NCBI GenBank assembly: GCA_944323655.1
Contig: CALUTL010000011.1
Span: 1-60,443 of the forward strand
Source of the DNA: Candidatus Gastranaerophilales bacterium
Lineage (GTDB): Bacteria > Cyanobacteriota > Vampirovibrionia > Gastranaerophilales > Gastranaerophilaceae
DNA length: 60,443 nt
Reading direction: 5' to 3'
Shown: positions 1-60,443 of the stretch, piece by piece
How positions within the stretch are numbered: position 1 is the first letter of the stretch
How the letters are laid out: every line of letters begins with the position of its first letter
Notes under the pieces: model-generated
Seen by the model: only the letters and a program-made list of their open reading frames with translations
Databases searched by the model: none
Told to the model about the DNA's origin: nothing
Made by a program: the position numbers and the translations under genes

Positions 1-215
1 AATAAATCAGCAAAAGTCTCAAAATAGCCACACTCTTTTTCAATAGTATTTCTTATAAATTCGTTTAATTTATATTTATTACCCAAATAACGTCGGTTGT
101 TTATAGAAAAATAATTAATATAATTAGAATCATTATTAATAACAAGCTCTAAGATATTATTGTTAGAACATATACTTTTTTTCTTATTTTGTTTTTCGAC
201 AATTTGGACAGTCAA
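1..215 (-). CDS. D12-class DNA adenine methyltransferase, N-terminal fragment
   Basis: Partial gene running off the left edge. From a TTG at 215 the minus strand reads 71 open codons. Residues 41-50 read RRYLGNKYKL, the conserved N-terminal motif of D12-class N6-adenine methyltransferases (Dam/EcoRV-methylase type). Residues 63-71 (GYFETFADY) approach the position of the SAM-binding motif, which would lie just outside the window. The TTG is chosen because GGGAG lies 8 bases upstream (224-228). About 40 residues precede the conserved motif, more than usual. Such enzymes methylate adenine in phage, restriction and solitary contexts. It diverges from the SIR2-like gene at 387, so a defence or phage role is inferred. 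Confidence 0.62.
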   Translation of the reverse strand, partial: MTVQIVEKQNKKKSICSNNNILELVINNDSNYINYFSINNRRYLGNKYKLNEFIRNTIEKECGYFETFADL

Positions 216-386
216 GATAATAACTCCCTTATTTGTTTACATTGTAATATAAATATGTCTAACTTGCTAAAATATTGCAAATGTAAACAATAAAGTAGTA
301 TATAGTGATTCTATTTTTAAAATTATTATTAATAAACTTTAAAGAAATTATATTTATTGTAATATTTTATGTAAAATATATGTTAT

Positions 387-1379
387 ATGGTTAATGATTT
401 TACAGATTTAAATTTGAATTGTATTAAAGATATTCAGGATGCAATAAAAAATAACAAATTAGTATTATTTATAGGTGCAGGTATATCTATCAATTCTGGT
501 GCTCCAAGTTGGAAACAGTTAATTCTAGAGATGGCAAAGGATTTAGGTATTTCAAAAACTAACTTTTCTCAAGATGAATATTTAAAAATTCCACAATATT
601 ATTTTAATGAATATAAAGAAACATCATATAGAAAGAAAATTAAGAAAATATTTAATGTGACATTATCCTCAAATCCAATTCACAATCTTATTTTTGAATT
701 AAATCCTGCATATGTTATAACAACAAATTATGATAATTTATTGGAACAAGTCTCACCAGCTAGTTATTCCGTAATTAGAAAAAATTCAGAGATGCCATAT
801 CTTAAAACAAAAAAAGCAATAATCAAAATGCATGGAGATTTTGTTGCTGATAACATTGTATTAAAAGAGGATGATTATCTTAACTATTCTACAAATTTTA
901 AACTTATAGAAACTTTTATTAAAAGTATAATTGCAACACATACAGTTGTTTTTGTTGGTTACTCAATAAATGATTATAATGTAAATTTAATTTTTCAATG
1001 GGTAAAAGAAGTATTGGGTAAAGATCATCAACCAGCATATTTATTAAATGTGGATTTAAATAATAAAACTGTTATAAACCCACGTTTAATATATGATTAC
1101 TACAAACATAAAAATATATATCAATTATCATATTCTCAAATTACAGAAGTAATGAAAAATTTTTGGAATAAAGATACTGCAATAAAGGACATAATAGATA
1201 AGAAACTCAAGCAATCATCACTTAATGATATAGGACTTGCTACATATTATTTTTTAGCTTTTATAAAATATTACTATTCAGACGAAATGATAATAGATGA
1301 TTATTTTGCAAAATTAAGTGTGCTTGGTAAATTAAATAGTTATTTTAATTTTGATATTGAGGAATTATTAAATGAATAA
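387..1379 (+). CDS. SIR2-like (NAD-hydrolysing type) defence protein
   Basis: 330-residue protein of the bacterial SIR2-like family found in anti-phage systems. Visible motifs are GAGIS at 30-34, TTNYD at 112-116 (catalytic Asn114), MHGD at 148-151 (catalytic His149) and GYSIND at 191-196, in the usual order. Known family members in Thoeris, DSR and SIR2-Argonaute systems cleave NAD+ on phage infection and stop the cell. The SIR2 fold fills about residues 15-215; the rest is helical and unrecognised. Its stop overlaps the start of the next gene by 8 bases, so the two are translationally coupled. No ribosome binding site is evident. The gene is much richer in A+T than the chromosome beyond 4 kb, which suggests transfer. 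Confidence 0.85.
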   Translation: MVNDFTDLNLNCIKDIQDAIKNNKLVLFIGAGISINSGAPSWKQLILEMAKDLGISKTNFSQDEYLKIPQYYFNEYKETSYRKKIKKIFNVTLSSNPIHNLIFELNPAYVITTNYDNLLEQVSPASYSVIRKNSEMPYLKTKKAIIKMHGDFVADNIVLKEDDYLNYSTNFKLIETFIKSIIATHTVVFVGYSINDYNVNLIFQWVKEVLGKDHQPAYLLNVDLNNKTVINPRLIYDYYKHKNIYQLSYSQITEVMKNFWNKDTAIKDIIDKKLKQSSLNDIGLATYYFLAFIKYYYSDEMIIDDYFAKLSVLGKLNSYFNFDIEELLNE

Positions 1380-3600
1380 GTATCATATTACAAAAAATTT
1401 TTCGGGTAAAGGTTATCGTCTATATTCAAATAATCCGAAAATTAGAATTTTAATTAATTCGATTAAAGATAATTTAATATATTTATTACCTGAAAATTTA
1501 TTTTTTGAATATATTGTTAATGATAAATTCATATCTGAAAAATATAAAATATCAAAAAATAAAACTATTACAAAGAAAAAAAGAGATAAAATAAAACAAA
1601 TCTTTGAAACTAAAGTACCGCAAAATGATCAAAATATTAAGAAATTAAATTATATTTGTCGTATTCTTATAAAAAATAATATTTTTTATATTCAAACACA
1701 AGAATGTAACCTGGATTTATTACCATTCTCAGAATTTTTTGAACAAAGACAAGAAAATAGTTTTTTGGAAAATGTTTATAACTTCGATTATATTGGTTTA
1801 AAAAATTTAATCAATAATCAATACTATAAACTTGATAAAAATATAGATATAAATGTTTTTTCCAAGGCTTATGCATATTATAAATTACTAGAATACGATA
1901 AAGCATATAATGAGTTGAAAAATATTTCTCAAAAACACAAAGAAAATTATTTTATTTATTCAATATCTGAATTTAACAAAAAAGAATTAGAATCATTAAT
2001 TTCTTTTAAAGCAAATAATTATCCCAATATAGATAAAAACAATTATAAAAATATAAGAGAGGAAATAAATCAAATAGATATACAAAAAATATTTGAAGAA
2101 TATTCGTTCTTACCATACAAAAGACTTTTGGAAAACAAGTTAAATTTTTCATATTTAAACAAAATTGCAGCTTCTATTAATCAACAAATTATTGATGTTC
2201 AAAAAACAAAAGATAATGTAGAAAGAGGGGGTTTATCCTTAAATTCAGCAATAAATGATCTTTTTATAAATGTATTTGATATATTTGAATATATTACTTT
2301 TAATTTTTTATTAATTGAACATAATGAACAAGTTTTAACGTTATACTATTTATTCATTGATACAATTCTGAAGAGTTATAGTATACAAGAAAATGAAGAA
2401 TTCGGATGTTCAAAGGTTGAAAGTTTTGATTATTTTCTGTTTTACATAATGATCGAATACTTAAAACCTGAAGATTTTCTTAATATAATTGCACGATATA
2501 AAATTCATAATTTGACAATTGCACAAAACGAAGAAGGTGTAAGAGAAGAATTAATTAAAAATTTTGAGAAACTATGTTCTTCAATGCAAGTGTTAAATTT
2601 AAATGATGAATATTTTTGGAATAAATTGAATAATTTTTTAATTATTTTTGCAAATATCAATCTTTCAAAAGATGAAAATAAAAAGATAATTATCAATCTC
2701 ATAGAATTACATTCAAATATTGGATGTAAAACAAATAGAAACTGCCAAAGTAAATTATTTGTTTATCTTAACTATTATTTAAATAGAAAGTTCAATAATA
2801 AAAAGGATATTATAGACTTTAATGTATTATCTAAATTTTTGAATCATATACTTTTGTATTATAAAAATTATAGCGATATTAATTTACAACGATTGGATTT
2901 ATATTCTCTTATTCATACAATTGTTTATATATTTGAACAATATAATTATGATTTTCAGTTAGATGATAAAAGTATTATTGATAATCTTTTTGATTCATAT
3001 GATTCGACTAATTTAAATAACGAAGACATTAACAAATGGATTAATATTGTAACTTTTTTATTTAAATTCTTAAATAAAGATTTGCAGAAAAAAATAAAAA
3101 TAGTATTTAATAAATTTTTTCAATCATATTTTTCTTTTGACCTATACTATAATGCATGCTTCCATGATATAATTAAATCAAATAGTTTATTAGAACAAGA
3201 AGCATTAAAAATAATTAAAAATAAAATAGAACAACTCAAACAAGAACCTCACTGTATAAACTACAAAAATGAGCTTAAATTTCTTTTTGGTGCATATACT
3301 TCTTTAATTGTAAGGTCTAAAGTACGAGATATAAAAAATTTGAAACCTTTTAACACTTTTGGTAGTGAAATTTTCGACTTTATTGTTGATATGAAAAATT
3401 TCGACTATAAAAATAAATTTAATTTTGAATTTATTATTGGACTTCCTCAAAAATATTTATTAAACATTAAAAAATTAGTAGAAAAAGATATTAATATAAA
3501 GAATATTATTCAAGATGCTTTTTTTAAGTACATAGCCACAAATTCCCCTAACAATTGTAATGAGATTTATTCTAAATATAAATACTTGTTTGAAGAATAA
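1372..3600 (+). CDS. Large helical partner of the SIR2-like protein, unknown function
   Basis: 742 residues, not recognised as a named family. It is rich in Asn, Lys and Ile, predicted mostly helical, with no signal peptide or membrane segment. Around residues 160-205 there is a TPR-like stretch (AYAYYKLLEYDKAYNEL, then a second helix pair). It overlaps the SIR2 gene by 8 bases (ATGAATAA), and the codon before its ATG is an in-frame stop, so it is a separate but coupled cistron. Together the two proteins give about 1,070 residues, comparable with single-chain defence sirtuins in which a SIR2 domain is followed by a long helical sensor. A role as phage sensor or regulator of the SIR2 enzyme is inferred from this arrangement only. 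Confidence 0.7.
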   Translation: MNKYHITKNFSGKGYRLYSNNPKIRILINSIKDNLIYLLPENLFFEYIVNDKFISEKYKISKNKTITKKKRDKIKQIFETKVPQNDQNIKKLNYICRILIKNNIFYIQTQECNLDLLPFSEFFEQRQENSFLENVYNFDYIGLKNLINNQYYKLDKNIDINVFSKAYAYYKLLEYDKAYNELKNISQKHKENYFIYSISEFNKKELESLISFKANNYPNIDKNNYKNIREEINQIDIQKIFEEYSFLPYKRLLENKLNFSYLNKIAASINQQIIDVQKTKDNVERGGLSLNSAINDLFINVFDIFEYITFNFLLIEHNEQVLTLYYLFIDTILKSYSIQENEEFGCSKVESFDYFLFYIMIEYLKPEDFLNIIARYKIHNLTIAQNEEGVREELIKNFEKLCSSMQVLNLNDEYFWNKLNNFLIIFANINLSKDENKKIIINLIELHSNIGCKTNRNCQSKLFVYLNYYLNRKFNNKKDIIDFNVLSKFLNHILLYYKNYSDINLQRLDLYSLIHTIVYIFEQYNYDFQLDDKSIIDNLFDSYDSTNLNNEDINKWINIVTFLFKFLNKDLQKKIKIVFNKFFQSYFSFDLYYNACFHDIIKSNSLLEQEALKIIKNKIEQLKQEPHCINYKNELKFLFGAYTSLIVRSKVRDIKNLKPFNTFGSEIFDFIVDMKNFDYKNKFNFEFIIGLPQKYLLNIKKLVEKDINIKNIIQDAFFKYIATNSPNNCNEIYSKYKYLFEE

Positions 3601-3615
3601 CAAGGATAAGCTTAA

Positions 3616-3660
3616 TTTTTCTCAAACTCCCCTGTCACTTTTTCTCAAACTCGGTGTCAA
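3616..3660. repeat. Two tandem 22-23 bp direct repeats
   Basis: The 14-base word TTTTTCTCAAACTC occurs at 3616-3629 and 3639-3652, each followed after two or three bases by TGTCA (3633-3637 and 3655-3659). Multiple short terminal repeats ending in a TG/CA-type word are typical of IS21-family ends. This could be a leftover IS end between the defence genes and tRNA-Ala. No transposase is present, so this reading is tentative. Confidence 0.55.
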
Positions 3661-3670
3661 TTTATAACTA

Positions 3671-3696
3671 AAAAAGAGGCTTTAAACAAGCCTCTT
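3671..3696 (-). terminator. Intrinsic terminator of tRNA-Ala
   Basis: Inverted repeat AAGAGGC (3674-3680) and GCCTCTT (3690-3696). Read on the minus strand the stem is followed by a T run at 3675-3671. It lies just past the 3' end of the tRNA. Confidence 0.75.
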
Positions 3697-3703
3697 AATT
3701 AAA

Positions 3704-3779
3704 TGGTGGAGAATAGGAGACTCGAACTCCTAACCCCCTGCGTGCAAAGCAGGTGCTCTACCAATTGAGCTAATCCCCC
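3704..3779 (-). tRNA. tRNA-Ala (TGC anticodon)
   Basis: 76-base cloverleaf on the minus strand with an encoded CCA end (3706-3704). The anticodon loop reads TTTGCAC, giving anticodon TGC. The acceptor stem pairs GGGGGAT with ATTCTCC and includes the G3:U70 wobble that defines alanine tRNAs. The TTCGAGT T-loop region and the AGCTCAATTGGTAGAGC D-arm are intact. The 3' end faces the A+T-rich defence segment, the side where tRNA-targeting elements integrate. Confidence 0.97.
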
Positions 3780-3874
3780 ATTATTCATTTTTCATGCCTG
3801 TTAGCTTTTTCAAACTCTTTCGGCTCTGCGACTTTTCTCAAGGTTTATAACCTTTTCTTTCGGCCACATTTTTT

Positions 3875-3902
3875 ATTCTACATGCTAATTTTTTTTTGTA
3901 AA
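3875..3902 (-). promoter_or_regulatory. Promoter for tRNA-Ala
   Basis: On the minus strand TTTACA (3902-3897) and TAGAAT (3880-3875) are separated by 16 bases, which would give a leader of roughly 90 bases before the tRNA. A small inverted repeat, AAGGTTATAAACCTT, lies within that leader. Prediction from consensus only. Confidence 0.45.
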
Positions 3903-3980
3903 GACTTTTTTTATTTTTATAGCAAATTTTTATTTTTTATGTTTTATATAAGGTATAAAATTAAGTTTTAAGGAGTGTGT

Positions 3981-5255
3981 ATGATTAGCAAAATCAATTC
4001 TTTCAGCATCAATTCAACAAATTTTAATGGTACTCCAACTATTTTCGACAAATTTCAGAAAAACTTATATCAGCCTGAAAGTTATCTTCCTCAAACCAAC
4101 GGCAGTGAGGCTCTAAGCAACTATAACAAAGTTATTGTAAATAAAAAAGATTTTAATTCGGAAGTCCAAAAACTAATTATTTCAAATATTCCGGAACCAA
4201 CAACCCTCAAAGGCGATGAAATTGAAACCCTTGAAGGAGAAAAACTTTTAAATAATGACGGAACCCTTGGAATAATCGTAGTAAAAGGCGAAAAAACCTC
4301 AAAAGAATATTACGTAGATAATGAAAATCATCGAATAGACCAAATTATTGAACGGGACAATAAAACCGGCACTCCGCTAAGAATTGATTCCTTCGGGCTT
4401 ATGTACAACAAACTTCAAAGTGCGACTGTCAGAGAATTTTCTCCCGATACGAAAAATTTGGTAAAAGAAACCTATTTTTCTGACGGGAAATTATTTAACA
4501 TAAAAACTTTTGACAATGACAAAGAAATTTCAAACGAATTTATAAGAGACGGAAAACTTAATTATATAACCGTTTCAGACAACAAAACCGGAGAGATTAC
4601 GGAATACACTATTGACGATAACGGAAATGTCGAAGAGATTACCATAAAAAATGCGCTAAATACTAACTCAAAATCAATTAAAATAAAAGATAATAAAATC
4701 GAAGAAACCAGAGAATACAAAAGTGAACCAATTGAAAATATTTACGGGATTACACCGGACAACATCGACCTAAAACCGTCGGAATTTATTGAAAAACCCG
4801 ACATTACGCAGCTTGAAGGCGAGAAAAAATTCCGCTCAGACAATTCTTTAGAATCTCTTACCGTAAAAGACGGTGATAATAAAATTCAATATCATATGGA
4901 TTTGAAAGGAAATCTTGAAGGAATTAAATATTACGACAATGACAAATTAACCAAAAGCGTCGAATACAACTTGAACGGCAGCAGCAATATTACGGAATAT
5001 TCAGATGACAAAACTTCTAAAATCACCTACTTCAATAAAAATAAACAGGTAAATCTTATTATTCTGCAAGATAAAGAAAGCGGTGAATTTGTAAAAAGTG
5101 CAGACTTTACTGCTGACGGCAAATACCTTAAATCCTACGAAGACAAGGAAAACCCAAAATACGGCGAACTATACCTGAAATTTGACCAAGATAAAAACCT
5201 CATCAGCGCCCAAAACTCTAAAAGCACTGTGAAAATTACGAAAGGTGAAGAATAG
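3981..5255 (+). CDS. Hypothetical protein with repeated beta-type motifs
   Basis: 424 residues from the ATG at 3981, which has AAGGAG 5 bases upstream; a GTG six bases earlier sits inside that ribosome binding site and is unlikely to be the start. The N-terminus (MISKINSFSINSTNFNG) resembles short leaders common on uncharacterised proteins of this lineage. The body has two similar halves, each with a segment like LEGEKLLNNDGTLGIIVVK and LEGEKKFRSDNSLESLTVK. These are followed by short repeats (ITEYTIDDNGNVEE, NITEYSDDKTSKITYFNKN) reminiscent of MORN-like or YwqK-type antitoxin repeats. No function can be assigned. Confidence 0.75.
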   Translation: MISKINSFSINSTNFNGTPTIFDKFQKNLYQPESYLPQTNGSEALSNYNKVIVNKKDFNSEVQKLIISNIPEPTTLKGDEIETLEGEKLLNNDGTLGIIVVKGEKTSKEYYVDNENHRIDQIIERDNKTGTPLRIDSFGLMYNKLQSATVREFSPDTKNLVKETYFSDGKLFNIKTFDNDKEISNEFIRDGKLNYITVSDNKTGEITEYTIDDNGNVEEITIKNALNTNSKSIKIKDNKIEETREYKSEPIENIYGITPDNIDLKPSEFIEKPDITQLEGEKKFRSDNSLESLTVKDGDNKIQYHMDLKGNLEGIKYYDNDKLTKSVEYNLNGSSNITEYSDDKTSKITYFNKNKQVNLIILQDKESGEFVKSADFTADGKYLKSYEDKENPKYGELYLKFDQDKNLISAQNSKSTVKITKGEE

Positions 5256-5286
5256 AATTTTCGGATTTTTATTATAAAATCTAAGA

Positions 5287-6063
5287 ATGAAAATATTTCT
5301 TTTATTAATTCCGTTTATTTTACTAATTTTATGGTGTACGCTTGTTGAGCCGTATATATTAACCGTAAAACATATTAAAATAAATGATGACAAACTTAAA
5401 GGTCTAAAAGTAGTTTTTGCCTCGGACTTTCATTACAAACCTTATGAAACCAAAAGGCTCAAACGTGACGTCAGAAGGATTAACGAACAAAATGCCGATA
5501 TAATTTTGCTTGGCGGAGATTTTGTAAACGGTCATAAACGCGGCCAATCCCTAAACATTGAAATTATAGCGGAAGAATTCGGGAATTTAAAATCAAAATA
5601 CGGAACTTTTGCCGTTTTAGGAAATCATGATGCTTGGCAGGATGCGGCAAAAGCAGAAGAAGAACTTACTAAAAACGGGATTAATGTTCTAAAAAATTCA
5701 AACAAAAAAGCAGGAAGCGTTTATATAGCAGGCGTTGAGGATTTACAAACACAGAATCCGGATGTGGAAAAAGCTCTTAAAGGAACGTCCTCTCCCGTAA
5801 TTCTTTTAACTCACACACCTGACATTATTGAAGATATACCTTTAACTGTAAACCTGACTTTAGCGGGACATTTGCATGGCGGACAGATAAGGCTTCCGAT
5901 AATAGGCGCACTTGTTACTCCTTCAAAATACGGAACAAAATATGCTTACGGCATGATTGAAGCTCAGGGCAAAAGAATGTTTGTGACAAAAGGGATTGGC
6001 ACAAGTGTTTTACCGATAAGATTTTTATGCAAACCGGAAATAGTTTTAATTGAATTTATATAA
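5287..6063 (+). CDS. Membrane-anchored metallophosphoesterase (YkuE/YaeI-like)
   Basis: 258 residues with all calcineurin-type phosphoesterase motifs: SDFH near 42, GGDFVNG near 77, GNHD near 113, THTPD near 178 and AGHLHGGQ near 196. These residues bind the dinuclear metal centre. One hydrophobic segment at residues 2-17 is probably a signal anchor, so the enzyme would act at the outer face of the inner membrane. The substrate is unknown; relatives act on varied phosphodiesters. A TATTAT/TATAAA box ends 8-11 bases before the ATG and no ribosome binding site is seen, so the message may be nearly leaderless. Confidence 0.88.
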   Translation: MKIFLLLIPFILLILWCTLVEPYILTVKHIKINDDKLKGLKVVFASDFHYKPYETKRLKRDVRRINEQNADIILLGGDFVNGHKRGQSLNIEIIAEEFGNLKSKYGTFAVLGNHDAWQDAAKAEEELTKNGINVLKNSNKKAGSVYIAGVEDLQTQNPDVEKALKGTSSPVILLTHTPDIIEDIPLTVNLTLAGHLHGGQIRLPIIGALVTPSKYGTKYAYGMIEAQGKRMFVTKGIGTSVLPIRFLCKPEIVLIEFI

Positions 6064-6082
6064 AACTATTTCCTTAATAAGC

Positions 6083-7648
6083 TTAATTTGCAGTTTTTTT
6101 CTCGCCCTGTAAAAGGAACATAAGCGGTATTAAAAGGAAACAGGCAACAGCAAATACCTTAAATGTCGTCATATAAGCACACAGGGTTGATTGCTGAATA
6201 AGTTGATTATAAAGCATTTTTCCCGCCATTAAAGTAGAATTTAGAGCATCACCTGCCTGATGAATAAAAGATGCGGCATAGGTTGTAAGTCTTTCATAAA
6301 ACTGCGGATTAGCCTCAGTCATATTTTTAACAAGCCCGTTTTGATGAACTTGAGAAAATCTTGAAATCATAGTAGCAACAAGAGAAGTTCCGATTGCACC
6401 GCCGATAGTTTTCAGAAGGTTTTGAAACCCTGAAGCATTAGTCATCTGATCATTTCTTAAAGTGATACAAGAAAGAGTCGTAATCGGCATCATAGAAAAT
6501 ACCAGCCCGATTCCGAAAATAAAGTTCGGAAGCACGATATTCATCATACTGATTTCAAGGTTCAATTCGCTCAAAATCCAGCCTCCAAGCGACATGCAAA
6601 AAAGCCCGATAATACCGTAAGTTTTATAAGAAAGCCTGCCGCCGAGTCCACCAAAAATTGCAAGCGCAAAAAAAGCCCCAAGCCCTCTTGGCATAATTGC
6701 GACACCGCTTGTAAAGGCATCATACCCTAGCATATTTTGCAAAAGCTGCGGCAAAATAGCAAGCGATGCCAATAAAACTCCGTTTAACAAAATCAACATG
6801 CCTGTTCCGCAAAGGAAGTTCTTATCCTTCAAAACGTCAAGTTTTATAAGCGGATTTTTACCCCAAATCTGCCAAATAAAGAACAGCAAAGCACCCGCAA
6901 GAGCAATAGCACTAAGCCAGCAAATCCAAGGGGCATTAAACCAATCGGCATCATTACCCTTATCAAACACTATCTGCAAAGGCACAAGCCACACACACAG
7001 CCATAAAAATCCCCATTTATTAAGTTTAATATCTTTTTGTTTTTTAGCATACGGCGGATCTTCAAGAAACTGCTTCGCAAGAAAAATACATAAAAATCCG
7101 ACCGGAAGATTTATAAAGAAAACATACGGCCACGACCAATTTTCAGTAATCCAACCGCCAAGAACAGGTCCAAAAATAGGCGCCACAACAACCACAAGCC
7201 CAAAAACAGCCATTGCCTTGTTTCTTGCTTCACCCTTGAAGCTTTCCATTGTAATCGCCTGCGCCATAGGCATAAGACATCCGCCGCCTAATCCCTGCAA
7301 AGCTCTTGCAATAACTATCATTCCGATAGAATTTGCCACCCCGCAAAGAAATGATGCTATCGTAAAAATAAAAACTCCAAGCATAAAAAATGATTTTCTG
7401 CCTAACAAATGACAAAAATAATCAATCATAGGAATTACAATACTGCTTGCCATCAGGTAACTTGTCAAAACCCAGATTGATTCCTGATTACTAACGGAAT
7501 AAGAACCTGCAATATGAGGCAACGCAACATTTGCAACGGTTTCATCCAGCGCATACATAAATGTTGCAAGCATTACAGGCATAATTATAAGCCAAGGGTT
7601 ATTTTTAGGAGTCCATTCTTCTTGTGTTATTGCTGTATTTTGAGTCAT
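6083..7648 (-). CDS. DHA2-family multidrug transporter (EmrB-like)
   Basis: 521 residues from the ATG at 7648, preceded by AAGGAAAAAG; an upstream ATG at 7687 would read through an intercistronic hairpin and is rejected. Fourteen hydrophobic segments fit the DHA2 branch of the major facilitator superfamily. The N-terminal motif LDETVANVALPHIAG and the GGWITENWSWPYVFFINLPVG motif are diagnostic for EmrB/QacA relatives. It exports hydrophobic drugs by proton exchange. It is the last gene of the marR-hlyD-emrB unit and would pass substrate to the HlyD adaptor and TolC-like duct encoded here. Confidence 0.93.
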   Translation of the reverse strand: MTQNTAITQEEWTPKNNPWLIIMPVMLATFMYALDETVANVALPHIAGSYSVSNQESIWVLTSYLMASSIVIPMIDYFCHLLGRKSFFMLGVFIFTIASFLCGVANSIGMIVIARALQGLGGGCLMPMAQAITMESFKGEARNKAMAVFGLVVVVAPIFGPVLGGWITENWSWPYVFFINLPVGFLCIFLAKQFLEDPPYAKKQKDIKLNKWGFLWLCVWLVPLQIVFDKGNDADWFNAPWICWLSAIALAGALLFFIWQIWGKNPLIKLDVLKDKNFLCGTGMLILLNGVLLASLAILPQLLQNMLGYDAFTSGVAIMPRGLGAFFALAIFGGLGGRLSYKTYGIIGLFCMSLGGWILSELNLEISMMNIVLPNFIFGIGLVFSMMPITTLSCITLRNDQMTNASGFQNLLKTIGGAIGTSLVATMISRFSQVHQNGLVKNMTEANPQFYERLTTYAASFIHQAGDALNSTLMAGKMLYNQLIQQSTLCAYMTTFKVFAVACFLLIPLMFLLQGEKKTAN

Positions 7649-7672
7649 TTCTTTTTCCTTTTTATATATAAA

Positions 7673-7720
7673 AGGTGAAGAGTACATTCTTTTTCAAAAA
7701 TGTCCTTTTACTCTTCACCT
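7673..7720 (-). promoter_or_regulatory. Long intercistronic hairpin between adaptor and transporter genes
   Basis: Perfect 12-base inverted repeat, AGGTGAAGAGTA (7673-7684) and TACTCTTCACCT (7709-7720), with a 24-base loop. It lies in the 100-base gap between the HlyD and DHA2 genes. No strong T run follows, so it is more likely a processing, stability or attenuation element than a full terminator. Confidence 0.6.
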
Positions 7721-7748
7721 CTAACTTTTAACACTACTTCAATAAATA

Positions 7749-8753
7749 TTAATTTCTAATTCTTACTTTCGGAACTACCGACATTCCGGGTATTATGCTG
7801 TATTCATCCGGATTAATAGTTTCATCAAAAACAATTTTAACCGGAATTCTTTGAACGATTTTTACGAAAGATCCGACAGCATTTTCAGGCGGAAACATAC
7901 TTGATTTTGCACCTGAAGCTCTTTGAATACTATCAACTTTTCCTTTAAAAACTTTCCCGGGATAAGTATCTATTTTAATATTAACAGGCTGACCCGGCTT
8001 CATATGCTCAAGCTGGTTTTCCTTAAAATTCGCAACAACCCAAACATTATGCGGAACTATCGTAAACAAAGGCGCTCCGATATTAACGTACATACCTTTC
8101 TCAACTCTTCTGCTTGAAACGGTTCCGGCCTGAGGTGCATAAATTTTGGTATATGACAAATCAAGTGCAGCCTGATCCATTTTAGCCTTAGCTTCTCTCA
8201 AATCCGCATCCGCAACTTTATCATTTGATTTTGAAAGCAAAGATTCTTCTGCTTGTGTCATATTTGCCTTTGCCGCATCATAAGCCGCCTGAGCATTATC
8301 CAAAGTTTGCTTTGAAACAGCACCCTGCGCATAAAGATTTGTATATCTGTCCAAATCTTTTTTTGCAACATCTATTTTAGTTTGTGCAGCCTCAAAAATT
8401 GCCTTCGCATTTTTCTGATTTAGCAAAACTCTTTCATATTTTGCTTTTTCTTCTTCATACTTCGCCTTATAATCAGCATCGTCAATTTTTGCAACCAACA
8501 TACCTTCTGTTACAGGCTGGTTATCTGTGATATAAACCTCCGTAATCTGACCGCTTACACGAGGAGCTACTTGAACTGTTGTTGTTTCTACATAAGCGTC
8601 ATCAGTTGACTGATAGTTTAAAATGTCGTGAATAAAAAATCCTCCGCCAACAGCTAACAGCACCAAAACTCCCGCAAATATATACCTCTTAAACGGTCTG
8701 TGAGCTTTTATTTCTTTTGTTTGTTCTTCTTGAACTGTGTTTTCCTCTTCCAT
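7749..8753 (-). CDS. HlyD/EmrA-family periplasmic adaptor
   Basis: 334 residues. A short cytoplasmic tail is followed by one membrane helix (about 25-46, YIFAGVLVLLAVGGGFFIHDIL). Then come the first half of a biotinyl-lipoyl-like domain (DDAYVETTTVQVAPRVSGQI), a long coiled coil of about 90-190, the second lipoyl half (IYAPQAGTVSSRRVEKGMYVN), and a beta-barrel region (VNIKIDTYPGKVFKGKVDSI). This is the membrane-fusion architecture that bridges an inner-membrane pump and an outer-membrane duct. GAGGT lies 5 bases before the ATG. It sits between marR and the DHA2 gene in one operon. Confidence 0.93.
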   Translation of the reverse strand: MEEENTVQEEQTKEIKAHRPFKRYIFAGVLVLLAVGGGFFIHDILNYQSTDDAYVETTTVQVAPRVSGQITEVYITDNQPVTEGMLVAKIDDADYKAKYEEEKAKYERVLLNQKNAKAIFEAAQTKIDVAKKDLDRYTNLYAQGAVSKQTLDNAQAAYDAAKANMTQAEESLLSKSNDKVADADLREAKAKMDQAALDLSYTKIYAPQAGTVSSRRVEKGMYVNIGAPLFTIVPHNVWVVANFKENQLEHMKPGQPVNIKIDTYPGKVFKGKVDSIQRASGAKSSMFPPENAVGSFVKIVQRIPVKIVFDETINPDEYSIIPGMSVVPKVRIRN

Positions 8754-8764
8754 TGTTTACCTCA

Positions 8765-9250
8765 TTATATCTGTATATCTACTATTTGCTTTAAATTTTC
8801 TCTTAACTTCTTTAAAATATCTCTTACATAATCTATTTCTTCATCAGATATTATAAACTTTTTATTTTTTTCATTGTGAATTGTTTCGTTAATTGCGGCT
8901 TTAAGTTTTAAAGTAACTTCATCATAAACTTTTTTACCTTCCTCTGTAACCCCCATTTTACGAACAAGTCTGTTGTTTTTCATATCGACAAATCTTGTTA
9001 TATACCCTTTTTCTTCAAGTGTATTCAAAATTTTTCCGGTATTCGCTCTGTCTTTAAGAATAATTTTAGCAAGATCTCTCTGACAAATTCCCGCATTACA
9101 TAAAATTGTTTCAATAGTTACATACTCATCCTGATTTAAATTAGTATTAAGCCGTTTAAAAAACTCGACTGAAAACAACCTTAAAAACTTGGTTGTAAAT
9201 TCTAAATCATAATAAAAAGTATCAGTATATCTTTCTGCTTGTTTAACCAT
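8765..9250 (-). CDS. MarR-family transcriptional regulator
   Basis: 161 residues with a MarR winged helix: recognition region CNAGICQRDLAKIILKDRANTGKILNTLEEKGYITR, then a wing with MKNNRLVRKMGVTEEGKKV. MarR dimers usually repress efflux genes and release DNA on binding phenolic or drug ligands. It is first in the marR-hlyD-DHA2 operon, with an AGGA ribosome binding site, and divergent from the TolC-like gene. Palindromes in the shared promoter region make autoregulation and control of both units likely. Confidence 0.9.
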   Translation of the reverse strand: MVKQAERYTDTFYYDLEFTTKFLRLFSVEFFKRLNTNLNQDEYVTIETILCNAGICQRDLAKIILKDRANTGKILNTLEEKGYITRFVDMKNNRLVRKMGVTEEGKKVYDEVTLKLKAAINETIHNEKNKKFIISDEEIDYVRDILKKLRENLKQIVDIQI

Positions 9251-9280
9251 TTATAATCCTGTTTATAATTTTAATCTTGT

Positions 9281-9331
9281 GTTGTAAAAAAAATATGTTG
9301 CATTTACAACAATATTATGCTAGCATATTGT
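9281..9331. promoter_or_regulatory. Divergent efflux promoter with MarR-type operators
   Basis: Between marR and the tolC-like gene there are two dyads. GTTGTAAA (9281-9288) pairs with TTTACAAC (9303-9310), and the perfect palindrome TATGCTAGCATA lies at 9316-9327, flanked by AACAA and TTGTT. A possible promoter for the rightward gene is TTTACA (9303-9308), a 17-base gap, then TATTGT (9326-9331). It would be covered by both dyads. Confidence 0.6.
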
Positions 9332-9371
9332 TATTGAAAAAGCAAGCATTATTTTTTGAGAGGAAAAAACA

Positions 9372-10775
9372 TTGAAAAAGGTTATATCAGCAGCAATTAT
9401 ACTAAGCTTAGCGGTTATTCAAACAGCGCCATGTTTCTGTGTTGAAGCAGCCCAAACGAGCACCGCAACCCCAAAACAATTTAAAAGCATGGTCAAAAAA
9501 GACAAGAAAAATACGAATAATGATTACAAATATGAATATGTAAATCTTGATTGGTGGAGTGTATTCAACGATGACATATTAAAGAGTTACATAGAAAAAG
9601 CCATCATGAATAATTATGATTTAAAGATGGCAACATTAAATGTAGAAGAATTTTATCAGCAGACAAGAATTCAATTTGCAAACGAACTTCCGATGGCAGC
9701 AGTAGGAGGAGGTCCCGCTTTAGTCAAACTGCCGGACAGTACAAGTACAGACGGAGTATTCGGGCTTCCTTTTATAGTAAACTACGAAGCTGATATTTTC
9801 TTAAAGAACCATGACAAAACAAAATCTTCAAAAAAGCTTTACGAAAATTCAAAATTTGACGAACGTGCAGCATATATTTCAATTGCAGGGGCAGTAGGCT
9901 CAACTTATTTGAACATTGTGAATTTAGATAAAGCAATCGAACTGCAAACGGAAATTGTTTCATTAAGAAAAAAAATATATGAACTTATGAAAGTAAGCAA
10001 TGCAGAAGGTTTAACATCGACTGCGGATACAGTAAGAGCAAACAAAGCTTTTGTTAAGAGCGAAACGGATTTAACCGAACTCAACAAACAGCGTGAAATC
10101 CTGATTAACCAGATGTATGTATTGATAGGAGAAAGTCCCGAAAGCGGAAAAACACTTGAAAGGAAAAAGCTTGACGAAATCACATATAATCACACAATTC
10201 CGGATTATATAGAATCAGAAATAATAATGCAGCGTCCGGATTATCTGAAAGCTGAAAACAGTGTTGAAAAAGCAGGAATTGATGTAAGAGTGGCAAAGAA
10301 AGAATTTCTTCCGTCAATTAACCTTACAGGACTTGCTTTATTTAACACAAGCAATATCGGAGATTTATTTAATCTAAGGAATTCAATTTATGCGCTTGGC
10401 GGGGGATTTTTATTGCCGTTGTTCACAGGCGGACAGAAAGTTGCGAATTTAAGACTTAAAAAAGCGACTTATGAAAGGATTCTCCAAAACTACTACAAAA
10501 CTAACTTAACAGCCATTCAGGAAGTTAATGATGCGCTTGTAAAGGTAAGAAAAGACAAGGAAAAAGTCGACCAGACTTTAAAACAGGCAAACCTTGAAAA
10601 AGCGGATTATAAATTTTCCGAAATGAAATACAATGAAGGAACTATCTCCCTGTTGGATTTAATCCAGCAGAAAGAAAACCTGCTTTATATGGACCAGCTT
10701 GTAGCCCAGAATAAAGTGGAATTTATGATTGACTACATCGGTCTTTATAAAGCAACAGGAAGCAAACTACAATAA
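9372..10775 (+). CDS. TolC/NodT-like outer-membrane efflux protein
   Basis: 467 residues starting at TTG 9372, with AGAGG 8 bases upstream. A cleavable signal peptide is visible (MKKVISAAIILSLAVIQTAP, probable cleavage near residue 27). The body has the two-fold repeat of the outer-membrane efflux family: IEKAIMNNYDLKMATLNVEE, and later RPDYLKAENSVEKAGIDVRVAKKEFLPSINLTG. The protein would form the trimeric duct for the adjacent HlyD-DHA2 pump. It is divergent from marR and followed by a strong terminator. The locus is complete for a three-part exporter and supports a two-membrane envelope. Confidence 0.92.
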   Translation: MKKVISAAIILSLAVIQTAPCFCVEAAQTSTATPKQFKSMVKKDKKNTNNDYKYEYVNLDWWSVFNDDILKSYIEKAIMNNYDLKMATLNVEEFYQQTRIQFANELPMAAVGGGPALVKLPDSTSTDGVFGLPFIVNYEADIFLKNHDKTKSSKKLYENSKFDERAAYISIAGAVGSTYLNIVNLDKAIELQTEIVSLRKKIYELMKVSNAEGLTSTADTVRANKAFVKSETDLTELNKQREILINQMYVLIGESPESGKTLERKKLDEITYNHTIPDYIESEIIMQRPDYLKAENSVEKAGIDVRVAKKEFLPSINLTGLALFNTSNIGDLFNLRNSIYALGGGFLLPLFTGGQKVANLRLKKATYERILQNYYKTNLTAIQEVNDALVKVRKDKEKVDQTLKQANLEKADYKFSEMKYNEGTISLLDLIQQKENLLYMDQLVAQNKVEFMIDYIGLYKATGSKLQ

Positions 10776-10811
10776 TCATCACCTCTTTACTTTTAATCAA
10801 AAAAGTGAAGT

Positions 10812-10838
10812 GCCGGTAATTCCCATTACCGGCTTTTT
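10812..10838 (+). terminator. Intrinsic terminator after the efflux duct gene
   Basis: Nine-base stem GCCGGTAAT (10812-10820) and ATTACCGGC (10825-10833) with a TCCC loop, followed by a T run. Confidence 0.9.
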
Positions 10839-10882
10839 ATTTTTAATAAGCTTAACTTTATCACATAAAGAACAAAAGACAT

Positions 10883-10957
10883 AAAAAAAAGCCGTCTTTT
10901 TAATAAGAACGGCTACCAGACTTGGGGAGGAGGTATGAAAAACTTTCGTTTTTCATA
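10883..10957 (-). ncRNA. Candidate Yfr1-like small RNA with exposed CU-rich anti-SD motif
   Basis: Read on the minus strand there are three parts in about 75 bases. First comes a perfect 10-bp hairpin, TATGAAAAAC with GTTTTTCATA, closed by a GAAA tetraloop (10957-10934). Next is an unpaired stretch containing CCTCCTCCCC (about 10933-10915). Last is a hairpin of AGCCGT (10914-10909) with ACGGCT (10895-10890) plus inner pairs, followed by a T run (10889-10883), i.e. an intrinsic terminator. Nothing annotated on that strand needs a terminator here. The layout matches cyanobacterial Yfr1: stem-loop, conserved unpaired CUCCUC core, terminator stem. A TATAGA box at 10963-10958 may be the -10. The plus strand instead reads a 20-codon ORF (see rejected items). 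Confidence 0.6.
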
Positions 10958-11054
10958 TCTATATTTTCTTAGACGACCTGAAGAAAAAAATATTTAAAAA
11001 TAATTAACAAATATCCTCCAAATGCAGTAGATTTTATTTTTAGCAAAAATTTGC

Positions 11055-11060
11055 TATAAT
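11055..11060 (+). promoter_or_regulatory. Extended -10 promoter, leaderless start of the kinase gene
   Basis: TGCTATAAT (11052-11060) is an extended -10 ending 6 bases before the ATG at 11067. With normal start-site spacing the transcript would begin at the ATG, and no ribosome binding site is present. Confidence 0.6.
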
Positions 11061-11066
11061 AGTCTT

Positions 11067-11813
11067 ATGAAAGAAAATGAAAGAAATTACGAAGATTTTA
11101 TTTCAACAGTAAGCCACGAATTAAGAACACCTTTGACATCCATCAGAGGATTTGCTCAGACAATGCTTGCATCGTGGGACAAGCTTGATGATGAAAGTAA
11201 GAAGAAATTTTTAAAAATTATTGAAGACCAATCAAACAGGCTGATAAATTTGGTTGAAAATATGCTATCCGCAACCAAGCTTTCTTTAAATAAAGATAAT
11301 CTGATTTTAAAAGAAATTTATATAACACCTATTGTAGAAACAGTTGTACAGGTAGTAAAGAGCCAATATCCGGACAAAAAGTTTACTGTAGCAATAGACG
11401 GCAAAACCCCGCCAATACTTGCAGACAAAGACAAATTCACTCAAATAATCACAAACATTATTGAAAATGCGGCAAAATACGGCGAAGAAAATTCTACAAT
11501 AAGCATAACAACAAATTTTTCAGGCTGTAATAATTTAATATCAACAAAAATTCAAAACACAGGAATCGGAATAGCAGAAGAAGATTACGAAAAAATATTC
11601 ACAAAATTTTCGCGTCTTGATAATCCGCTGACCAGAAAGGTTCAAGGAAGCGGGCTTGGGCTTTATATCACGAAAAATCTGGTGGAAAAAATGGACGGCA
11701 AAATTTCAGTCAAATCAATTCCTGATAAGGACGGGAAATATTTGACAACTTTTGAAATTTTAATGCCTGCAGGAGATGTTGAGAAACAAGCGAGGGCAAA
11801 ATGCAATATGTAA
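11067..11813 (+). CDS. Soluble sensor-less histidine kinase
   Basis: 248 residues consisting only of a kinase core. The HisKA H-box is SHELRTP with phospho-acceptor His17. The ATPase domain has the N-box IIENAAKYG (Asn134), a G1 box NTGIGI (164-169) and a G2 box GSGLGLY (194-200). There is no sensor or membrane domain before the H-box, so it must receive its signal from another protein or be constitutively active. Its last 13 bases overlap the next gene, a receiver protein that is the likely partner. An extended -10 lies 6 bases upstream. Confidence 0.9.
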   Translation: MKENERNYEDFISTVSHELRTPLTSIRGFAQTMLASWDKLDDESKKKFLKIIEDQSNRLINLVENMLSATKLSLNKDNLILKEIYITPIVETVVQVVKSQYPDKKFTVAIDGKTPPILADKDKFTQIITNIIENAAKYGEENSTISITTNFSGCNNLISTKIQNTGIGIAEEDYEKIFTKFSRLDNPLTRKVQGSGLGLYITKNLVEKMDGKISVKSIPDKDGKYLTTFEILMPAGDVEKQARAKCNM

Positions 11814-13105
11814 CGCTTATAATCGACAAACGCCGGGAGCTTTCGGTCAAATATAAAAAACTGCTTGAGAACAGTCTTTCGACAGTAATCATCAGTAAAA
11901 GCCTGCTTTCAGCAATGAAAATTATACAGGATAAAGAACCTGATTTGATAATAATTTCAGACAGCATCGACAGTGACCAATGTGACTATTGCAAGCAGAT
12001 AAGAGCCTTAACTTATAATATGCGCCCGATAATCATAGCACTTTCAAAATCCGCAGACCTTCAGGACAGATTGAACGTGCTTTCTTCAGGCGCCGACGAT
12101 TTTATAAGCGAACCTGTTAACAGCGAAGAATTTATCATGAGAATAACAGCACACCTAAGGCGTGAATCGGAATCTAATCTTGATAATACAACGCTTCTTC
12201 CGAACAAAAACTACACTCTAAGAGCCTTAAGACGTACGGTAACCTCTAAAAACACCTGGGGGTGCTTATATATAAGTATCGAAAACTTTAAAACTTATCG
12301 TGAAACTTACACAGAACTTGCTTCGGACAAACTGGTTCAAACATTTTGCGCAATAATGCAGTCGGCATTGAATGATGATGATTACTCCGGATGCCTTTCG
12401 GAAAATGAGTTTATCATAATCACAAACCCGCTTAAAGCCGAAAAAATAGCAAATTTTCTAACCTTTGCCTTTGATGCGGTCGCCCCGAAATTTTATTCAC
12501 CTCAAGATAAAGAAAGAGGTTACATAATCACCGAAGGCGACAATCAAGCCGGCAGAAGATCAGGTTTTGTATATTCAACCATAGGCATTGTTACAAACGA
12601 ATTTAAAAAATACACCGACATAAAAAACCTTTTAACAGATCTTGTAAGCATTCATCATCTTGCAAATATTCCGAACAGATCAAATTACCTGATGGAAAGA
12701 GCTAAAATTTCAGGAAAAGACGCAATAGATTCAAATGTTTATAATAACAAAATCGTAATCGTTGAACCCGATGAAGCAATGAAAGTTTTGTTAAAAACGA
12801 TACTGGAACTTCAAGGATATGAAGCATCCGTAATCGAAAACGGCAAAGATATTGAAATTTACGGAAAATCTCCCGCTGTCATAATTCTTGATGCAGGACA
12901 TGCGGATAACCTTAAAGGACTTAAGATTTGTAAAACCCTGAGAGAAAATTCTGATTTCAACAACACAAAAATTATTGTAACTTCAATTTTCCATGATAAA
13001 GAGCTTATTTTGAATTGCGGCGCAGATCTTTACATGCCAAAGCCTTATGAGCTTTCAACTCTTGTGAAATGGATTAAAATTTTTATAGATGAAATTAATT
13101 ATTGA
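11801..13105 (+). CDS. REC - degenerate GGDEF - REC response regulator
   Basis: 434 residues in three parts. Receiver domain 1 (about 1-120) keeps the phospho-acceptor Asp54 (IIISDS), but the conserved Lys is replaced by Glu104 (ISEPVN). A middle region (about 130-300) looks like a GGDEF domain whose signature is reduced to SENEF (200-204), so it should not make cyclic di-GMP. Receiver domain 2 (about 316-434) has Asp364 (IILDAG) and Lys414 (MPKPY) intact. It overlaps the kinase gene by 13 bases, which implies paired expression. There is no DNA-binding domain, so output is probably through protein contact or binding of a nucleotide by the dead GGDEF fold. Confidence 0.85.
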   Translation: MQYVTLIIDKRRELSVKYKKLLENSLSTVIISKSLLSAMKIIQDKEPDLIIISDSIDSDQCDYCKQIRALTYNMRPIIIALSKSADLQDRLNVLSSGADDFISEPVNSEEFIMRITAHLRRESESNLDNTTLLPNKNYTLRALRRTVTSKNTWGCLYISIENFKTYRETYTELASDKLVQTFCAIMQSALNDDDYSGCLSENEFIIITNPLKAEKIANFLTFAFDAVAPKFYSPQDKERGYIITEGDNQAGRRSGFVYSTIGIVTNEFKKYTDIKNLLTDLVSIHHLANIPNRSNYLMERAKISGKDAIDSNVYNNKIVIVEPDEAMKVLLKTILELQGYEASVIENGKDIEIYGKSPAVIILDAGHADNLKGLKICKTLRENSDFNNTKIIVTSIFHDKELILNCGADLYMPKPYELSTLVKWIKIFIDEINY

Positions 13106-13188
13106 TAACAAAGACTTTTTAATACGTAGAAAGAATAAAAGCAATTTTTAATCCTCAGAGTTCGTCGTTTTGACGCACCTTAATAACT

Positions 13189-13963
13189 CTACCAAGGATA
13201 ATCCTTTTTCATTTTCCAGCCGTCGTTTATTATCTTTGCTGCACAGTATGCTCCGCTACCATTTAAGCTACAGTTACTGTTTATTTCCGCTTGAGTTTTG
13301 CCATATCCGAATGGTCTTACAATATTTTTATCAAAAAATACTTGAAATACAAATACATCTTTACCTATAATATTTGGAGGTTTTATTCCGTTTAAATCTA
13401 CATTAACAGTTTGACTGGATGAATATTTTGCTGTTTGTGATATCAAATTACCATCATCGTCGTATTTTTGTTCCCATGTCATCATATGTACAAAATAAGT
13501 TGTTCCATCCAATGTCGTAAAAAAAACTCTACCTGCTGAATAAGATGTTCCAATATTTGTCCCCATTTGACTGCCATTCATATATTTATAAGGCAAACCA
13601 ATGCCATAAGGTAACTTCCCTTCTTTAGAAACCGTAGGATTATTAAAATATGAAAGCCAGTATTGTTCAAAAAATTTTTTGGTAGCATCCGCATTCACAT
13701 TGTCTGACGTTTCAAAATAGGCCCCGCCATTATCTTCTTGAGCTTGCAAAACCATTTGACTTAATACTGTATAAGCTTTTTTTAATTGAGATATTGTCGC
13801 CTGCTTTTTATATTTCCCGACAACTGTCGGCAATGTCATGGCAATAACAACGCCCAATATCCCTAAGGTTATTAAAACTTCTGCTAATGTAAATCCAGCC
13901 TTTTTCCCTCTTAAGGAGCTATTCTCGGGTGCCCCCCCCTTGTAATCCAATCATACTGCGCAT
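13189..13963 (-). CDS. Type IV prepilin-like protein, reading frame broken by a G8 tract
   Basis: The protein has a prepilin N-terminus: KKAG before FTLAEVLITLGILGVVIAM, with cleavage expected after Gly and Glu at mature position 5. A pseudopilin-type C-terminal domain follows, with a late Cys pair and DYPW at the end. From TTG 13950 it reads 253 residues, but no ribosome binding site precedes that TTG. A good site, AAGGAG (13975-13970), lies 6 bases before ATG 13963. From that ATG the frame reads MRSMIGLQ, enters eight consecutive G (13939-13932) and ends at TAG 13919. Removing one G, or adding two, would join it to the pilin frame. As written the gene is off or very weakly translated. Confidence 0.85.
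13932..13939 (-). repeat. Homopolymer G8 (C8 on plus strand) inside the prepilin leader
   Basis: Eight identical bases between the ribosome-binding-site-linked ATG and the prepilin leader peptide. The tract sits within the first dozen codons, as in known slipped-strand phase-variable genes. It could equally be a homopolymer sequencing error. Confidence 0.85.
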
Positions 13964-14124
13964 TTCCAGCTCCTTATATTTTCCTATGCTACTCTTTTAT
14001 TATATCAATCCTTTTTACTTTTGACAAGCCTTTAGATTTAATGTGCCTTTCAATGCGCCAAGCCTTCCCGTGTGCAGATATATTTTGCGCCAGAACTATC
14101 ATTCAGTGCGTATATCTATTTTTT

Positions 14125-14144
14125 GGTGCGTCAAACGACGCACC
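14125..14144. repeat. REP-like hairpin GGTGCGTC/GACGCACC
   Basis: Eight-base perfect arms with an AAAC loop. The same arms with different loops close the long repeats at 14.4, 14.7, 15.1, 40.8, 41.0, 41.3 and 53.3 kb. A damaged half-copy lies at 13162-13178. Confidence 0.85.
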
Positions 14145-14230
14145 ATACAATATAAAAGCCTAAATTCCCTCAAATATCTTAAAAAACAAATTTTTGCGAC
14201 GATGGCAGAGTGTGTAAATTTTTAATTTAA

Positions 14231-14470
14231 ATAACCGCCCTTCACGTAGTGAGCAAGCATTGTTTTGTTTCACAACTTCAAAAGCAAGCTTTGTCTGAGC
14301 GGAGCGAGTTTGCTTGCTTTGGGTGAAACATTTACATATGATTAGCGAACAGAGTGCAGGGCGTGGTTTGCGTCGCTTTTCCACAAAAGCGACTGCCGTC
14401 TGCACAAGACCCGCCGGAGGCTTAAATTAATTCATATTATAAATTCGGTGCGTCAAACAACGCACCCTAC
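14231..14470. repeat. Dispersed long repeat, copy A
   Basis: About 240 bases. It opens with CGCCCTTCACG and runs through a long imperfect stem (GTTTCAC with GTGAAAC, AGCAAGC with GCTTGCT, CGCCCT with AGGGCG). It continues with the segment GACCCGCCGGAGGCTTAAAT and ends in the GGTGCGTC/GACGCACC-type hairpin. Near-identical copies lie at 41029 and 41317. Short open frames inside it are repeated with the element and are not genes. Bases 13964-14230 before it hold only the small hairpin. Confidence 0.9.
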
Positions 14471-14520
14471 TTTTATATTTTTTTCAACAATAGCAAAATA
14501 AAAAAATGTAATTTTAAATA

Positions 14521-14756
14521 CTCGCCCTTCACGAAGTGAGCAAACATTGTTTTGTTTCACAACTTCATAAGCAAGCTTTGTCTGAGCGGAGCGAGTTTGC
14601 TTGCTTTAGGTGAAACAATTACAGATGATTAGCGAACGTAGTTCAGGGCGTGGTTTGCGTCGCTTTTCCGCAAAAGCGACCGACCTTCTAGCACAAGACC
14701 CGCCGGAGGCTTAAATTAATTCATATTATAAATTCGGTGCGTCTTTCCGACGCACC
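14521..14756. repeat. Dispersed long repeat, copy B
   Basis: Second copy of the same element, about 50 bases after copy A and in the same orientation. It differs at scattered positions. Its 3' part reads GCGACCGACCTTCTAGCAC where copy A has GCGACTGCCGTCTGCAC, showing two 3' subtypes. It ends in a hairpin with a TTTC loop. Confidence 0.9.
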
Positions 14757-14800
14757 TTCCAATTTTGAAAAAGCTACAATAATCCATTAAAATAAAAAAA

Positions 14801-15078
14801 TGCGACGATAGCGAAGTGAGCAATAATTGCAAGTGAAAGAACAACTAAGCCGTCATTGTTTGAGCAAAGCGAGTTTGACGGCTATGGCTTGAGCTTTGCT
14901 TATTATTAGCGAACGCAGCGTGTCGATGGTTTTGAGGCACTTTTTCCATAAAAAGTGCCCCCGTCCGGAGGACTTTATTTTATATAATCAAAAGCGACCG
15001 ACCTTCTAGCACAAGACCCGCCGGAGGCTTAAATTAATTAATATTATAAATTCGGTGCGTCGTTCCGACGCACCCTAC
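14801..15078. repeat. Dispersed long repeat, diverged mosaic copy C
   Basis: The left part is a related but distinct version (GCGAAGTGAGCAATAATTGC, then GAGCAAAGCGAGTTTGACGG, then ATTAGCGAACGCAGCG). It is followed by TTTTTCCATAAAAAGTGCCCCCGTCCGGAGGACTTT and then by the standard 3' tail and terminal hairpin. It looks like a fusion of two element types and ends about 40 bases before uvrC. Confidence 0.85.
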
Positions 15079-15103
15079 TTATTTATCCTTATTTATCAAT
15101 ATA

Positions 15104-15112
15104 TGATATAAT
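15104..15112 (+). promoter_or_regulatory. Extended -10 promoter of uvrC, leaderless
   Basis: TGATATAAT ends 7 bases before the uvrC ATG. No ribosome binding site is present. Confidence 0.6.
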
Positions 15113-15119
15113 ATAAATT

Positions 15120-16784
15120 ATGAACGAGAATTTGAAACAAAGTCTAAAACTTCTGCCGTCCCTTCCCGGATGTTATATTTATTACAACAAAGACAATGAG
15201 ATAATTTACGTCGGCAAAGCTAAAATCCTGAAACGCCGAGTGATGAGTTATTTCAACAAAAAGCACCACGACAGTGTAAAAGTTCAGGTTCTTGTTTCAC
15301 AAATTGAGAGGCTTGAATACATAATTACAAACACCGAAGTCGAAGCACTTATTTTAGAAAGCCATTTGATTAAAAAACATAAACCCAAATACAATATTTT
15401 ATTAAAGGACGATAAAAAATACCCTTATTTTTTGGTTACGGATGAAGATTTTCCAAGAATTCAAGTTGTCCGCAAGAAAAATATGAACCCTGAAAAAGGG
15501 CGCTATTACGGGCCTTACACAGATATAAGGGCAATGTATTCGACACTTGATTTTTTAAAAAAGATTTTCCCGCTCAAGCAGTGTAAAACCCCGAAATTCA
15601 AAGACCGCCCTTGTCTTTACTATCATATCGGAAGATGCATGGCTCCATGCCAGAACAAAGTTACAAGCGAAGAGTACAAATCGCTTGTAAATCAAGCCGA
15701 ACTTTTTCTCTCCGGAAAACAATCGGAATTGTTGGAAAAATTAAAAACCCAAATGGAGAAATATGCCACTGAAGAGCAGTTTGAAAAAGCCGCAAGACTT
15801 CGTGACAGCTACATGGATTTAAAAAAGACACTTGAAAAACAGCAGGTGGTTTATGAAAACACTAAACTAAACGAAGATATAATTTCTCTACTTTCCGAAG
15901 ACGGAATCTTTGCAATCGTAATTCTTATGATAAGAGAAGGACGACTTATTGATAAAAAAGATTTCATCTACGAAATTGAAGAAGAAGACAAAACAGAATT
16001 TTTCGCAACATTTTTCAAAGAATATTACAATTCTCTTACTCTTGGCTATCCCGATAAAATTGTATCAAATGAGCTTGAAAATTTGGGTGAAAAAGCGCTT
16101 TATGAAGAATGGCTTGAAATATTAGCGAAAAAGAAAGTAAAAATAAGTTACGGCAAATCCGCACAAGGTAAGGAACTTCAATCACTTGCAGACAAAAATG
16201 CCAGAGTAGTGCTTGATAATGCAAAACTCAAAAAAATGTCGAAAATTCGTGATGATTTTAACGAAATCGGTTCATATCTTGCAGAAAAGCTTCATCTCAA
16301 GAATTTTCCACACAGAATTGAATGCTACGATATTTCGCACATACAAGGAACCAACACCGTCGCATCCATGATAACCTTCATAAACGGTCAAAGCAAAAAA
16401 TCCGAATATAAAAAATTCAAAATTAATACAACCGAAGGAAAACCCGATGACTTTCTTTCGATGAAAGAAGTCCTTACACGCCGGCTCAAACATCTTGGCG
16501 AAAAAAACTGGGACAAGCCGGATTTAATGATTATAGACGGCGGCAAAGGTCAGCTCTCAAGCGTTATGGAAATTATAGAAGAACTTGGCGTAACAGGAAT
16601 TGATGTGGTCAGTTTAGCCAAAAAACACGAAGAAGTATTCCTTCCAAAACAACCCAATCCCGTAATTCTTCCACAAAACTCCAGCGCACTATTTTTATTC
16701 CAAAGAATAAGAGATGAAGCTCACAGATTCGCAATAACATATCACAGAACCCTAAGATCAAAATCTATGACTAAAAAGAAATAA
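15120..16784 (+). CDS. uvrC: UvrC excinuclease subunit lacking the C-terminal HhH domain
   Basis: 554 residues. Order of domains: GIY-YIG nuclease (LPGCYIYYNKDNEIIYVGKAK, 14-34), a Cys cluster (CKTPKF...CLYYHIGRCMAPC), a UVR motif that binds UvrB (QFEKAARLRDSYMDLKK near 221-237), and the RNase H-like nuclease (ECYDISHIQG, then DLMIIDGGKGQ). It makes the two cuts around bulky DNA lesions with UvrB. The chain ends at AITYHRTLRSKSMTKKK, exactly where other UvrCs continue into a tandem helix-hairpin-helix DNA-binding domain. It is therefore about 50 residues short. A true stop follows and the next gene is convergent, so no remnant remains. Confidence 0.95.
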   Translation: MNENLKQSLKLLPSLPGCYIYYNKDNEIIYVGKAKILKRRVMSYFNKKHHDSVKVQVLVSQIERLEYIITNTEVEALILESHLIKKHKPKYNILLKDDKKYPYFLVTDEDFPRIQVVRKKNMNPEKGRYYGPYTDIRAMYSTLDFLKKIFPLKQCKTPKFKDRPCLYYHIGRCMAPCQNKVTSEEYKSLVNQAELFLSGKQSELLEKLKTQMEKYATEEQFEKAARLRDSYMDLKKTLEKQQVVYENTKLNEDIISLLSEDGIFAIVILMIREGRLIDKKDFIYEIEEEDKTEFFATFFKEYYNSLTLGYPDKIVSNELENLGEKALYEEWLEILAKKKVKISYGKSAQGKELQSLADKNARVVLDNAKLKKMSKIRDDFNEIGSYLAEKLHLKNFPHRIECYDISHIQGTNTVASMITFINGQSKKSEYKKFKINTTEGKPDDFLSMKEVLTRRLKHLGEKNWDKPDLMIIDGGKGQLSSVMEIIEELGVTGIDVVSLAKKHEEVFLPKQPNPVILPQNSSALFLFQRIRDEAHRFAITYHRTLRSKSMTKKK

Positions 16785-16785
16785 A

Positions 16786-17121
16786 TTACCTATCACTCTG
16801 ATCAAGTTCTTGTAATTTAATAGTTTTCCATTGCGCATCCAAAGATGCAATAGTCGTATCCAGCCCAATCCAAAGCATAACATATCTTTCGTCCATACCC
16901 AATCCGCCGTCAATTTTGTTTACATAAGGAAAAGAAAATGCCGCTTCTGATATTCCAACTTTTATAATTACGTGAGGCTGCCCATAACGTTTAGAATTCA
17001 TACTTATCGCCAGATTATTATATCTTTGAAGGCTCATATGCTTCAAACCGCGGTAGTTTGAATGTTTGTCAACGATATAGTCTCTTAAATCCTGTGCTAA
17101 CTCATTAAAAGTTTTACCCAT
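16786..17121 (-). CDS. Hypothetical protein, tandem paralogue 2
   Basis: 111 residues, closely similar over its length to the protein at 17164-17484. Shared features include the start M-K-F-EL-L-YI-D-HSNY-GLK, RYNNL, HVII--GISEA and LGMDE-YV. No signal peptide or membrane segment is seen, and the fold is probably mixed alpha/beta. The function is unknown. Its stop is one base from that of uvrC, so the two genes converge without room for a terminator. Confidence 0.75.
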   Translation of the reverse strand: MGKTFNELAQDLRDYIVDKHSNYRGLKHMSLQRYNNLAISMNSKRYGQPHVIIKVGISEAAFSFPYVNKIDGGLGMDERYVMLWIGLDTTIASLDAQWKTIKLQELDQSDR

Positions 17122-17163
17122 ATAAACTCATCCAATCATATACAATTATATTATAACATTAAT

Positions 17164-17484
17164 TTAAGCAGAATACAACTTGGCAGTAGTCCATAAAGAA
17201 CTAAGTTCCTGTTGAACTGTCGGAAGTTGCAGCCAACGTTGAACATATTTTTCATCCATTCCTAACGTTCCGGTAAAAATAAGAGCTTCCGGCAAAATCA
17301 TTACTGCTTCAGAGATTCCAATACGTATTATCACGTGATAAGTTTGATAAACTTCTGCATCCATTCTAAGCTGCAAGTTATTGTACCGCTCGACAGAAAC
17401 GTTTTTTAACCCTTTGTAGTTTGAATGACAGTCTATAATGTAATTCTTTAAATTCTGCCCGAGTTCGTGGAAAGATTTTGCCAT
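17164..17484 (-). CDS. Hypothetical protein, tandem paralogue 1
   Basis: 106 residues, upstream duplicate of the 16786-17121 gene, separated by 42 bases. The N-terminal half is almost superimposable on its paralogue (HSNYKGLKNVSVERYNNL). The middle, after GISEA, is the most diverged part, which suggests a common scaffold with a changed binding face. No family is recognised. Confidence 0.75.
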   Translation of the reverse strand: MAKSFHELGQNLKNYIIDCHSNYKGLKNVSVERYNNLQLRMDAEVYQTYHVIIRIGISEAVMILPEALIFTGTLGMDEKYVQRWLQLPTVQQELSSLWTTAKLYSA

Positions 17485-17542
17485 TTGTAAGTTATTTTTT
17501 ACCTCGTCTTATTATCCTATGCCCATTTATTTTATTTTTCTA

Positions 17543-18904
17543 TTAATTGTTAAGAGAATGTATAGGTGCAGGAATTCTGCCGCCACGTCTTACAAAGTTT
17601 GCGGACGAAAGCCCGTTCACCTTCATAATCGGTGCTTCACCCAGAAGTCCGCCCCAAGAAACACTATCTCCGACAGTTTTTCCGATTGCAGGAATAATTC
17701 TGACCGCCGTAGTTTTTTTGTTAATCATCCCGATAGCCATTTCATCGGCTATAATTCCTGCAATAGTGTCCACCGAAGTATCACCCGGTATTGCAATCAT
17801 ATCAAGCCCGACTGAACAAACCGATGTCATAGCTTCAAGCTTATCAAACGTCAAACACCCTTTTGATGCCGCTTCAATCATACCAGCATCTTCAGAGACA
17901 GGAATAAAAGCACCCGAAAGCCCCCCAACATGAGAACTTGCCATTATCCCGCCTTTTTTAACCGCATCATTAAGCATTGCTAAAGCCGCTGTTGTACCGT
18001 GCGCTCCTGCATGTTCAAGCCCCATCGCCTGAAAAATTCCCGCAACACTATCGCCAATTGCAGGAGTCGGCGCTAAAGATAAATCAATTACGCCAAAAGG
18101 AATCCCCAATCTTGCCGCTAATTTCCTGCCGATTAACTCTCCTGTTGTTGTAATTTTAAAGGCCGTCTGCTTAATTTTGTTTGCTAATACGCTCATATCA
18201 GCATTTTTAGGCAAATCTTCCACTGCCGCTCTTACAACTCCAGGCCCTGATACCCCGACATTTAATGCGCATTCAGGCTCGCCAACCCCGCAGAAAGCTC
18301 CTGCCATAAAAGGATTGTCCCCGGGAGAATTGCAGAAACATACCAATTTTGCCGCCCCGATACAATCTTTATCTTTCGTCATTTCAGCGGATTTCTTTAT
18401 AATTTCTGCCATCTTCAAAACAGCATCCATATTTATACCTGCCTTGGAAGATGCTAAATTTACCGATGAACACAAAAAATCCGTCTTTGATAAAGCTTCC
18501 GGAATACTTTCTATTAAAAGATTGTCACCCCTTGTGCAACCTTTTTCCACAAGTGCCGAAAATCCGCCAATAAAATTTACTCCGACTTCTTTTCCTGCCA
18601 TATCAAGAGTTTGCGCAATCTTTACGTAATCAGGGTTTTTACAAGATTCCCCAATTAATGATATCGGCGTCACTGAAATTCTTTTATTTATTATCGGAAT
18701 TGAATATTCATTTTCCAATTCGTTTGCGTATTCAACCAAATTTGCGGCATATTTTTTTATTTTATTATAAATATTTTCGCAAACTCTGTTTACGTCACTA
18801 TCCATACAATCCCGCAAACTTAATGCCAAAGTTACAGTCCTGATATCAAGATTGTATAGCTTTATCATGTTTATGGTTTCTAATATGTAATTCTCGTTAA
18901 TCAT
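17543..18904 (-). CDS. UPF0210 (PFL-like) family protein
   Basis: 453 residues from ATG 18904. It belongs to the UPF0210 family, related in fold to the glycyl-radical (PFL) barrel, whose biochemical role is not established. Typical segments include [49 protein letters not shown] and [12 protein letters not shown]. The usual ACT-domain neighbour is absent. Its ATG overlaps the stop of the OmpA-like gene by 8 bases (ATGATTAA), so translation is coupled to the motor-like gene pair upstream. A TTG two codons earlier is less likely as the start. Confidence 0.9.
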
Positions 18905-19598
18905 TTCCAAAATTCAATCCGAATATCTGTGCAAAATTACGTGCTTTTACTCTCAACTTCAGTTCTACACGACGGCTTTTGTTGTAATCCTCTTTCCCGT
19001 CAACAATAACCGGATCTGAAAAACTTTTACCTTCTACGACAAGCATTTTGCGAAGTTTTTCGCTGTTTTCTTTATCGTAATTAGTCTTTAATATTGCATA
19101 TTGAGCAACAGCGTTTGCCCTCAACAAGCTTAATTCCATATTCTTGGCAAACTGCTCATCTTTTGTTTTAAGCCCTGCAAAAGACTGAGAATCCGTATGA
19201 CCTTGAATTACTATATCAGCAATATTGTCACGCAAAATTTCTTTTGAATATATCGTATCCAAATATATCGGGATAAACTTATCCAAATACTCTTTACCTT
19301 TTGGAGAAAGCGTATAACTGTTCAATTCAAAAAGCTCTAAATTTGAAATTTTAACATTCCCTGTCAAGCGGTCAATTTCAGCATCAATTTTAGCTTCTTT
19401 AAGCTTTGCCGCAAGTTCTTGAGTTGCCTTCATCTGACTTTCCTGAAGCTTGACTGTTTCTTGCGTAAAACCGGTCATTGCAAATACAAACATTGTCATA
19501 AAGATAATTGCAAGACCTAACATCAAGTCGGCCATCGTGGTCCAAAATATGTTATCTGCCGCTTCTTCCTGTATTGATTTTTTAGCCCCGATTGCCAT
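18897..19598 (-). CDS. MotB/ZorB-like protein with OmpA domain
   Basis: 233 residues. One membrane helix (about 17-41) contains ADLMLGL with Asp24, the proton-binding position of MotB, ExbD and ZorB proteins. A short linker with coiled-coil character leads into an OmpA-like peptidoglycan-binding domain (about 115-225) with IQGHTDS and [12 protein letters not shown]. It would be the stator rod of a proton-driven inner-membrane motor anchored to the cell wall. The AGGGAG site overlaps the end of the preceding MotA/ZorA-like gene, 13 bases away. Confidence 0.85.
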
Positions 19599-19611
19599 TT
19601 GTCAAATCTCC

Positions 19612-20517
19612 CTAAAAAAGTTCGTCTACTTCGTCACCGCCGCCTTTTTTGGCAGATTCTTTCATTTGTTTATTTAAAAGGTTTACACCAAAAATCAAAT
19701 TCTCAAGATACGGAACCAAGTTTGATGCAATTCCTGAATTAAGCGCAACTTTAAAATGTTCCGGCATCCCTGTCATAAGGTGCTGCAAGTTGTTATTTTG
19801 TATCTTTGTTTCACGCAAAAGTTCAAACAAAAACTTTTCGGATGAAACATTATCAAACAACTTTGAAATCAAATCCTGACATTTGTGAAGAGTTCTTTTA
19901 CAAACATTGTTATAAGTAACTTTTTCTATTATCAAGAACAAAAGTGATGAACCTACCGCAAATACTGATACCAAAGCTGCAACCTGCATTGATGTCATCA
20001 AGTTTGCAACTGATGAAATTGTTTTTTCCTGTGATGAAAAGTCAATTTTACCGAAAGCAATTGCAATGTTTAAGAATGTGAACAACGGACCGCAACCTGT
20101 TAAGATTGTCGGAACCGTCTGAAGAAATTTAAAATTAAATTTCGACGTAACAAGGGATTCTTCATTAAAAAAGTAAAGAGGATCAACTGTTGTTTGAATA
20201 TTCTGTACAGTTGTAGAAACTTCTTTATATGTAAGATTGTTATTCTGTCCCCTTAAGGCTACGGACTCAGAAAAAACAAGAGTATTTTTAAATTCCATCC
20301 AGGCTGCCGATACATAAGGATTTGCCAGCATCCATTCATCAATTTCTTTAAACCTGAAATTCAAATCAGTTTTTTTAAAATTTGCAAGAAATTTCTGGAA
20401 TATTCTCAAATTTTTCCCTACGTAAAAATACCTGTTTAAACAGAAAATTATTGACAGCACAAAAGTTGAAAGCACTATCAATATAGGGATATCTGTAAAT
20501 ATATGCGCTAAATTCAT
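19612..20517 (-). CDS. MotA/TolQ/ZorA-like proton-channel protein
   Basis: 301 residues with three clear membrane helices at about 11-33, 134-155 and 178-198. The second, VPTILTGCGPLFTFLNIAIAF, has the pattern of the channel-forming helix in MotA, ExbB and ZorA families. A short tail of about 100 residues follows, far shorter than the long intracellular tail of Zorya ZorA. It has a good site (GGAGAG) 7 bases before the ATG. With the next gene it forms a proton-driven motor unit. No ZorC, ZorD or ZorE genes and no tol or flagellar genes are nearby. Confidence 0.78.
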   Translation of the reverse strand: MNLAHIFTDIPILIVLSTFVLSIIFCLNRYFYVGKNLRIFQKFLANFKKTDLNFRFKEIDEWMLANPYVSAAWMEFKNTLVFSESVALRGQNNNLTYKEVSTTVQNIQTTVDPLYFFNEESLVTSKFNFKFLQTVPTILTGCGPLFTFLNIAIAFGKIDFSSQEKTISSVANLMTSMQVAALVSVFAVGSSLLFLIIEKVTYNNVCKRTLHKCQDLISKLFDNVSSEKFLFELLRETKIQNNNLQHLMTGMPEHFKVALNSGIASNLVPYLENLIFGVNLLNKQMKESAKKGGGDEVDELF

Positions 20518-20695
20518 TTAAACTCTCTCCATTCTGACAGAAGTATACCATAACAGCTTCAAAGAGGCAAAATGTTAAAGATTGTAATATTAACAAAATT
20601 TACTATATAGACTTATACCTACAGGGGATTATTTAAGCTGAAAAAACATTTACAATTTCAATATAACAAACCTGCCTTAGATAAGGAGTACTTTT

Positions 20696-21004
20696 ATGCT
20701 GATGGGAAATAACTGCCACGACTGCGCTAAATACAGCCGTATGGAAATGAAAAATGTTAATAAAGATATTATTGTATGGCTTGAAGATATTATAGAAGAA
20801 AACAACAGCCGAATTGAAAGAAAAGAATGGAAAAGCAAATACAACAGCTATGTTGTATATGATTACGAACCGTTTTGCACCGACGGATTTGAAATAAATC
20901 TTGTTGTAACTTCATACGACGCTGCTTATCTTAATTTTATCAAATATCTTTATGACGAAAAAATAAGCACTATTGAATATTTAAACAGCTGCATCGGTGC
21001 TTAA
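20696..21004 (+). CDS. Hypothetical protein with an N-terminal CxxC
   Basis: 102 residues with AAGGAG 7 bases before the ATG. The start contains NCHDCAKYSR, which might bind metal. The remainder is acidic with many aromatic residues and no membrane segment. It is a single-gene unit ending in a strong terminator. No family is recognised. Confidence 0.7.
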   Translation: MLMGNNCHDCAKYSRMEMKNVNKDIIVWLEDIIEENNSRIERKEWKSKYNSYVVYDYEPFCTDGFEINLVVTSYDAAYLNFIKYLYDEKISTIEYLNSCIGA

Positions 21005-21020
21005 TTAACCTTACATATAA

Positions 21021-21051
21021 AGTCGGCGCTCTTAAAAAGAGCGCCGACTTT
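21021..21051. terminator. Strong bidirectional terminator
   Basis: Thirteen-base perfect stem from AGTCGGCGCTCTT (21021-21033) to AAGAGCGCCGACT (21037-21049). It lies between convergent genes and can serve both. Confidence 0.9.
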
Positions 21052-21071
21052 TGTAAATATGAAATTTTTTA

Positions 21072-21347
21072 TTACTCAGCTTTTAAAGTTGAAAAACAAT
21101 CCTTGCAATAGACTTCTTTACCCGGAATAGGTTTGAAAGGAACCTGAGTTTGAGCGCCGCATTTTGAGCAAACTGCATCGTACATTTTTCTTGATCTTCT
21201 GTTATTTTGTCTGCGTGCTTTTCTGCAATCAGGGCATCTTTTCGGTTTGTTTACAAGTCCTTTTTCCGCATAAAATTCCTGTTCGCCTGCCGTGAAGATA
21301 AATTCTGCTCCGCAATCTTCACATACTAATTTTTCGTCTTGGTACAT
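21072..21347 (-). CDS. Zinc-ribbon protein with two treble-clef-like motifs
   Basis: 91 residues with four CxxC pairs: CEDC, CPDC, CSKC and CKDC. The first half (VCEDCGAEFIFTAGEQEFYAEKGL, then PKRCPDCRKARR) is the probable zinc-ribbon domain seen in small stand-alone bacterial proteins. The second half is a CxxC-x17-CxxC motif (CSKCGAQTQVPFKP, then YCKDC). It probably binds two zinc ions and may bind nucleic acid. The role is unknown. Confidence 0.85.
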   Translation of the reverse strand: MYQDEKLVCEDCGAEFIFTAGEQEFYAEKGLVNKPKRCPDCRKARRQNNRRSRKMYDAVCSKCGAQTQVPFKPIPGKEVYCKDCFSTLKAE

Positions 21348-21500
21348 TGTTGTGTTCTCCTGATTTAGTACTTTTTAAGAAAAAATCTATTGCTAAATTC
21401 CTCTTATTTTACAAATTATAACGTATTTTTCAAATTTATGCAACATGGCAACTTTACTTTCACACGACAAACCCTGATTTTTATTAAGTTTTACGAGAGT

Positions 21501-22826
21501 TTACAATAATATTTGAGTGCCTAGGATAATTCTGTGGCTGTCTTCGGTATTTTGATTTTCGCAAAAAACGTAATTCAAAATAAGCCTGAGGGCCTGACCT
21601 TTTATAAAATAATTTAAACCTGCGGTATATTCTCTTCTCAAATCCCCGCTAATATCACGATTCGGGTCAAACTGATCGAAACGGGCCAATATATGAAGTT
21701 TTTGAGTTAATCGGTAGGAAACAGTTGTATAAAAGCCTTCAGCTCTGTTTGAACTGAAATTTCTTCCGTTGTATCCGTCTGCGATTGAATATTCGGCATT
21801 TACGGCAAATTTCTTGTAAGAATATCCGACATAAGCACCGCCGACCGTATAATTTTCATTTCTATGTCCTGCATTCAAGCCGCCTCCGACGACCAAATTC
21901 CCATACCTGCCGTCAGTTCTTCCTAACGGTTTAAAATTCACCCAGCCGGTAAACTCAGGGCCTGCAAAAAATTCATGAAAAAACCTATCAGAACTGTTTA
22001 ACGCCAAACTGTAATCCGCAAGCGAATAATTCCCGACGACACGAACACCTAAAGCCCTTGTATTTCCAAAGTTTCTTGCAATCTGAGAACGAGCGGCAAA
22101 AGGCAAAGTATACGAACTTGCACCACCGTCAACACCTACCTGGTTTCTGGAATTACCGACGATTATCTTATGATGCGGTAGCGAAGTATTCATAATATAC
22201 GCATCAGTTATAAACCCCTGCATAAAATTCTGACCTTCTGTGGATTTAAAATTAAACTGCAATTTAAAATCCGTATTTTTATCTCTTAAACCGCCGACAA
22301 CACCTGCTTCAAAGATATTCAAGTCATACGTTGTATCGTAATCGCTTCCCTCAAAAAATCCGTTAAAATTCCCCTGAAATGCCCCGTAAAATTGAACTTT
22401 TTCAATCGGGCCTTTCTTATACTTAAAAGTCAATTCATCCTGCAAAAGATATGAAGGTATAGAAGTTCTCTCAAGTTTTTTCTTGTAAATTCTTCCAAAC
22501 AAAGACTCTTCTTCAATTTTAAACGGATGATCAGAGGTTTCATCTTTATCAATCAAGTTATCAAAAATTGAAAATTCTACATCCGTATTATCATTAACCG
22601 TATCTTTTTGAACTTCTTTGGCATCATAAGCTTTAATTTCTTCCATCAAAGTTTTTTGAGAGGAATTATCCTTTTCAGAATTTTGAACAAATCCCTCATT
22701 TTTTGAAACATCAAGCATTATGACATCCTGTTTCGGAGTTTTTTTGGAAGTTTTACCCAAAGCCGAAAGACTGTTAAAGGACGTCAAGCATACTAATATC
22801 AGCGCTATTCGCAAAATTCTGTTCAC
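21501..22826 (-). CDS. Outer-membrane porin, phosphate-selective OprO/OprP-like
   Basis: 441 residues with a signal peptide (MNRILRIALILVCLTSFNSLSALG). A polar linker of about 110 residues precedes alternating beta strands with the pattern of a 16-strand porin. Segments such as KVQFYGAFQGNFNGF, FKLQFNFKS, GDLRREYTAGLNYFIKGQALRLILNYVF and a final aromatic or hydrophobic strand match OprO/OprP-type porins. It would take up anions such as phosphate across the outer membrane, which fits the PiT transporter at 43.5 kb. Divergent from the decarboxylase gene by about 60 bases. Confidence 0.8.
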   Translation of the reverse strand: MNRILRIALILVCLTSFNSLSALGKTSKKTPKQDVIMLDVSKNEGFVQNSEKDNSSQKTLMEEIKAYDAKEVQKDTVNDNTDVEFSIFDNLIDKDETSDHPFKIEEESLFGRIYKKKLERTSIPSYLLQDELTFKYKKGPIEKVQFYGAFQGNFNGFFEGSDYDTTYDLNIFEAGVVGGLRDKNTDFKLQFNFKSTEGQNFMQGFITDAYIMNTSLPHHKIIVGNSRNQVGVDGGASSYTLPFAARSQIARNFGNTRALGVRVVGNYSLADYSLALNSSDRFFHEFFAGPEFTGWVNFKPLGRTDGRYGNLVVGGGLNAGHRNENYTVGGAYVGYSYKKFAVNAEYSIADGYNGRNFSSNRAEGFYTTVSYRLTQKLHILARFDQFDPNRDISGDLRREYTAGLNYFIKGQALRLILNYVFCENQNTEDSHRIILGTQILL

Positions 22827-22876
22827 AAATATTAATTATATCATAAAACATATTGAAATTCATGATTTTTTTATTG

Positions 22877-22882
22877 TATATT
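22877..22882 (+). promoter_or_regulatory. -10 box of the decarboxylase gene, leaderless spacing
   Basis: TATATT ends 6 bases before ATG 22889, and there is no ribosome binding site. Confidence 0.45.
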
Positions 22883-22888
22883 ATAAAT

Positions 22889-24331
22889 ATGACAAATGTA
22901 ACACAGACCAGAAAAGCCGTGAAAACCAAAGAGGCGGTAAAAATAAAAGCCCCGATAGTGGAAGCCCTTAAAAGAGCTTACGAAAACCCCACTTATCAGT
23001 TCCACATCCCCGGACACACCAAAGGAAGCGGAACATTACCTGATTTCCGAAAACTCGTTGGTAAAAAAGCATTAGCGCTTGATACGACAGATGAATTTGA
23101 CGGACTCGGCACTTTGCACCCTGCAACAGGCCCGATTAAAGAAGCGCAAGAACTTGCAGCACAAGCTTTTGGTGCAAAAAAGACATTCTTTCTTCTAAAC
23201 GGTTCAACAGCAGGCAACCTTGCTCTTGCAATGGGCTTAACCAAAAAAGGCCAGAGAATTTTAACCAACAGAAACTGTCACAGATCAGTTTTGACAGGAA
23301 TGATAATCTCAGGCGCAGAACCATTATGGCTTATTCCAGAAAGATTTGAAGAATGGGGAATCTGGGGCAATGTTACGCCGGAAAGTGTTGAAAAACAATT
23401 AAAAGAAAATAACGATATCTCAATGGTTTGGATTACAAACCCGACTTATGAAGGGGTTGTATCAGACATTAAATCAATTTCTACAGTCTGCAAAAAGTAC
23501 AATGTGCCGTTAATTGTTGATGAAGCACATGCCTGCTTGTGGAATTTCAACAAACACCTTCCGACATCAGCCCTCAAACTCGGTGCCGATGCGGTAGTTC
23601 ACTCGCTTCACAAAACAGGCGGTTCAATGAGTCAGAGTTCAATGCTTCACATTGCGGAAAATTCTATGCTTGACGTTGAAGCGGTTGAAAAAGCACTAAA
23701 ACTTCTTCATACAACAAGCCCTTCCATAATGCTTCTTGCAAGCCTTGATGCGGCTCGTGCGAACCTTGACAGCCCAAGGGGCCGCAACCAGCTTAATCGT
23801 GCAGTTGAAAACGCTAAATACTTAAGACGAGAAATTGACAAAATGGAGCACATTCATCATTTAAAACCTGATTTTGGTTATATGACGGATGTTACAAAGG
23901 TATTTATAAAAGCCGACGGACTTTCAGGCAAACGGTTAGAATCAATTCTTGAAATAGATTTTAATATAGAAGTTGAAAGCGCTTCGGACGCAGGGCTTTT
24001 GGTTCTTTCAAACATTGGAAACTCACGCAGCGACATAAAATATCTGGCAGATTGCCTTCACAAAATAGATAAGACAAATTATTCCGATATTTGCTATCTT
24101 GAAAAGAAAAAACATATGCCGATGTTAACGCCAATAATCAAAATGAGTCTTCAGGACAGCTTCTATGCACCGAAAGAAAGAATTCCGAAAGCGGAAGCTA
24201 TCGGCAGAATTTCAGGTGAAGTAATCGCTGAATGCCCGCCGGGAATTGCAATTTTACTTCCGGGAGAACTTATAACCGAAGAACATTTGCCGTATTTGCA
24301 AGATTATGAATTTATAGAAGTTTTAAAGTAG
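22889..24331 (+). CDS. Orn/Lys/Arg-decarboxylase-family PLP enzyme
   Basis: 480 residues from ATG 22889; an upstream ATG at 22853 gives an odd hydrophobic extension inside the porin promoter region and is rejected. It is a fold-type I PLP enzyme with the substrate-entry motif FHIPGHTKGSG, the cofactor Asp in DEAHA (Asp211) and the Schiff-base Lys in SLHKTGG (Lys242). The C-terminal domain ends with ECPPGIAILLPGE, typical of the SpeA/CadA-like short decarboxylases. It would make a polyamine precursor (agmatine, putrescine or cadaverine); the substrate cannot be told from sequence alone. Confidence 0.92.
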   Translation: MTNVTQTRKAVKTKEAVKIKAPIVEALKRAYENPTYQFHIPGHTKGSGTLPDFRKLVGKKALALDTTDEFDGLGTLHPATGPIKEAQELAAQAFGAKKTFFLLNGSTAGNLALAMGLTKKGQRILTNRNCHRSVLTGMIISGAEPLWLIPERFEEWGIWGNVTPESVEKQLKENNDISMVWITNPTYEGVVSDIKSISTVCKKYNVPLIVDEAHACLWNFNKHLPTSALKLGADAVVHSLHKTGGSMSQSSMLHIAENSMLDVEAVEKALKLLHTTSPSIMLLASLDAARANLDSPRGRNQLNRAVENAKYLRREIDKMEHIHHLKPDFGYMTDVTKVFIKADGLSGKRLESILEIDFNIEVESASDAGLLVLSNIGNSRSDIKYLADCLHKIDKTNYSDICYLEKKKHMPMLTPIIKMSLQDSFYAPKERIPKAEAIGRISGEVIAECPPGIAILLPGELITEEHLPYLQDYEFIEVLK

Positions 24332-24456
24332 GCTTTTTTTATACTTAAAAATTAAGCTTGCCCTATTATAAGCAGACTGATTTTGTATTCTATGATTTTA
24401 GACTATTGTTTGTTGTATAATTAAGGTGCTTAAAAAAAGATGTTAGAGGGAATTAT

Positions 24457-25347
24457 ATGCAGACAATTAAAGTGACTAAAATGCAGGGATTAGGGAATGA
24501 TTTTGTAATCCTTGATTACGAAGAATATGAAAAGACGGGGCTTTCAATGCCTGAGCTTGCTGTGAAGCTTTGCGACCGACATTTTGGAATCGGAGCTGAC
24601 GGAATGATTATACCTTATGTGTCAGGCAAAATGCCCAAAGATACCGATAAAAATTCACCTTATGCAAAGCTGTTTTCAGAAGGACTTGAAACGGATACAG
24701 GCTGGTATTTTTATAATTCGGACGGCTCGACAGCGCAAATGTGCGGAAACGGGATGAGATGTTTTGCCAAGTATGCTTACGACAAAAAGCTTGTAAATAA
24801 GACCAAATTCAGCGTCCAAACCCTTGCAGGCATAATAAAACCCGAACTTCTTCCAAACGGCCAAGTTAAAGTCGATATGGGCGCACCGATTTTAGAAGAC
24901 GCAAAAATTCCGTTTAAGGGCGAAAGAAAATTGAAAGCATTAGACAAAGAATTTGAGATTTTTCCTGTTTCGATGGGCAACCCTCACTGCATAATATTTA
25001 CGGAGGAAGATCCGCTTGAACTTGCCCAAAAATACGGCCCGTCAATTGAAAAGCACGAATATTTTCCTGAAAAAACAAATACGGAATTTGTAAAAATTCT
25101 CACACGCAACGAAGTCGAAATGCGTGTTTACGAAAGAGGCTGCGGGATAACATTAGCTTGCGGAACTGGAGCTTGCGCAACGGTTGTAGCGTCAGTTTTA
25201 AATAACTTAACAGAAAATAAAGTGGAAGTAAATCTTGCGGGAGGCTCTGTAATCATTGAGTGGTGCGGGAATAAGGACAATTTAAAAGAACACGTTTTTA
25301 TGACCGGACGCGCCGATTACAGCTTTTTTGCAGATTACATCTTGTAA
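24457..25347 (+). CDS. dapF: Diaminopimelate epimerase DapF
   Basis: 296 residues. The catalytic pair is Cys96 (MCGNGMRC) and Cys235 (LACGTGAC). The N-terminus MQGLGNDFVILD is also diagnostic. It converts LL- to meso-diaminopimelate for lysine and peptidoglycan. There is a small insertion between GIGADGM and the FYNSDG segment (about 50-85) compared with most DapF. The start is supported by GAGGG 7 bases upstream; TATAAT at 24416-24421 is a possible -10. Confidence 0.97.
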   Translation: MQTIKVTKMQGLGNDFVILDYEEYEKTGLSMPELAVKLCDRHFGIGADGMIIPYVSGKMPKDTDKNSPYAKLFSEGLETDTGWYFYNSDGSTAQMCGNGMRCFAKYAYDKKLVNKTKFSVQTLAGIIKPELLPNGQVKVDMGAPILEDAKIPFKGERKLKALDKEFEIFPVSMGNPHCIIFTEEDPLELAQKYGPSIEKHEYFPEKTNTEFVKILTRNEVEMRVYERGCGITLACGTGACATVVASVLNNLTENKVEVNLAGGSVIIEWCGNKDNLKEHVFMTGRADYSFFADYIL

Positions 25348-25371
25348 AAATTCCTGTTTCCATGATATTAT
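25342..25371 (+). promoter_or_regulatory. Promoter of the rpsF operon
   Basis: TTGTAA (25342-25347), an 18-base gap, then TATTAT (25366-25371) preceded by TG one base earlier. It gives a leader of about 35 bases. No S6:S18-binding leader structure was recognised. Confidence 0.5.
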
Positions 25372-25412
25372 TGATTTACAGCCAAATATAAATAAAAAGG
25401 AGAAATGAAAAT

Positions 25413-25715
25413 ATGAAAACTTATGAATTGTTAGCCGTATTTAAACCGAATCTTGACGCAGAAGAAGTTGACAAACAGATTTCGGCTTTAAATGATATCA
25501 TCAAGAATTTTGAAGGTGTTGTAGAAAACACAGACAAAATGGGCAGAAAAAAACTTGCTTACGATATCCAAAACTTCCGTGACGGATTTTTCGTAACAAT
25601 GAACTTGTCAGTACCAGCAGACAAAGTTGCTGAATTCAAAAGACAATTGAGATTAAACGACAACATTTTAAGAACAATGTTTATGGAAGTTCCAAAAGCT
25701 CACGCTGTTAAGTAA
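25413..25715 (+). CDS. rpsF: Ribosomal protein S6
   Basis: 100 residues. KTYELLAVFKPNLDAEEV, then GRKKLAYDIQNFRDGFFVTMNL and the final LNDNILRTMFMEV are typical S6. It binds S18 on the small-subunit platform. AAGGAG precedes the start. It heads the rpsF-ssb-orf-rpsR operon. Confidence 0.97.
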   Translation: MKTYELLAVFKPNLDAEEVDKQISALNDIIKNFEGVVENTDKMGRKKLAYDIQNFRDGFFVTMNLSVPADKVAEFKRQLRLNDNILRTMFMEVPKAHAVK

Positions 25716-25751
25716 TTGATAACAGAATTCAAAACAAAAAAGAGGGGAAAA

Positions 25752-26153
25752 ATGTCTTTAGCAAAATCAGTAGTAACCGGAACCGTATACAGAGCACCCG
25801 AAAAACGCTTTACCCAAAACAATGTCGGAGTTTCAGCGTTTGTGATGAACATAGGCGACAGAGATGAAATGCTTATACGAGTAATTTCAAAAAGAACATC
25901 GCTGGACGATTTAGTTTCATCACTGAACAAAGGTGACAAAGTTATGGTAGAAGGAAGGCTTCAGACAGCCTCCGTAAAATCAGACGACGGAAGTGAAAAA
26001 AGAATTTACGAAATTGACGCCAACACAATCGAAAGATGGGGCGAAATTACAGCATCATCAGGAAGTATGGACTTTGGCGGAGAGGACATCGTAAAATTTG
26101 AATCTGACGATATGTCTAACGAGCTGATTAACGAAGACGAAATCCCGTTTTAG
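25752..26153 (+). CDS. ssb: Single-stranded DNA-binding protein
   Basis: 133 residues from ATG 25752, which has AGAGGGG 6 bases upstream; the frame is open back to the rpsF stop. It has an OB fold (SVVTGTVYRAPEKRFTQNNVGVSAFVMNIG, then GDKVMVEGRLQ) and the acidic C-terminal tail NEDEIPF that recruits replication and repair proteins. The linker is short and the whole protein is smaller than the usual 150-180 residues. Its place between rpsF and rpsR is the ancestral order. Confidence 0.93.
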   Translation: MSLAKSVVTGTVYRAPEKRFTQNNVGVSAFVMNIGDRDEMLIRVISKRTSLDDLVSSLNKGDKVMVEGRLQTASVKSDDGSEKRIYEIDANTIERWGEITASSGSMDFGGEDIVKFESDDMSNELINEDEIPF

Positions 26154-26172
26154 TGAATGAAAGGAACCGACA

Positions 26173-26412
26173 ATGGGTAAGAACGGAAAATTTGCCCTTG
26201 CAATAGCATCTCAAATAGCAACACAAACTCAAAAAAACAAACAACTGCAAAGCAAGTCACTCTATAAACATTATCAAAACGGAATAAAACTGGATGAAAC
26301 CCCTGATTTATTTGTAAAAAGCCGCAATTTAATGTCAAATGTTTACAGAAAATCAATTGTAGAAGAAATTGCAGATAAAATATTAGCAAACGTAACAAAA
26401 GAACAAAAATAA
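26173..26412 (+). CDS. Small hypothetical protein between ssb and rpsR
   Basis: 79 residues, basic, mostly helical, no signal peptide or membrane segment. AAGGAACC lies about 6 bases before the ATG. It sits tightly between ssb (19 bases before) and rpsR (45 bases after), so it is co-transcribed with ribosome and replication genes. No family is recognised. It is not L9, which often follows rpsR. Confidence 0.7.
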   Translation: MGKNGKFALAIASQIATQTQKNKQLQSKSLYKHYQNGIKLDETPDLFVKSRNLMSNVYRKSIVEEIADKILANVTKEQK

Positions 26413-26457
26413 GGTCGAGCGCTTAAAGCGCACAATAGAAAGGTAAAAATTAAAACA

Positions 26458-26688
26458 ATGGCAAGACAAGAACAAGATAAGAAAAAACGCAAAAACTGCT
26501 CACTATGTGCAGACAAAGTTACTTCTATCGATTACAAAGATGCCGCTAAATTAAAAAGATACTTAACAGAAGCAGGCAAAATTATTCCTAGAAGAATAAC
26601 CGGCAACTGCGCAGAACACCAGCGTATGATAGCAAAAGCAATCAAACGTGCACGTGAAGCAGCAATCATTGATTACGTATTTGACTAA
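26458..26688 (+). CDS. rpsR: Ribosomal protein S18
   Basis: 76 residues. [53 protein letters not shown] is S18, with Cys residues retained (CSLC and NCAEH) as in zinc-binding forms. A small hairpin GCGCTTAAAGCGC (about 26419-26431) lies just before the ribosome binding site. Confidence 0.97.
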
Positions 26689-26710
26689 TCTATGAAAATA
26701 CAAATTACGA

Positions 26711-26740
26711 AAAGAGCGACCCCACAAGGCCGCTCTTTTT
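26711..26740 (+). terminator. Terminator of the rpsF operon
   Basis: AAAGAGCG (26711-26718) pairs with CGCTCTTT, followed by more T. Confidence 0.85.
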
Positions 26741-26758
26741 ATATAAAAAATTTAAAAA

Positions 26759-27082
26759 CTAATACTGAAAATACTTATCAAAATCGACGTCATCGAAACT
26801 GCACAAAAGCTTAAAAACCTCATCGTGTTCATCCATTCGCTGAAAATTATAATTATCGAATTTCCAGTATTTGGGATTAATCCCTTTAACCGTAACAATA
26901 CCTGCATCTTTTAAAATAGTAAGCTTTTTTTTAACAATTTCAAGAGGCAAATCAACCATTTTAGCAAGCTCAACAGCCGTCACCCCCTCTTCTTTAGAGC
27001 CTTTTTCGGGTGTCATAAACATAAGCTCCAAGCCGACGGCACGTAAATCTTTGTCCTCATTTTCAGGCATATAATCATACAT
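26759..27082 (-). CDS. Small winged-helix regulator-like protein
   Basis: 107 residues. GVTAVELAKMVDLPLEIVKKKLTILKDAGIVTVKGINPKYWKFD fits a helix-turn-helix followed by a wing, as in ArsR-like or Rrf2-like proteins. The acidic ends give no further family clue. It is a single gene with no ribosome binding site visible; another ATG lies four codons in. The target is unknown. Confidence 0.65.
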   Translation of the reverse strand: MYDYMPENEDKDLRAVGLELMFMTPEKGSKEEGVTAVELAKMVDLPLEIVKKKLTILKDAGIVTVKGINPKYWKFDNYNFQRMDEHDEVFKLLCSFDDVDFDKYFQY

Positions 27083-27253
27083 AATTTTATTCTACCCGAA
27101 ATAATTTATTTTTATATCATATTTTTAAATTAATTAAATAAAATTCTAAGTGTCCAAATGTCCGAATATTGCAACAAAACTTAACAGAAAAGGCAATTTT
27201 TCAGGGCATAAATACTTTATATATATAAGTTATAAAAAGAGAAAGGGTTTGTT

Positions 27254-27793
27254 ATGAGCAACCAAGGGCAAGTAGATCCGATATCCGCTATAAAATCACG
27301 AATAGCAACGATGAGCGAATTGCAAAAGCAGGAATTTGCCAAAGAAACAGGCGTTGATATTTCGGCTGTAAACATTATGAGTTATGAAGTAGCGGAAAAA
27401 TACTGCAAAAATCATAATATAAACCTTGGAACGACAAATGTTTGGGCAGATTACAACAAAGCCAAAGCGGACTGGAACACATATCACGAGATGTATGTCC
27501 AGGCAAACGAAGCATACTATAATTTTAAAAGCATAGAAAGCAAAGCACAAAAAGAATATACGAGTGCTTATCAAAACGCACTTGCAGAAAACGGCGGAGA
27601 AGCCCTGAACAGCACCCAAGACTTAGCAATAAGACGTGAAACAAATTATACAACCGACACAATGAAAAATACAACTGATGCTGATAGGACTGCAAGAGAG
27701 CTACTCAGCAAATGCTATATGGCAGTAGACAGCCAGCGTGCAGGTTTGCAAAAAGGTATCATAGGTCAAGGTTTTCTTAATATAAAAAGTTAA
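27254..27793 (+). CDS. Hypothetical helical protein
   Basis: 179 residues, soluble, predicted helical with a coiled-coil-like middle (about 75-125, ADYNKAKADWNTYHEMYVQANEAYYNFKSIESKAQKEY). AAAGGG lies 8 bases before the ATG. It is a single gene before rpsO, not recognised and possibly lineage-specific. Confidence 0.7.
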   Translation: MSNQGQVDPISAIKSRIATMSELQKQEFAKETGVDISAVNIMSYEVAEKYCKNHNINLGTTNVWADYNKAKADWNTYHEMYVQANEAYYNFKSIESKAQKEYTSAYQNALAENGGEALNSTQDLAIRRETNYTTDTMKNTTDADRTARELLSKCYMAVDSQRAGLQKGIIGQGFLNIKS

Positions 27794-27903
27794 TTATACG
27801 TAACATGAGCGTTTTCATGTATTGCAATTTTTTTTTGATATAATAAAATCCTCTATGTAGAGTGCTTACGCCAATAATCACTCAACAAGAAAAGGAAAAA
27901 ATT

Positions 27904-28173
27904 ATGTCAATCAATCTTAAAAACAAGCAGGAAATAATCAAAGAATACGGCGCAAATGAAAAAGACACTGGATCTGCAGCCGTACAAATCGCTTTGATGA
28001 GCAAGAAAATTTCTGAACTTACAGAACACCTTAAAAACAACAAAAAAGACTTTGCAACAAAAAGAGGTCTTTTGATGATGGTAGGTAAAAGAAAAAGACT
28101 GCTTTCTTACTTGAAAGATCAAAACCTTGATGACTACAGAGCACTTGTTAAAAAGCTTGGTATCAGAGGTTAA
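27904..28173 (+). CDS. rpsO: Ribosomal protein S15
   Basis: 89 residues from ATG 27904, the standard S15 length; the open frame extends upstream but AAGGAAAAAATT supports this start. [30 protein letters not shown] and [17 protein letters not shown] are S15 hallmarks. It binds 16S rRNA early in assembly. Confidence 0.97.
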
Positions 28174-28193
28174 TTCAAAAAGAAACGACAATC

Positions 28194-28222
28194 AAAAAGG
28201 CTGTCATCAGACGGCCTTTTTT
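28194..28222 (+). terminator. Terminator after rpsO
   Basis: Twelve-pair stem between 28194-28205 and 28210-28221 with an ATCA loop and a T run. It overlaps the leader region of hydF, so some read-through is possible. Confidence 0.8.
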
Positions 28223-28253
28223 AGTATCAGAATGTGGAAGGAGAGAGTTGAAG

Positions 28254-29456
28254 ATGAAAACATTAAAATCAATGCGGCTTCATATCGGGATTTTCGGCAA
28301 AACAAACGTCGGCAAATCCTCACTTTTAAACAGAATAACCTCTCAAGAGATATCCATAGTATCTGAAATTGCAGGAACGACAACGGATATAGTCGAAAAA
28401 TCAATGGAGCTTCTGCCGGTCGGCCCCGTAAGATTTTTGGATACTGCGGGAATTGACGACAAGACAGCACTTGGCGAAAAAAGACTTGAAAAAACAATGT
28501 CTGTCATTAACAGAACCGATGTCGCAGTTGTTGTTTGCGATTATAGTGGGATTGACGATTTTGAAAAAGGTTTGATTGAAAAATTCAAAGAACTAAAAAT
28601 TCCATATCTTGTTGTGGTAAACAAGCTTGATGAACAAACTATACAAGATAAAGCTTACCAAGAGATTTTGGACCAAGTTCAAGAAGAAAAGCTGATTTTA
28701 AAGACTTCCGTCAAAACCGATAAGGATATTGTTTTCAAATTTAAAGACACACTTGTAAAGTTATTACCTGAAGATTTTGTAAATTCACCGAAAATTGCAG
28801 GAGATCTGGTTCCGGCCAAAAGCACGGTAATCCTTGTAATTCCGATAGATAAAGAGGCTCCGAAGGGAAGAATAATCCTTCCTCAAGTTCAAACCTTAAG
28901 GGATTTGTTAGATAGTGATTGCCTGACTTACGTTGTGAAGGAAACAGAATTAGCTGAAGCGCTTGAAAACCTAAAAACCCCGCCTTCACTTGTAATAACA
29001 GACAGCCAAGCATTTAAACAGGTGTCAGAGATTGTGCCGGAAGAAATTCCGCTAACCTCTTTTTCAATTTTATTTGCAAGATTAAAGGGAGATTTGCAAG
29101 CCTTTGCCAAAGGTGCCGAAGCGATAAAGAATTTAAAAGACGGCGATAAAGTTTTAATCCTTGAAAGCTGTACACATCACGCAATAGAAGACGATATTGG
29201 CAGAGTAAAAATTCCGAACTTATTAAAGAAAAAAACAGGAAAAAATTTAATAATAGAAAATTATGCGGGGCACGATTTTCCAGACATATCTGGTTATGCG
29301 CTTGTAATCCACTGTGGCGCTTGTATGACAAACAGACGTGAAGTTTTATCAAGAATTTTAATTGCTCAAGAAAAAAATATTCCGATAACAAATTACGGTA
29401 TAGTAATTTCGTATTGTCTTGGAATTTTACCACGTGCAATCAAAATTTTTAATTAA
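28254..29456 (+). CDS. hydF: [FeFe]-hydrogenase maturation GTPase HydF
   Basis: 400 residues from ATG 28254; a TTG two codons earlier lies only 4 bases from the GGAG. The GTPase domain has GKTNVGKSS and NKLD. A middle dimerisation domain follows. The C-terminal iron-sulfur domain has CTHH and, further on, HCGACMTN, the HydF-specific Cys and HCxxC pattern. HydF is the scaffold on which HydE and HydG build the di-iron subcluster for HydA. None of these partners is in the window. Its presence implies hydrogen metabolism by an [FeFe]-hydrogenase, in line with fermentation. Confidence 0.93.
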   Translation: MKTLKSMRLHIGIFGKTNVGKSSLLNRITSQEISIVSEIAGTTTDIVEKSMELLPVGPVRFLDTAGIDDKTALGEKRLEKTMSVINRTDVAVVVCDYSGIDDFEKGLIEKFKELKIPYLVVVNKLDEQTIQDKAYQEILDQVQEEKLILKTSVKTDKDIVFKFKDTLVKLLPEDFVNSPKIAGDLVPAKSTVILVIPIDKEAPKGRIILPQVQTLRDLLDSDCLTYVVKETELAEALENLKTPPSLVITDSQAFKQVSEIVPEEIPLTSFSILFARLKGDLQAFAKGAEAIKNLKDGDKVLILESCTHHAIEDDIGRVKIPNLLKKKTGKNLIIENYAGHDFPDISGYALVIHCGACMTNRREVLSRILIAQEKNIPITNYGIVISYCLGILPRAIKIFN

Positions 29457-29471
29457 ATAAACATAAGCTAA

Positions 29472-29618
29472 AATATCAAAACGGGGAATAATTTTTATCA
29501 GATAAAAGAAGTGGACCCCAGTTCTGCATACTTGCACCACAACCAAGCGCTTGAACCGAGATCCAATAATATTATAAATGATATTTCCAAAAATTTCAAC
29601 TCATCTAACAAAATCTAA
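29472..29618 (+). pseudogene. Possible gene remnant
   Basis: An open stretch of 48 codons without an ATG, ending in a stop at 29616-29618. It reads protein-like (EVDPSSAYLHHNQALEP), but no start or ribosome binding site precedes it. It lies at the left edge of the foreign-looking patch at 29.5-31.2 kb and may be the tail of a decayed gene. Confidence 0.25.
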
Positions 29619-29641
29619 CCACAAAAAAAATTTTAAATTAT

Positions 29642-30019
29642 TCAAATATTATTTAGTTTAAAAAAAGATAAATTCTGGTAAGTTTTTACATACAAAATCA
29701 AAATCCAAACTAAAAAAGAATATAGTGGAATAAAAATGATAGGAAATATAATACTTGAAATTTTCTGGAGTTTGGTAAGTTTTTTAAATTGAATTGCTTT
29801 AAAAGTTGCAATAGCAGATATTGGTGTAAGTATTGTATACAGAATTAAAATTACGCATAACGATACAAAAACAATAAATACCGGAATAGACTGTAATAAA
29901 AACATAAACAACAAATAAGAATCCCAAAAAAGAAATAACATAATACCAACATTAATTACAGCTGCAATACACTGCAGAAAAAAATAAAAACTCAATAAAT
30001 ACTGTACAAACTTACTCAT
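29642..30019 (-). CDS. Small four-helix membrane protein
   Basis: 125 residues from ATG 30019. It has four hydrophobic segments spread over most of its length and a short basic loop (FKKLTKLQK) before the last one. The family is not recognised. TATAAT (30031-30026, minus strand) ends 6 bases before the ATG, so the message is probably leaderless; a longer form from 30067 would begin inside the next gene. It is divergent from the lipase-fold gene and equally A+T-rich. An immunity or partner role is possible but only inferred from position. Confidence 0.6.
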   Translation of the reverse strand: MSKFVQYLLSFYFFLQCIAAVINVGIMLFLFWDSYLLFMFLLQSIPVFIVFVSLCVILILYTILTPISAIATFKAIQFKKLTKLQKISSIIFPIIFIPLYSFLVWILILYVKTYQNLSFFKLNNI

Positions 30020-30050
30020 ATCCCAATTATACAACAAGAAAGGAAATAAA

Positions 30051-31163
30051 ATGACAAATAGATTCAAAGAGTTATTAATATTATGTTATGGCACTCAAAA
30101 CAAAAAAGAAGTTCAAGGCTGGGAAACACTACATGATTTTGATAAATCGATAGACAATAAAGCTTTTGATTTTCAAGTTTACAAACAAAAAAATCGGATT
30201 GTTATAGGAATTGCTGGCACCAATATGACAAGTCCCAAAGATATATCAAATGACTTATTATTAATAAAACAATTTCCTATACCTCCACTTCAATTTTATG
30301 ATGCTGAAAAACTATATAATTTAATAAAAGAAAAGTATCCAGATGCGCAAATAGAGACAATGGGGTACTCACTAGGCGGTTCTATTGCAAACTTATTATC
30401 GTTAAGAACGGGTATTAAATCTACTGCTTTAGCACCTATCGGTAGTAAACATATTGCAGAAGCATATCCACAATATTTTAAGTTTGATGATTCTAATATT
30501 ACTACTTACGGACGTAAAGGCGATGTCCTTTTTTATAAAAACATTAATAATCAATCAGGAAAAATCTATATCATTCCAGATATGCAAAAAGAAAATTCTT
30601 TAGAATTTGGAGCTCAACATCTTTTACACAACTATACAGAATATGATTTTTATAATGCAAAACCATATCAAAAGAAAACCAAACCTATAATACAAGGATA
30701 TAATAACGTCACAAATTCACGTATTTTAAATCCGACATCTTTGCAACAAACTCAACTAACAGGATTTGCTGCACCTTTACCTAATAATTTTATTCATATC
30801 TTCACTCCGGAGGAAATCGCTCAGATGGATTCTGATGTATTCAGAGCGAATGAAAGCGCTATTATGAAACAGCTTCAGGCAGGGTTAATCGGACAGCAGA
30901 TAAAGAGTTTTGCAAACTTCACTAACCCAATTACCGGCGACAATAGAATTTTCTCACGAGAAGATATTGGCGCAATGTCGGGGGATGAATACTCTGCAAA
31001 TGAATCTGCAATTATGGAACAGCTAAAAAGCATCGGAATCCCAACAGGTAATGAACTTGAAGCTTCTTCCATTTTTGGAGGCGGAACGGTTTACGTAAGA
31101 CCATACACACGCAGTGACGGAACCGAAGTCAGAGGCTATTGGAGAAGTTTACCTGCTTATTAA
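30051..31163 (+). CDS. Lipase-fold hydrolase with phage-type C-terminal repeats
   Basis: 370 residues. The N-terminal part (about 1-200) is an alpha/beta hydrolase of the lipase class 3/DUF2974 kind: GIAGTNM strand, nucleophile elbow GYSLGG with Ser107, then GDVLFY (Asp158) and HLLHNY (His190 or His193) as likely triad members. The C-terminal part holds two related 32-residue units, 251-282 (FTPEEIAQMDSDVFRANESA) and 301-332 (FSREDIGAMSGDEYSANESA). A final motif, VYVRPYTRSDGTEVRGYWR, resembles ends of gut-phage structural proteins and surface proteins. There is no signal peptide. The first half is A+T-rich while the repeat part matches the host composition, which suggests a recent fusion. Confidence 0.75.
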   Translation: MTNRFKELLILCYGTQNKKEVQGWETLHDFDKSIDNKAFDFQVYKQKNRIVIGIAGTNMTSPKDISNDLLLIKQFPIPPLQFYDAEKLYNLIKEKYPDAQIETMGYSLGGSIANLLSLRTGIKSTALAPIGSKHIAEAYPQYFKFDDSNITTYGRKGDVLFYKNINNQSGKIYIIPDMQKENSLEFGAQHLLHNYTEYDFYNAKPYQKKTKPIIQGYNNVTNSRILNPTSLQQTQLTGFAAPLPNNFIHIFTPEEIAQMDSDVFRANESAIMKQLQAGLIGQQIKSFANFTNPITGDNRIFSREDIGAMSGDEYSANESAIMEQLKSIGIPTGNELEASSIFGGGTVYVRPYTRSDGTEVRGYWRSLPAY

Positions 31164-31177
31164 TCCCAAAATTTTCC

Positions 31178-31212
31178 AAAACAGGAGGTTTCAAATCAAA
31201 TCTCCTGTTTTT
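31178..31212. terminator. Bidirectional terminator
   Basis: AAAACAGGAG (31178-31187) pairs with CTCCTGTTTT (31202-31211) between convergent genes; T or A runs lie on both sides. Confidence 0.85.
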
Positions 31213-31215
31213 TAA

Positions 31216-31554
31216 TTACTCAACTTCCTGCACCCACTTTTTCGGGTCAAATTTCAAATCGGTAACTTTAAGTTTCAAAGATTCCAAATAGGGCTTAAAC
31301 TTAACAAGAAGCTGAGTTTTTTTAAGCATAAGTTCCTGCGCCACAATCCCGTTTTCGCAGGCAATAACCATAACCCCGCCCGAAAGCATTGAATAAGGTT
31401 TTGATTTTTGCGCAAACTTTACTCCTGCAACTTTGTCCCAAAACTTGTATAAATTATTTCTGGTAATCGCTTTTCTGATTTCTTTTTCTTCAAGCATTTT
31501 AGCGACAATGCTGTCCGTTCCGACAAAATCAGTATAAAGAACTTTTTTAACCAT
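31216..31554 (-). CDS. DUF721/DciA-like protein
   Basis: 112 residues of the DUF721 family, the family of DciA, a loader for the replicative helicase in bacteria without DnaC or DnaI. Typical features are WDKVAG followed by KPYSMLSGGVMVIACENGIVAQEL. AGAGG precedes the ATG. The helicase-loading role is known for some members only, and this short form contains just the KH-like core. Confidence 0.8.
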   Translation of the reverse strand: MVKKVLYTDFVGTDSIVAKMLEEKEIRKAITRNNLYKFWDKVAGVKFAQKSKPYSMLSGGVMVIACENGIVAQELMLKKTQLLVKFKPYLESLKLKVTDLKFDPKKWVQEVE

Positions 31555-31673
31555 ACAGCCTCTGTTTAATAAGGTTTTACGGGACTTTACGACCTCAAAA
31601 CCGCCTGACCTAATCCCATATAATTCATCACATGTAAAATAATAATTGCAATTTTTGTATCCGAATATTTTTA

Positions 31674-31682
31674 TGATATTAT
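31674..31682 (+). promoter_or_regulatory. Extended -10 of nrnA, leaderless
   Basis: TGATATTAT ends 6 bases before ATG 31689; no ribosome binding site. Confidence 0.6.
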
Positions 31683-31688
31683 TTTAAA

Positions 31689-32654
31689 ATGGAATTCTTA
31701 CAATTAAATGATATCATAAAATCGTCAAAAAACATACTAATAATCTCACACATCAACCCTGACGGGGACACACTAGGTTCAATATGCGCTCTGGCTGATG
31801 TAATAAAAGACAATTTTCATAAAGAATGCGATCTTCTATGTCCTTCAAGGGTTCCAAAGACATATGAGTTTCTGCATAATTCGGAAAAAATCAAAACGCT
31901 TGACGAAATGGATTTTTCAAGGGAATACGACCTTGTAATCTGCGTTGACGATGCGGCATTGGACAGAATAGGAGATGCCAAAACCCTGTTTGAAAAAGCA
32001 AAATGCACAGCAAACATTGACCACCATAAGACAAACAGAGGCTATGCGGATTTAAATATTATAAAGGCGGAAGCAAGTTCGACCGGAGAAGTTTTGTGCG
32101 GAATTTTTGAAGATTTGAAGCTCAAAATATCAAAAGAAGCAGCTTCCTCTTTATATACGGCGATACTGACGGACACAGGCTCATTCAGGTTTGACAACAC
32201 AACATCAGACTCCTTAAAAGCCGCCGCACACCTTGTCAAAAAAGGTGCAAATCCATCATTAATATACAAAAAAGTATACGAATCCGCCTCTAAAAACCAC
32301 GTACTTTTCCAAGCATATTGCATAAGTAAAGCTGAGTTTACGGACGAGGACAAAGTTGCCTATACAACGGTTTACAAAAAGGACATTGAGAAATTCAATG
32401 CACCTGAAGATTGCACGGAAGGCTTGACGGAAAAACTTCGAGCAATAGTGACAACAGAAATAGCATTTGTAGCACGAGAGATAAGTTCATCCGTCAGCAA
32501 AATTTCGATGCGCAGCAAAACGGCAGATGTAGCGGAAATTTGTGCGGTATTTGGCGGCGGCGGCCACAAACTTGCCGCAGGGTGTATGATTAAGGGAACA
32601 GTGAAAGAAGCTGTAAAGAAAATTCTTGATGAAATCAGAAAAAGAAAAATCTAA
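31689..32654 (+). CDS. nrnA: NrnA-like DHH phosphoesterase
   Basis: 321 residues. DHH domain motifs: ISHINPDGDTLGS (metal ligands), VDDA, the signature NIDHHKTN, and TDTGSFRF. The DHHA1 domain ends in GGGGHKLAAGC, which binds substrate. Members degrade 2-5-base RNA, the dinucleotide pGpG or pApA, and PAP (adenosine 3',5'-bisphosphate). The gene overlaps the next by 26 bases. Confidence 0.92.
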   Translation: MEFLQLNDIIKSSKNILIISHINPDGDTLGSICALADVIKDNFHKECDLLCPSRVPKTYEFLHNSEKIKTLDEMDFSREYDLVICVDDAALDRIGDAKTLFEKAKCTANIDHHKTNRGYADLNIIKAEASSTGEVLCGIFEDLKLKISKEAASSLYTAILTDTGSFRFDNTTSDSLKAAAHLVKKGANPSLIYKKVYESASKNHVLFQAYCISKAEFTDEDKVAYTTVYKKDIEKFNAPEDCTEGLTEKLRAIVTTEIAFVAREISSSVSKISMRSKTADVAEICAVFGGGGHKLAAGCMIKGTVKEAVKKILDEIRKRKI

Positions 32655-33555
32655 AAAAATATCTTTTCGACCGCTCGTAAGAGGTGTGAAGCGTCTAATA
32701 ATCTCCGTTATAAAGAACGATTTTTTCGGAATGGCAGCGGAGATGGGCTTTTGGATGGTTATAGGAATTTTCCCTTTTATGCTGTTTTTAATGGCGGTTT
32801 TCGGGTGGATGGGAAACAAATCCTATATGGATCCTGTATTGATATTTCTTTCGACCATAATGCCCGAGCAATCAATGGACTTAATTATAACAGTGCTTTC
32901 GGAAGTCACGATATTTTCTCAGGGCAAATTGATGGCCGCAATCGGATTTGTAGTAACCCTTGTATTGTCGACCAATACTCTTGCAGTAGTTCTTAAAGGC
33001 TTAAACAGAGCTTACAAAGTAGACGAAACGAGAAGTTTTATTTATACAAGAATTTTGTCGTTAATGATGGTTTTTGTGAACAATATGGTTTTATTTTTAA
33101 CGATAAACCTCATTGTATTCGGAAAAGTAATCATCAATTTTCTTGTAAGACATCTTCACATGTCACAAGGGATTGCCGTAATGCTATTAACTTTAAGATG
33201 GCCGATAGCATTTTTAGCGTTATATTTGATGGCATTTTTATGTTATTACATTCTGCCTGATTTAAGGGGAAATGAAAAATTCAAACGAGCAAGCGCACTT
33301 CCCGGAACCTTCTTTTTCTGTTCATTCTGGCTTTTAGGATCTTGGGGATTTTCGATATATGTGAACAACTTGAGAACATATAACATGGTTTACGGCACAA
33401 TCGGAGCGTTTGCCGTTTTAATGGTATGGCTTTATTACACATCAATTCTGATACTAATCGGCGGAGAAATAAATTCACAAATCTATAACAGATTATCCGC
33501 AAAAGCCGAAGAAATAAGAGCGGATTTTGAAAAACTAAAAAAACCGGGGACATAA
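32629..33555 (+). CDS. YihY/BrkB-family membrane protein
   Basis: 308 residues from ATG 32629, inside the end of nrnA, so translation depends on it. Six hydrophobic segments and the family motifs FFGMAAEMGFWMVIGIFPF and YILPD with an NNLRTYNMVYGTIGAFAVLMVWLYYTSILILIGGEIN end mark the YihY family. It is often misannotated as ribonuclease BN. The function is unresolved; it is an inner-membrane protein. Confidence 0.9.
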   Translation: MKSEKEKSKKISFRPLVRGVKRLIISVIKNDFFGMAAEMGFWMVIGIFPFMLFLMAVFGWMGNKSYMDPVLIFLSTIMPEQSMDLIITVLSEVTIFSQGKLMAAIGFVVTLVLSTNTLAVVLKGLNRAYKVDETRSFIYTRILSLMMVFVNNMVLFLTINLIVFGKVIINFLVRHLHMSQGIAVMLLTLRWPIAFLALYLMAFLCYYILPDLRGNEKFKRASALPGTFFFCSFWLLGSWGFSIYVNNLRTYNMVYGTIGAFAVLMVWLYYTSILILIGGEINSQIYNRLSAKAEEIRADFEKLKKPGT

Positions 33556-33647
33556 AACAAAGTTTATTGTCTGTAATTTGCTTTATATTTTTGTTTTTCG
33601 TAAAATAAATATGCAAGATTTTTTATTTTTAAATAAGGAGAAAAAAT

Positions 33648-34850
33648 ATGAAAAAATCTATTCATGATTTAGGAGACATCAAAGGAAAACGCGCATTAAT
33701 CCGTGTTGATATTAACGTTCCTTTGGATGCGGACAAAAACGTAACTGATGATACAAGAATTCAGGCAATATTGCCGACCGTAAATTTCTTAAAAGATAAA
33801 GGTGCAAAAATTATACTTATGGCACACTTGGGCCGTCCGAAAGGCGAATGGAACATGGAATTTTCACTTGAACCTGTAGCAAAATACTTATCAAAAGTAT
33901 TGGGTGAAGATGTATTATTTGTTTCATCAAAAGTAGGCGAAGGTGCTGAAAAAGAATTGGAAAATCTAAAAGACGGACAGGTTGCATTGTTAGAAAACAT
34001 TCGTTTCTACAAAGCAGAAGAAGCAAAAGATGATGATATGACATTTGCAGAAGAATTGGCAAAACTTGGTGATTTTTATGTAAACGACGCATTCGGTGCA
34101 GCACACAGAAACCACACCTCAACAGCAAAACTTGCAAAAGTTCTAAAACCGGCAGTATCAGGTTTGTTGATGGAAAAAGAAATCAGATGCTTATCACAAG
34201 CATTAGACAACCCGACTCGCCCGTTCACAGCAGTTGTTGGCGGTGCAAAAGTTTCATCAAAAATCGGAGTTTTGGAAAACTTGCTTGACAAAGTAGACAA
34301 CATGATTATCGGCGGCGGCATGGCTTACACATTCGTAAAAGCAAACGGCGGCAAAATCGGTAACTCAATTTGCGAAGACGACCAATTGGAAGTTGCAAAA
34401 GCAATTGAGAAAAAAGCAGCAGATAAAGGTGTAAAACTTGTAATGGCAACAGATGTTCTTGTAACAGATGATTTTTCAGGCAACGGCACAAACAAATTCG
34501 TCGCAATCAACGAAATTCCGGACGGATTTGAAGGTGTAGACGCAGGCCCTGATTCAAGAAAAGCATTTGCAGAAGTTTTGAAATCATCAAAAACAATTTT
34601 GATGAACGGCCCTGTCGGCGCATTTGAAAACCCGAAATTTGCAGAAGGCACAAAAGCTGTATTAGAAGCAATTGTAGAAGCAACCAAAGCTGGTGCAACT
34701 TCTGTAATTGGCGGCGGCGATTCAGTTTCAGCAGCTAAGAAATTCTTCAAAGCTGAAGACTTCACTCACGTATCAACAGGCGGCGGAGCTTCTTTGGAAT
34801 TTATTGAAGGAAAAGTTCTCCCCGGCGTTGCAGCGTTAGATGACAAGTAA
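33648..34850 (+). CDS. pgk: Phosphoglycerate kinase
   Basis: 400 residues, full length. [52 protein letters not shown] and a C-terminal [12 protein letters not shown] then [13 protein letters not shown] are the family landmarks. It makes ATP from 1,3-bisphosphoglycerate. AAGGAG lies 8 bases upstream and a very stable terminator follows, so it is a single-gene unit; codon use looks that of a highly expressed gene. Confidence 0.98.
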
Positions 34851-34876
34851 ACCGAAATTTACTAAAAATTAAAACA

Positions 34877-34909
34877 AAAAGCCTCTGAAAATTTTCAGAG
34901 GCTTTTTTA
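34877..34909 (+). terminator. Strong terminator after pgk
   Basis: Perfect palindrome with arms AAAAGCCTCTGAAAA and TTTTCAGAGGCTTTT, plus extra T; can act in both directions. Confidence 0.93.
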
Positions 34910-34925
34910 TATTGATTAAATTAAA

Positions 34926-35333
34926 TTAGACTTCATATTGCTTATTTTGCATTTTCAACTGTTCAATCTTTTGTTCTCTTTGAGCGATAAGTTGATTCAA
35001 ATCTTGAACATGATTTTGTAATCTGGCTTTTTTCTGTGGATCTTGTGTTTGCTGAATATTCTTTTCTACATTCACTGCACATTTGCTTAATTCAACAAGA
35101 GCAGCGGTTTCAGCAAGAATTTCTGCTTCAAATTGCGCACTTATACGGCTATTATCCACATGAGGTATCTGAGAAACTTGTGTCGGTTGAGCCTGCGGGA
35201 TTGTATAACTTTGAGAAGGGTATTGCTGTATTTGGGCCGCTTGAGGCATTTGCTGAGCTTGAACAGGCGGGATTGTATAAGTCGGGGTAGAAAATGACTG
35301 AACTTGGGGTTGATAATAAGGTACATTCATCAT
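34926..35333 (-). CDS. Hypothetical Gln/Pro-rich protein with coiled coil
   Basis: 135 residues from ATG 35333; AGGAG lies 11 bases upstream. Residues 1-60 are low-complexity, rich in Pro, Gln, Tyr and Ser, and likely disordered (SYTIPQAQPTQ). Residues 65-135 form a coiled coil (QFEAEILAETAALVELSKCAVN, then QNHVQDLNQLIAQREQKIEQL). No signal peptide. It could be a scaffold or surface-associated factor; no family is recognised. Confidence 0.65.
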   Translation of the reverse strand: MMNVPYYQPQVQSFSTPTYTIPPVQAQQMPQAAQIQQYPSQSYTIPQAQPTQVSQIPHVDNSRISAQFEAEILAETAALVELSKCAVNVEKNIQQTQDPQKKARLQNHVQDLNQLIAQREQKIEQLKMQNKQYEV

Positions 35334-35413
35334 AATAAGACACACTCCTATTTTTTCACACTTGCATATTTAAAACCTCTTAATCTTATAAATTGCCTAT
35401 TTAAAAAAGAATA

Positions 35414-35442
35414 TTGCAAAATGTTAAGCTCTGGCATATAAT
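35414..35442 (+). promoter_or_regulatory. Promoter of the Fe-ADH gene
   Basis: TTGCAA (35414-35419), a 17-base gap, then TATAAT (35437-35442), leader about 28 bases ending in AAAGGAGAG. Confidence 0.7.
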
Positions 35443-35476
35443 CATGCTGTAAGATTTTAGGAAAGGAGAGTTTAAT

Positions 35477-36685
35477 ATGTTTGAAAAGGATATTAACATT
35501 AACGATATCAAAGAAATCAGAACTCGCACAACGGTATATTTTGGAGTTGGTGCGATAAAAAAAATTGACGATATCGCAAAAGTTTTAAAAGACAAGGGCA
35601 TAGACAAAGTAATCGTAATGTCAGGCAGAAATGCTTATAAAGCAACAGGAGCATGGGATTACGTAGAAAAAGCTTTGCAAGCTAACGGAATTGGTTACGT
35701 CAATTACGATCAGGTAACTCCGAACCCGACAACACACCACGTAAACGATGCTGCAAAAATAGCAAGAGAATTTGGGGCAAAAGCGGTAATTGCAATCGGC
35801 GGAGGTTCACCGACAGATGCAGGAAAATCAGTTGCAATCTTACTTGAATACCCTGACAAAACCGCAAATGACATTTACGAATTCACCTTCACACCTGATA
35901 AAGCAGCTCCGATTGTATCAATCAACTTGACACATGGAACAGGTACGGAAACAAACAGATTTGCGGTTGTAACGGTTCCTGAAAAAGACTTCAAACCCGC
36001 AATTGCTTATGATTGCATATACCCGATGTTTGCAATTGACGATCCTCAATTGATGACAAAATTAAGCCCGAAACAAACAAGATACGTATCAATTGATGCC
36101 GTAAACCACGTAGTCGAAGCTGCAACTTCAACAGTAATGTCACCATACAGCGTAACCCTTGCAAGAGAAGTAATCGCATTGGTTCACAAATATCTTCCAA
36201 AAGCAATCGAAAATCCGGAAGATTTGGAAGCAAGATATTACTTGGCTTATGCGGCAATGATGGGCGGTGTATGTTTTGATAACGGACTTTTGCACTACAC
36301 TCATGCACTGGAACACCCGCTTAGTGCCGTAAAACACGAATTATCACATGGTTTGGGACTTGCAATTTTATTACCTGCCGTAATCAAAACTATGTACAAA
36401 GATAGAGCGCACGTTTTAGCAGAAATCTTGAAACCGATTAATCCTGACTTGGAAGGCGATCCTTCAGAAGCATACCAAGCCGCAAAATCAGTTCAGGATT
36501 GGTTGTTCTCAGTCGATGTAACCTCAAAACTTGAAGACGAAGGATTTACAGAAGCTGACGTTGAAAAATTGACAAACCTTGTTTACACAACACCATCACT
36601 CAGCGGACTTCTTGATATCGCACCATCAGGAAACGGACGTGAAGTTGTAGAAACAATTTACAGAGAATCAATCAAACCTTTGTAA
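35477..36685 (+). CDS. Iron-dependent alcohol dehydrogenase
   Basis: 402 residues of the group III metal-dependent alcohol dehydrogenases. The NAD-binding part has AIGGGSPTDAGKS. Metal ligands are in SIDAVNHVVEA and HALEHPLSAVKHELSHG. It probably reduces acetaldehyde or butyraldehyde with NAD(P)H, regenerating cofactor during fermentation; substrate cannot be fixed from sequence. Own promoter and terminator. Confidence 0.93.
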   Translation: MFEKDININDIKEIRTRTTVYFGVGAIKKIDDIAKVLKDKGIDKVIVMSGRNAYKATGAWDYVEKALQANGIGYVNYDQVTPNPTTHHVNDAAKIAREFGAKAVIAIGGGSPTDAGKSVAILLEYPDKTANDIYEFTFTPDKAAPIVSINLTHGTGTETNRFAVVTVPEKDFKPAIAYDCIYPMFAIDDPQLMTKLSPKQTRYVSIDAVNHVVEAATSTVMSPYSVTLAREVIALVHKYLPKAIENPEDLEARYYLAYAAMMGGVCFDNGLLHYTHALEHPLSAVKHELSHGLGLAILLPAVIKTMYKDRAHVLAEILKPINPDLEGDPSEAYQAAKSVQDWLFSVDVTSKLEDEGFTEADVEKLTNLVYTTPSLSGLLDIAPSGNGREVVETIYRESIKPL

Positions 36686-36714
36686 ATAAGAGATAAAAGC
36701 TAAGATTAAATAAA

Positions 36715-36741
36715 GGCGCCGAGGCAAATTACCTCGGCGCC
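36715..36741. terminator. Bidirectional terminator
   Basis: GGCGCCGAGG (36715-36724) pairs with CCTCGGCGCC (36732-36741) between convergent genes; the T-rich side serves the minus-strand gene better. Confidence 0.75.
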
Positions 36742-36777
36742 CATTTTATTTTCCTTCTTTAAATAAAAAATTTAACC

Positions 36778-37122
36778 TTATTTTCTGGCTTTCCAATAAG
36801 CCAAACCGCCCATAACAGCACCAAAAATTCCGTTCCAAATAAGCGACGATTTCATACTTGTTTTCATGGATTTAAAAATGACTCCCATAAGCCTGTCGAT
36901 TCCGATACCGATTCCAAACCAAACTAAAGCACTGCTAAGCCCGACTGCAGCAGGCGGCATATTTTCGAGTTTTTTTAAGAACTCATCAGATTTTTTTTCT
37001 TTATTTAAATCGGCAGGTTTTGAGTTCGCCGAAGCATTTGCAGAGGTTTCAGAACCAAACGCAGGATGCCCGCACCTTTTAGACAAACCTTGAACTTCAC
37101 AATTTATTGGACTTATTGCCAT
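36778..37122 (-). CDS. Hypothetical small membrane protein
   Basis: 114 residues. A polar N-terminal half (to about 60) is followed by two hydrophobic segments: PPAAVGLSSALVWFGIGIGIDRLM and SLIWNGIFGAVMGGLAYW. It belongs to a style of small two-helix proteins seen several times in this window (36.8, 44.6 and 55.9 kb). Function unknown. Confidence 0.7.
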   Translation of the reverse strand: MAISPINCEVQGLSKRCGHPAFGSETSANASANSKPADLNKEKKSDEFLKKLENMPPAAVGLSSALVWFGIGIGIDRLMGVIFKSMKTSMKSSLIWNGIFGAVMGGLAYWKARK

Positions 37123-37161
37123 TATATTCTCCTGTTTTCTTGTTTATATTAAATAAAAAAG

Positions 37162-37190
37162 TTTAAAAAATTGCCAATTTATAATATAAT
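37162..37190 (+). promoter_or_regulatory. Promoter of the U32 gene, leaderless
   Basis: TTTAAA (37162-37167), a 17-base gap, then TATAAT (37185-37190), which ends 6 bases before ATG 37197; no ribosome binding site. Confidence 0.6.
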
Positions 37191-37196
37191 CACTTT

Positions 37197-39011
37197 ATGA
37201 AACTTTACAAACCAGTAGAATTACTATCACCTGCCAAGGATAAAGAAACAGCGATTGCGGCGATAAATTCAGGTGCGGATGCAGTTTATATAGGTTCCCC
37301 GAAATTTGGTGCAAGACAAAATGCTTCAAACTCACTTGAAGATATAAAAGAAATAGTGGAATTTGCGCACAAATTTAATGTCCGAATTCACGTCACACTA
37401 AACACAATATTAACTGATGAAGAATTGAAGGAAGCCCAAAAACTTATCCAAAAGCTTTACGAAATTGGAGTTGATGCGATAATCGTTCAGGATATGGGGA
37501 TTTTAAAACTTGCAATTGACGGGAAACTTCCGCCGATAGAAATTCATGCAAGCACACAATGCAATAACCGCACATTGGAAAAGGTCAAATTTTTCCAGAG
37601 TTTAGGCATAAAAAGGGTTATCTTGGCACGAGAATTAACTTTAAATGAAATCGAAAATATTTGTAAAGAAGTCAAAAACAGTGATTTTAACCCAGATATG
37701 GAAATTGAAGTTTTTATCCACGGGGCATTGTGCGTATCATACAGCGGACAGTGCTATTTGAGTGCTTCAATAGGCGGAAGATCGGCAAACAGAGGAGAAT
37801 GCGCCCAACCCTGCCGCAAAAAGTATTCACTTGTTGACGATAGCGGAAAAATTTATGCAAAAGACAAATATTTATTAAATTTAAAAGACTTTAACGCCTC
37901 AAAACACATTGAAAGATTAATAAAAGCAGGCGTCAAATCCTTCAAAATCGAAGGCAGATTAAAAGATTCAGGCTATGTCAAAAACGTAACCGCCTACTAC
38001 CGAAAAGAAATTGACAAATACGCCTCAAAAACCTCAACAGGCGAAATTTTTACTGACTTTGAACCCGATTTAAACAAGAGTTTTAATCGAGGATTTACGG
38101 ATTACTTTCTGCCGTCTGAAACAAACGACAAAAAAGGGCGCAGAAAAACAATAAACAACTTTGACACCCCAAAATCTTTAGGCGAAAAGCTTGACAGAGT
38201 TGAGAAAGTTTTCAAAGACGGTTTTATAATGAAAGGTGCTCGATTAAACTCTCAAGACGGGCTTTGTTACTTTTCAGAAAGAGAGCTTTTCGGCTGTCTG
38301 GTGAACAAGGTTGAGGGAGATAGAATTTACACGAATAACGTTGATAAAATCAAAGAAGGAACGGTTATTTACAGAAACTTTAACAGTGAATTTGACCGTA
38401 ATCTTAAAAACAGCAAGACAAAACGCCGTATCGGAGTTAAATTTATTTTTAAAGACAAAATTTTAAAAGCAACCGATGAGGATGGAAATATAGCAGAAAT
38501 TGAAGTTCAATCTTCAGAAATTCCGAAAAATCCCGAAAAAATGGTTGAAACTTTTAAAACCCAGCTTGCCAGAACAGGAGAAAGCGATTTTTACGCCGCA
38601 AAAATCGAAATCAATGAACCCCCAAACTTTATGCCTGTATCATCAATAAATGAACTTCGGCGGGAAATTCTTGATAAACTTATGTCCGAAAGGCTTAAAA
38701 ATTACCAAACTTCTCAGCAGACACCTCTAAATTACGCAAAATTTCCACTTGACACTTACGATTACCACGCAAATGTCATGAACGAAACCGCCAAAGATTT
38801 TTACGAAACTTGCGGATGCGAAATTACTGATTTTGCGCCCGAAAAAACCGGAAAATTTAGAGAAAAAGAACTAATGTGCACCAAATATTGTCTAAAATAT
38901 GCTTTTGACCTGTGCGGAGTAAAGAAGAATTTATTTTTAATAGATGAAAAAGGTAAAAAATACCCGCTCAAATTTGACTGCAAAAACTGCCGCATGATAA
39001 TCTGCGGCTAA
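37197..39011 (+). CDS. U32-family protein (RlhA/TrhP-like RNA hydroxylation factor)
   Basis: 604 residues. The N-terminal U32 domain starts VELLSPAKDKETAIAAINSGADAVYIG and carries the signature E-VFIHGALCVSYSGQCYLSASIGGRSANRGECAQPCR with its cluster of Cys. A long C-terminal extension (DUF3656-like) and a final Cys-rich end (CTKYCLKYAF, then CKNCRMIICG) follow. The length fits RlhA, which hydroxylates 23S rRNA, better than the shorter tRNA hydroxylase TrhP. Historically annotated as peptidase or collagenase. The C-terminal Cys set may bind a metal or iron-sulfur cluster. Confidence 0.88.
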   Translation: MKLYKPVELLSPAKDKETAIAAINSGADAVYIGSPKFGARQNASNSLEDIKEIVEFAHKFNVRIHVTLNTILTDEELKEAQKLIQKLYEIGVDAIIVQDMGILKLAIDGKLPPIEIHASTQCNNRTLEKVKFFQSLGIKRVILARELTLNEIENICKEVKNSDFNPDMEIEVFIHGALCVSYSGQCYLSASIGGRSANRGECAQPCRKKYSLVDDSGKIYAKDKYLLNLKDFNASKHIERLIKAGVKSFKIEGRLKDSGYVKNVTAYYRKEIDKYASKTSTGEIFTDFEPDLNKSFNRGFTDYFLPSETNDKKGRRKTINNFDTPKSLGEKLDRVEKVFKDGFIMKGARLNSQDGLCYFSERELFGCLVNKVEGDRIYTNNVDKIKEGTVIYRNFNSEFDRNLKNSKTKRRIGVKFIFKDKILKATDEDGNIAEIEVQSSEIPKNPEKMVETFKTQLARTGESDFYAAKIEINEPPNFMPVSSINELRREILDKLMSERLKNYQTSQQTPLNYAKFPLDTYDYHANVMNETAKDFYETCGCEITDFAPEKTGKFREKELMCTKYCLKYAFDLCGVKKNLFLIDEKGKKYPLKFDCKNCRMIICG

Positions 39012-39016
39012 TCTTG

Positions 39017-39045
39017 TTGCATTTGGATTTTGTCTTGATTATAAT
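39017..39045 (+). promoter_or_regulatory. Promoter of tpiA
   Basis: TTGCAT (39017-39022), a 17-base gap, then TATAAT (39040-39045), so tpiA is transcribed independently of the U32 gene. Confidence 0.7.
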
Positions 39046-39080
39046 GTTGGTGGCTCGTAAACAAAAATAGGAGAGAAATT

Positions 39081-39881
39081 ATGTCAAGAAAACCAATTAT
39101 TGCAGGAAACTGGAAAATGAATCTTATCCGCTCGGAAGCTGAAAAAGTTTTTGAAGGCGTAAAAGAGTTTGTAAATGACTATACCGCACAAGAATTACCG
39201 ACAGTAGTAATCGCACCGGTATTCACCTCAATCAGTGCTGTAAGAACAGTAAAATGCACTTGCGGCTGCGGGGGCAACAAGATATCAATTGCCGGACAAA
39301 ACTGCCACTGGGAAAAATCAGGCGCATATACCGGCGAAATTTCAGTTGAAATGCTAAAAGATGCAGGCTGCGATTACGTAATCATCGGCCACTCAGAAAG
39401 AAGACAATACTTTGCAGAAACAGATGAAATGATTAATAAAAAAGCAAAAGCAATCTTAGCAGAAGGCTTAATTCCGATTATCTGCTGCGGCGAAACTCTT
39501 GAACAAAGAGAAGAAGGCATCACAGACAAATGGATTTCAGGCCAAATCAAAGCTGCGTTGGAAGGAATTTCTTCAGAAGATGTAGCAAAATCAGTTATCG
39601 CATACGAACCAATCTGGGCAATCGGCACAGGCAAAACTTGCGATTCAGATGAAGCAAACAGAGTTATCGCAATGATAAGAAGTGTTGTAAAAGAAGTTGC
39701 AGGCGCAGAAGCTGCTGACGCTATCAGAATTCTTTACGGCGGATCTGTTAAACCATCAACAATCGCTGAACAAATGTCAAAATCAGACATCGACGGCGCT
39801 CTTGTCGGCGGTGCTTCACTTAAAGCTGAAAGCTTTAACGAAATTATTGCAAATACTATGAAAGTTGCTGTTAAAGCTTAG
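39081..39881 (+). CDS. tpiA: Triosephosphate isomerase
   Basis: 266 residues. GNWKMN (Lys), IIGHSERR (His), AYEPIWAIGTGKT (Glu and loop 6) and LYGGSVKPS are all intact. It interconverts dihydroxyacetone phosphate and glyceraldehyde 3-phosphate. There is an unusual Cys-rich insertion near 55-63 (KCTCGCGGNK), about 10 residues longer than the norm at that point. Own promoter and terminator; pgk is 4 kb away, so the glycolytic genes are not in one operon. Confidence 0.97.
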   Translation: MSRKPIIAGNWKMNLIRSEAEKVFEGVKEFVNDYTAQELPTVVIAPVFTSISAVRTVKCTCGCGGNKISIAGQNCHWEKSGAYTGEISVEMLKDAGCDYVIIGHSERRQYFAETDEMINKKAKAILAEGLIPIICCGETLEQREEGITDKWISGQIKAALEGISSEDVAKSVIAYEPIWAIGTGKTCDSDEANRVIAMIRSVVKEVAGAEAADAIRILYGGSVKPSTIAEQMSKSDIDGALVGGASLKAESFNEIIANTMKVAVKA

Positions 39882-39910
39882 TTTTTAAAAATTTGCAATT
39901 TAGGATTTAT

Positions 39911-39942
39911 AAAAAGCAGGGTTGAAAAATCCTGCTTTTTGT
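39911..39942 (+). terminator. Terminator after tpiA
   Basis: AAAAAGCAGG (39911-39920) pairs with CCTGCTTTTT (39931-39940). Confidence 0.9.
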
Positions 39943-39970
39943 CTGTCAAAATCGTAAAATCCCGCTCGAC

Positions 39971-40000
39971 TTGACAATTGTTTTTTTGCTTATTTATTAT
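39971..40000 (+). promoter_or_regulatory. Promoter of the rotamase gene
   Basis: Consensus TTGACA (39971-39976), an 18-base gap, then TATTAT (39995-40000). It lies 11 bases from the ATG with no ribosome binding site. Confidence 0.65.
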
Positions 40001-40011
40001 AGAATTTAATT

Positions 40012-40362
40012 ATGATAAAAACATTTGCAAAAATTTTACTTTCAATAATTTTATTAACTTCGACAGTATTTGCCGGAGAAGAAATTACGCAGGTCAGAGC
40101 AAGCCATATTCTTGTCAAAACCGCAAACGAAGCAATGGAAATTAAAAAAGAAATTGACAACGGCGGAGATTTTGAATATTACGCAAGAATGTATTCGCTA
40201 TGCCCGACAGGTAGAAACGGCGGGGATTTAGGCTATTTTGGGCGAGGCCAGATGGTTCCGGAATTTGAAAGAAAAGCCTTTTCACTTCCTGTCGGAGAAG
40301 TTTCTGCGCCTGTCTTTTCACCGTTTGGCTGGCATCTTATAAAAGTTACCGACCGCAGGTAG
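40012..40362 (+). CDS. Secreted parvulin-type peptidyl-prolyl isomerase
   Basis: 116 residues with a signal peptide (MIKTFAKILLSIILLTSTVFAG) and a single parvulin domain: VRASHILVKT, YSLCPTGRNGGDLGYFGRGQMVPEFE, FGWHLIKV. It would assist folding of envelope proteins in the periplasm. It is a bare catalytic domain, without the SurA or PrsA chaperone parts. Confidence 0.92.
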   Translation: MIKTFAKILLSIILLTSTVFAGEEITQVRASHILVKTANEAMEIKKEIDNGGDFEYYARMYSLCPTGRNGGDLGYFGRGQMVPEFERKAFSLPVGEVSAPVFSPFGWHLIKVTDRR

Positions 40363-40452
40363 GTTTAATCTGTATATAAGTGAAACTTTATACTTTACTG
40401 CAATGTAAACCGATTTCACTAACTTTATAATAAATACAAAAAGGAGAATTTT

Positions 40453-40794
40453 ATGTATTTATTTTTAAAATGGGTCGGTTTTGCATTTGTCATAATGTTT
40501 ATAGCCTGGGTTGTACCGGGGATTTCTGTTGCGAATTTTCTAACAGCAATGATTGCAGCGTTTGTAATCGCTCTTGTAAATGTATTTATAAAACCCGTTC
40601 TTTTATTGGTAACTCTGCCTATAAATATCTTAACTTTAGGACTTTTTACCTTGGTAATTAATGCGCTTTTATTTATGTTTGCGGGATTTGTAGCACCGGG
40701 GTTTGAAGTGGAAGGATTTTGGAGTGCCTTCTTAGGAGCACTTTTATTGTCAATTTTGAGTATCGGGCTTAACAGCATTGATATAAAAGATTAA
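40453..40794 (+). CDS. Holin-4-superfamily (YvlD-like) membrane protein
   Basis: 113 residues with four hydrophobic segments and the family motif NVFIKPVLLLVTLPINILTLGLFTLVINALLFMFAG. Members are called phage holin family IV but are chromosomal envelope proteins in most bacteria. AAGGAG lies 7 bases upstream. No phage genes are around, so a lysis role is unlikely. Confidence 0.88.
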   Translation: MYLFLKWVGFAFVIMFIAWVVPGISVANFLTAMIAAFVIALVNVFIKPVLLLVTLPINILTLGLFTLVINALLFMFAGFVAPGFEVEGFWSAFLGALLLSILSIGLNSIDIKD

Positions 40795-40825
40795 TTATTT
40801 TAATTTCTGTGTGTTAAATTGTAGT

Positions 40826-40980
40826 GTGCGTCGTTCCGACGCACCGAAAATAATGATCTATTAAAAGTCCTCCGGACGGGGGTACTTTTTATGGAAAAGC
40901 GACCGCAGTCTGCGTAAGACCCGCCAGATGCTTAAATTAATCCATATTATAAATTCGGTGCGTCAAACGACGCACACTAC
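40826..40980. repeat. Dispersed repeat, short copy D
   Basis: Starts with the GTGCGTCG/CGACGCAC hairpin, holds the GTCCTCCGGACGGGGGTACTTTTTATGGAAAAGCGACCG piece also present in copy C, and ends with the standard tail and a second hairpin. It lacks the long stem of copies A, B, E and F. Confidence 0.85.
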
Positions 40981-41028
40981 ATTAAACTATTGTCGCAAAT
41001 TTTATTTTAAAGAATTTTATTTGAATAA

Positions 41029-41274
41029 CCGCCCTTCACGGAGTGAGCAAGCATTGTTTTGTTTCACAACTTCAAAAGCAAGCTTTGTCTGAGCGAAGCG
41101 AGTTTGCTTGCTTTGGGTGAAACAATTACATATGATTAGCGAACGTAGTGCAGGGCGTGGTTTGCGTCGCTTTTCCACAAAAGCGACTGCCGTCTGCACA
41201 AGACCCGCCGGAGGCTTAAGTTAATTCATATTATAAATTCGGCGCGTCAAACGACGCACCCTACATTTATAATT
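41029..41274. repeat. Dispersed long repeat, copy E
   Basis: Full-length copy nearly identical to copy A. It begins at CCGCCCTTCACGGAGTGAGC and ends in a hairpin whose left arm has a C for T (GGCGCGTC). Its 3' subtype matches A (GACTGCCGTCTGCAC). Confidence 0.9.
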
Positions 41275-41316
41275 TTTTCTGCAATAGCGGAGTAAAAAAA
41301 TGCAATTTTAAATGAA

Positions 41317-41568
41317 CGCCCTTCACGGAGTGAGCAAGCATTGTTTTGTTTCACAACTTCAAAAGCAAGCTTTGTCTGAGCGAAGCGAGTTTGCTTGCTT
41401 TGGGTGAAACAATTACATATGATTAGCGAACGTAGTGCAGGGCGCGGTTTGCGTCGCTTTTCCGCAAAAGCGACCGACCTTCTAGCACAAGACCCGCCGG
41501 AGGCTTTAAAATAGATTTACTTTATAATCTCGGTGATAAAAACTATTATTTTGTGCGTCAAACGCACC
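41317..41568. repeat. Dispersed long repeat, copy F
   Basis: Same left and central parts as copy E, but the 3' subtype matches copy B (GACCGACCTTCTAGCAC). The terminal hairpin has lost one arm end (GTGCGTCAAACGCACC). Bases 41569-41629 beyond it show nothing else before the prs promoter. Confidence 0.9.
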
Positions 41569-41629
41569 AAGTAATTTAAAATAAATTCAAAACCGCAAAT
41601 CCTTTTGTGTAATATTACTTAAAAAAATC

Positions 41630-41659
41630 TTGAAGTTTTATAAACATGGATAATATAAT
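41630..41659 (+). promoter_or_regulatory. Promoter of prs
   Basis: TTGAAG (41630-41635), an 18-base gap, then TATAAT (41654-41659). The leader of about 70 bases holds a small stem TCACC/GGTGA just before the ribosome binding site. Confidence 0.55.
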
Positions 41660-41737
41660 AAAATTGCAGGAATTTGAGTAAAATAAAAAGATTTTACACA
41701 AGCAATCACCGAAAAGCTGGTGACAGAAAGGATGAAA

Positions 41738-42751
41738 ATGGTATTAGAAATTGCTTCCGAGCAGCTTGAGCGCGCAATTAACCCGACTCACGATATTAAA
41801 CTTTTTGCGGGACGTTCAAATACTAAACTTGCTCAGGAAATAGCTGATTATTTAGGCACTTCAATCGGTCCGATGGTTGTTAAGAATTTTGCGGACGGTG
41901 AAATTTACGTTCAAGTTAAAGAAAGTGTCCGTGGTGATGATGTTTTCATTATCCAGCCTCTTTGCAATCCGGTTAATGAAAACCTTATGGAATTATTGAT
42001 TATAATAGACGCATTCAAACGTGCAAGCGCAAAGACAATTACAGCCGTAATTCCTTATTACGGATACGCAAGACAGGATAGAAAAACTTCAGGTCGTGAA
42101 GCGATTACTGCAAAACTTGTTGCGGATTTGCTTACAACCGCAGGTGCAAACAGAGTTCTTGCAATGGATTTGCACACAGGGCAAATTCAGGGATTCTTTA
42201 ATATCCTTGTTGACCATATTTATGCAACTCCGATTCTTGTAAACTATATCAAGAGCCTCAATTTAAACCCTGATGATATGGTTGCCGTAAGCCCTGACAC
42301 AGGCGGAGTTCAGCGCACAAGACATTTTGCAAAGGCAGTAGGATGTTCTCTTGCGATTATCGACAAACGTCGTGACAAACATAATGAAGCTATAGCATCT
42401 CACGTTATAGGCGATGTAAAAGATAAAGTATGTGTAATGTTTGATGACATAATAGATACAGCAGGAACTATTTGCGAAGCTTCAAAACTTTTGGCAAGAG
42501 AAGGTGCTAAAGAAGTTTATGTATGTGCAGCGCACCCTGTATTCTCAGGCCCTGCAATCGAAAGACTTGCTAACGCTCCTATCAAAGAATGTATCGTTAC
42601 AAATACAATTCCGCTTGATATGGAAAAAATGCCTCCGAATATTAAACAGCTTTCAGTTGCACCATTGTTAGGACAAGCAATTTCAAGAATCCACGACGAC
42701 GAGAGTGTAAGCTCGCTTTTCGGATTTGAAAAAGATATTCAAGTAACTTAA
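41738..42751 (+). CDS. prs: Ribose-phosphate pyrophosphokinase
   Basis: 337 residues from ATG 41738, with AAAGG 6 bases upstream; GTG 41720 and ATG 41732 are earlier options in frame. DGEIYVQVKESVRGDDVFIIQP, YYGYARQDRK, MDLHTGQIQGFF (metal and ATP), and the PRPP loop VMFDDIIDTAGTICEA are intact. It makes PRPP for nucleotides, histidine and tryptophan. Confidence 0.97.
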   Translation: MVLEIASEQLERAINPTHDIKLFAGRSNTKLAQEIADYLGTSIGPMVVKNFADGEIYVQVKESVRGDDVFIIQPLCNPVNENLMELLIIIDAFKRASAKTITAVIPYYGYARQDRKTSGREAITAKLVADLLTTAGANRVLAMDLHTGQIQGFFNILVDHIYATPILVNYIKSLNLNPDDMVAVSPDTGGVQRTRHFAKAVGCSLAIIDKRRDKHNEAIASHVIGDVKDKVCVMFDDIIDTAGTICEASKLLAREGAKEVYVCAAHPVFSGPAIERLANAPIKECIVTNTIPLDMEKMPPNIKQLSVAPLLGQAISRIHDDESVSSLFGFEKDIQVT

Positions 42752-42773
42752 TTTTAAAATTAAATACGACTTT

Positions 42774-42801
42774 AATACCGCCCATAAAAAGGCGGTATTT
42801 T
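42774..42801 (+). terminator. Terminator after prs
   Basis: AATACCGCC (42774-42782) pairs with GGCGGTATT (42791-42799), followed by T. Confidence 0.9.
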
Positions 42802-42912
42802 TATATATAAAAACAATAAATCCCTTTTTTAAAAAATTTAAAATTTGTTAAAAAAAGCTTTTTTATAAAGCATTCTTAAGTTATGCTAAACATGAATATA
42901 GGGAGAAATATT

Positions 42913-43554
42913 ATGCCAAAATTTAACTTAATGTCGTATATTCTGCCGCCTGAAGATAAAATGTTTTTCACATACTTTCAGGAAAGTGCGGAAATCTGCC
43001 AAAAAACCGCAAGGTTGTATGACGAAATTATGCACAACAGCCTGACTGATGAGTATAAAGAGAAAGCACTTAAATATAAAAAGAAAGGGAAACTTTCATA
43101 TAGAGCGATTTTGAAACAATTAAACAAAAGTTTTATTACCCCGATTGAAAGAGAAGACATTCAAATTATTGCAGTTCAATTAAATAAAATTAATAAAAAA
43201 ATAGCAAAAGCCTGCCTGAATCTTGAAGTATATAGATTAAGCAACTATACCGAAGAAATGAAAGAGCAGGCTTTAACTTTGGTTCAAGCAACAGAAAAAC
43301 TGGGAGATATAATAAAAAAATTCAAAAAAGTTTCAGATGTTGAAAAAATAACCAAGTTAAATATTGAGATGAAAGAAATCGAATCACAAGGTGATGAAAT
43401 TCACAGACGTGCGATGAGAAATCTTTTCTCCGGAAAATATGAAGCATTGGAAGTAATCAAATTGCGAGACATTTATAAAGAAATCGAAAACGCATTTGAT
43501 GCTTGTTTTTATGTTACAGACACGATTTTAAACGTTGTATTGAAACAGTCTTAA
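42913..43554 (+). CDS. DUF47 (PhoU-like) phosphate transport accessory protein
   Basis: 213 residues from ATG 42913, with AGGGAG upstream. DUF47 proteins are PhoU-like helical bundles with metal-binding repeats. Here the features are MFFTYFQESAEICQKTARLYDEI, ITPIEREDIQ and IESQGDEIHRRAMRNLF, ending LRDIYKEIENAFDACFYVTDTI. They normally partner with PiT transporters, and the PiT gene starts 7 bases after this one. Confidence 0.9.
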   Translation: MPKFNLMSYILPPEDKMFFTYFQESAEICQKTARLYDEIMHNSLTDEYKEKALKYKKKGKLSYRAILKQLNKSFITPIEREDIQIIAVQLNKINKKIAKACLNLEVYRLSNYTEEMKEQALTLVQATEKLGDIIKKFKKVSDVEKITKLNIEMKEIESQGDEIHRRAMRNLFSGKYEALEVIKLRDIYKEIENAFDACFYVTDTILNVVLKQS

Positions 43555-43561
43555 GGGAAAT

Positions 43562-44578
43562 ATGACAATAACAATATTAATTTTAATAGCAGTAATCCTT
43601 GCAGCATTAGCATTCGAATTTATAAACGGGTTTCACGATTGCGCAAACGCAATTGCAACGGTTGTTTCAACAAAAGTTCTGTCGCCCAAGCAAGCTGTGC
43701 TGTTTGGTGCAAGCCTTGAATTTATCGGAGCATTAACAGGAACTCACGTTGCAAAAACAATCGGAGCAGGGATTGTAAACGGAGAAATGGTTACATTAAC
43801 CGTAATCTTCTGTGCTTTATCGGCTGCAGTATTGTGGAATCTTTTGACCTGGTGGCTTGGGCTTCCGTCAAGTTCTTCACACGCTCTTATCGGCGGGCTT
43901 CTCGGCGCAACTATCGTAAAAGCAGGAGTTGAGGCCGTTCATGTTAAAACATTGATGGATAAAGTCATAATTCCAATGTTTACCTCGCCTGTACTTGGGT
44001 TTTGTGCAGGGTTTATGCTGATGCTGATTCTTGCCTGGGTAATTCTGATTACAAGGGCTCATCCTGATAAAATTAATAAAAAATTCCGCAAACTTCAGCT
44101 TTTATCGTCAGGCCTAATGGCACTAAGCCACGGTTCAAATGATGCGCAAAAAACAATGGGGATAATAACTCTTGCTCTCCTTGCAGGCGGAGTTCTCCAC
44201 AAAAGCCCGACGGGTGACTTTGAAATTCCTATTTATGTAATCCTTGCTTGTGCATTTACAATGGCAGCAGGAACTATGAACGGCGGATGGAAAATTATTA
44301 AAACAATGGGACATAAAATTATAAAACTGAAACCAATCCACGGATTTGCCGCAGAAACTTCAGCTGCAGGATTAATTTTAACAGCCTCCCATTTTGGAAT
44401 CCCTTTAAGCACTACCCACGTTATTTCTACGGCTATTATGGGAGTAGGTTCAACACTACACGCTCATGCAGTTAAGTGGAAAATCGTCGGTAATATTGTA
44501 ACTGCTTGGATTTTAACAATTCCAGCCTGCATGCTTTTGTCGGCTGCAATCTATTACGTAATTTACAAAATCTTTTAA
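43562..44578 (+). CDS. PiT-family inorganic phosphate transporter
   Basis: 338 residues, about ten membrane segments. The PiT signatures are FEFINGFHDCANAIATVVSTK near the start and GLPLSTTHVISTA-like FGIPLSTTHVISTAIMGVG near the end, with SHGSNDAQKTMG in the middle. A low-affinity cation-coupled phosphate carrier, in an operon with DUF47; the porin at 21.5 kb could supply the outer-membrane step. Confidence 0.95.
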   Translation: MTITILILIAVILAALAFEFINGFHDCANAIATVVSTKVLSPKQAVLFGASLEFIGALTGTHVAKTIGAGIVNGEMVTLTVIFCALSAAVLWNLLTWWLGLPSSSSHALIGGLLGATIVKAGVEAVHVKTLMDKVIIPMFTSPVLGFCAGFMLMLILAWVILITRAHPDKINKKFRKLQLLSSGLMALSHGSNDAQKTMGIITLALLAGGVLHKSPTGDFEIPIYVILACAFTMAAGTMNGGWKIIKTMGHKIIKLKPIHGFAAETSAAGLILTASHFGIPLSTTHVISTAIMGVGSTLHAHAVKWKIVGNIVTAWILTIPACMLLSAAIYYVIYKIF

Positions 44579-44588
44579 GGAATGAAAT

Positions 44589-44852
44589 ATGCCAGTACAA
44601 CCTATAAACGGAATTCAACAACCCTCGCAAACACGTAAATTTAAGCTTAATCCGGTATCATCAACAGGTTACGGAGCGCTTGCCGCCGGAACTTTAAGTG
44701 TCATTGCGGCTTCTGGCAAAAAAAACAAAACTCACAAATTCCTCGGATATCTGGCAGGCACACTTGCATTCGTTCATACAGGAATAATCCTCGGCACACG
44801 TTTTGCATCACAAAAGTTTTCCGCAAAATCCGCCCAAAATAAAATATCTTAA
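44589..44852 (+). CDS. Hypothetical small membrane protein
   Basis: 87 residues, 10 bases after the PiT gene, with AAGGAATGAAAT before it. Two hydrophobic stretches (STGYGALAAGTLSVIAAS and FLGYLAGTLAFVHTGIILGTRF) suggest a hairpin in the membrane. It ends overlapping the convergent recJ by 4 bases. Function unknown. Confidence 0.65.
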   Translation: MPVQPINGIQQPSQTRKFKLNPVSSTGYGALAAGTLSVIAASGKKNKTHKFLGYLAGTLAFVHTGIILGTRFASQKFSAKSAQNKIS

Positions 44853-47212
44853 ACAAGCGCAAGGGCTTCCGTATCATCTTCAAGAAGCGATTTTTGGAAT
44901 AATGTACATTCCTCTGCCATATCCATTACAAGCGCAAATTTTGAGTTGTGCAAAATCCCTTCCAAATTTGATATCCCATTGAATTTAATTCTATAATAAT
45001 CTGAATTTTTCTCTAAAATTTCTATAAATTCTGCTTCCTCAAACAGATTAAACATCAATTCTATAAGTTTAACGGATTTGCCAAGATGGCTTGCACACCT
45101 TAAAAGCTCTACTTTTCCGCCGTTGTTGTTTGCCGCAAATTTAAGCATGCCGGAAAACGTCTTCAAAAATTCTTCATCATCAAAATATTTAATTTCATAA
45201 TTCATCAAATGCACGCATTTCGGAGAAGTTTCTTCCATAATTCTGTCAAGAGTTTCCCTGTCAGCAGGGTAATCAAAAAACATAACCGCATCACAAGCAT
45301 GAAGATTTTCTCTTGAAACACATCTTTCAGTCAAAGCCTCATAAGGTTTAAGTTTATCTTTTATTGCCTTACTTTCCGCAAAAACAAGAATATCTTGTTT
45401 TGAAGTTTTTACGTAATCATTAACCTGAGGCAAAATATCAGTTTTCTTGCGGTGGTCGTAAATTTTAAATTTTAAAGCCTCCGCCTGATCCTCATCTTCA
45501 TCCTTCAAATAAGGTGAATGAATATCATCTACAATAAGCTGTACTGTTCTATTTCCCTGATATTCGTTAATCTGCGGATGAAATGCAACTTCAAACGGAT
45601 CACCTTTTGCAAGCGAAATATCTCCCTCACTCCAGCGAATACAATTAAATTCACTATTTCCAGAGGTCGCTGTAATTCTTAAGTGGTCTTTATTCTCACC
45701 CATAAGTCGTTTTTCTTTTACGCACAAATTTCTCAATACAAAAACAGGGCTTGGGTTTGATGCCCCGAAAGGCTCGAGCTTTGAAATCTCCTCAACCAAA
45801 TCAACTGTAATATCGTCAGGCGTAACCTCTAAATCTATACTTACAAAAGGTTTCAAATCTTTGCCTGTAGTCATTTCTTTAATTATTCGATTAAGATTTT
45901 CTTTAACAAGCTTAAAAGGAGTCTTATCAGGCGAAAACGACAACCCTGCCGCCATAGCATGCCCGCCGAATCCGTCAAGAAGTTCTCCGATTGCACTTAT
46001 TGCGTCATACAGGCAAACTCCCTCAATACTTCTTGCAGAACAGCGAATTTGCTTGGCTTCCTCATAATAAGTCATCAAAAATGTCGGTTTATAATATTTT
46101 TCAACTAATTTTGATGCTACAATCCCGATAATTCCGACTTTCCATTCAGGGTTAAACAAAATAATCGCAGGATTTTTATTGCCTTCTCTTTTAACCATTT
46201 CATCCGCCTGCAAAAACGTTTCCTGACAAAGTGTCTGACGAATTTTGTTAAACTCATTCAAACTTATAACCGCCATTTCTATTTCCTGTGGATTATCAGA
46301 AAGCATAACTTTTAATGCGGCTTCAACCGTATCAAGCCTTCCGGAAGCATTAATTCTGGGCGCAACTCCGAACGCTATCTGCTCTGATGTAACCCCATTT
46401 GACAGACTGTATCCCGCACTTTCCAGCAAACGTTTAAGCCCTAAATGTTTGCCCTTTGAAATTAAATCCAAACCCTTTAAAACAATATGCCGATTTTCAC
46501 CAATCAAAGGCACAATATCCGCAACAGTTCCGACCGCTGCGTAGGGAAGAATTTCCTGTATAAATTCTGATTTTTCGAATTTATTCAAAAGTGCCTGCGA
46601 TACCTTAAAAGCAACACCAACTCCGGCTAACAACGTTAAACTCGTAATCTCTTTTGCAGAAAGATTTTCGTCTAATGCATTCGGCGCTTTCGGGTTAATT
46701 ATGGCATAAGCCCTCGGCAATTCCTCAGGCGCCTCGTGGTGGTCGGTTATTATTACATCAATTTTAAAGCTGTTTATAAAATTAACCGCCTCAACGTCAC
46801 TAATCCCGCAATCAACAGTAATTATAACTTTCGGCTTAACTGTTGTCATTAATTTTACAAGCGCCTTTGTGTCAAATCCATGTCCCTGCTTTTCTCTGTC
46901 AGGTATAAAATAGTTTACGTCAGCTCCCAAATGCATAAGAGTTCTGTACAAAAGCGAAGTAGAAGTCACTCCGTCCGCATCAAAATCACCCCAAATTACA
47001 ATCTTCTCTTTATTTCCAATCGCATTTGACAGCCTGTCTATTGCTTTTTGCATATCGCAAAAAACATAAGGGTCTGAAAGCTTTGTCAAAAGCGGATTTA
47101 AAAATTCCTCAACCTCTTTTTCACCCTTAACCCCGCGCGTTGCAAGAAGCCGTCCGATTAAGGATTCTTGATTTGTAATATCACAGTCCTTTATTATCCA
47201 CTCTTTGTGCAT
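44849..47212 (-). CDS. recJ: Single-strand exonuclease RecJ
   Basis: 787 residues from ATG 47212, with GGAGGGG 8 bases upstream; a GTG three codons earlier overlaps that site. DHH motifs: GDFDADGVTS, VDCGISD, ITDHHEAPE, and later ARSIEGVCLYDAI and DGFGGHAMAAG of DHHA1. An OB-type domain follows. A further C-terminal region of about 200 residues is longer than in E. coli RecJ (577 residues). It degrades 5'-ended single-stranded DNA in recombination and mismatch repair. Confidence 0.96.
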   Translation of the reverse strand: MHKEWIIKDCDITNQESLIGRLLATRGVKGEKEVEEFLNPLLTKLSDPYVFCDMQKAIDRLSNAIGNKEKIVIWGDFDADGVTSTSLLYRTLMHLGADVNYFIPDREKQGHGFDTKALVKLMTTVKPKVIITVDCGISDVEAVNFINSFKIDVIITDHHEAPEELPRAYAIINPKAPNALDENLSAKEITSLTLLAGVGVAFKVSQALLNKFEKSEFIQEILPYAAVGTVADIVPLIGENRHIVLKGLDLISKGKHLGLKRLLESAGYSLSNGVTSEQIAFGVAPRINASGRLDTVEAALKVMLSDNPQEIEMAVISLNEFNKIRQTLCQETFLQADEMVKREGNKNPAIILFNPEWKVGIIGIVASKLVEKYYKPTFLMTYYEEAKQIRCSARSIEGVCLYDAISAIGELLDGFGGHAMAAGLSFSPDKTPFKLVKENLNRIIKEMTTGKDLKPFVSIDLEVTPDDITVDLVEEISKLEPFGASNPSPVFVLRNLCVKEKRLMGENKDHLRITATSGNSEFNCIRWSEGDISLAKGDPFEVAFHPQINEYQGNRTVQLIVDDIHSPYLKDEDEDQAEALKFKIYDHRKKTDILPQVNDYVKTSKQDILVFAESKAIKDKLKPYEALTERCVSRENLHACDAVMFFDYPADRETLDRIMEETSPKCVHLMNYEIKYFDDEEFLKTFSGMLKFAANNNGGKVELLRCASHLGKSVKLIELMFNLFEEAEFIEILEKNSDYYRIKFNGISNLEGILHNSKFALVMDMAEECTLFQKSLLEDDTEALALV

Positions 47213-47278
47213 GTTTTCCACCCCTCCGGTAATTAAATAATATCATGAAAATTGTTGCGGGCAATTTAACAGTTATAC

Positions 47279-47443
47279 TTTACAAAATTTTACAAAAATG
47301 TTATAATACTCATGCTATTGTCCCACTAGGGTTTTCAGATTTTGCAATTTGGAAAAATGGAAATTAAATTTAAGTTTCAATTAAATTTTGCCGTAAGTGG
47401 GTATATAAATAGTAAGCATATAGTATAAGGAAGGACTTTTGAA
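47279..47443 (+). promoter_or_regulatory. Promoter and long structured leader of the 47.4-kb gene
   Basis: TTTACA (47279-47284), a 17-base gap, then TGT-TATAAT with the -10 at 47302-47307. About 130 bases of untranslated leader follow. It has a perfect hairpin AAATTTAA (47366-47373) with TTAAATTT (47381-47388). An outer pairing CCCACT (47322-47327) with AGTGGG (47396-47401) encloses it. It is not a riboswitch class that I recognise. Confidence 0.5.
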
Positions 47444-47785
47444 ATGTCGATTGACCCCATCGATAACAAAAAAACTGTCTCGTTAGACCAAGGCGCAGAT
47501 TTGCCGGGATTTGATCTTGCAGATATTGATTTTGAAGCTATTGAACAAAGAGCCAGCATCTTTGTTAAAGACACCAAATTTGTGCCTGTTGATGAACAGG
47601 TTAAACTTGTAAGTGTTGAAAAAAACGGTATTATTTACGAAGATGACGGCAAAATGCAACTGGTAAACAGCCAAACAGAGCTTGCTGAAAACAAATTGGA
47701 TGATGATTTTAATCTTTCAGGATTTTTCGGCGGTTTCTTAGGCAGAAAGAGCATGTTCAGCAACAAGAAAAATAATATCGGCTAA
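47444..47785 (+). CDS. Hypothetical acidic protein
   Basis: 113 residues with a good site (GGAAGGAC). Acidic throughout (DLPGFDLADIDFEAIEQR), then VSVEKNGIIYEDDGKMQLV, and a Gly/Phe-rich end LSGFFGGFLGRKSMFSNKKNN. No signal peptide. Unrecognised; its strong promoter and long leader suggest regulated, possibly high, expression. Confidence 0.7.
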   Translation: MSIDPIDNKKTVSLDQGADLPGFDLADIDFEAIEQRASIFVKDTKFVPVDEQVKLVSVEKNGIIYEDDGKMQLVNSQTELAENKLDDDFNLSGFFGGFLGRKSMFSNKKNNIG

Positions 47786-47886
47786 TCTTTAAAAAAGATT
47801 TGAGGGAGGCTCCGTATTTTTAAAATCGGCGCTTAAGATTTGTTTTTTTATTTTAATATCAAAAAAACGATGACTTTAACCGGCCG

Positions 47887-48693
47887 TTATTTTGCGCATT
47901 CAAAACAAAAATGCTCAACTGCGGTTGCCCAACCGTCATTGTCTACGGTATCTGTTACAAAATCTGCGCATTCTCTTAGGGCTGGTGTCGAATTTCCCAT
48001 CGCAATTTTAATCCCGCCTGCTTTTAAAAGTTCAATATCATTATCCTGATCACCAATAGAGAGAATTTCCTCTTGCTTTATTCCCCACAAATCCTGCAAA
48101 AATTTTACGGCATTCCCTTTTGTCGCATCCTTATTGGCAATTTCGCAAAAATACGGGGTTGATTTTACTGTGTACAAATCAGGAAACATTTTGCCTAAAT
48201 CTTTGACCCAGCCGGTTACTCTGTCGGGATCGTCAAAATCTATCGCAAGAATTTTGTTTACGTTTTGAATTTTTAAAGTATCGAATTTGCAGATATGATA
48301 GTCTATAAATCTTGCATCAGTGTACTTTCTGATAGTTTCGGAATCTTTTTCAACATAAAGAACATCGTCCATATAAAGATTTATATGAATATCGTTTTCT
48401 CTTGCCCAGTCAATAATTTCTAAAGCTCTTTCACTGTTCATATCTTTTCTGTACAAAACTTTATCGGACTTATAAAATTCTTTAATCATCCCTCCTTGGT
48501 ATGAAACAATAGGCTCCCTTATCCCGAGTTCTTTAGCTATACCGATTGCGGCACAATGCATTCTGCCTGTAACTAGAACAACTTTTATTCCGGCTTCCTG
48601 AACCTTTTTTATTGTGTCTTTCACGTAAGGGCTGTATTCATAACTCCATTTTAAAAGAGTTCCGTCAACATCAGTTGCAACCATTTTTATCAT
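47887..48693 (-). CDS. Cof-type HAD-superfamily phosphatase
   Basis: 268 residues from ATG 48693. HAD motifs: ATDVDGTLL, VLVTGRM, KGNAVKFL and SIGDQDNDIELLKAGGIKIAMGNS. Members dephosphorylate sugar phosphates, FMN or similar small metabolites; substrate unknown. The ATG shares a base with the stop of the NUDIX gene upstream (TAATG), so the two are coupled. Confidence 0.92.
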   Translation of the reverse strand: MIKMVATDVDGTLLKWSYEYSPYVKDTIKKVQEAGIKVVLVTGRMHCAAIGIAKELGIREPIVSYQGGMIKEFYKSDKVLYRKDMNSERALEIIDWARENDIHINLYMDDVLYVEKDSETIRKYTDARFIDYHICKFDTLKIQNVNKILAIDFDDPDRVTGWVKDLGKMFPDLYTVKSTPYFCEIANKDATKGNAVKFLQDLWGIKQEEILSIGDQDNDIELLKAGGIKIAMGNSTPALRECADFVTDTVDNDGWATAVEHFCFECAK

Positions 48694-49226
48694 TATTCTA
48701 TCCCTCTCATTACCGCACAAACTGTCTTTGCGTCAGTAACCTCGTTATTTTTAACCATTTTTACAAGTTCGTCAATAGTGTATTCGTATTCAACTAAGAT
48801 TTCGCCCTCATCCGGATTTTCTCCGACAAACTCAAGGTCTGTCGCTTTATAAAGATACAACTTCTCATCGCTATACCCCGGAGATGTATAAATATAACCT
48901 AAATCCTTCCAGTTTTTAGCGATATAACCCGTTTCCTCCTGCAATTCTCTTTTGGCAGCTTCAAAAGGATCCTCTCCCTTTTCAAGTTTGCCCGCAGGAA
49001 GCTCTAAAAGCGCCTGCTTCAAAGGATATCGAAATTGCTTAACCATCAAAACCTTTTTAACACCGTCTTTTTCCCGAATTGCAAGAATTACAACCCCGCC
49101 TGAATGCTCTACAACTTCTCTATAAGAAGTTTTGCCCGTCGAAAGCTCAACTTCATCTTTATACACAGTTATAATCTTGCCGTCATATACAACTTTGCTG
49201 TCTAAAGTTTTTTCGATTAATTCCAT
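48693..49226 (-). CDS. NUDIX hydrolase, ADP-ribose pyrophosphatase type
   Basis: 177 residues from ATG 49226, with AAGGTGGG upstream. The NUDIX box is GKLEKGEDPFEAAKRELQEETGY. The surrounding VEHSGGVVILAI, QFRYP and TSPGYSDEKLYLY match ADP-ribose pyrophosphatases of the NudF/YqkG type. It cleaves ADP-ribose to AMP and ribose 5-phosphate. Lies between the Xer recombinase and HAD genes. Confidence 0.93.
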   Translation of the reverse strand: MELIEKTLDSKVVYDGKIITVYKDEVELSTGKTSYREVVEHSGGVVILAIREKDGVKKVLMVKQFRYPLKQALLELPAGKLEKGEDPFEAAKRELQEETGYIAKNWKDLGYIYTSPGYSDEKLYLYKATDLEFVGENPDEGEILVEYEYTIDELVKMVKNNEVTDAKTVCAVMRGIE

Positions 49227-49276
49227 ACCCACCTTCTTTTCCAAAATTTTAGCATAAAAACATAAACTTTTTTAAC

Positions 49277-50194
49277 CTAAGCTCTCGGATGAGATTCTGA
49301 GTAAACTTCCTTCAAATGCTGGGTTGAAACGTGGGTGTATATTTGGGTGTTAGAAATGCTTGCATGCCCGAGAAGCTCCTGTACAACCCTTAAATCCGCA
49401 CCGTTTTCTATCAGGTGAGTCGCAAAACTGTGACGAAATACGTGGGGGGTAACTTTTTTAGGCAGCGCAATTTTTTCAACGGTTTCATTAATTACGTTTC
49501 GGATTGTCTTAGTTTGAAGCCTATAACCAGTATTGTTTATAAAAACCGGCGAACTTTCACTTACGTCTTCTAGCGGAAAACCTTTCGGGATTAAGGCTCT
49601 TGCGGTATTAATGTACCTTTCAAGATAAGATTTTGCCCTGTCTGTCACAAGAATAATTCTTTCCTTTGCGCCTTTACCGAAAACCCTTATTTCGTTATGT
49701 TCAAGATTTAAATCCCCGAAATTCAGCCCGCTTAATTCCGAAACACGCATACCTGTCGCCCAAAGAAGCTCTAAAATAGCACGGTTTCTAAAGCCGGATG
49801 GAGTCTCCATTTTCACATTATTTAAAATTTCTTCCACCTCATCCGGTGTCAAAAACTTTGGCAACGATTTCGGACGTTTGGGGGATGTAAGGTTCATCGC
49901 AGGATTTGAGTCAACTTTTCTTTCGCGGTAAAGATATTTATAAAATGTTCTTATTGACGCAATTTTTCTGGCAATGGTATTTTTTTTGTAATTAAACTTT
50001 TGTATGAAATGTAAGTATTCCCTAACTTTAGAAAAGTTCACATCCTCGCACGACTCCTCACCCATCCATAACAAAAAGTCTAAAACATCCGCACAGTATG
50101 CTTTTGCAGTATGTTTTGAAAAGTTTTTCTCTACAATTATGTACGATTTGAAGTCTTCCAAATCTTGTTTTGAACTTGAATTTAAACCCATCAT
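49277..50194 (-). CDS. Tyrosine recombinase, XerC/XerD-like
   Basis: 305 residues from ATG 50194, with AAGGC upstream. It has a SAM-like core-binding domain (DFKSYIIVEKNFSKHTAKAYCADVLDFL) and a catalytic domain. The catalytic residues are Arg in ATGMRVSEL, Lys in VFGKGAKER, HVFRHSFATHL, LLGHASISNTQIYTHV with the Tyr nucleophile. The size and chromosomal operon with metabolic genes fit a housekeeping dimer resolvase rather than a mobile-element integrase. No dif-like site was identified. Confidence 0.93.
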   Translation of the reverse strand: MMGLNSSSKQDLEDFKSYIIVEKNFSKHTAKAYCADVLDFLLWMGEESCEDVNFSKVREYLHFIQKFNYKKNTIARKIASIRTFYKYLYRERKVDSNPAMNLTSPKRPKSLPKFLTPDEVEEILNNVKMETPSGFRNRAILELLWATGMRVSELSGLNFGDLNLEHNEIRVFGKGAKERIILVTDRAKSYLERYINTARALIPKGFPLEDVSESSPVFINNTGYRLQTKTIRNVINETVEKIALPKKVTPHVFRHSFATHLIENGADLRVVQELLGHASISNTQIYTHVSTQHLKEVYSESHPRA

Positions 50195-50296
50195 TTGCCT
50201 TATTGCTTTTTTATAAAAGATATTATACAATAACATTAAAAGTTTTAGAATAGTTAGAGTCGTATTTTAAAAAAAAGTTGTAATGCAGGAGATAAG

Positions 50297-52105
50297 ATGA
50301 ATTGTAAAAAAGTATTAATTGCTTCAATGATTTTCGCAAATATCCTATGTGCATCCAATGCTTATGCTGCCCAGGAATTACAGGCGCAAGTCACAAAAGC
50401 CCAAAAAAGTTACACAAGTATAGAAAAACTGATTGAATACAATCACTATGATGAAGCTGATAAAAAAATCAGTGAACTTTTAAACAAAAAACCCGATGAT
50501 ATCGAGCTATTAGCCCTCAGATGTATTTCAAGAGCAAAACAGCATAAGCTTGCACCTGCTCAGGAAGAACTTGACAGGCTTATGCCCAAATACCCTAACA
50601 ATGCTCAACTTCATTACGCACAGGGTATAGTTTATTTGATGAGAACAACTTCTTCTGACGTTACATACATCAGGGATACAAGAAATTTAATTGAAAATGC
50701 GATAAAAGAATTCGTAGCAGCCGTAAATGCTGACAGTAATTACTATCAAGCATACAACGCAATGGGTGTTGCAACTTTAAGACTCGGCAACAAAAAAGAT
50801 GCCAGAGAACTTTTCCAAGTTGCTATGCAGATTAACCCCCAATATGCAACTGCTTATGATAACATGGGCAACCTTGAACTTATCGAAGGAAACCTGACTG
50901 AAGCTGAAGACTACTTTAACAAATCTCTAAAACTTAACTCACATAACCCGACAACAATGTACCACTTAGGACAAGTTGCGGTTCGCCAACGTGATTTCAA
51001 CAAGGCTCTTACTTGGCTTAACCATTCAATTCACATGCATCCGATGTCATCACCTGCTTTGACATTACAGGGTGAATGCTATTTAATTCAAGGAAACCAA
51101 GCCGCTGCAATTAATTCGTTCAAAAAAGCGATTACGGTAAAACCTGAAAACTCACGTCCTTATGTAAACCTTGCAAATATTTACGAAAGACGTGCTGATG
51201 AAGAATTTGCAATGGAACAGTTAAAAACCGTTCTTACAATTAACCCGAATTACGTTGACGGTATTATGAGAGTTGCTGATATGTCGCTTCATACAAGAAA
51301 ATATGAACAGGCGCTTGATTATTATACAAGACTGCTTGATGACAGCAAATACGGTGACCGTGCTATTATCGGACTTGCAAATACTTATTACGAAATGTCT
51401 AAAGATCGTGCCGATAGTGACAGCATGACAACCAATAAAGAATTATATCTTGCTTACGAATACATAAATAAAGCAATCGAAAGAACTCCGGATGATTTGG
51501 AACTTCACCTTGCAAAAATTAAACTTGCAAGATTAACTCACCAGCTTCCGATGTCAACAGAAAGCTTGAATTATATTGTTCAGTCAGCTTCAAACAGCCT
51601 TATGGACAGCGTAATCAAGGGTGAAGCTTACCTGACACTCGGCAGAGAAAAAGATGCTGTTTATACATTTGAAAATGCAATTAATTTTGCGGATGAAGTC
51701 GACGATCAATTATACTTGGCAGAAATTCTTGTACACAACAAACAATTCAGAACTGCCCGCTTAGCTTTGAAGAAAGTTCTAATGCAGGATCCTGATAACG
51801 TAATTGCTAAAAACAGCCTTGCATACATTGATCTTTGCGAAACTAAATCAAACGAATTCTTTGATGTTGCACAAAGACAATATACAGAAAAGAATTACGC
51901 ATCAGCAATTGAATACTGCAACCGTGCGATTGACTTCTACCACAACAGCGGCCCGATTGCTAAGTTAAAAGCAATGGCTTACGAAGCTGAAGGCAACTAT
52001 CAAGGTGCTATCAAATATTATAATCAGTACCTTGCATATACCCCGAATGCAACTGACAGAGAAGCAATTCTCAAGAAAATGAGTAAATTTCAATCAAAAA
52101 TGTAA
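50297..52105 (+). CDS. Exported TPR-repeat protein
   Basis: 602 residues. The signal peptide (MNCKKVLIASMIFANILCASNAYAAQ) is followed by around a dozen tetratricopeptide repeats; YQAYNAMGVATLRLGNKKDARELFQVAMQINPQYATAYDNMGNLEL is the clearest pair. TPR arrays scaffold protein complexes. A location in the periplasm or at the outer membrane fits the signal. It may serve pilus assembly or envelope organisation, but nothing here proves it. AGGAG supports the start. Confidence 0.88.
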   Translation: MNCKKVLIASMIFANILCASNAYAAQELQAQVTKAQKSYTSIEKLIEYNHYDEADKKISELLNKKPDDIELLALRCISRAKQHKLAPAQEELDRLMPKYPNNAQLHYAQGIVYLMRTTSSDVTYIRDTRNLIENAIKEFVAAVNADSNYYQAYNAMGVATLRLGNKKDARELFQVAMQINPQYATAYDNMGNLELIEGNLTEAEDYFNKSLKLNSHNPTTMYHLGQVAVRQRDFNKALTWLNHSIHMHPMSSPALTLQGECYLIQGNQAAAINSFKKAITVKPENSRPYVNLANIYERRADEEFAMEQLKTVLTINPNYVDGIMRVADMSLHTRKYEQALDYYTRLLDDSKYGDRAIIGLANTYYEMSKDRADSDSMTTNKELYLAYEYINKAIERTPDDLELHLAKIKLARLTHQLPMSTESLNYIVQSASNSLMDSVIKGEAYLTLGREKDAVYTFENAINFADEVDDQLYLAEILVHNKQFRTARLALKKVLMQDPDNVIAKNSLAYIDLCETKSNEFFDVAQRQYTEKNYASAIEYCNRAIDFYHNSGPIAKLKAMAYEAEGNYQGAIKYYNQYLAYTPNATDREAILKKMSKFQSKM

Positions 52106-52115
52106 TAATTTATAA

Positions 52116-52144
52116 CGGGTTTCGTGAAGTTTTTGCGAAACCCG
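52116..52144 (+). terminator. Hairpin after the TPR gene
   Basis: CGGGTTTCG (52116-52124) pairs with CGAAACCCG (52136-52144). No T run follows, so it may mark an RNA 3' end rather than stop transcription alone. Confidence 0.5.
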
Positions 52145-52214
52145 CTTAAAATAAAATCAGAAAAGAAATTATTAGGGATATTTAACCGGATTTAAGAACT
52201 AAGCTGGAATAGCT

Positions 52215-52478
52215 ATGCAGACAAAGAAAAAATTTGACATCAGAAAGACATTTGAAGTATTTTTACGTGAACCTTTAAGCATATTAAAAGTAGGGTTGTT
52301 TCAGATTGTGCATCTTGAGACAAACATTTTTAACCAAAAAGCCGTAAATGTTGACTTTTTGGATGATAAAACTCAAATTACAGTTGTAAATAATGAAAAA
52401 ATGTACAATTTATTTCAAACGGTTTTACTAAAAAGACGCCTAAAAGAGCAGCAGGAAAAGGCACTTTCTACAAGGTAA
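52215..52478 (+). CDS. Small hypothetical protein
   Basis: 87 residues, basic and mixed alpha/beta: RKTFEVFLREPLSILKVGLFQIVHLETNIFNQKAVNVDFLDDKTQITVV. It precedes engB by 26 bases and is probably co-transcribed. No ribosome binding site is strong. Unrecognised. Confidence 0.65.
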   Translation: MQTKKKFDIRKTFEVFLREPLSILKVGLFQIVHLETNIFNQKAVNVDFLDDKTQITVVNNEKMYNLFQTVLLKRRLKEQQEKALSTR

Positions 52479-52504
52479 TCAAATAAGGGCAAGTCGGAGG
52501 AAAC

Positions 52505-53071
52505 ATGAAATTTTTACAGGCTGAATTTATAATAAGTGCTGAAAAACTAAGTCAGTGTCCGGATTTTACGCTGCCCGAATATCCGCTTTTGGGGCGGTCA
52601 AATGTTGGGAAAAGCTCATTTATAAACGGGCTTGCGAATCGAAAGAACCTTGCAAAAACTTCAAACACCCCCGGGAAAACACGACTTATTAACTTTTTCA
52701 ATTTTTCGGATAAATTTATGATAGCGGATTTACCGGGATATGGTTATGCAAAGGTATCGAAAGAAGCGCAAAACCGCTGGCAGAAATACTTGGAAGAATA
52801 TCTTCTTAACCGAAAGCAAATAAAATCTTTAATCCAACTGATTGACGCACGCCATGATGTTCAGAAAAACGATTTGCAGATGAGAGAGTGGGTTAAGGCT
52901 TATAATCTTCCGATAGTCACGATTTTGACCAAAATGGATTACGTTCCAAAATCAAAAACCCTGAGTGTTGTTAAAAAAATCGAAAAAGAACTTGGCGAAA
53001 TTGTCTTACCCTTCAGCGCCGTCGACAACAGGTATAATGAAAAAGTTTTTGATTTTCTTTTAAGAGAATGA
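52505..53071 (+). CDS. engB: Ribosome-biogenesis GTPase EngB (YsxC)
   Basis: 188 residues. G1 GRSNVGKSSFING, G2 TSNTPGKTRLINFF, G3 IADLPGYGYAKVSK, G4 LTKMD, G5 FSAVDN. The LPGYGYA motif is specific to EngB. It helps assemble the large ribosomal subunit. CGGAGG lies just before the ATG. Confidence 0.96.
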   Translation: MKFLQAEFIISAEKLSQCPDFTLPEYPLLGRSNVGKSSFINGLANRKNLAKTSNTPGKTRLINFFNFSDKFMIADLPGYGYAKVSKEAQNRWQKYLEEYLLNRKQIKSLIQLIDARHDVQKNDLQMREWVKAYNLPIVTILTKMDYVPKSKTLSVVKKIEKELGEIVLPFSAVDNRYNEKVFDFLLRE

Positions 53072-53198
53072 TAAATTTGCGTACAAATTTAATTTAGTAT
53101 TTAGTTCCGACGTACCTTTCAATTTTAAATAGTCGTGAAATTTTATTAAAATAAAATTTTGCGACAATAACGGAATAAAAAAATGTAATTTTAAATAA

Positions 53199-53291
53199 CT
53201 GCCCTTCACGGAGTGAGCAAGCATTGTTTTGTTTCACAACTTCAAAAGCGAGCTTTGTCTGAGTAGTAGGGTGCGTCGGAAACGACGCACC
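53199..53291. repeat. Dispersed repeat, internally deleted copy G
   Basis: The left 65 bases match copies A and E up to GCGAGCTTTGTCTGAG (ending near 53264). The sequence then jumps to TAGTAGGGTGCGTC and the terminal hairpin (53270-53291, GGAAAC loop), with the whole right half missing. A clean end-retaining deletion. Confidence 0.85.
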
Positions 53292-53320
53292 GCACTTAAT
53301 TACAAAAATTATTTAAAAAT

Positions 53321-54910
53321 TTACTTGCATTTTACGGTTTTGTCGGCAAGTTCGCTGTCCATTCTCAAAAATACAGGCTTAATATCTTCTTTTGAAATCA
53401 ATTTACCTGTTTTAAGATTTTTCGTCGATAATTTATCAAGCTTAACCGATTTCAAATCAAACAATAATTGAGAAGCCATTCTTTGTGCGATATTCGGACA
53501 ATACGGGTAAATAAGCGCCGAAACAACACACATAACCTCTAATACAGTTGTCAAAACCTGACCGCATTCAAGCATTTTTTCTTCCTTAGCCAAAGTCCAA
53601 GGCGCATTATCAGTTACGTACTTGTTAGTCATATCGACAAGCTGAATAATCTCATTTCCGGCCTCAGCGATTTCAAAATTGTCAAAGTGGCTTTTTACAA
53701 GATCAATTTTGTTTCTTGCAATCTGCAAAAGACTTAAAGACCCCGCAACAGCCTCATTTTCATTAACATCAAATTCAGGTTTAATTTCGCCGTCAAAGTA
53801 TTTGACTAACATTGAAAGCGTACGATTTAAAAGGTTACCCATAGAGTTTGCAAGGTGAGCGTTAACTTTTTCTTTAAAATCATCATCGGAGTAGTTTCCG
53901 TCTTTTCCGCAGGGGGCAGAAACCGCCATATAATAACGGAAAGGATCCGGAATATCCAATTCAAAACTTTTCAAAACATCGGTTGGAGAAATTACATTAC
54001 CTAAAGATTTAGACATTTTGCTCTCATCAATCGTAATCCAGCCGTGCGCAAAAATATGTTTCGGCAAAGGTAAATCAAGCGCCAATAAAAACGCAGGCCA
54101 GTAAATGCTGTGAAATTTCAAAATATCCTTACCTATTACGTGAATATCCGCAGGCCAGTATTTTTTGAAGTTTTCTGACGGATTTTCAGTGTCATAACCA
54201 AGAGCTGTAATGTAGTTTGAAAGCGCGTCAATCCAAACATAAATAGTTTGCTCAGGATCATCCAAAACATTAATCGCCCACTGAACATTGTCTTTTGAAC
54301 GGGAAACCGAAATGTCCTGAATATCTTCCAATTGATTCAAAACTTCGTTTGCTCTGAATTGAGGAACTATAAAATCAGGATTTTCTTTAATATGCTTGAT
54401 AATTGCATCTTTGTATTTTGTAAGCTTAAAGAAATAATTTTCCTCGCTGATGACCTCTGGCTTTTTAAGGTGGTCAGGGCAAAGTCCGTCTTCTGTCAAA
54501 TCTTTTTCGTTCAAAAAGCTTTCGCAGCCTGAGCAGTAAAGCCCTTCGTATTTGTGTTTGTAGATATCACCTTGAGCCACAAGTTTTTTGAATATTTTCT
54601 GAACAATCGCTTCATGGTCATCGTCTGTTGTTCTTATAAACCTTGTATAATCAATATCAAGAGCTTTCCAGGCATCTTTAAATGATTGAGCATTTATATC
54701 ACAAAGTTCTTTAGGAGAAATTTCTTTAGCAGCGGCTGTTTTTTGAATTTTAATTCCGTGTTCATCAGTTCCTGTCAAGAAAAACACGTCATCACATCGT
54801 TGAGAATAGTGTCTTGCAAGAATATCAGTCAAAATTTTCTCGTAAGCATGCCCGATATGCGGAGCCCCGTTTACGTAATCAATAGCCGTCGTTAAATAAA
54901 ACTTTTCCAT
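53321..54910 (-). CDS. metG: Methionyl-tRNA synthetase
   Basis: 529 residues. Class I signatures are APHIGHAYEK (HIGH) and SKMSKSLGN (KMSKS). A single zinc knuckle is suggested by CSGCESFLNEKDL and nearby Cys. The anticodon-binding helical domain is present, but the C-terminal tRNA-binding extension seen in longer MetG proteins is absent, as in the short bacterial form. Single gene, GAGGG 10 bases upstream. Confidence 0.96.
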   Translation of the reverse strand: MEKFYLTTAIDYVNGAPHIGHAYEKILTDILARHYSQRCDDVFFLTGTDEHGIKIQKTAAAKEISPKELCDINAQSFKDAWKALDIDYTRFIRTTDDDHEAIVQKIFKKLVAQGDIYKHKYEGLYCSGCESFLNEKDLTEDGLCPDHLKKPEVISEENYFFKLTKYKDAIIKHIKENPDFIVPQFRANEVLNQLEDIQDISVSRSKDNVQWAINVLDDPEQTIYVWIDALSNYITALGYDTENPSENFKKYWPADIHVIGKDILKFHSIYWPAFLLALDLPLPKHIFAHGWITIDESKMSKSLGNVISPTDVLKSFELDIPDPFRYYMAVSAPCGKDGNYSDDDFKEKVNAHLANSMGNLLNRTLSMLVKYFDGEIKPEFDVNENEAVAGSLSLLQIARNKIDLVKSHFDNFEIAEAGNEIIQLVDMTNKYVTDNAPWTLAKEEKMLECGQVLTTVLEVMCVVSALIYPYCPNIAQRMASQLLFDLKSVKLDKLSTKNLKTGKLISKEDIKPVFLRMDSELADKTVKCK

Positions 54911-54990
54911 ATATAAAAATCCCTCATTTAATCTTAATTTCTTTAAGAAAATTGTATCATAAAATAAATAAGTAAACAGGTTTCGGGGGT

Positions 54991-55422
54991 TTATTTAAGC
55001 ATGTTTCTATAACTTTTAAGAAATTCGGGATTTTTTATGCTGTAATCACGGATAAAATTTGAGAATTTAACGAAATTCGCAAAAAATTCTTCGCTAACCA
55101 CATGCTCAATTCTACAAGCATTTTCAGAAGCTTCAAGACTTGAAAGTCCCAAAATATTTTCAAAAAAATCACGCAGATTTTCGTGTTTTTCAATAATATT
55201 TTTTGCAAAAACCTCTCCCTCATTAGTTAATGTAATCTTTGCATAAGGTTCATAATTGATAAGCTTTCTTGCAGCAAGAAGATTTAAAGCCCCAGTCACC
55301 GAAGCTTTTTTAACATTTAAAGCTTCAGCGATGTCGGTTACTTTGGCATAACCTCTTTTAATAACCTGATTGCAAATTTCTTCTAAATAATCTTCCTGAC
55401 TGCGTGAAAGTTTTTCTTCCAT
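54991..55422 (-). CDS. DtxR/MntR-family metal-dependent repressor
   Basis: 143 residues. The N-terminal winged helix (SRSQEDYLEEICNQVIKRGYAKVTDIAEALNVKKASVTGALNLLAARKLI) and the metal and dimer domain with ENACRIEHVVSEE give the Cys/Glu/His ligand set of this family. The C-terminal SH3-like domain is missing, as in MntR. It should bind Fe(II) or Mn(II) and repress uptake genes. It follows the HxlR gene by 22 bases; a DtxR-like dyad is seen at 56407-56426. Confidence 0.9.
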   Translation of the reverse strand: MEEKLSRSQEDYLEEICNQVIKRGYAKVTDIAEALNVKKASVTGALNLLAARKLINYEPYAKITLTNEGEVFAKNIIEKHENLRDFFENILGLSSLEASENACRIEHVVSEEFFANFVKFSNFIRDYSIKNPEFLKSYRNMLK

Positions 55423-55444
55423 ACCTTCTCCTTTTTAAAAGGCG

Positions 55445-55825
55445 TTAAACCTGATTGTTTTCATTTTCCAAACTTTTGGATTTTTTATTTTGTTTTTCAA
55501 CAAGTTTCAAAAACTGCCTGTACCCCTCGCCCCAATCAGCCATGGCATCAAGGACTGATGCAAGACTATAACCGACATCCGTCAGGGTATAATCGACACG
55601 AGGCGGAACCTCTTTATACTCTTGCCTAACAACAAGCCCGTCTTCTTCCATCTGCCTTAAATTAGCCGTCAAAACTTTTTGCGAAATCCCACTCACAGCT
55701 TTCTTAAGCTCTCCAAAGCGCATAGTTCCCGCCAAAAGCTCTCTTAAAATTATAATTTTCCATCTCTTTCCTATCATTTTTAAAGTAGTTTCGACAGGGC
55801 ATTTAGGCAGTTCTTTTAAAAGCAT
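55445..55825 (-). CDS. HxlR-family redox-type regulator
   Basis: 126 residues. CPVETTLKMIGKRWKIIILRELLAGTMRFGELKKAVSGISQKVLTANLRQMEEDGLVVR is the HxlR winged helix, with the single N-terminal Cys9 that senses electrophiles or oxidants in family members such as YodB. AAGGG, the probable ribosome binding site, lies inside a small hairpin AAGGG/CCCTT (55829-55841) which could limit translation. Operon with the metal repressor gene. Confidence 0.9.
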   Translation of the reverse strand: MLLKELPKCPVETTLKMIGKRWKIIILRELLAGTMRFGELKKAVSGISQKVLTANLRQMEEDGLVVRQEYKEVPPRVDYTLTDVGYSLASVLDAMADWGEGYRQFLKLVEKQNKKSKSLENENNQV

Positions 55826-55902
55826 AGCAAGGGTTTCCCTTTAGTTACTAAAATATACTATTACTCTTAATGTACTATATAATTAAAAATAAGTCTATAT
55901 TT

Positions 55903-56259
55903 TTAAGGTTTCTTCTTAAACAAATTTTTAAAGAAATCACCGATTTTGTTCCCGAAAGATTTTAAACAACTCGGCATTTTCCGCAATTTAGCCACACCCC
56001 AAACGATACCGGTAAGAGCTAATGCGCCGAACAAAACTTTTTTCCAAACCGGAGTTTTAACAATATTTTCTACTTTTTTATGATTATTATATTCATCACT
56101 TTTAGGCGGTTGAATTGCAAGCGGCGGAATATTATAAACAGGATACTGCGGACGCCCGACAAACCTTGCGGGAGTCCCGGTTACGTAAGCTGCCGCATCA
56201 AATCCGACAATTCCGGCATCTGAGAGCATATCTACACTTGAAACCCAGTCATAATTCAT
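55903..56259 (-). CDS. Hypothetical protein with one membrane segment
   Basis: 118 residues. A Pro/Tyr-rich N-terminal half (GRPQYPVYNIPPLAIQPPK) leads to one hydrophobic segment (KKVLFGALALTGIVWGVAKL) and a basic tail (FGNKIGDFFKNLFKKKP). Function unknown; similar in style to the other small lineage proteins here. Confidence 0.65.
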   Translation of the reverse strand: MNYDWVSSVDMLSDAGIVGFDAAAYVTGTPARFVGRPQYPVYNIPPLAIQPPKSDEYNNHKKVENIVKTPVWKKVLFGALALTGIVWGVAKLRKMPSCLKSFGNKIGDFFKNLFKKKP

Positions 56260-56381
56260 AACATTACCTAAATTACTACCTTAAATATATAAAGTATTTT
56301 TTTGCAAAATTATTGCATGGTTTTTCAAAATTTTATTAATTTTTGTTAATCTAAGCCGCAAGTATAACCATAATGCAACTA

Positions 56382-56426
56382 TTGACAAAAAATCTTTTTT
56401 ATAATATTGTTAGTCATGCCTAACAA
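56382..56426 (+). promoter_or_regulatory. Promoter with DtxR-like dyad over the -10
   Basis: TTGACA (56382-56387), a 17-base gap, then TATTGT (56405-56410). The inverted repeat TTGTTAG (56407-56413) with CTAACAA (56420-56426) overlaps the -10 and start point, the position of a repressor site. The TTAG/CTAA halves resemble DtxR-family operators. Confidence 0.5.
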
Positions 56427-56440
56427 ATATCGAGAAAATT

Positions 56441-57475
56441 ATGCAAATAAAAACAATAGCAAAATACATTGACCAACCCTCTGTGATATCAAAATTACAT
56501 TCCAAAATGCCTCTTTGCCTAACATCAGTTGCCTCAGGGGTTTGGGGATACGAAACATTTGGCAAAAACAATAAAGACAAAAATAAATTTCAACAAGGAT
56601 TAAAAAACGCAATCACAATATCTTCAGCAGCCACAGCAGCATACGTTGGCGCAAAAGGGTTTAAAATTAAAAACAAAACTATTTTTGAAGGTCTTTTAAA
56701 AAGTCCGACCACACAGGAAGTATTAAATAATCAATCAAAAATAATTACAGAATATTTATCAAGCGGAATTTTAAAGGACAAAGTTCTTATAAAGACCTTA
56801 AACAAAGCCAAAAATAGAATTTTCAACTTAAAAGAAACAGAAACAATATTACAAAGATTGCCGCAGGATAAAATTTCACAAGAATTTTTATCTAAAATTT
56901 TTCCGGAGCCTGAAAATCTAAATTCAAAAGAAATTTTTAAAGAGATAAAACGGCTTTCACTAATAGGCTTAATTCCTGTCGCAGGCGGTATTGCAGGGGG
57001 AGTAACCGCAGATATTATAACAGGCACGAACACTAAAAAAAGTTTTTCGAATAAAATTAAAGAAGGAACCTATCAATATCTTGCAAACATTTTTTTGTGT
57101 AATGTTGGCGCTGGAGCGTCACTTTATACTGCGGAAAAACTTGTAAAAGCAAACTTAATCAAGCCTCTAAGTCCGGTCAAAAAACTTGGTGTAATTTTTA
57201 GCGGAATATTTCTCACAGGGATTTTAGGTGGAAGTTTAATAGCAAATTATATTTCTAAAAAATGCATAGACCCTATTTTAGGGCAAAAATGTGATAAGAA
57301 TAAAAAAATTTACAGTGAAAGAAAACCGGAAGCCTTGGACATAGCGCTTCACGCAGATGATATCGCAACAGCAGGAGTTTTATCAGGCTTCAAATGGATA
57401 GAGCCGGCACTTCCTGTTATGTATTTTATATCGGGTTACCGTGCAGGAATCGGATACCGTAACAATATTAAATAA
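56441..57475 (+). CDS. Hypothetical membrane protein
   Basis: 344 residues. Hydrophobic, Gly/Ala-rich segments lie at about 185-205 (LIGLIPVAGGIAGGVTADII), 218-240 (IFLCNVGAGASLYTAEKL) and 255-275 (LGVIFSGIFLTGILGGSLIANYI), with a last one at the C-terminus. No known domain. Its promoter carries a DtxR-like dyad, so metal control is possible, but there are no transporter motifs. Confidence 0.7.
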   Translation: MQIKTIAKYIDQPSVISKLHSKMPLCLTSVASGVWGYETFGKNNKDKNKFQQGLKNAITISSAATAAYVGAKGFKIKNKTIFEGLLKSPTTQEVLNNQSKIITEYLSSGILKDKVLIKTLNKAKNRIFNLKETETILQRLPQDKISQEFLSKIFPEPENLNSKEIFKEIKRLSLIGLIPVAGGIAGGVTADIITGTNTKKSFSNKIKEGTYQYLANIFLCNVGAGASLYTAEKLVKANLIKPLSPVKKLGVIFSGIFLTGILGGSLIANYISKKCIDPILGQKCDKNKKIYSERKPEALDIALHADDIATAGVLSGFKWIEPALPVMYFISGYRAGIGYRNNIK

Positions 57476-57563
57476 AAATAGAAAAAAAAATATTTTTGAT
57501 GTTTAATATTTAAGTACCCCATAATGCGATTGACGCATTTATAAAATCTAAGGAGAAAATATT

Positions 57564-58238
57564 ATGCAAATACAATCGGTAAAAAATACCCCATCATTTC
57601 AAGCGAACCGTTTACGCACAGCAATGAAACTTACTGAAAATACAGGCAAACATCAATCTGCTATTGATATCTATTCAATTAACAGTTCTGACAGCGGATT
57701 AATTGACAAACTTTTATTAAAACTTGACTTAAAAGAAAGAACTGACAGCTTTGCAATAAAAGAAAAGCCAAATGTAAATGAGACAATTCGCAATATTTTA
57801 ACGAAAGCCAAAATGTTAAAAGAAGATTCAAGTGACGGAGTATATCTTGCAGTCCAAAACGGGAAAAGAGTCACAGGATTTTTGGACTACACAAACAGCG
57901 GAATACCTTTATTAAAAAACCTTGTTGTCTGGAAAGGAAAAGAACAAGATAATACCCGTTTGAATTTATTTACGGAATTTTTAAAAGGGGTAGGGATTAA
58001 AAGCAGCGAAAGCATCACAAGCTACTCGGAGGAAAAAAGCAGAGGAAATAAATGGCTTCAAACACAAGGTTTTGAAATTCCGCAGCAATATAAATTTGCA
58101 CGTCAAAGACTTGTAATGCCGCAAGAAAATGTCAGTGAAAATGCGGCAAAATGCGAACAAAAATTAGGAACTAACGGCTTTGAAGTTACACAATACTCCG
58201 AACCTCAAATGATTGAATTGACTAATCTTGAATTATAA
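57564..58238 (+). CDS. Hypothetical protein, possible GNAT-like fold
   Basis: 224 residues with AAGGAG 7 bases upstream. The N-terminus (MQIQSVKNTPSFQANRLRTA) matches a leader style seen on other proteins of this lineage. The middle (DGVYLAVQNGKRVTGFLDYTNSGIPLLKNLVVWKGKEQDNTRLNLFTEFL, about 90-140) and the following SRGNKWLQTQGFE could be an acetyltransferase-like beta/alpha core. The acetyl-CoA loop is not convincing, so activity is not claimed. Confidence 0.65.
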   Translation: MQIQSVKNTPSFQANRLRTAMKLTENTGKHQSAIDIYSINSSDSGLIDKLLLKLDLKERTDSFAIKEKPNVNETIRNILTKAKMLKEDSSDGVYLAVQNGKRVTGFLDYTNSGIPLLKNLVVWKGKEQDNTRLNLFTEFLKGVGIKSSESITSYSEEKSRGNKWLQTQGFEIPQQYKFARQRLVMPQENVSENAAKCEQKLGTNGFEVTQYSEPQMIELTNLEL

Positions 58239-58267
58239 ATTAAGATTATCAAAAAGGAGAAAAAGCC

Positions 58268-59077
58268 ATGTCAGGAATTTTGAATATTCAGATAAATCCT
58301 GTTTTAGGAGATAAGGAAAAAAATCTTGAAACAGTTAAAGGGTTCGTTGAAAAATATTCAGATAAAAAGCCTGATTTGGTGGTTCTTCCTGAATTTTTCA
58401 GCACAGGAATTGATGATAATACAATGATAAATTCCCCCGAAGATGAAAACGGGGGAATTGTCGTAAAAAATTTATCGGAAACGGCAAAAAAATTTGACAC
58501 AAATATTGTCTGCGGTTCTGTAATCGAAAAAGAAGGCGACAAGCTTTACAACACTTGTTTTGTAGTTGACAGGACAGGACAGATAGTCGGCAAATACAGA
58601 AAAATTCATCTTTTTCAATTTTTCGGCGGAAACGAAAACTCTTACACAACTCCGGGAAACCTCCCGCCTAGCGTTGTCGAGCTTGATTTTGCAAAAGTCG
58701 GTGTAAGTATATGTTTTGATATCAAATACCCAATGCTTTACAAAACCCTTATCAAAATGGGAGCGGAAATTATCGTTTCTCCAAGCGCTTGGATAAAATT
58801 AAAATCACTTACCAACAAAAAGAAGGAAGAAGCGGCGCTTTGCTGGAAAAGCTTGAATATTGCAAGAGCCGCCGAAAGCCTCGTTTATTTTGTCACCTCA
58901 AACCTTGCAGGAGATATGAACAGCTCGCTTTATTCAATCGGAAACTCAATGATTACAAACCCTCTTGGAGTTGTTGAATCATTTCAGGGAAGCGAACAAG
59001 GTGCAGATTTTAGAGAAATTAATCTAAAACTCGTCAGAGAACTTAAAATGACAGTTCCTGTTGCATTCATTGACTAA
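58268..59077 (+). CDS. Carbon-nitrogen hydrolase (nitrilase superfamily)
   Basis: 269 residues with AAAAGGAG upstream. The catalytic Glu-Lys-Cys triad is visible: VLPEFFSTG (Glu), GKYRKIHLF (Lys) and VSICFDIKYP (Cys). Members are amidases or omega-amidases acting on omega-amino or glutaramic acids. It follows the 57.6-kb gene by 29 bases and is likely co-transcribed. Substrate unknown. Confidence 0.92.
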   Translation: MSGILNIQINPVLGDKEKNLETVKGFVEKYSDKKPDLVVLPEFFSTGIDDNTMINSPEDENGGIVVKNLSETAKKFDTNIVCGSVIEKEGDKLYNTCFVVDRTGQIVGKYRKIHLFQFFGGNENSYTTPGNLPPSVVELDFAKVGVSICFDIKYPMLYKTLIKMGAEIIVSPSAWIKLKSLTNKKKEEAALCWKSLNIARAAESLVYFVTSNLAGDMNSSLYSIGNSMITNPLGVVESFQGSEQGADFREINLKLVRELKMTVPVAFID

Positions 59078-59095
59078 AAGATGAAACTTTAAAAT

Positions 59096-59773
59096 TTATT
59101 GTTTAAGATATTCTTCAATATAAGATTTCGGATTGCGCAAGATAAATTCGACATCCTCAGGATCCTGAATATACCTGTAAACTATTTCTTTATCGGAATT
59201 TTCTTTTTCAATAATCAAATGACCGTAATCCGCCATTCTGCCCAAAAAACTTCTTCTGATACGCACAAGATGGATTTTATTAAGCGGAACACAAATATCT
59301 TCCACAGAAAAAACACCCTGTCTTATATGTAAATTTTGAGTAGTAACAACACTTCTGTCAGAATAATACCTCAAAATCGGATAAACTATCGGCATTAAAA
59401 CAACCAGCGCAATTAAAAATCCTAAAATACTTGGAATATTTACGTAAAAAATCCAAAAATAAGCAATGAATACAGGTGAAAACACACACGGCCAAAAAAG
59501 TGCCATATAATGCTTTTTAATTTCATAAACGACAATTTCTTCATCTTCATCAACCGCTTGCGGCTGAATTTCCTCTTGTTTTTCTTCAACAACAGGTGCC
59601 GGAGTTATGGGAGAATAATCCGCATAATCCGTTTTTTGAAAAGGAACATCACTATTTGAATAGATATTATTTTCCGTATAACTTTCAACTCTGTCATTGC
59701 GTAAATCATGCCCGCAATATTTACAGAAATTGTCGTAATCATTTATTCTTTTACCGCAATTTGGACAAAACAT
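59096..59773 (-). CDS. Zinc-ribbon and bacterial PH-domain membrane protein
   Basis: 225 residues. An N-terminal zinc ribbon (CPNCGKRINDYDNFCKYCG, 3-21) is followed by a disordered linker. Two membrane helices at about 88-130 come next, then a YdbS-like bacterial PH domain (VVTTQNLHIRQGVFSVEDICVPLNKIHLVRIRRSFLGRMADYGHLII). Probably an inner-membrane protein with the ribbon in the cytoplasm. Role unknown. Confidence 0.85.
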   Translation of the reverse strand: MFCPNCGKRINDYDNFCKYCGHDLRNDRVESYTENNIYSNSDVPFQKTDYADYSPITPAPVVEEKQEEIQPQAVDEDEEIVVYEIKKHYMALFWPCVFSPVFIAYFWIFYVNIPSILGFLIALVVLMPIVYPILRYYSDRSVVTTQNLHIRQGVFSVEDICVPLNKIHLVRIRRSFLGRMADYGHLIIEKENSDKEIVYRYIQDPEDVEFILRNPKSYIEEYLKQ

Positions 59774-59857
59774 TACTTCTAAATCCTTTTCTCGAAAATT
59801 ATTTTATCATATAATAAAGGCACGGTCAATTAGTACAGTATAAAAGGCAATTAGATT

Positions 59858-60443
59858 ATGACGATTACGGCAGATATAACAAAAGAAAAATTACTTGAAT
59901 TATATAACGAAAATTTGGACACCCTTCTTGAAGAGTCCGCAAAATATATGAAAGATAAAATAGAATTTTGTTCACTTGTAAATGCAAGAAACGGAAAATG
60001 TTCACAGAATTGCAAATATTGCGCACAAAGTTCACATTATAATACAGACGTTGAAAGTTACCCGCTGATAAACTCCGAAGAAGTAAAAAAAGCGGTTTCA
60101 GAGGCAAAAGAAAACCACGTGAACCGTTTTGCTATCGTAACTTCAGGCAAATCTCCGGATGAAAGTGATTTTGAGGGGATTTTGGATTTAATCAAGGAAG
60201 TAAACAAAGTTGACGGAATCAAAAGCTGCGCTTCGATAGGAATTTTAACCGAAGAACAGGCTAAAAAGCTTTCCGAAGCGGGTCTTGTAAGATTTCACCA
60301 CAATATAAATACCAGCAGCTCATACTATGGCGAAGTTTGCACAACCCACAGCTGGCAGGACAGGCTAAACACCTGCAAACTTGTAAAAAAATACGGAATG
60401 GAATTATGCTGCGGAGTAATTCTCGGGATGGGCGAAACTGTTG
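59858..60443 (+). CDS. bioB: Biotin synthase BioB, N-terminal part
   Basis: 195 residues to the right edge of the window. FCSLVNARNGKCSQNCKYCAQSSHY contains the radical-SAM CxxxCxxC cluster with the biotin-synthase-specific NAR-GKC and YCAQS context; then ATVTSG-like FAIVTSGK, SIGIL, FHHNINTSSSYY and CCGVILGMGE follow in BioB order. It inserts sulfur into dethiobiotin. No other bio genes are in view. It is divergent from the PH-domain gene. Confidence 0.92.
   Translation, partial: MTITADITKEKLLELYNENLDTLLEESAKYMKDKIEFCSLVNARNGKCSQNCKYCAQSSHYNTDVESYPLINSEEVKKAVSEAKENHVNRFAIVTSGKSPDESDFEGILDLIKEVNKVDGIKSCASIGILTEEQAKKLSEAGLVRFHHNINTSSSYYGEVCTTHSWQDRLNTCKLVKKYGMELCCGVILGMGETV

Follow-up and report, generated by a model that had tools for sequence, protein, structure and literature searches.

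A CUCCUCCCC small RNA gene family of Gastranaerophilales and Vampirovibrio-type Vampirovibrionia with a predicted sigma-28-type promoter

Yfr1 is a small RNA (sRNA) that pairs at the ribosome-binding regions of mRNAs and thereby represses them (PMC6974561); its gene adjoins guaB and/or trxA in most genomes (PMC2190773). The Campylobacter RNA CJnc230 (FlmE) represses via a 12-nt single-stranded anti-Shine-Dalgarno (anti-SD) stretch, and CJnc170 (FlmR) of Campylobacter jejuni is a FliA-dependent sRNA (PMC11187230); CJnc230 itself is mainly RpoN-dependent. Sigma-28-dependent sRNAs are likewise part of the sigma-28 regulon of Escherichia coli, where they are UTR-derived (PMC10578931). A full-text literature search found no regulatory small RNA of Melainabacteria or Vampirovibrionia. 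The window analysed here, that is, the whole 60,443-nt stretch of DNA from a Candidatus Gastranaerophilales bacterium, encodes on its minus strand the CUCCUCCCC sRNA, a member of a real, previously undescribed RNA gene family of Gastranaerophilales and Vampirovibrio-type Vampirovibrionia. Its sequence is unrelated to those of CJnc230 and CJnc170, which come from another phylum and whose Campylobacter targets are known, and in contrast to the E. coli RNAs it is a stand-alone gene with its own predicted promoter and terminator. The family combines covariation, a 14-nt near-invariant core kept across two groups and an apparent link to an alternative sigma factor, and offers a concrete entry to post-transcriptional control in common gut bacteria.

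A conserved small RNA gene with a covarying hairpin

The sRNA locus is intergenic, with an outer-membrane efflux gene on one side and a histidine kinase gene on the other. Read from 10957 to 10883, the minus strand consists of UAUGAAAAACGAAAGUUUUUCAUA-CCUCCUCCCCAAGUCUGGU-AGCCGUUCUUAUUAAAAAGACGGCUUUUUUUU, corresponding to a 10-bp stem capped by a GAAA loop, followed by CCUCCUCCCCAAGUCUGG and a terminator that has a run of eight U. The folding energy is -20.8 kcal/mol, whereas shuffles average -9.05 (z = -5.0; 0 of 200 shuffles as good), in agreement with the preliminary description, which had proposed a GAAA hairpin, an exposed CU-rich stretch and a terminator within 75 bases. The exposed core is ACCUCCUCCCCAAGUCUGG; RNAfold places a weak 3-bp pairing within it, so that the label unpaired holds for the C-rich half. 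Since sigma-28-type boxes are found at 10970-10996, transcription probably begins near 10960-10965, just upstream of the previously given 10957. The features of the locus are:

10883-10963, minus strand: predicted sRNA transcript of about 75-81 nt, based on fold z, blastn and covariance model, with the 5' end placed from the promoter
10934-10957, minus strand: 5' hairpin UAUGAAAAAC-GAAA-GUUUUUCAUA, variable in sequence with pairing kept between members
10910-10934, minus strand: conserved core ACCUCCUCCCCAAGUCUGGUAGCCG, the last 5 nt of which enter the terminator stem
10883-10914, minus strand: intrinsic terminator AGCCGUUCUU/AAAGACGGCU plus U8, from the fold
10970-10996, minus strand: predicted sigma-28/FliA-type promoter TAAATATT-N11-GTCGTCTA, degenerate in the window's own genus, where the match to TAAAGTTT/GCCGATAA is weaker (10/16)
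11009-11023, minus strand: operator-like box ATTTGGAGGATATTT, immediately upstream of the -35 box, with fixed-distance matches among members
11067-11813, plus strand: histidine kinase gene (HisKA, HATPase_c), divergent neighbour, not conserved beyond close relatives
9372-10775, plus strand: outer-membrane efflux gene (OEP/TolC-like), convergent neighbour, not conserved in this position

A strong terminator of the efflux gene (10812-10833, plus strand) faces the sRNA terminator about 50 bases beyond it.

A 131-base blastn query recovered homologues in 52 of 59 relatives, the genomes compared being mostly metagenome-assembled. Among the genomes of family f1 listed, all but G011 and G332 gave a covariance-model match (E<=1.4e-10), and the model placed the sRNA in nearly every genome of the window's family as well as in other families of its order, so that nearly all Gastranaerophilales examined have it. 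Weaker matches from two more families of the class, f39 and f44, were confirmed by reading the sequence, and a broader covariance model that includes f39 and f44 members recovered copies in genomes first missed. With this broader model, no clear copy was found in G011, G016 and G332; these are near-complete relatives in which FliA is present and the sRNA was possibly lost. In public genomes, the core pattern occurs in 114 stretches and the titles listed among them are mostly Candidatus Gastranaerophilales, Vampirovibrio sp. and uncultured gut bacteria; two f39 sequences match public records titled Vampirovibrio sp. Core-pattern matches in Bacteroides and Hyphomicrobium come without the flanking structure and were dismissed as chance, and matches of the R1 model in Cyanobacteriia, f9, f40 and f8 proved to be chance terminators where the sequence was read. 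A search of the window against Rfam 15 returned only a tRNA above gathering score, leaving the sRNA without a family; its best sub-threshold match, PyrR (31.3 of 54 bits), was taken as coincidence.

Across all homologues read, the almost invariant core ACCTCCTCCCC(A/G)AGTCT(A/G)GT(A)GCCG lies between a variable hairpin and the terminator, with most positions 95-100% identical among 154 Gastranaerophilales-type members. In f39 and f44 the core is AACCTCCTCCCCAAGTCACGCTACCG or AACCTCCTCCCCAAATGATGGCGCTG, flanked by a hairpin and a terminator whose stems have new sequences, and 14 nt, AACCUCCUCCCCAA, are common to Gastranaerophilales-type and Vampirovibrio-type members. The genes next to the sRNA are not conserved outside close relatives. 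Some genomes carry tandem or variant copies; at one locus (L046, G050:C16:4500-8300) three tandem units, each running from promoter to terminator, are found near 1490, 1852 and 2214 with a spacing of 362 bases.

The structure of the sRNA is under selection. Among 152 distinct 5' segments, which contain 76 distinct stems, 93% fold at <=-5 kcal/mol compared with 13% of dinucleotide shuffles; because each stem was read off the fold of its own sequence, the share of paired positions is overestimated, while this energy contrast is unbiased. Loop-anchored counting was used for the hairpin since its length varies. When 30 distinct hairpins selected for a 4-base loop were aligned on that loop, 87% of cells paired, compared with 55% when shuffled and 29-48% when slid, a shift of the partner by one lowering pairing to 48%. 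All eight hairpin pairs changed on both sides within this set and 90 cells were double-changed, as opposed to a column-shuffled mean of 29.7 (0/500 shuffles), although these counts are not independent events because the sequences are related. The terminator stem changes in concert between groups, from AGCCG/CGGCU to CUACCG/CGGUAG. Thus, both the compensatory changes and the strict CU-rich conservation anticipated for an RNA at this position are present: the hairpin covaries strongly and the core is near-invariant. Fold, homologues, covariation and core conservation agree on a real small RNA gene, which is presumably transcribed.

Predicted sigma-28 promoter and distribution of FliA

The spacing TAAAGTTT-N11-GCCGATAA is the textbook FliA promoter pattern. 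Upstream of the hairpin, most members of the sRNA family carry TAAAGTTT-N11/12-GCCGATAA, and at least 11 of the 14 promoter consensus bases are found in 108 of 159 members compared with 30 of 795 shuffles (3.8%). The boxes mostly lie 30-40 bases before the core, which would place the transcription start at the base of the hairpin. Across 17 genomes the pattern was counted 46 times, and not once when read backwards; it is also found before other genes and thus represents a genome-wide promoter class. The window's genome (G000) encodes a FliA/WhiG sigma factor (TIGR02479, 243.8 bits, cut-off 189.6), and FliA scores above the cut-off in all tested RNA-bearing lineages, with only a fragment in G055. 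In f8, f42 and seven Cyanobacteriia, FliA is below the cut-off and the sRNA is absent. However, f9, f40, f41 and f43 carry FliA without a detected sRNA, so the presence of sigma-28 does not imply that of the sRNA. Based on promoter matches and sigma-factor distribution, the sRNA appears to be switched on via a flagellar-type sigma-28 promoter. A box like ATTTGGAGGATATTT abuts the -35 box at a fixed distance in 61 of 153 members (~40%) compared with 2 of 153 shuffled sequences and is perhaps an operator or possibly an activator site.

Exact sigma-28-type promoters are also located elsewhere in the window's genome (G000:C1:265751, C5:103445, C6:78974, C10:59545, C16:26532 and C18:23727; L121, L136, L147 and L178-L180). 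The genes that follow encode proteins without Pfam families, for example MALNVYNQNYKLGIDTSVLKQVS..., MVDAISGNYG... and the product of a conserved ORF of ~45 codons (MYRYTIWPG...). These promoters predict a FliA-type regulon of uncharacterised proteins.

Relation to Yfr1

The preliminary description had likened the RNA to Yfr1 and suggested that, if related, it would date from before the photosynthetic and non-photosynthetic lineages separated. The likeness holds for the layout. Both RNAs possess a 5' hairpin, an exposed segment with CUCCUC, an intrinsic terminator and near-absolute core conservation, and the Yfr1 arrangement of a 6-10 bp 5' stem-loop, 16-20 unpaired nt and a 6-9 bp GC-rich terminator hairpin with U tail is also that of the window sRNA; however, this layout is shared by other sRNAs too. 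Membership in the Yfr1 family was rejected. The Yfr1 model RF01116 (gathering score 38 bits) did not match the window element at E<=10. Nor did it exceed the cut-off in any of 34 Vampirovibrionia genomes searched with lax filters or match other members of the family, while a control locus scored 69.2 bits. In the reverse direction, the covariance model of the window's family reached 8.1 bits at best on Yfr1 loci, which is chance level. The ultraconserved Yfr1 undecanucleotide ACUCCUCACAC is absent from the core AACCUCCUCCCCAAG; the members read have CCUCCUCCCC(A/G)AG whereas the Yfr1 loci read have ACTCCTCACAC. Yfr1 measures 54-69 nt and the window sRNA about 75-80 nt. Instead of the guaB/trxA synteny of Yfr1, the window sRNA is located beside OEP and HisKA genes, and its promoter is of the sigma-28 type whereas in the Yfr1 genomes tested no FliA exceeds the cut-off. 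Tandem copies and variants are a further feature of the window sRNA in some genomes, and it was found in Vampirovibrionia only.

The RNA could nevertheless be a Yfr1 orthologue that diverged from a common ancestor through changes of core and promoter. The order of parts, the 5' hairpin, the similar size and the exposed CUCCUC are shared (PMC2190773), and the two RNAs do not co-occur in sampled genomes, Yfr1 being found in Cyanobacteriia and the window sRNA in Vampirovibrionia, as would be the case for orthologues. However, the six letters of CUCCUC are to be expected of any anti-SD RNA, neither model recognises the other family, synteny and promoter type differ, and neither f8, f9 and f40-f43 nor a small sample of genomes from other classes yielded an intermediate. 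Taken together, we regard orthology as unlikely. Since membership fails and the shared CUCCUC may arise in any anti-SD RNA, independent origin is more likely on the evidence at hand. An origin before the photosynthetic split is not supported, as Yfr1 membership fails. It is likewise improbable that one pre-split anti-SD RNA was ancestral to both Yfr1 and the window sRNA and was rewired between a sigma-28 and a housekeeping promoter upon loss or gain of the flagellar-type sigma factor; if true, the sRNA lineage would be older than the split between the photosynthetic and non-photosynthetic branches. The comparison of these sister groups bears on whether Yfr1 was inherited or re-invented.

Proposed action and target searches

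From the computed gene, structure, conservation, promoter and sigma-factor presence, we infer, with a probability of about 0.62, a stand-alone trans-acting sRNA gene that would be transcribed in a sigma-28-dependent manner and act through base pairing as an anti-SD repressor of selected mRNAs. RNA polymerase carrying the FliA/WhiG-type sigma factor would transcribe the sRNA from the sigma-28-type promoter. Two hairpins, the covarying one at the 5' end and that of the terminator, would then protect the ends of the RNA and keep the core ACCUCCUCCCC(AAGUC) single-stranded. Most likely, the core would block translation of selected mRNAs by pairing with their purine-rich ribosome-binding sites while the sigma-28 programme is on.

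The anti-SD reading is based on the sequence of the core, on the two hairpins that leave it exposed and on how RNAs built in this way behave. Within the core is ACCUCCU, the letters of the usual anti-Shine-Dalgarno sequence at the 3' end of 16S rRNA. In 46 window genes, CCUCCUCC shows better pairing with the translation starts than with the coding sequence (p=7e-6), which is in line with the original fallback proposal of a new anti-SD RNA. The CCCCAAGUCU half showed no preference for translation starts in these 46 genes, and the full 16-nt core was no better than same-composition shuffles at separating starts from coding sequence. Near-complete core complements are not enriched in the window's genome (133 compared with 138 for the reversed pattern; TTGGGGAGGAGGTT, 3 mismatches), and GGGGAGG before ATG is not clearly more frequent there than its reversed form. 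The recurrent GGGGAGG match in this genome is presumably 23S rRNA. For these reasons no targets were called, and the complement and GGGGAGG searches of this genome yielded no conserved target. The leader of FliA itself was considered and is not claimed as a target, its pairing being modest in the window's genome (-11.6 kcal/mol) and absent in two f39/f44 genomes. The porin-like leader near 22826, put forward earlier as a pairing partner, has no Shine-Dalgarno sequence, so that this idea fails; the best pairing of the sRNA within 22601-23000, -11.4 kcal/mol, is equalled or bettered by 37% of 400-nt windows.

The conserved core is longer than Shine-Dalgarno blocking alone requires. It may instead be a protein-binding or decoy site, for instance one that docks a single-strand RNA-binding protein or acts as a sponge for another RNA, rather than an mRNA-pairing seed, which would fit conservation beyond the SD-complementary part into CCCCAAGUC, the lack of enriched complements and the absence of start preference in the CCCCAAGUCU half. 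We consider this doubtful, however, as the 5' half of the core is an exact complement of the SD and favours translation starts, the closest studied RNAs of the same layout, Yfr1 and CJnc230, pair at ribosome-binding sites (PMC6974561, PMC11187230), and CUCCUCCC recurs in a second RNA of these genomes whose flanks are otherwise different. A leader, attenuator, coding element or terminator of the neighbouring genes in place of an independent sRNA is very improbable and largely refuted: the plus strand does read GGGGAGGAGGTATG followed by a 20-codon frame, with a strong SD and ATG at 10924-10937, but that frame, which starts inside the hairpin, is not kept, so that conservation does not follow its codon positions, its ATG is lost in many homologues, the hairpin varies in length and changes freely with compensation, the neighbours are not conserved and tandem copies each have their own promoter and terminator.

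The second RNA, located at G000:C1:86180-86270 on the plus strand (L379, G000:C1:85500-87000), consists of CCCCAAAUCUCCUCCCAAGAUUAUU and a terminator. It is found in the same genome as the window sRNA as well as in other genera, so that at least two CUCCUCCC RNAs are kept in this lineage. No Rfam family matches it, and it is predicted to be an undescribed small RNA. The pair recalls Yfr1 and Yfr10, which share the same exposed motif and little else (PMC6778093); Yfr10 differs from the CUCCUCCC RNAs in motif and lineage, the sequence comparison being limited to Rfam. The second RNA has the core CCCCAAAUCUCCUCCCAARAUUAUU and no evident sigma-28 boxes, and its orthologues in other genera are found at L357, L365, L366, L369, L370, L376, L381, L382 and L384.

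Follow-up and report, generated by a model that had tools for sequence, protein, structure and literature searches.

The window, by which we mean the whole stretch of 60,443 nucleotides that was analysed, carries a prepilin gene on its minus strand, and a sigma-70-like promoter (TTGTCA-17-TATAAT at 13999..14027, minus strand, 11/12 matches with an extended -10) is predicted for the prepilin transcript. The same promoter element is also found upstream of prepilin paralogues at loci L010 and L013. Reading along the minus strand, the sequence runs through TATAAGGAGCTGGAA to an ATG at 13963, followed by the codons CGC AGT ATG ATT GGA TTA CAA, the G8 tract GGGGGGGG (13939-13932), CACCCGAGAA and a TAG stop codon (13921-13919), and a Shine-Dalgarno (SD) sequence AAGGAG lies at 13975-13970. 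The frame opened by this ATG (13919..13963, minus strand) translates as MRSMIGLQGGGTRE* and closes at the TAG. The prepilin ORF itself (GFTLAEVLITLG...) is intact, reading GGAPENSSLRGKKA and, across the cleavage site, GFTLAEVLITLGILGVVIAM, and remains open to 13189, but it has no SD-backed start of its own and is in a frame other than that of ATG 13963. An earlier note on this DNA had claimed that the SD and the ATG lead into eight G and then into a stop, so that this copy would be OFF, and the sequence is exactly as it described. Since the prepilin frame is one base off the ATG frame, a tract of 7 or 10 G would join the leader to the prepilin, again as the note had stated. A TTG without an SD lies in the prepilin frame at 13948..13950 (minus strand).

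On the other side of the prepilin gene, a histidine-kinase gene and a REC-GGDEF-REC gene on the plus strand (11067..13105) mark the orthologous locus in the nearest genome, G001. The response regulator (11801-13105), with receiver domains at both ends and a GGDEF domain between them, adjoins the histidine kinase, and both proteins are nearly invariant across species while the adjoining prepilin diverges. Between the prepilin promoter and uvrC there are two near-identical repeats of about 200 bp (14237-14740; GAGCAA...CATTGTTTTGTTTCAC...CCGCCGGAGGCTTAAATTAATTCATATTATAAATTCGGTGCGTC).

The prepilin product and its conservation

From the G at position -1 of its cleavage motif (G followed by FTLAEV) to the stop codon, the prepilin spans 235 residues (13189..13896, minus strand) and matches PF07963 at its N-terminus with 27 bits against a cut-off of 21.2. 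The cleavage motif (G or A followed by FTLxE) and a hydrophobic helix are both present, and the protein consists of a long N-terminal helix, a variable middle and a conserved C-terminal DGWxxKxDYPW. Its predicted structure (mean pLDDT 88) has one long N-terminal helix (residues 2-56) and a beta-rich domain. A Foldseek search with this model returned no significant match, and VIA-align placed 1oqw (Z 3.8, rmsd 3.7, 119 aligned residues), 1ay2 and 3sok in its top rows, with weak Z scores. The same genome encodes one protein above the cut-off for PF01478 and four for PF00437, that is, a prepilin peptidase and four assembly-ATPase-type genes.

Compared with the G001 orthologue, the first 60 codons of the window prepilin have a dN/dS of 0 (12 synonymous and no non-synonymous changes), and the part beyond codon 60, which includes the diverged variable middle, has a dN/dS of 0.35; the neighbouring kinase and regulator have values of 0.06 and 0.03, respectively. 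The values of 0 and 0.35 rule out the reading of this gene as a pseudogene. The prepilin middle (13189-13700) is hypervariable between strongly conserved ends, with an invariant C-terminal W in most homologues, and such a middle between conserved ends is the pattern to be expected of an antigen that would be under diversifying pressure.

Poly-G tracts at prepilin starts

A single G8 tract in the window is unremarkable by composition, as shuffling of the 60 kb yields 1.1 windows of seven G. However, simple chance is rejected by the placement of such tracts at prepilins genome-wide. The genome to which the window belongs (a member of Candidatus Gastranaerophilales, 1.95 Mb, GC about 36%) holds nine tracts of at least 8 G, eight of which lie on the coding strand, a few codons past an SD-backed start and directly before a prepilin or a prepilin-like leader; two of these eight are in frame and six are out of frame. 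With about 22 prepilin motifs in this genome, we estimate the chance of a random tract falling at one of them as about 3e-4. The ninth tract, a G9 (G000:C18:16144-16152, L016), is in frame within a Mur-ligase-like gene and is the sole long tract away from prepilins; this gene is possibly a separate phase-variable gene. The tract-free prepilins examined in G001 have an SD and ATG of their own a few codons ahead of the motif.

In the same family, 20-110 tracts per genome are common, with a maximum of 111 tracts of G9 or longer and a few genomes with none. In the genomes of this family that were examined, the tracts are mostly at prepilins, with G9-G14 between an SD-backed start and the leader in most relatives, and prepilin starts are the site of most of the tracts read in G034. 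We scanned 382 genomes of the class for an SD followed by G9 or more and then a prepilin motif, and found this pattern in 60 of them, 59 from this family and one from another (f3), while a control scan with the reversed pattern gave zero matches in the same 382 genomes. Among the matches listed for named genomes, all come from Gastranaerophilales/Melainabacteria, Candidatus Scatousia, a few gut bacteria, one 'Cyanobacteria bacterium' and 'Fusobacterium sp. CAG:439', the last of which we take to be a misnamed member. Two near-complete genomes of the family, G005 and G018, have no tract of G9 or longer and only 5-7 prepilin motifs; the tract system can thus be absent along with the prepilin repertoire. 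In G029, the tracts on contigs C33, C36, C39, C41, C44 and C85 lie 33-261 bases from contig ends. G-tracts of 8 or more are known sites of assembly errors and breaks (PMC4235727). As assemblies seem to break at the tracts, the prepilin counts from draft genomes are probably underestimates, and single tract lengths in these mostly metagenomic assemblies may be off by one, which is a serious caveat for the length comparisons below.

If the tracts slipped freely, a third of the copies should be in frame at random, yet overall only about 13% are. Of 69 copies in the genus of the window, 53 carry one extra G (+1), 7 lack one (-1) and 9 are in frame; the in-frame copies number 11 of 88 in other genera and 14 of 90 in named genomes, among the matches listed. 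The binomial p values against one third are 1e-4 for the own genus and 7e-6 for the other genera, with copies treated as independent despite their relatedness. This bias rules out free random slippage with a third of the copies ON. Each genome has its own modal tract length, ranging from G9 to G12 (G10 in G034, G11 in G023 and G12 in the genus of the window), and this mode almost always misses the ON frame by one base: it is mostly one base short in clades with G9-G10 and mostly one base long in those with G11-G12. Since these modal lengths sit out of frame across clades, OFF by one base is the default. Both modal length and frame are more uniform than free slippage would leave them (30 of the 33 copies of the main family in G034 are at G10, for instance, and 18 of 20 copies in G023 at G11), so that either selection for the OFF state, a mutational set-point or a recent duplication is needed in addition.

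Tract lengths do vary between close copies. A pair in G001 has G12 and G11 with identical flanks over 77 bases upstream and 64 bases downstream (141 in all), near-identical copies in G034 have G10 and G12, and two copies in G145, 0.9 kb apart, have G12 and G10. In G026, 26 copies are divided between G9 and G10, and G023 has 18 copies at G11, one at G12 and one at G10. About a third of the pairs differ in length at every level of flank divergence, and such a constant share is what would be expected if tract lengths equilibrate faster than the flanks change. No same-locus strain variants were found in viral contigs. The earlier note had proposed comparing the same gene in related genomes: the G001 orthologue, recognised by having the same two neighbours, the kinase and the regulator, carries G12 in place of the A+G8 of the window, meaning that the length has changed and the OFF frame has been kept. 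With A+G8, the window copy has one of the shortest tracts of its kind and is probably one of the slowest to switch; the short tract and the OFF frame shared with the orthologue count against the switch reading.

Predicted leader structures around the tract

Fold predictions for the window leader and for two relatives pair the SD arm TAAGGAGCTG (13976-13967, minus strand), the 5' arm, over 10 bases with the anti-SD arm TAGCTCCTTA (13921-13912, minus strand), whose first bases are the OFF-frame stop TAG. In the window, the anti-SD arm is paired in both the minimum-free-energy and the centroid structures. The predicted leader folds are overall no more stable than those of shuffled sequences (z about -0.9). 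As fold stability alone thus gives no evidence, it is covariation and placement that support the helix. Among 99 non-redundant leaders, the SD has a better duplex energy with its own downstream stretch than with those of other leaders, with only 1 of 5000 swapped permutations being as good. The base after GGAG has a pairing partner in 81% of 37 cases, where 43% would be expected, and A-U, C-G and G-C pairs all contribute. In 58 of 107 cases, the CTCC-like core is immediately preceded by the off-frame stop. We infer from these sequence patterns a regulatory role for the helix, in which ribosomes translating out of frame would drop off ahead of the anti-SD, which could then close on the SD, and those translating in frame would hold it open. 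No terminator was found at the window locus.

Other wirings occur in sister genera. G023 has 20 loci with a leader of the MQKxSIxRIS-G11 type, with a stop codon 11 bases past the tract and the prepilin motif 153-166 bases downstream; in those inspected closely, the prepilin has its own SD and ATG. At many of these loci a strong terminator (GCCGTGCCAATAGACACGGT plus a U-run) lies between leader and prepilin. With G12 instead, the predicted leader stop would mostly move to +61/+64, seven bases before the terminator at +68/+71, or else into the terminator. In G026, leaders such as MADAEIKNGQA-G10 run into an immediate stop, followed by a weaker terminator-like hairpin at +13 to +28, and wherever the sequence is long enough the prepilin motif lies 0.4-1.1 kb downstream, with one exception; with G9, the leader would extend past the hairpin. 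The best argument for the tract being a switch is that one logic, being OFF at the modal length, is common to different downstream wirings.

A probable default-OFF switch and its alternatives

These results are consistent with the window locus being a default-OFF phase-variation switch that operates by slipped-strand mispairing and is one of a repertoire, and we regard this as the probable reading. Every check run favoured the poly-G on/off switch put forward in the earlier note, and together they argue strongly for phase variation as judged from sequence. The OFF switch of that note thus stands, with the amendments that its tract is one of the shortest and that it is part of a default-OFF set spanning the family; the SD/anti-SD helix had been missed. 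In the mechanism that we propose, ribosomes would initiate at the SD and ATG of a prepilin gene with its own promoter and read a short leader into the pure G-tract. At the usual length, about 9-12 G, or 8 in the window, the frame would close at the stop directly after the tract, and the anti-SD that this stop abuts would fold back on the SD and block further initiation. A replication slip by one G in the right direction would fuse the leader to the prepilin ORF, whereupon ribosomes would pass through, the anti-SD would stay melted and the pilin would be made. In the sister genera, the same slip would extend the leader peptide up to or through the terminator ahead of a prepilin with its own start. 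As the modal length leaves most of these genes OFF and there are tens of them per genome, each cell would express few pilins and neighbouring cells would differ. We infer, in this sense, slippage in living populations, expression in the ON state and pilus assembly. More broadly, and with somewhat less assurance, we favour the view that Gastranaerophilales have a large default-OFF poly-G pilin repertoire in which one modular leader may have evolved into at least three wirings, namely, frame fusion with an SD/anti-SD lock, a leader abutting a terminator, and a leader passing through a terminator-like hairpin, with the modal length tuned to OFF and cells showing few of up to about 90 pilins.

The main alternative is programmed slippage on RNA or on the ribosome, in which the DNA would not change and the RNA polymerase or the ribosome would slip at a fixed rate, such that the out-of-frame length is functional and gives steady low expression. 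That about 80-87% of the copies are out of frame, that clades keep this modal frame, in some cases through compensating changes in the flanks, and that the out-of-frame genes are under purifying selection would all fit such a scheme. However, the shift needed is +1 or -1 depending on the genus, which is odd for one ribosomal mechanism, and near-identical copies differ in length and state. Moreover, pure tracts of 9-13 G are known from other bacteria to be hypermutable (PMC4965091, PMC4235727), and on balance we consider programmed slippage unlikely. The tract might also be mainly a DNA element, either a G-quadruplex or a recombination hot-spot, serving the exchange of prepilin cassettes. A G4 structure beside Neisseria pilE promotes antigenic variation in this manner, and in our genomes the tracts sit at prepilins on the coding strand, the many prepilin paralogues have conserved starts and divergent middles, and some pairs are identical only across the leader and the N-terminal codons. 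Yet the placement of frame, stop, anti-SD and terminator makes sense only with a translated tract, which renders a role mainly at the DNA level very improbable.

An ordinary gene, either truly in frame and obscured by a homopolymer sequencing or assembly error, or starting at TTG 13950, is an explanation to which we give hardly any weight. Homopolymers are error-prone and the TTG is in the prepilin frame, but the out-of-frame arrangement recurs independently in scores of assemblies. An equivalent of TTG 13950 is found only in some leader types, that of the window among them, and in 104 of 150 out-of-frame copies the stretch of the prepilin frame from the last stop to the motif contains no ATG, GTG or TTG at all. 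An SD-backed start in the prepilin frame ahead of the tract was found in none of the 150. The earlier note had named a start at the TTG as an outcome that would speak against the switch, and on these counts we rejected it as a general explanation.

Poly-G phase variation is already known, and Neisseria pilC and others are poly-G contingency genes. Campylobacter jejuni NCTC11168 has 29 poly-G/C loci (PMC4965091). The likeness lies in a surface-structure gene with a G homopolymer close to its 5' end, control of the on and off states by frame and a combinatorial set of loci; unlike in those species, one kind of gene, the prepilins, is concerned here, with tens of tracts per genome, an OFF-biased modal length and a conserved anti-SD, in a different phylum. 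Leader hairpins that sequester the SD are likewise a known regulatory type, in which, as here, the SD is bound by an anti-SD located early in the coding region; in the present case, the hairpin would act together with a frame switch, and the off-frame stop borders on the anti-SD. In the Pil1 pilus of Streptococcus gallolyticus, GCAGA repeats in a leader peptide act through attenuation, and it has been shown experimentally that the majority of cells have a short leader and are OFF, with low expression, and that a repeat-shifted long leader is ON (PMC3894217). There, slippage of the repeats moves the leader stop, and a change by one unit lets ribosomes reach the terminator and switches the pilus ON, a layout shared by the leaders of G023 and G026, the hairpin of the latter being weaker. 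The two systems differ in having pentamers versus poly-G and sortase pili versus the prepilin type, and in the many loci per genome of the Gastranaerophilales. The window form differs further in that it would fuse the leader straight to the prepilin, with the SD/anti-SD helix in place of a terminator; as no terminator was found at the window locus and its prepilin has no SD-backed start of its own, the locus does not belong to the Pil1 type of attenuation.

Gastranaerophilales are largely uncultured, non-photosynthetic relatives of cyanobacteria that live in animal guts. Our literature search, which covered open-access papers only and is weak evidence for that reason, found no paper pairing Gastranaerophilales with phase variation, nor did this literature yield a default-OFF prepilin repertoire with an anti-SD lock and several wirings in their phylum; the repertoire in Gastranaerophilales is apparently undescribed. 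If our reading is true, it would be among the richest phase-variable surface repertoires known outside pathogens, and the switch could explain why automatic annotation would drop or truncate prepilins of Gastranaerophilales. It would also offer natural experiments within single genomes, in which frame, SD accessibility and attenuation are each coupled to the same type of slipping tract. Besides its leader tracts, G026 carries a second repeated G10 element, TTTACAGACTC-G10-TGAATGCTAAAACTTCAAAATTCGATTTTTTCATA, at loci L126, L128, L133, L138, L140 and L141.
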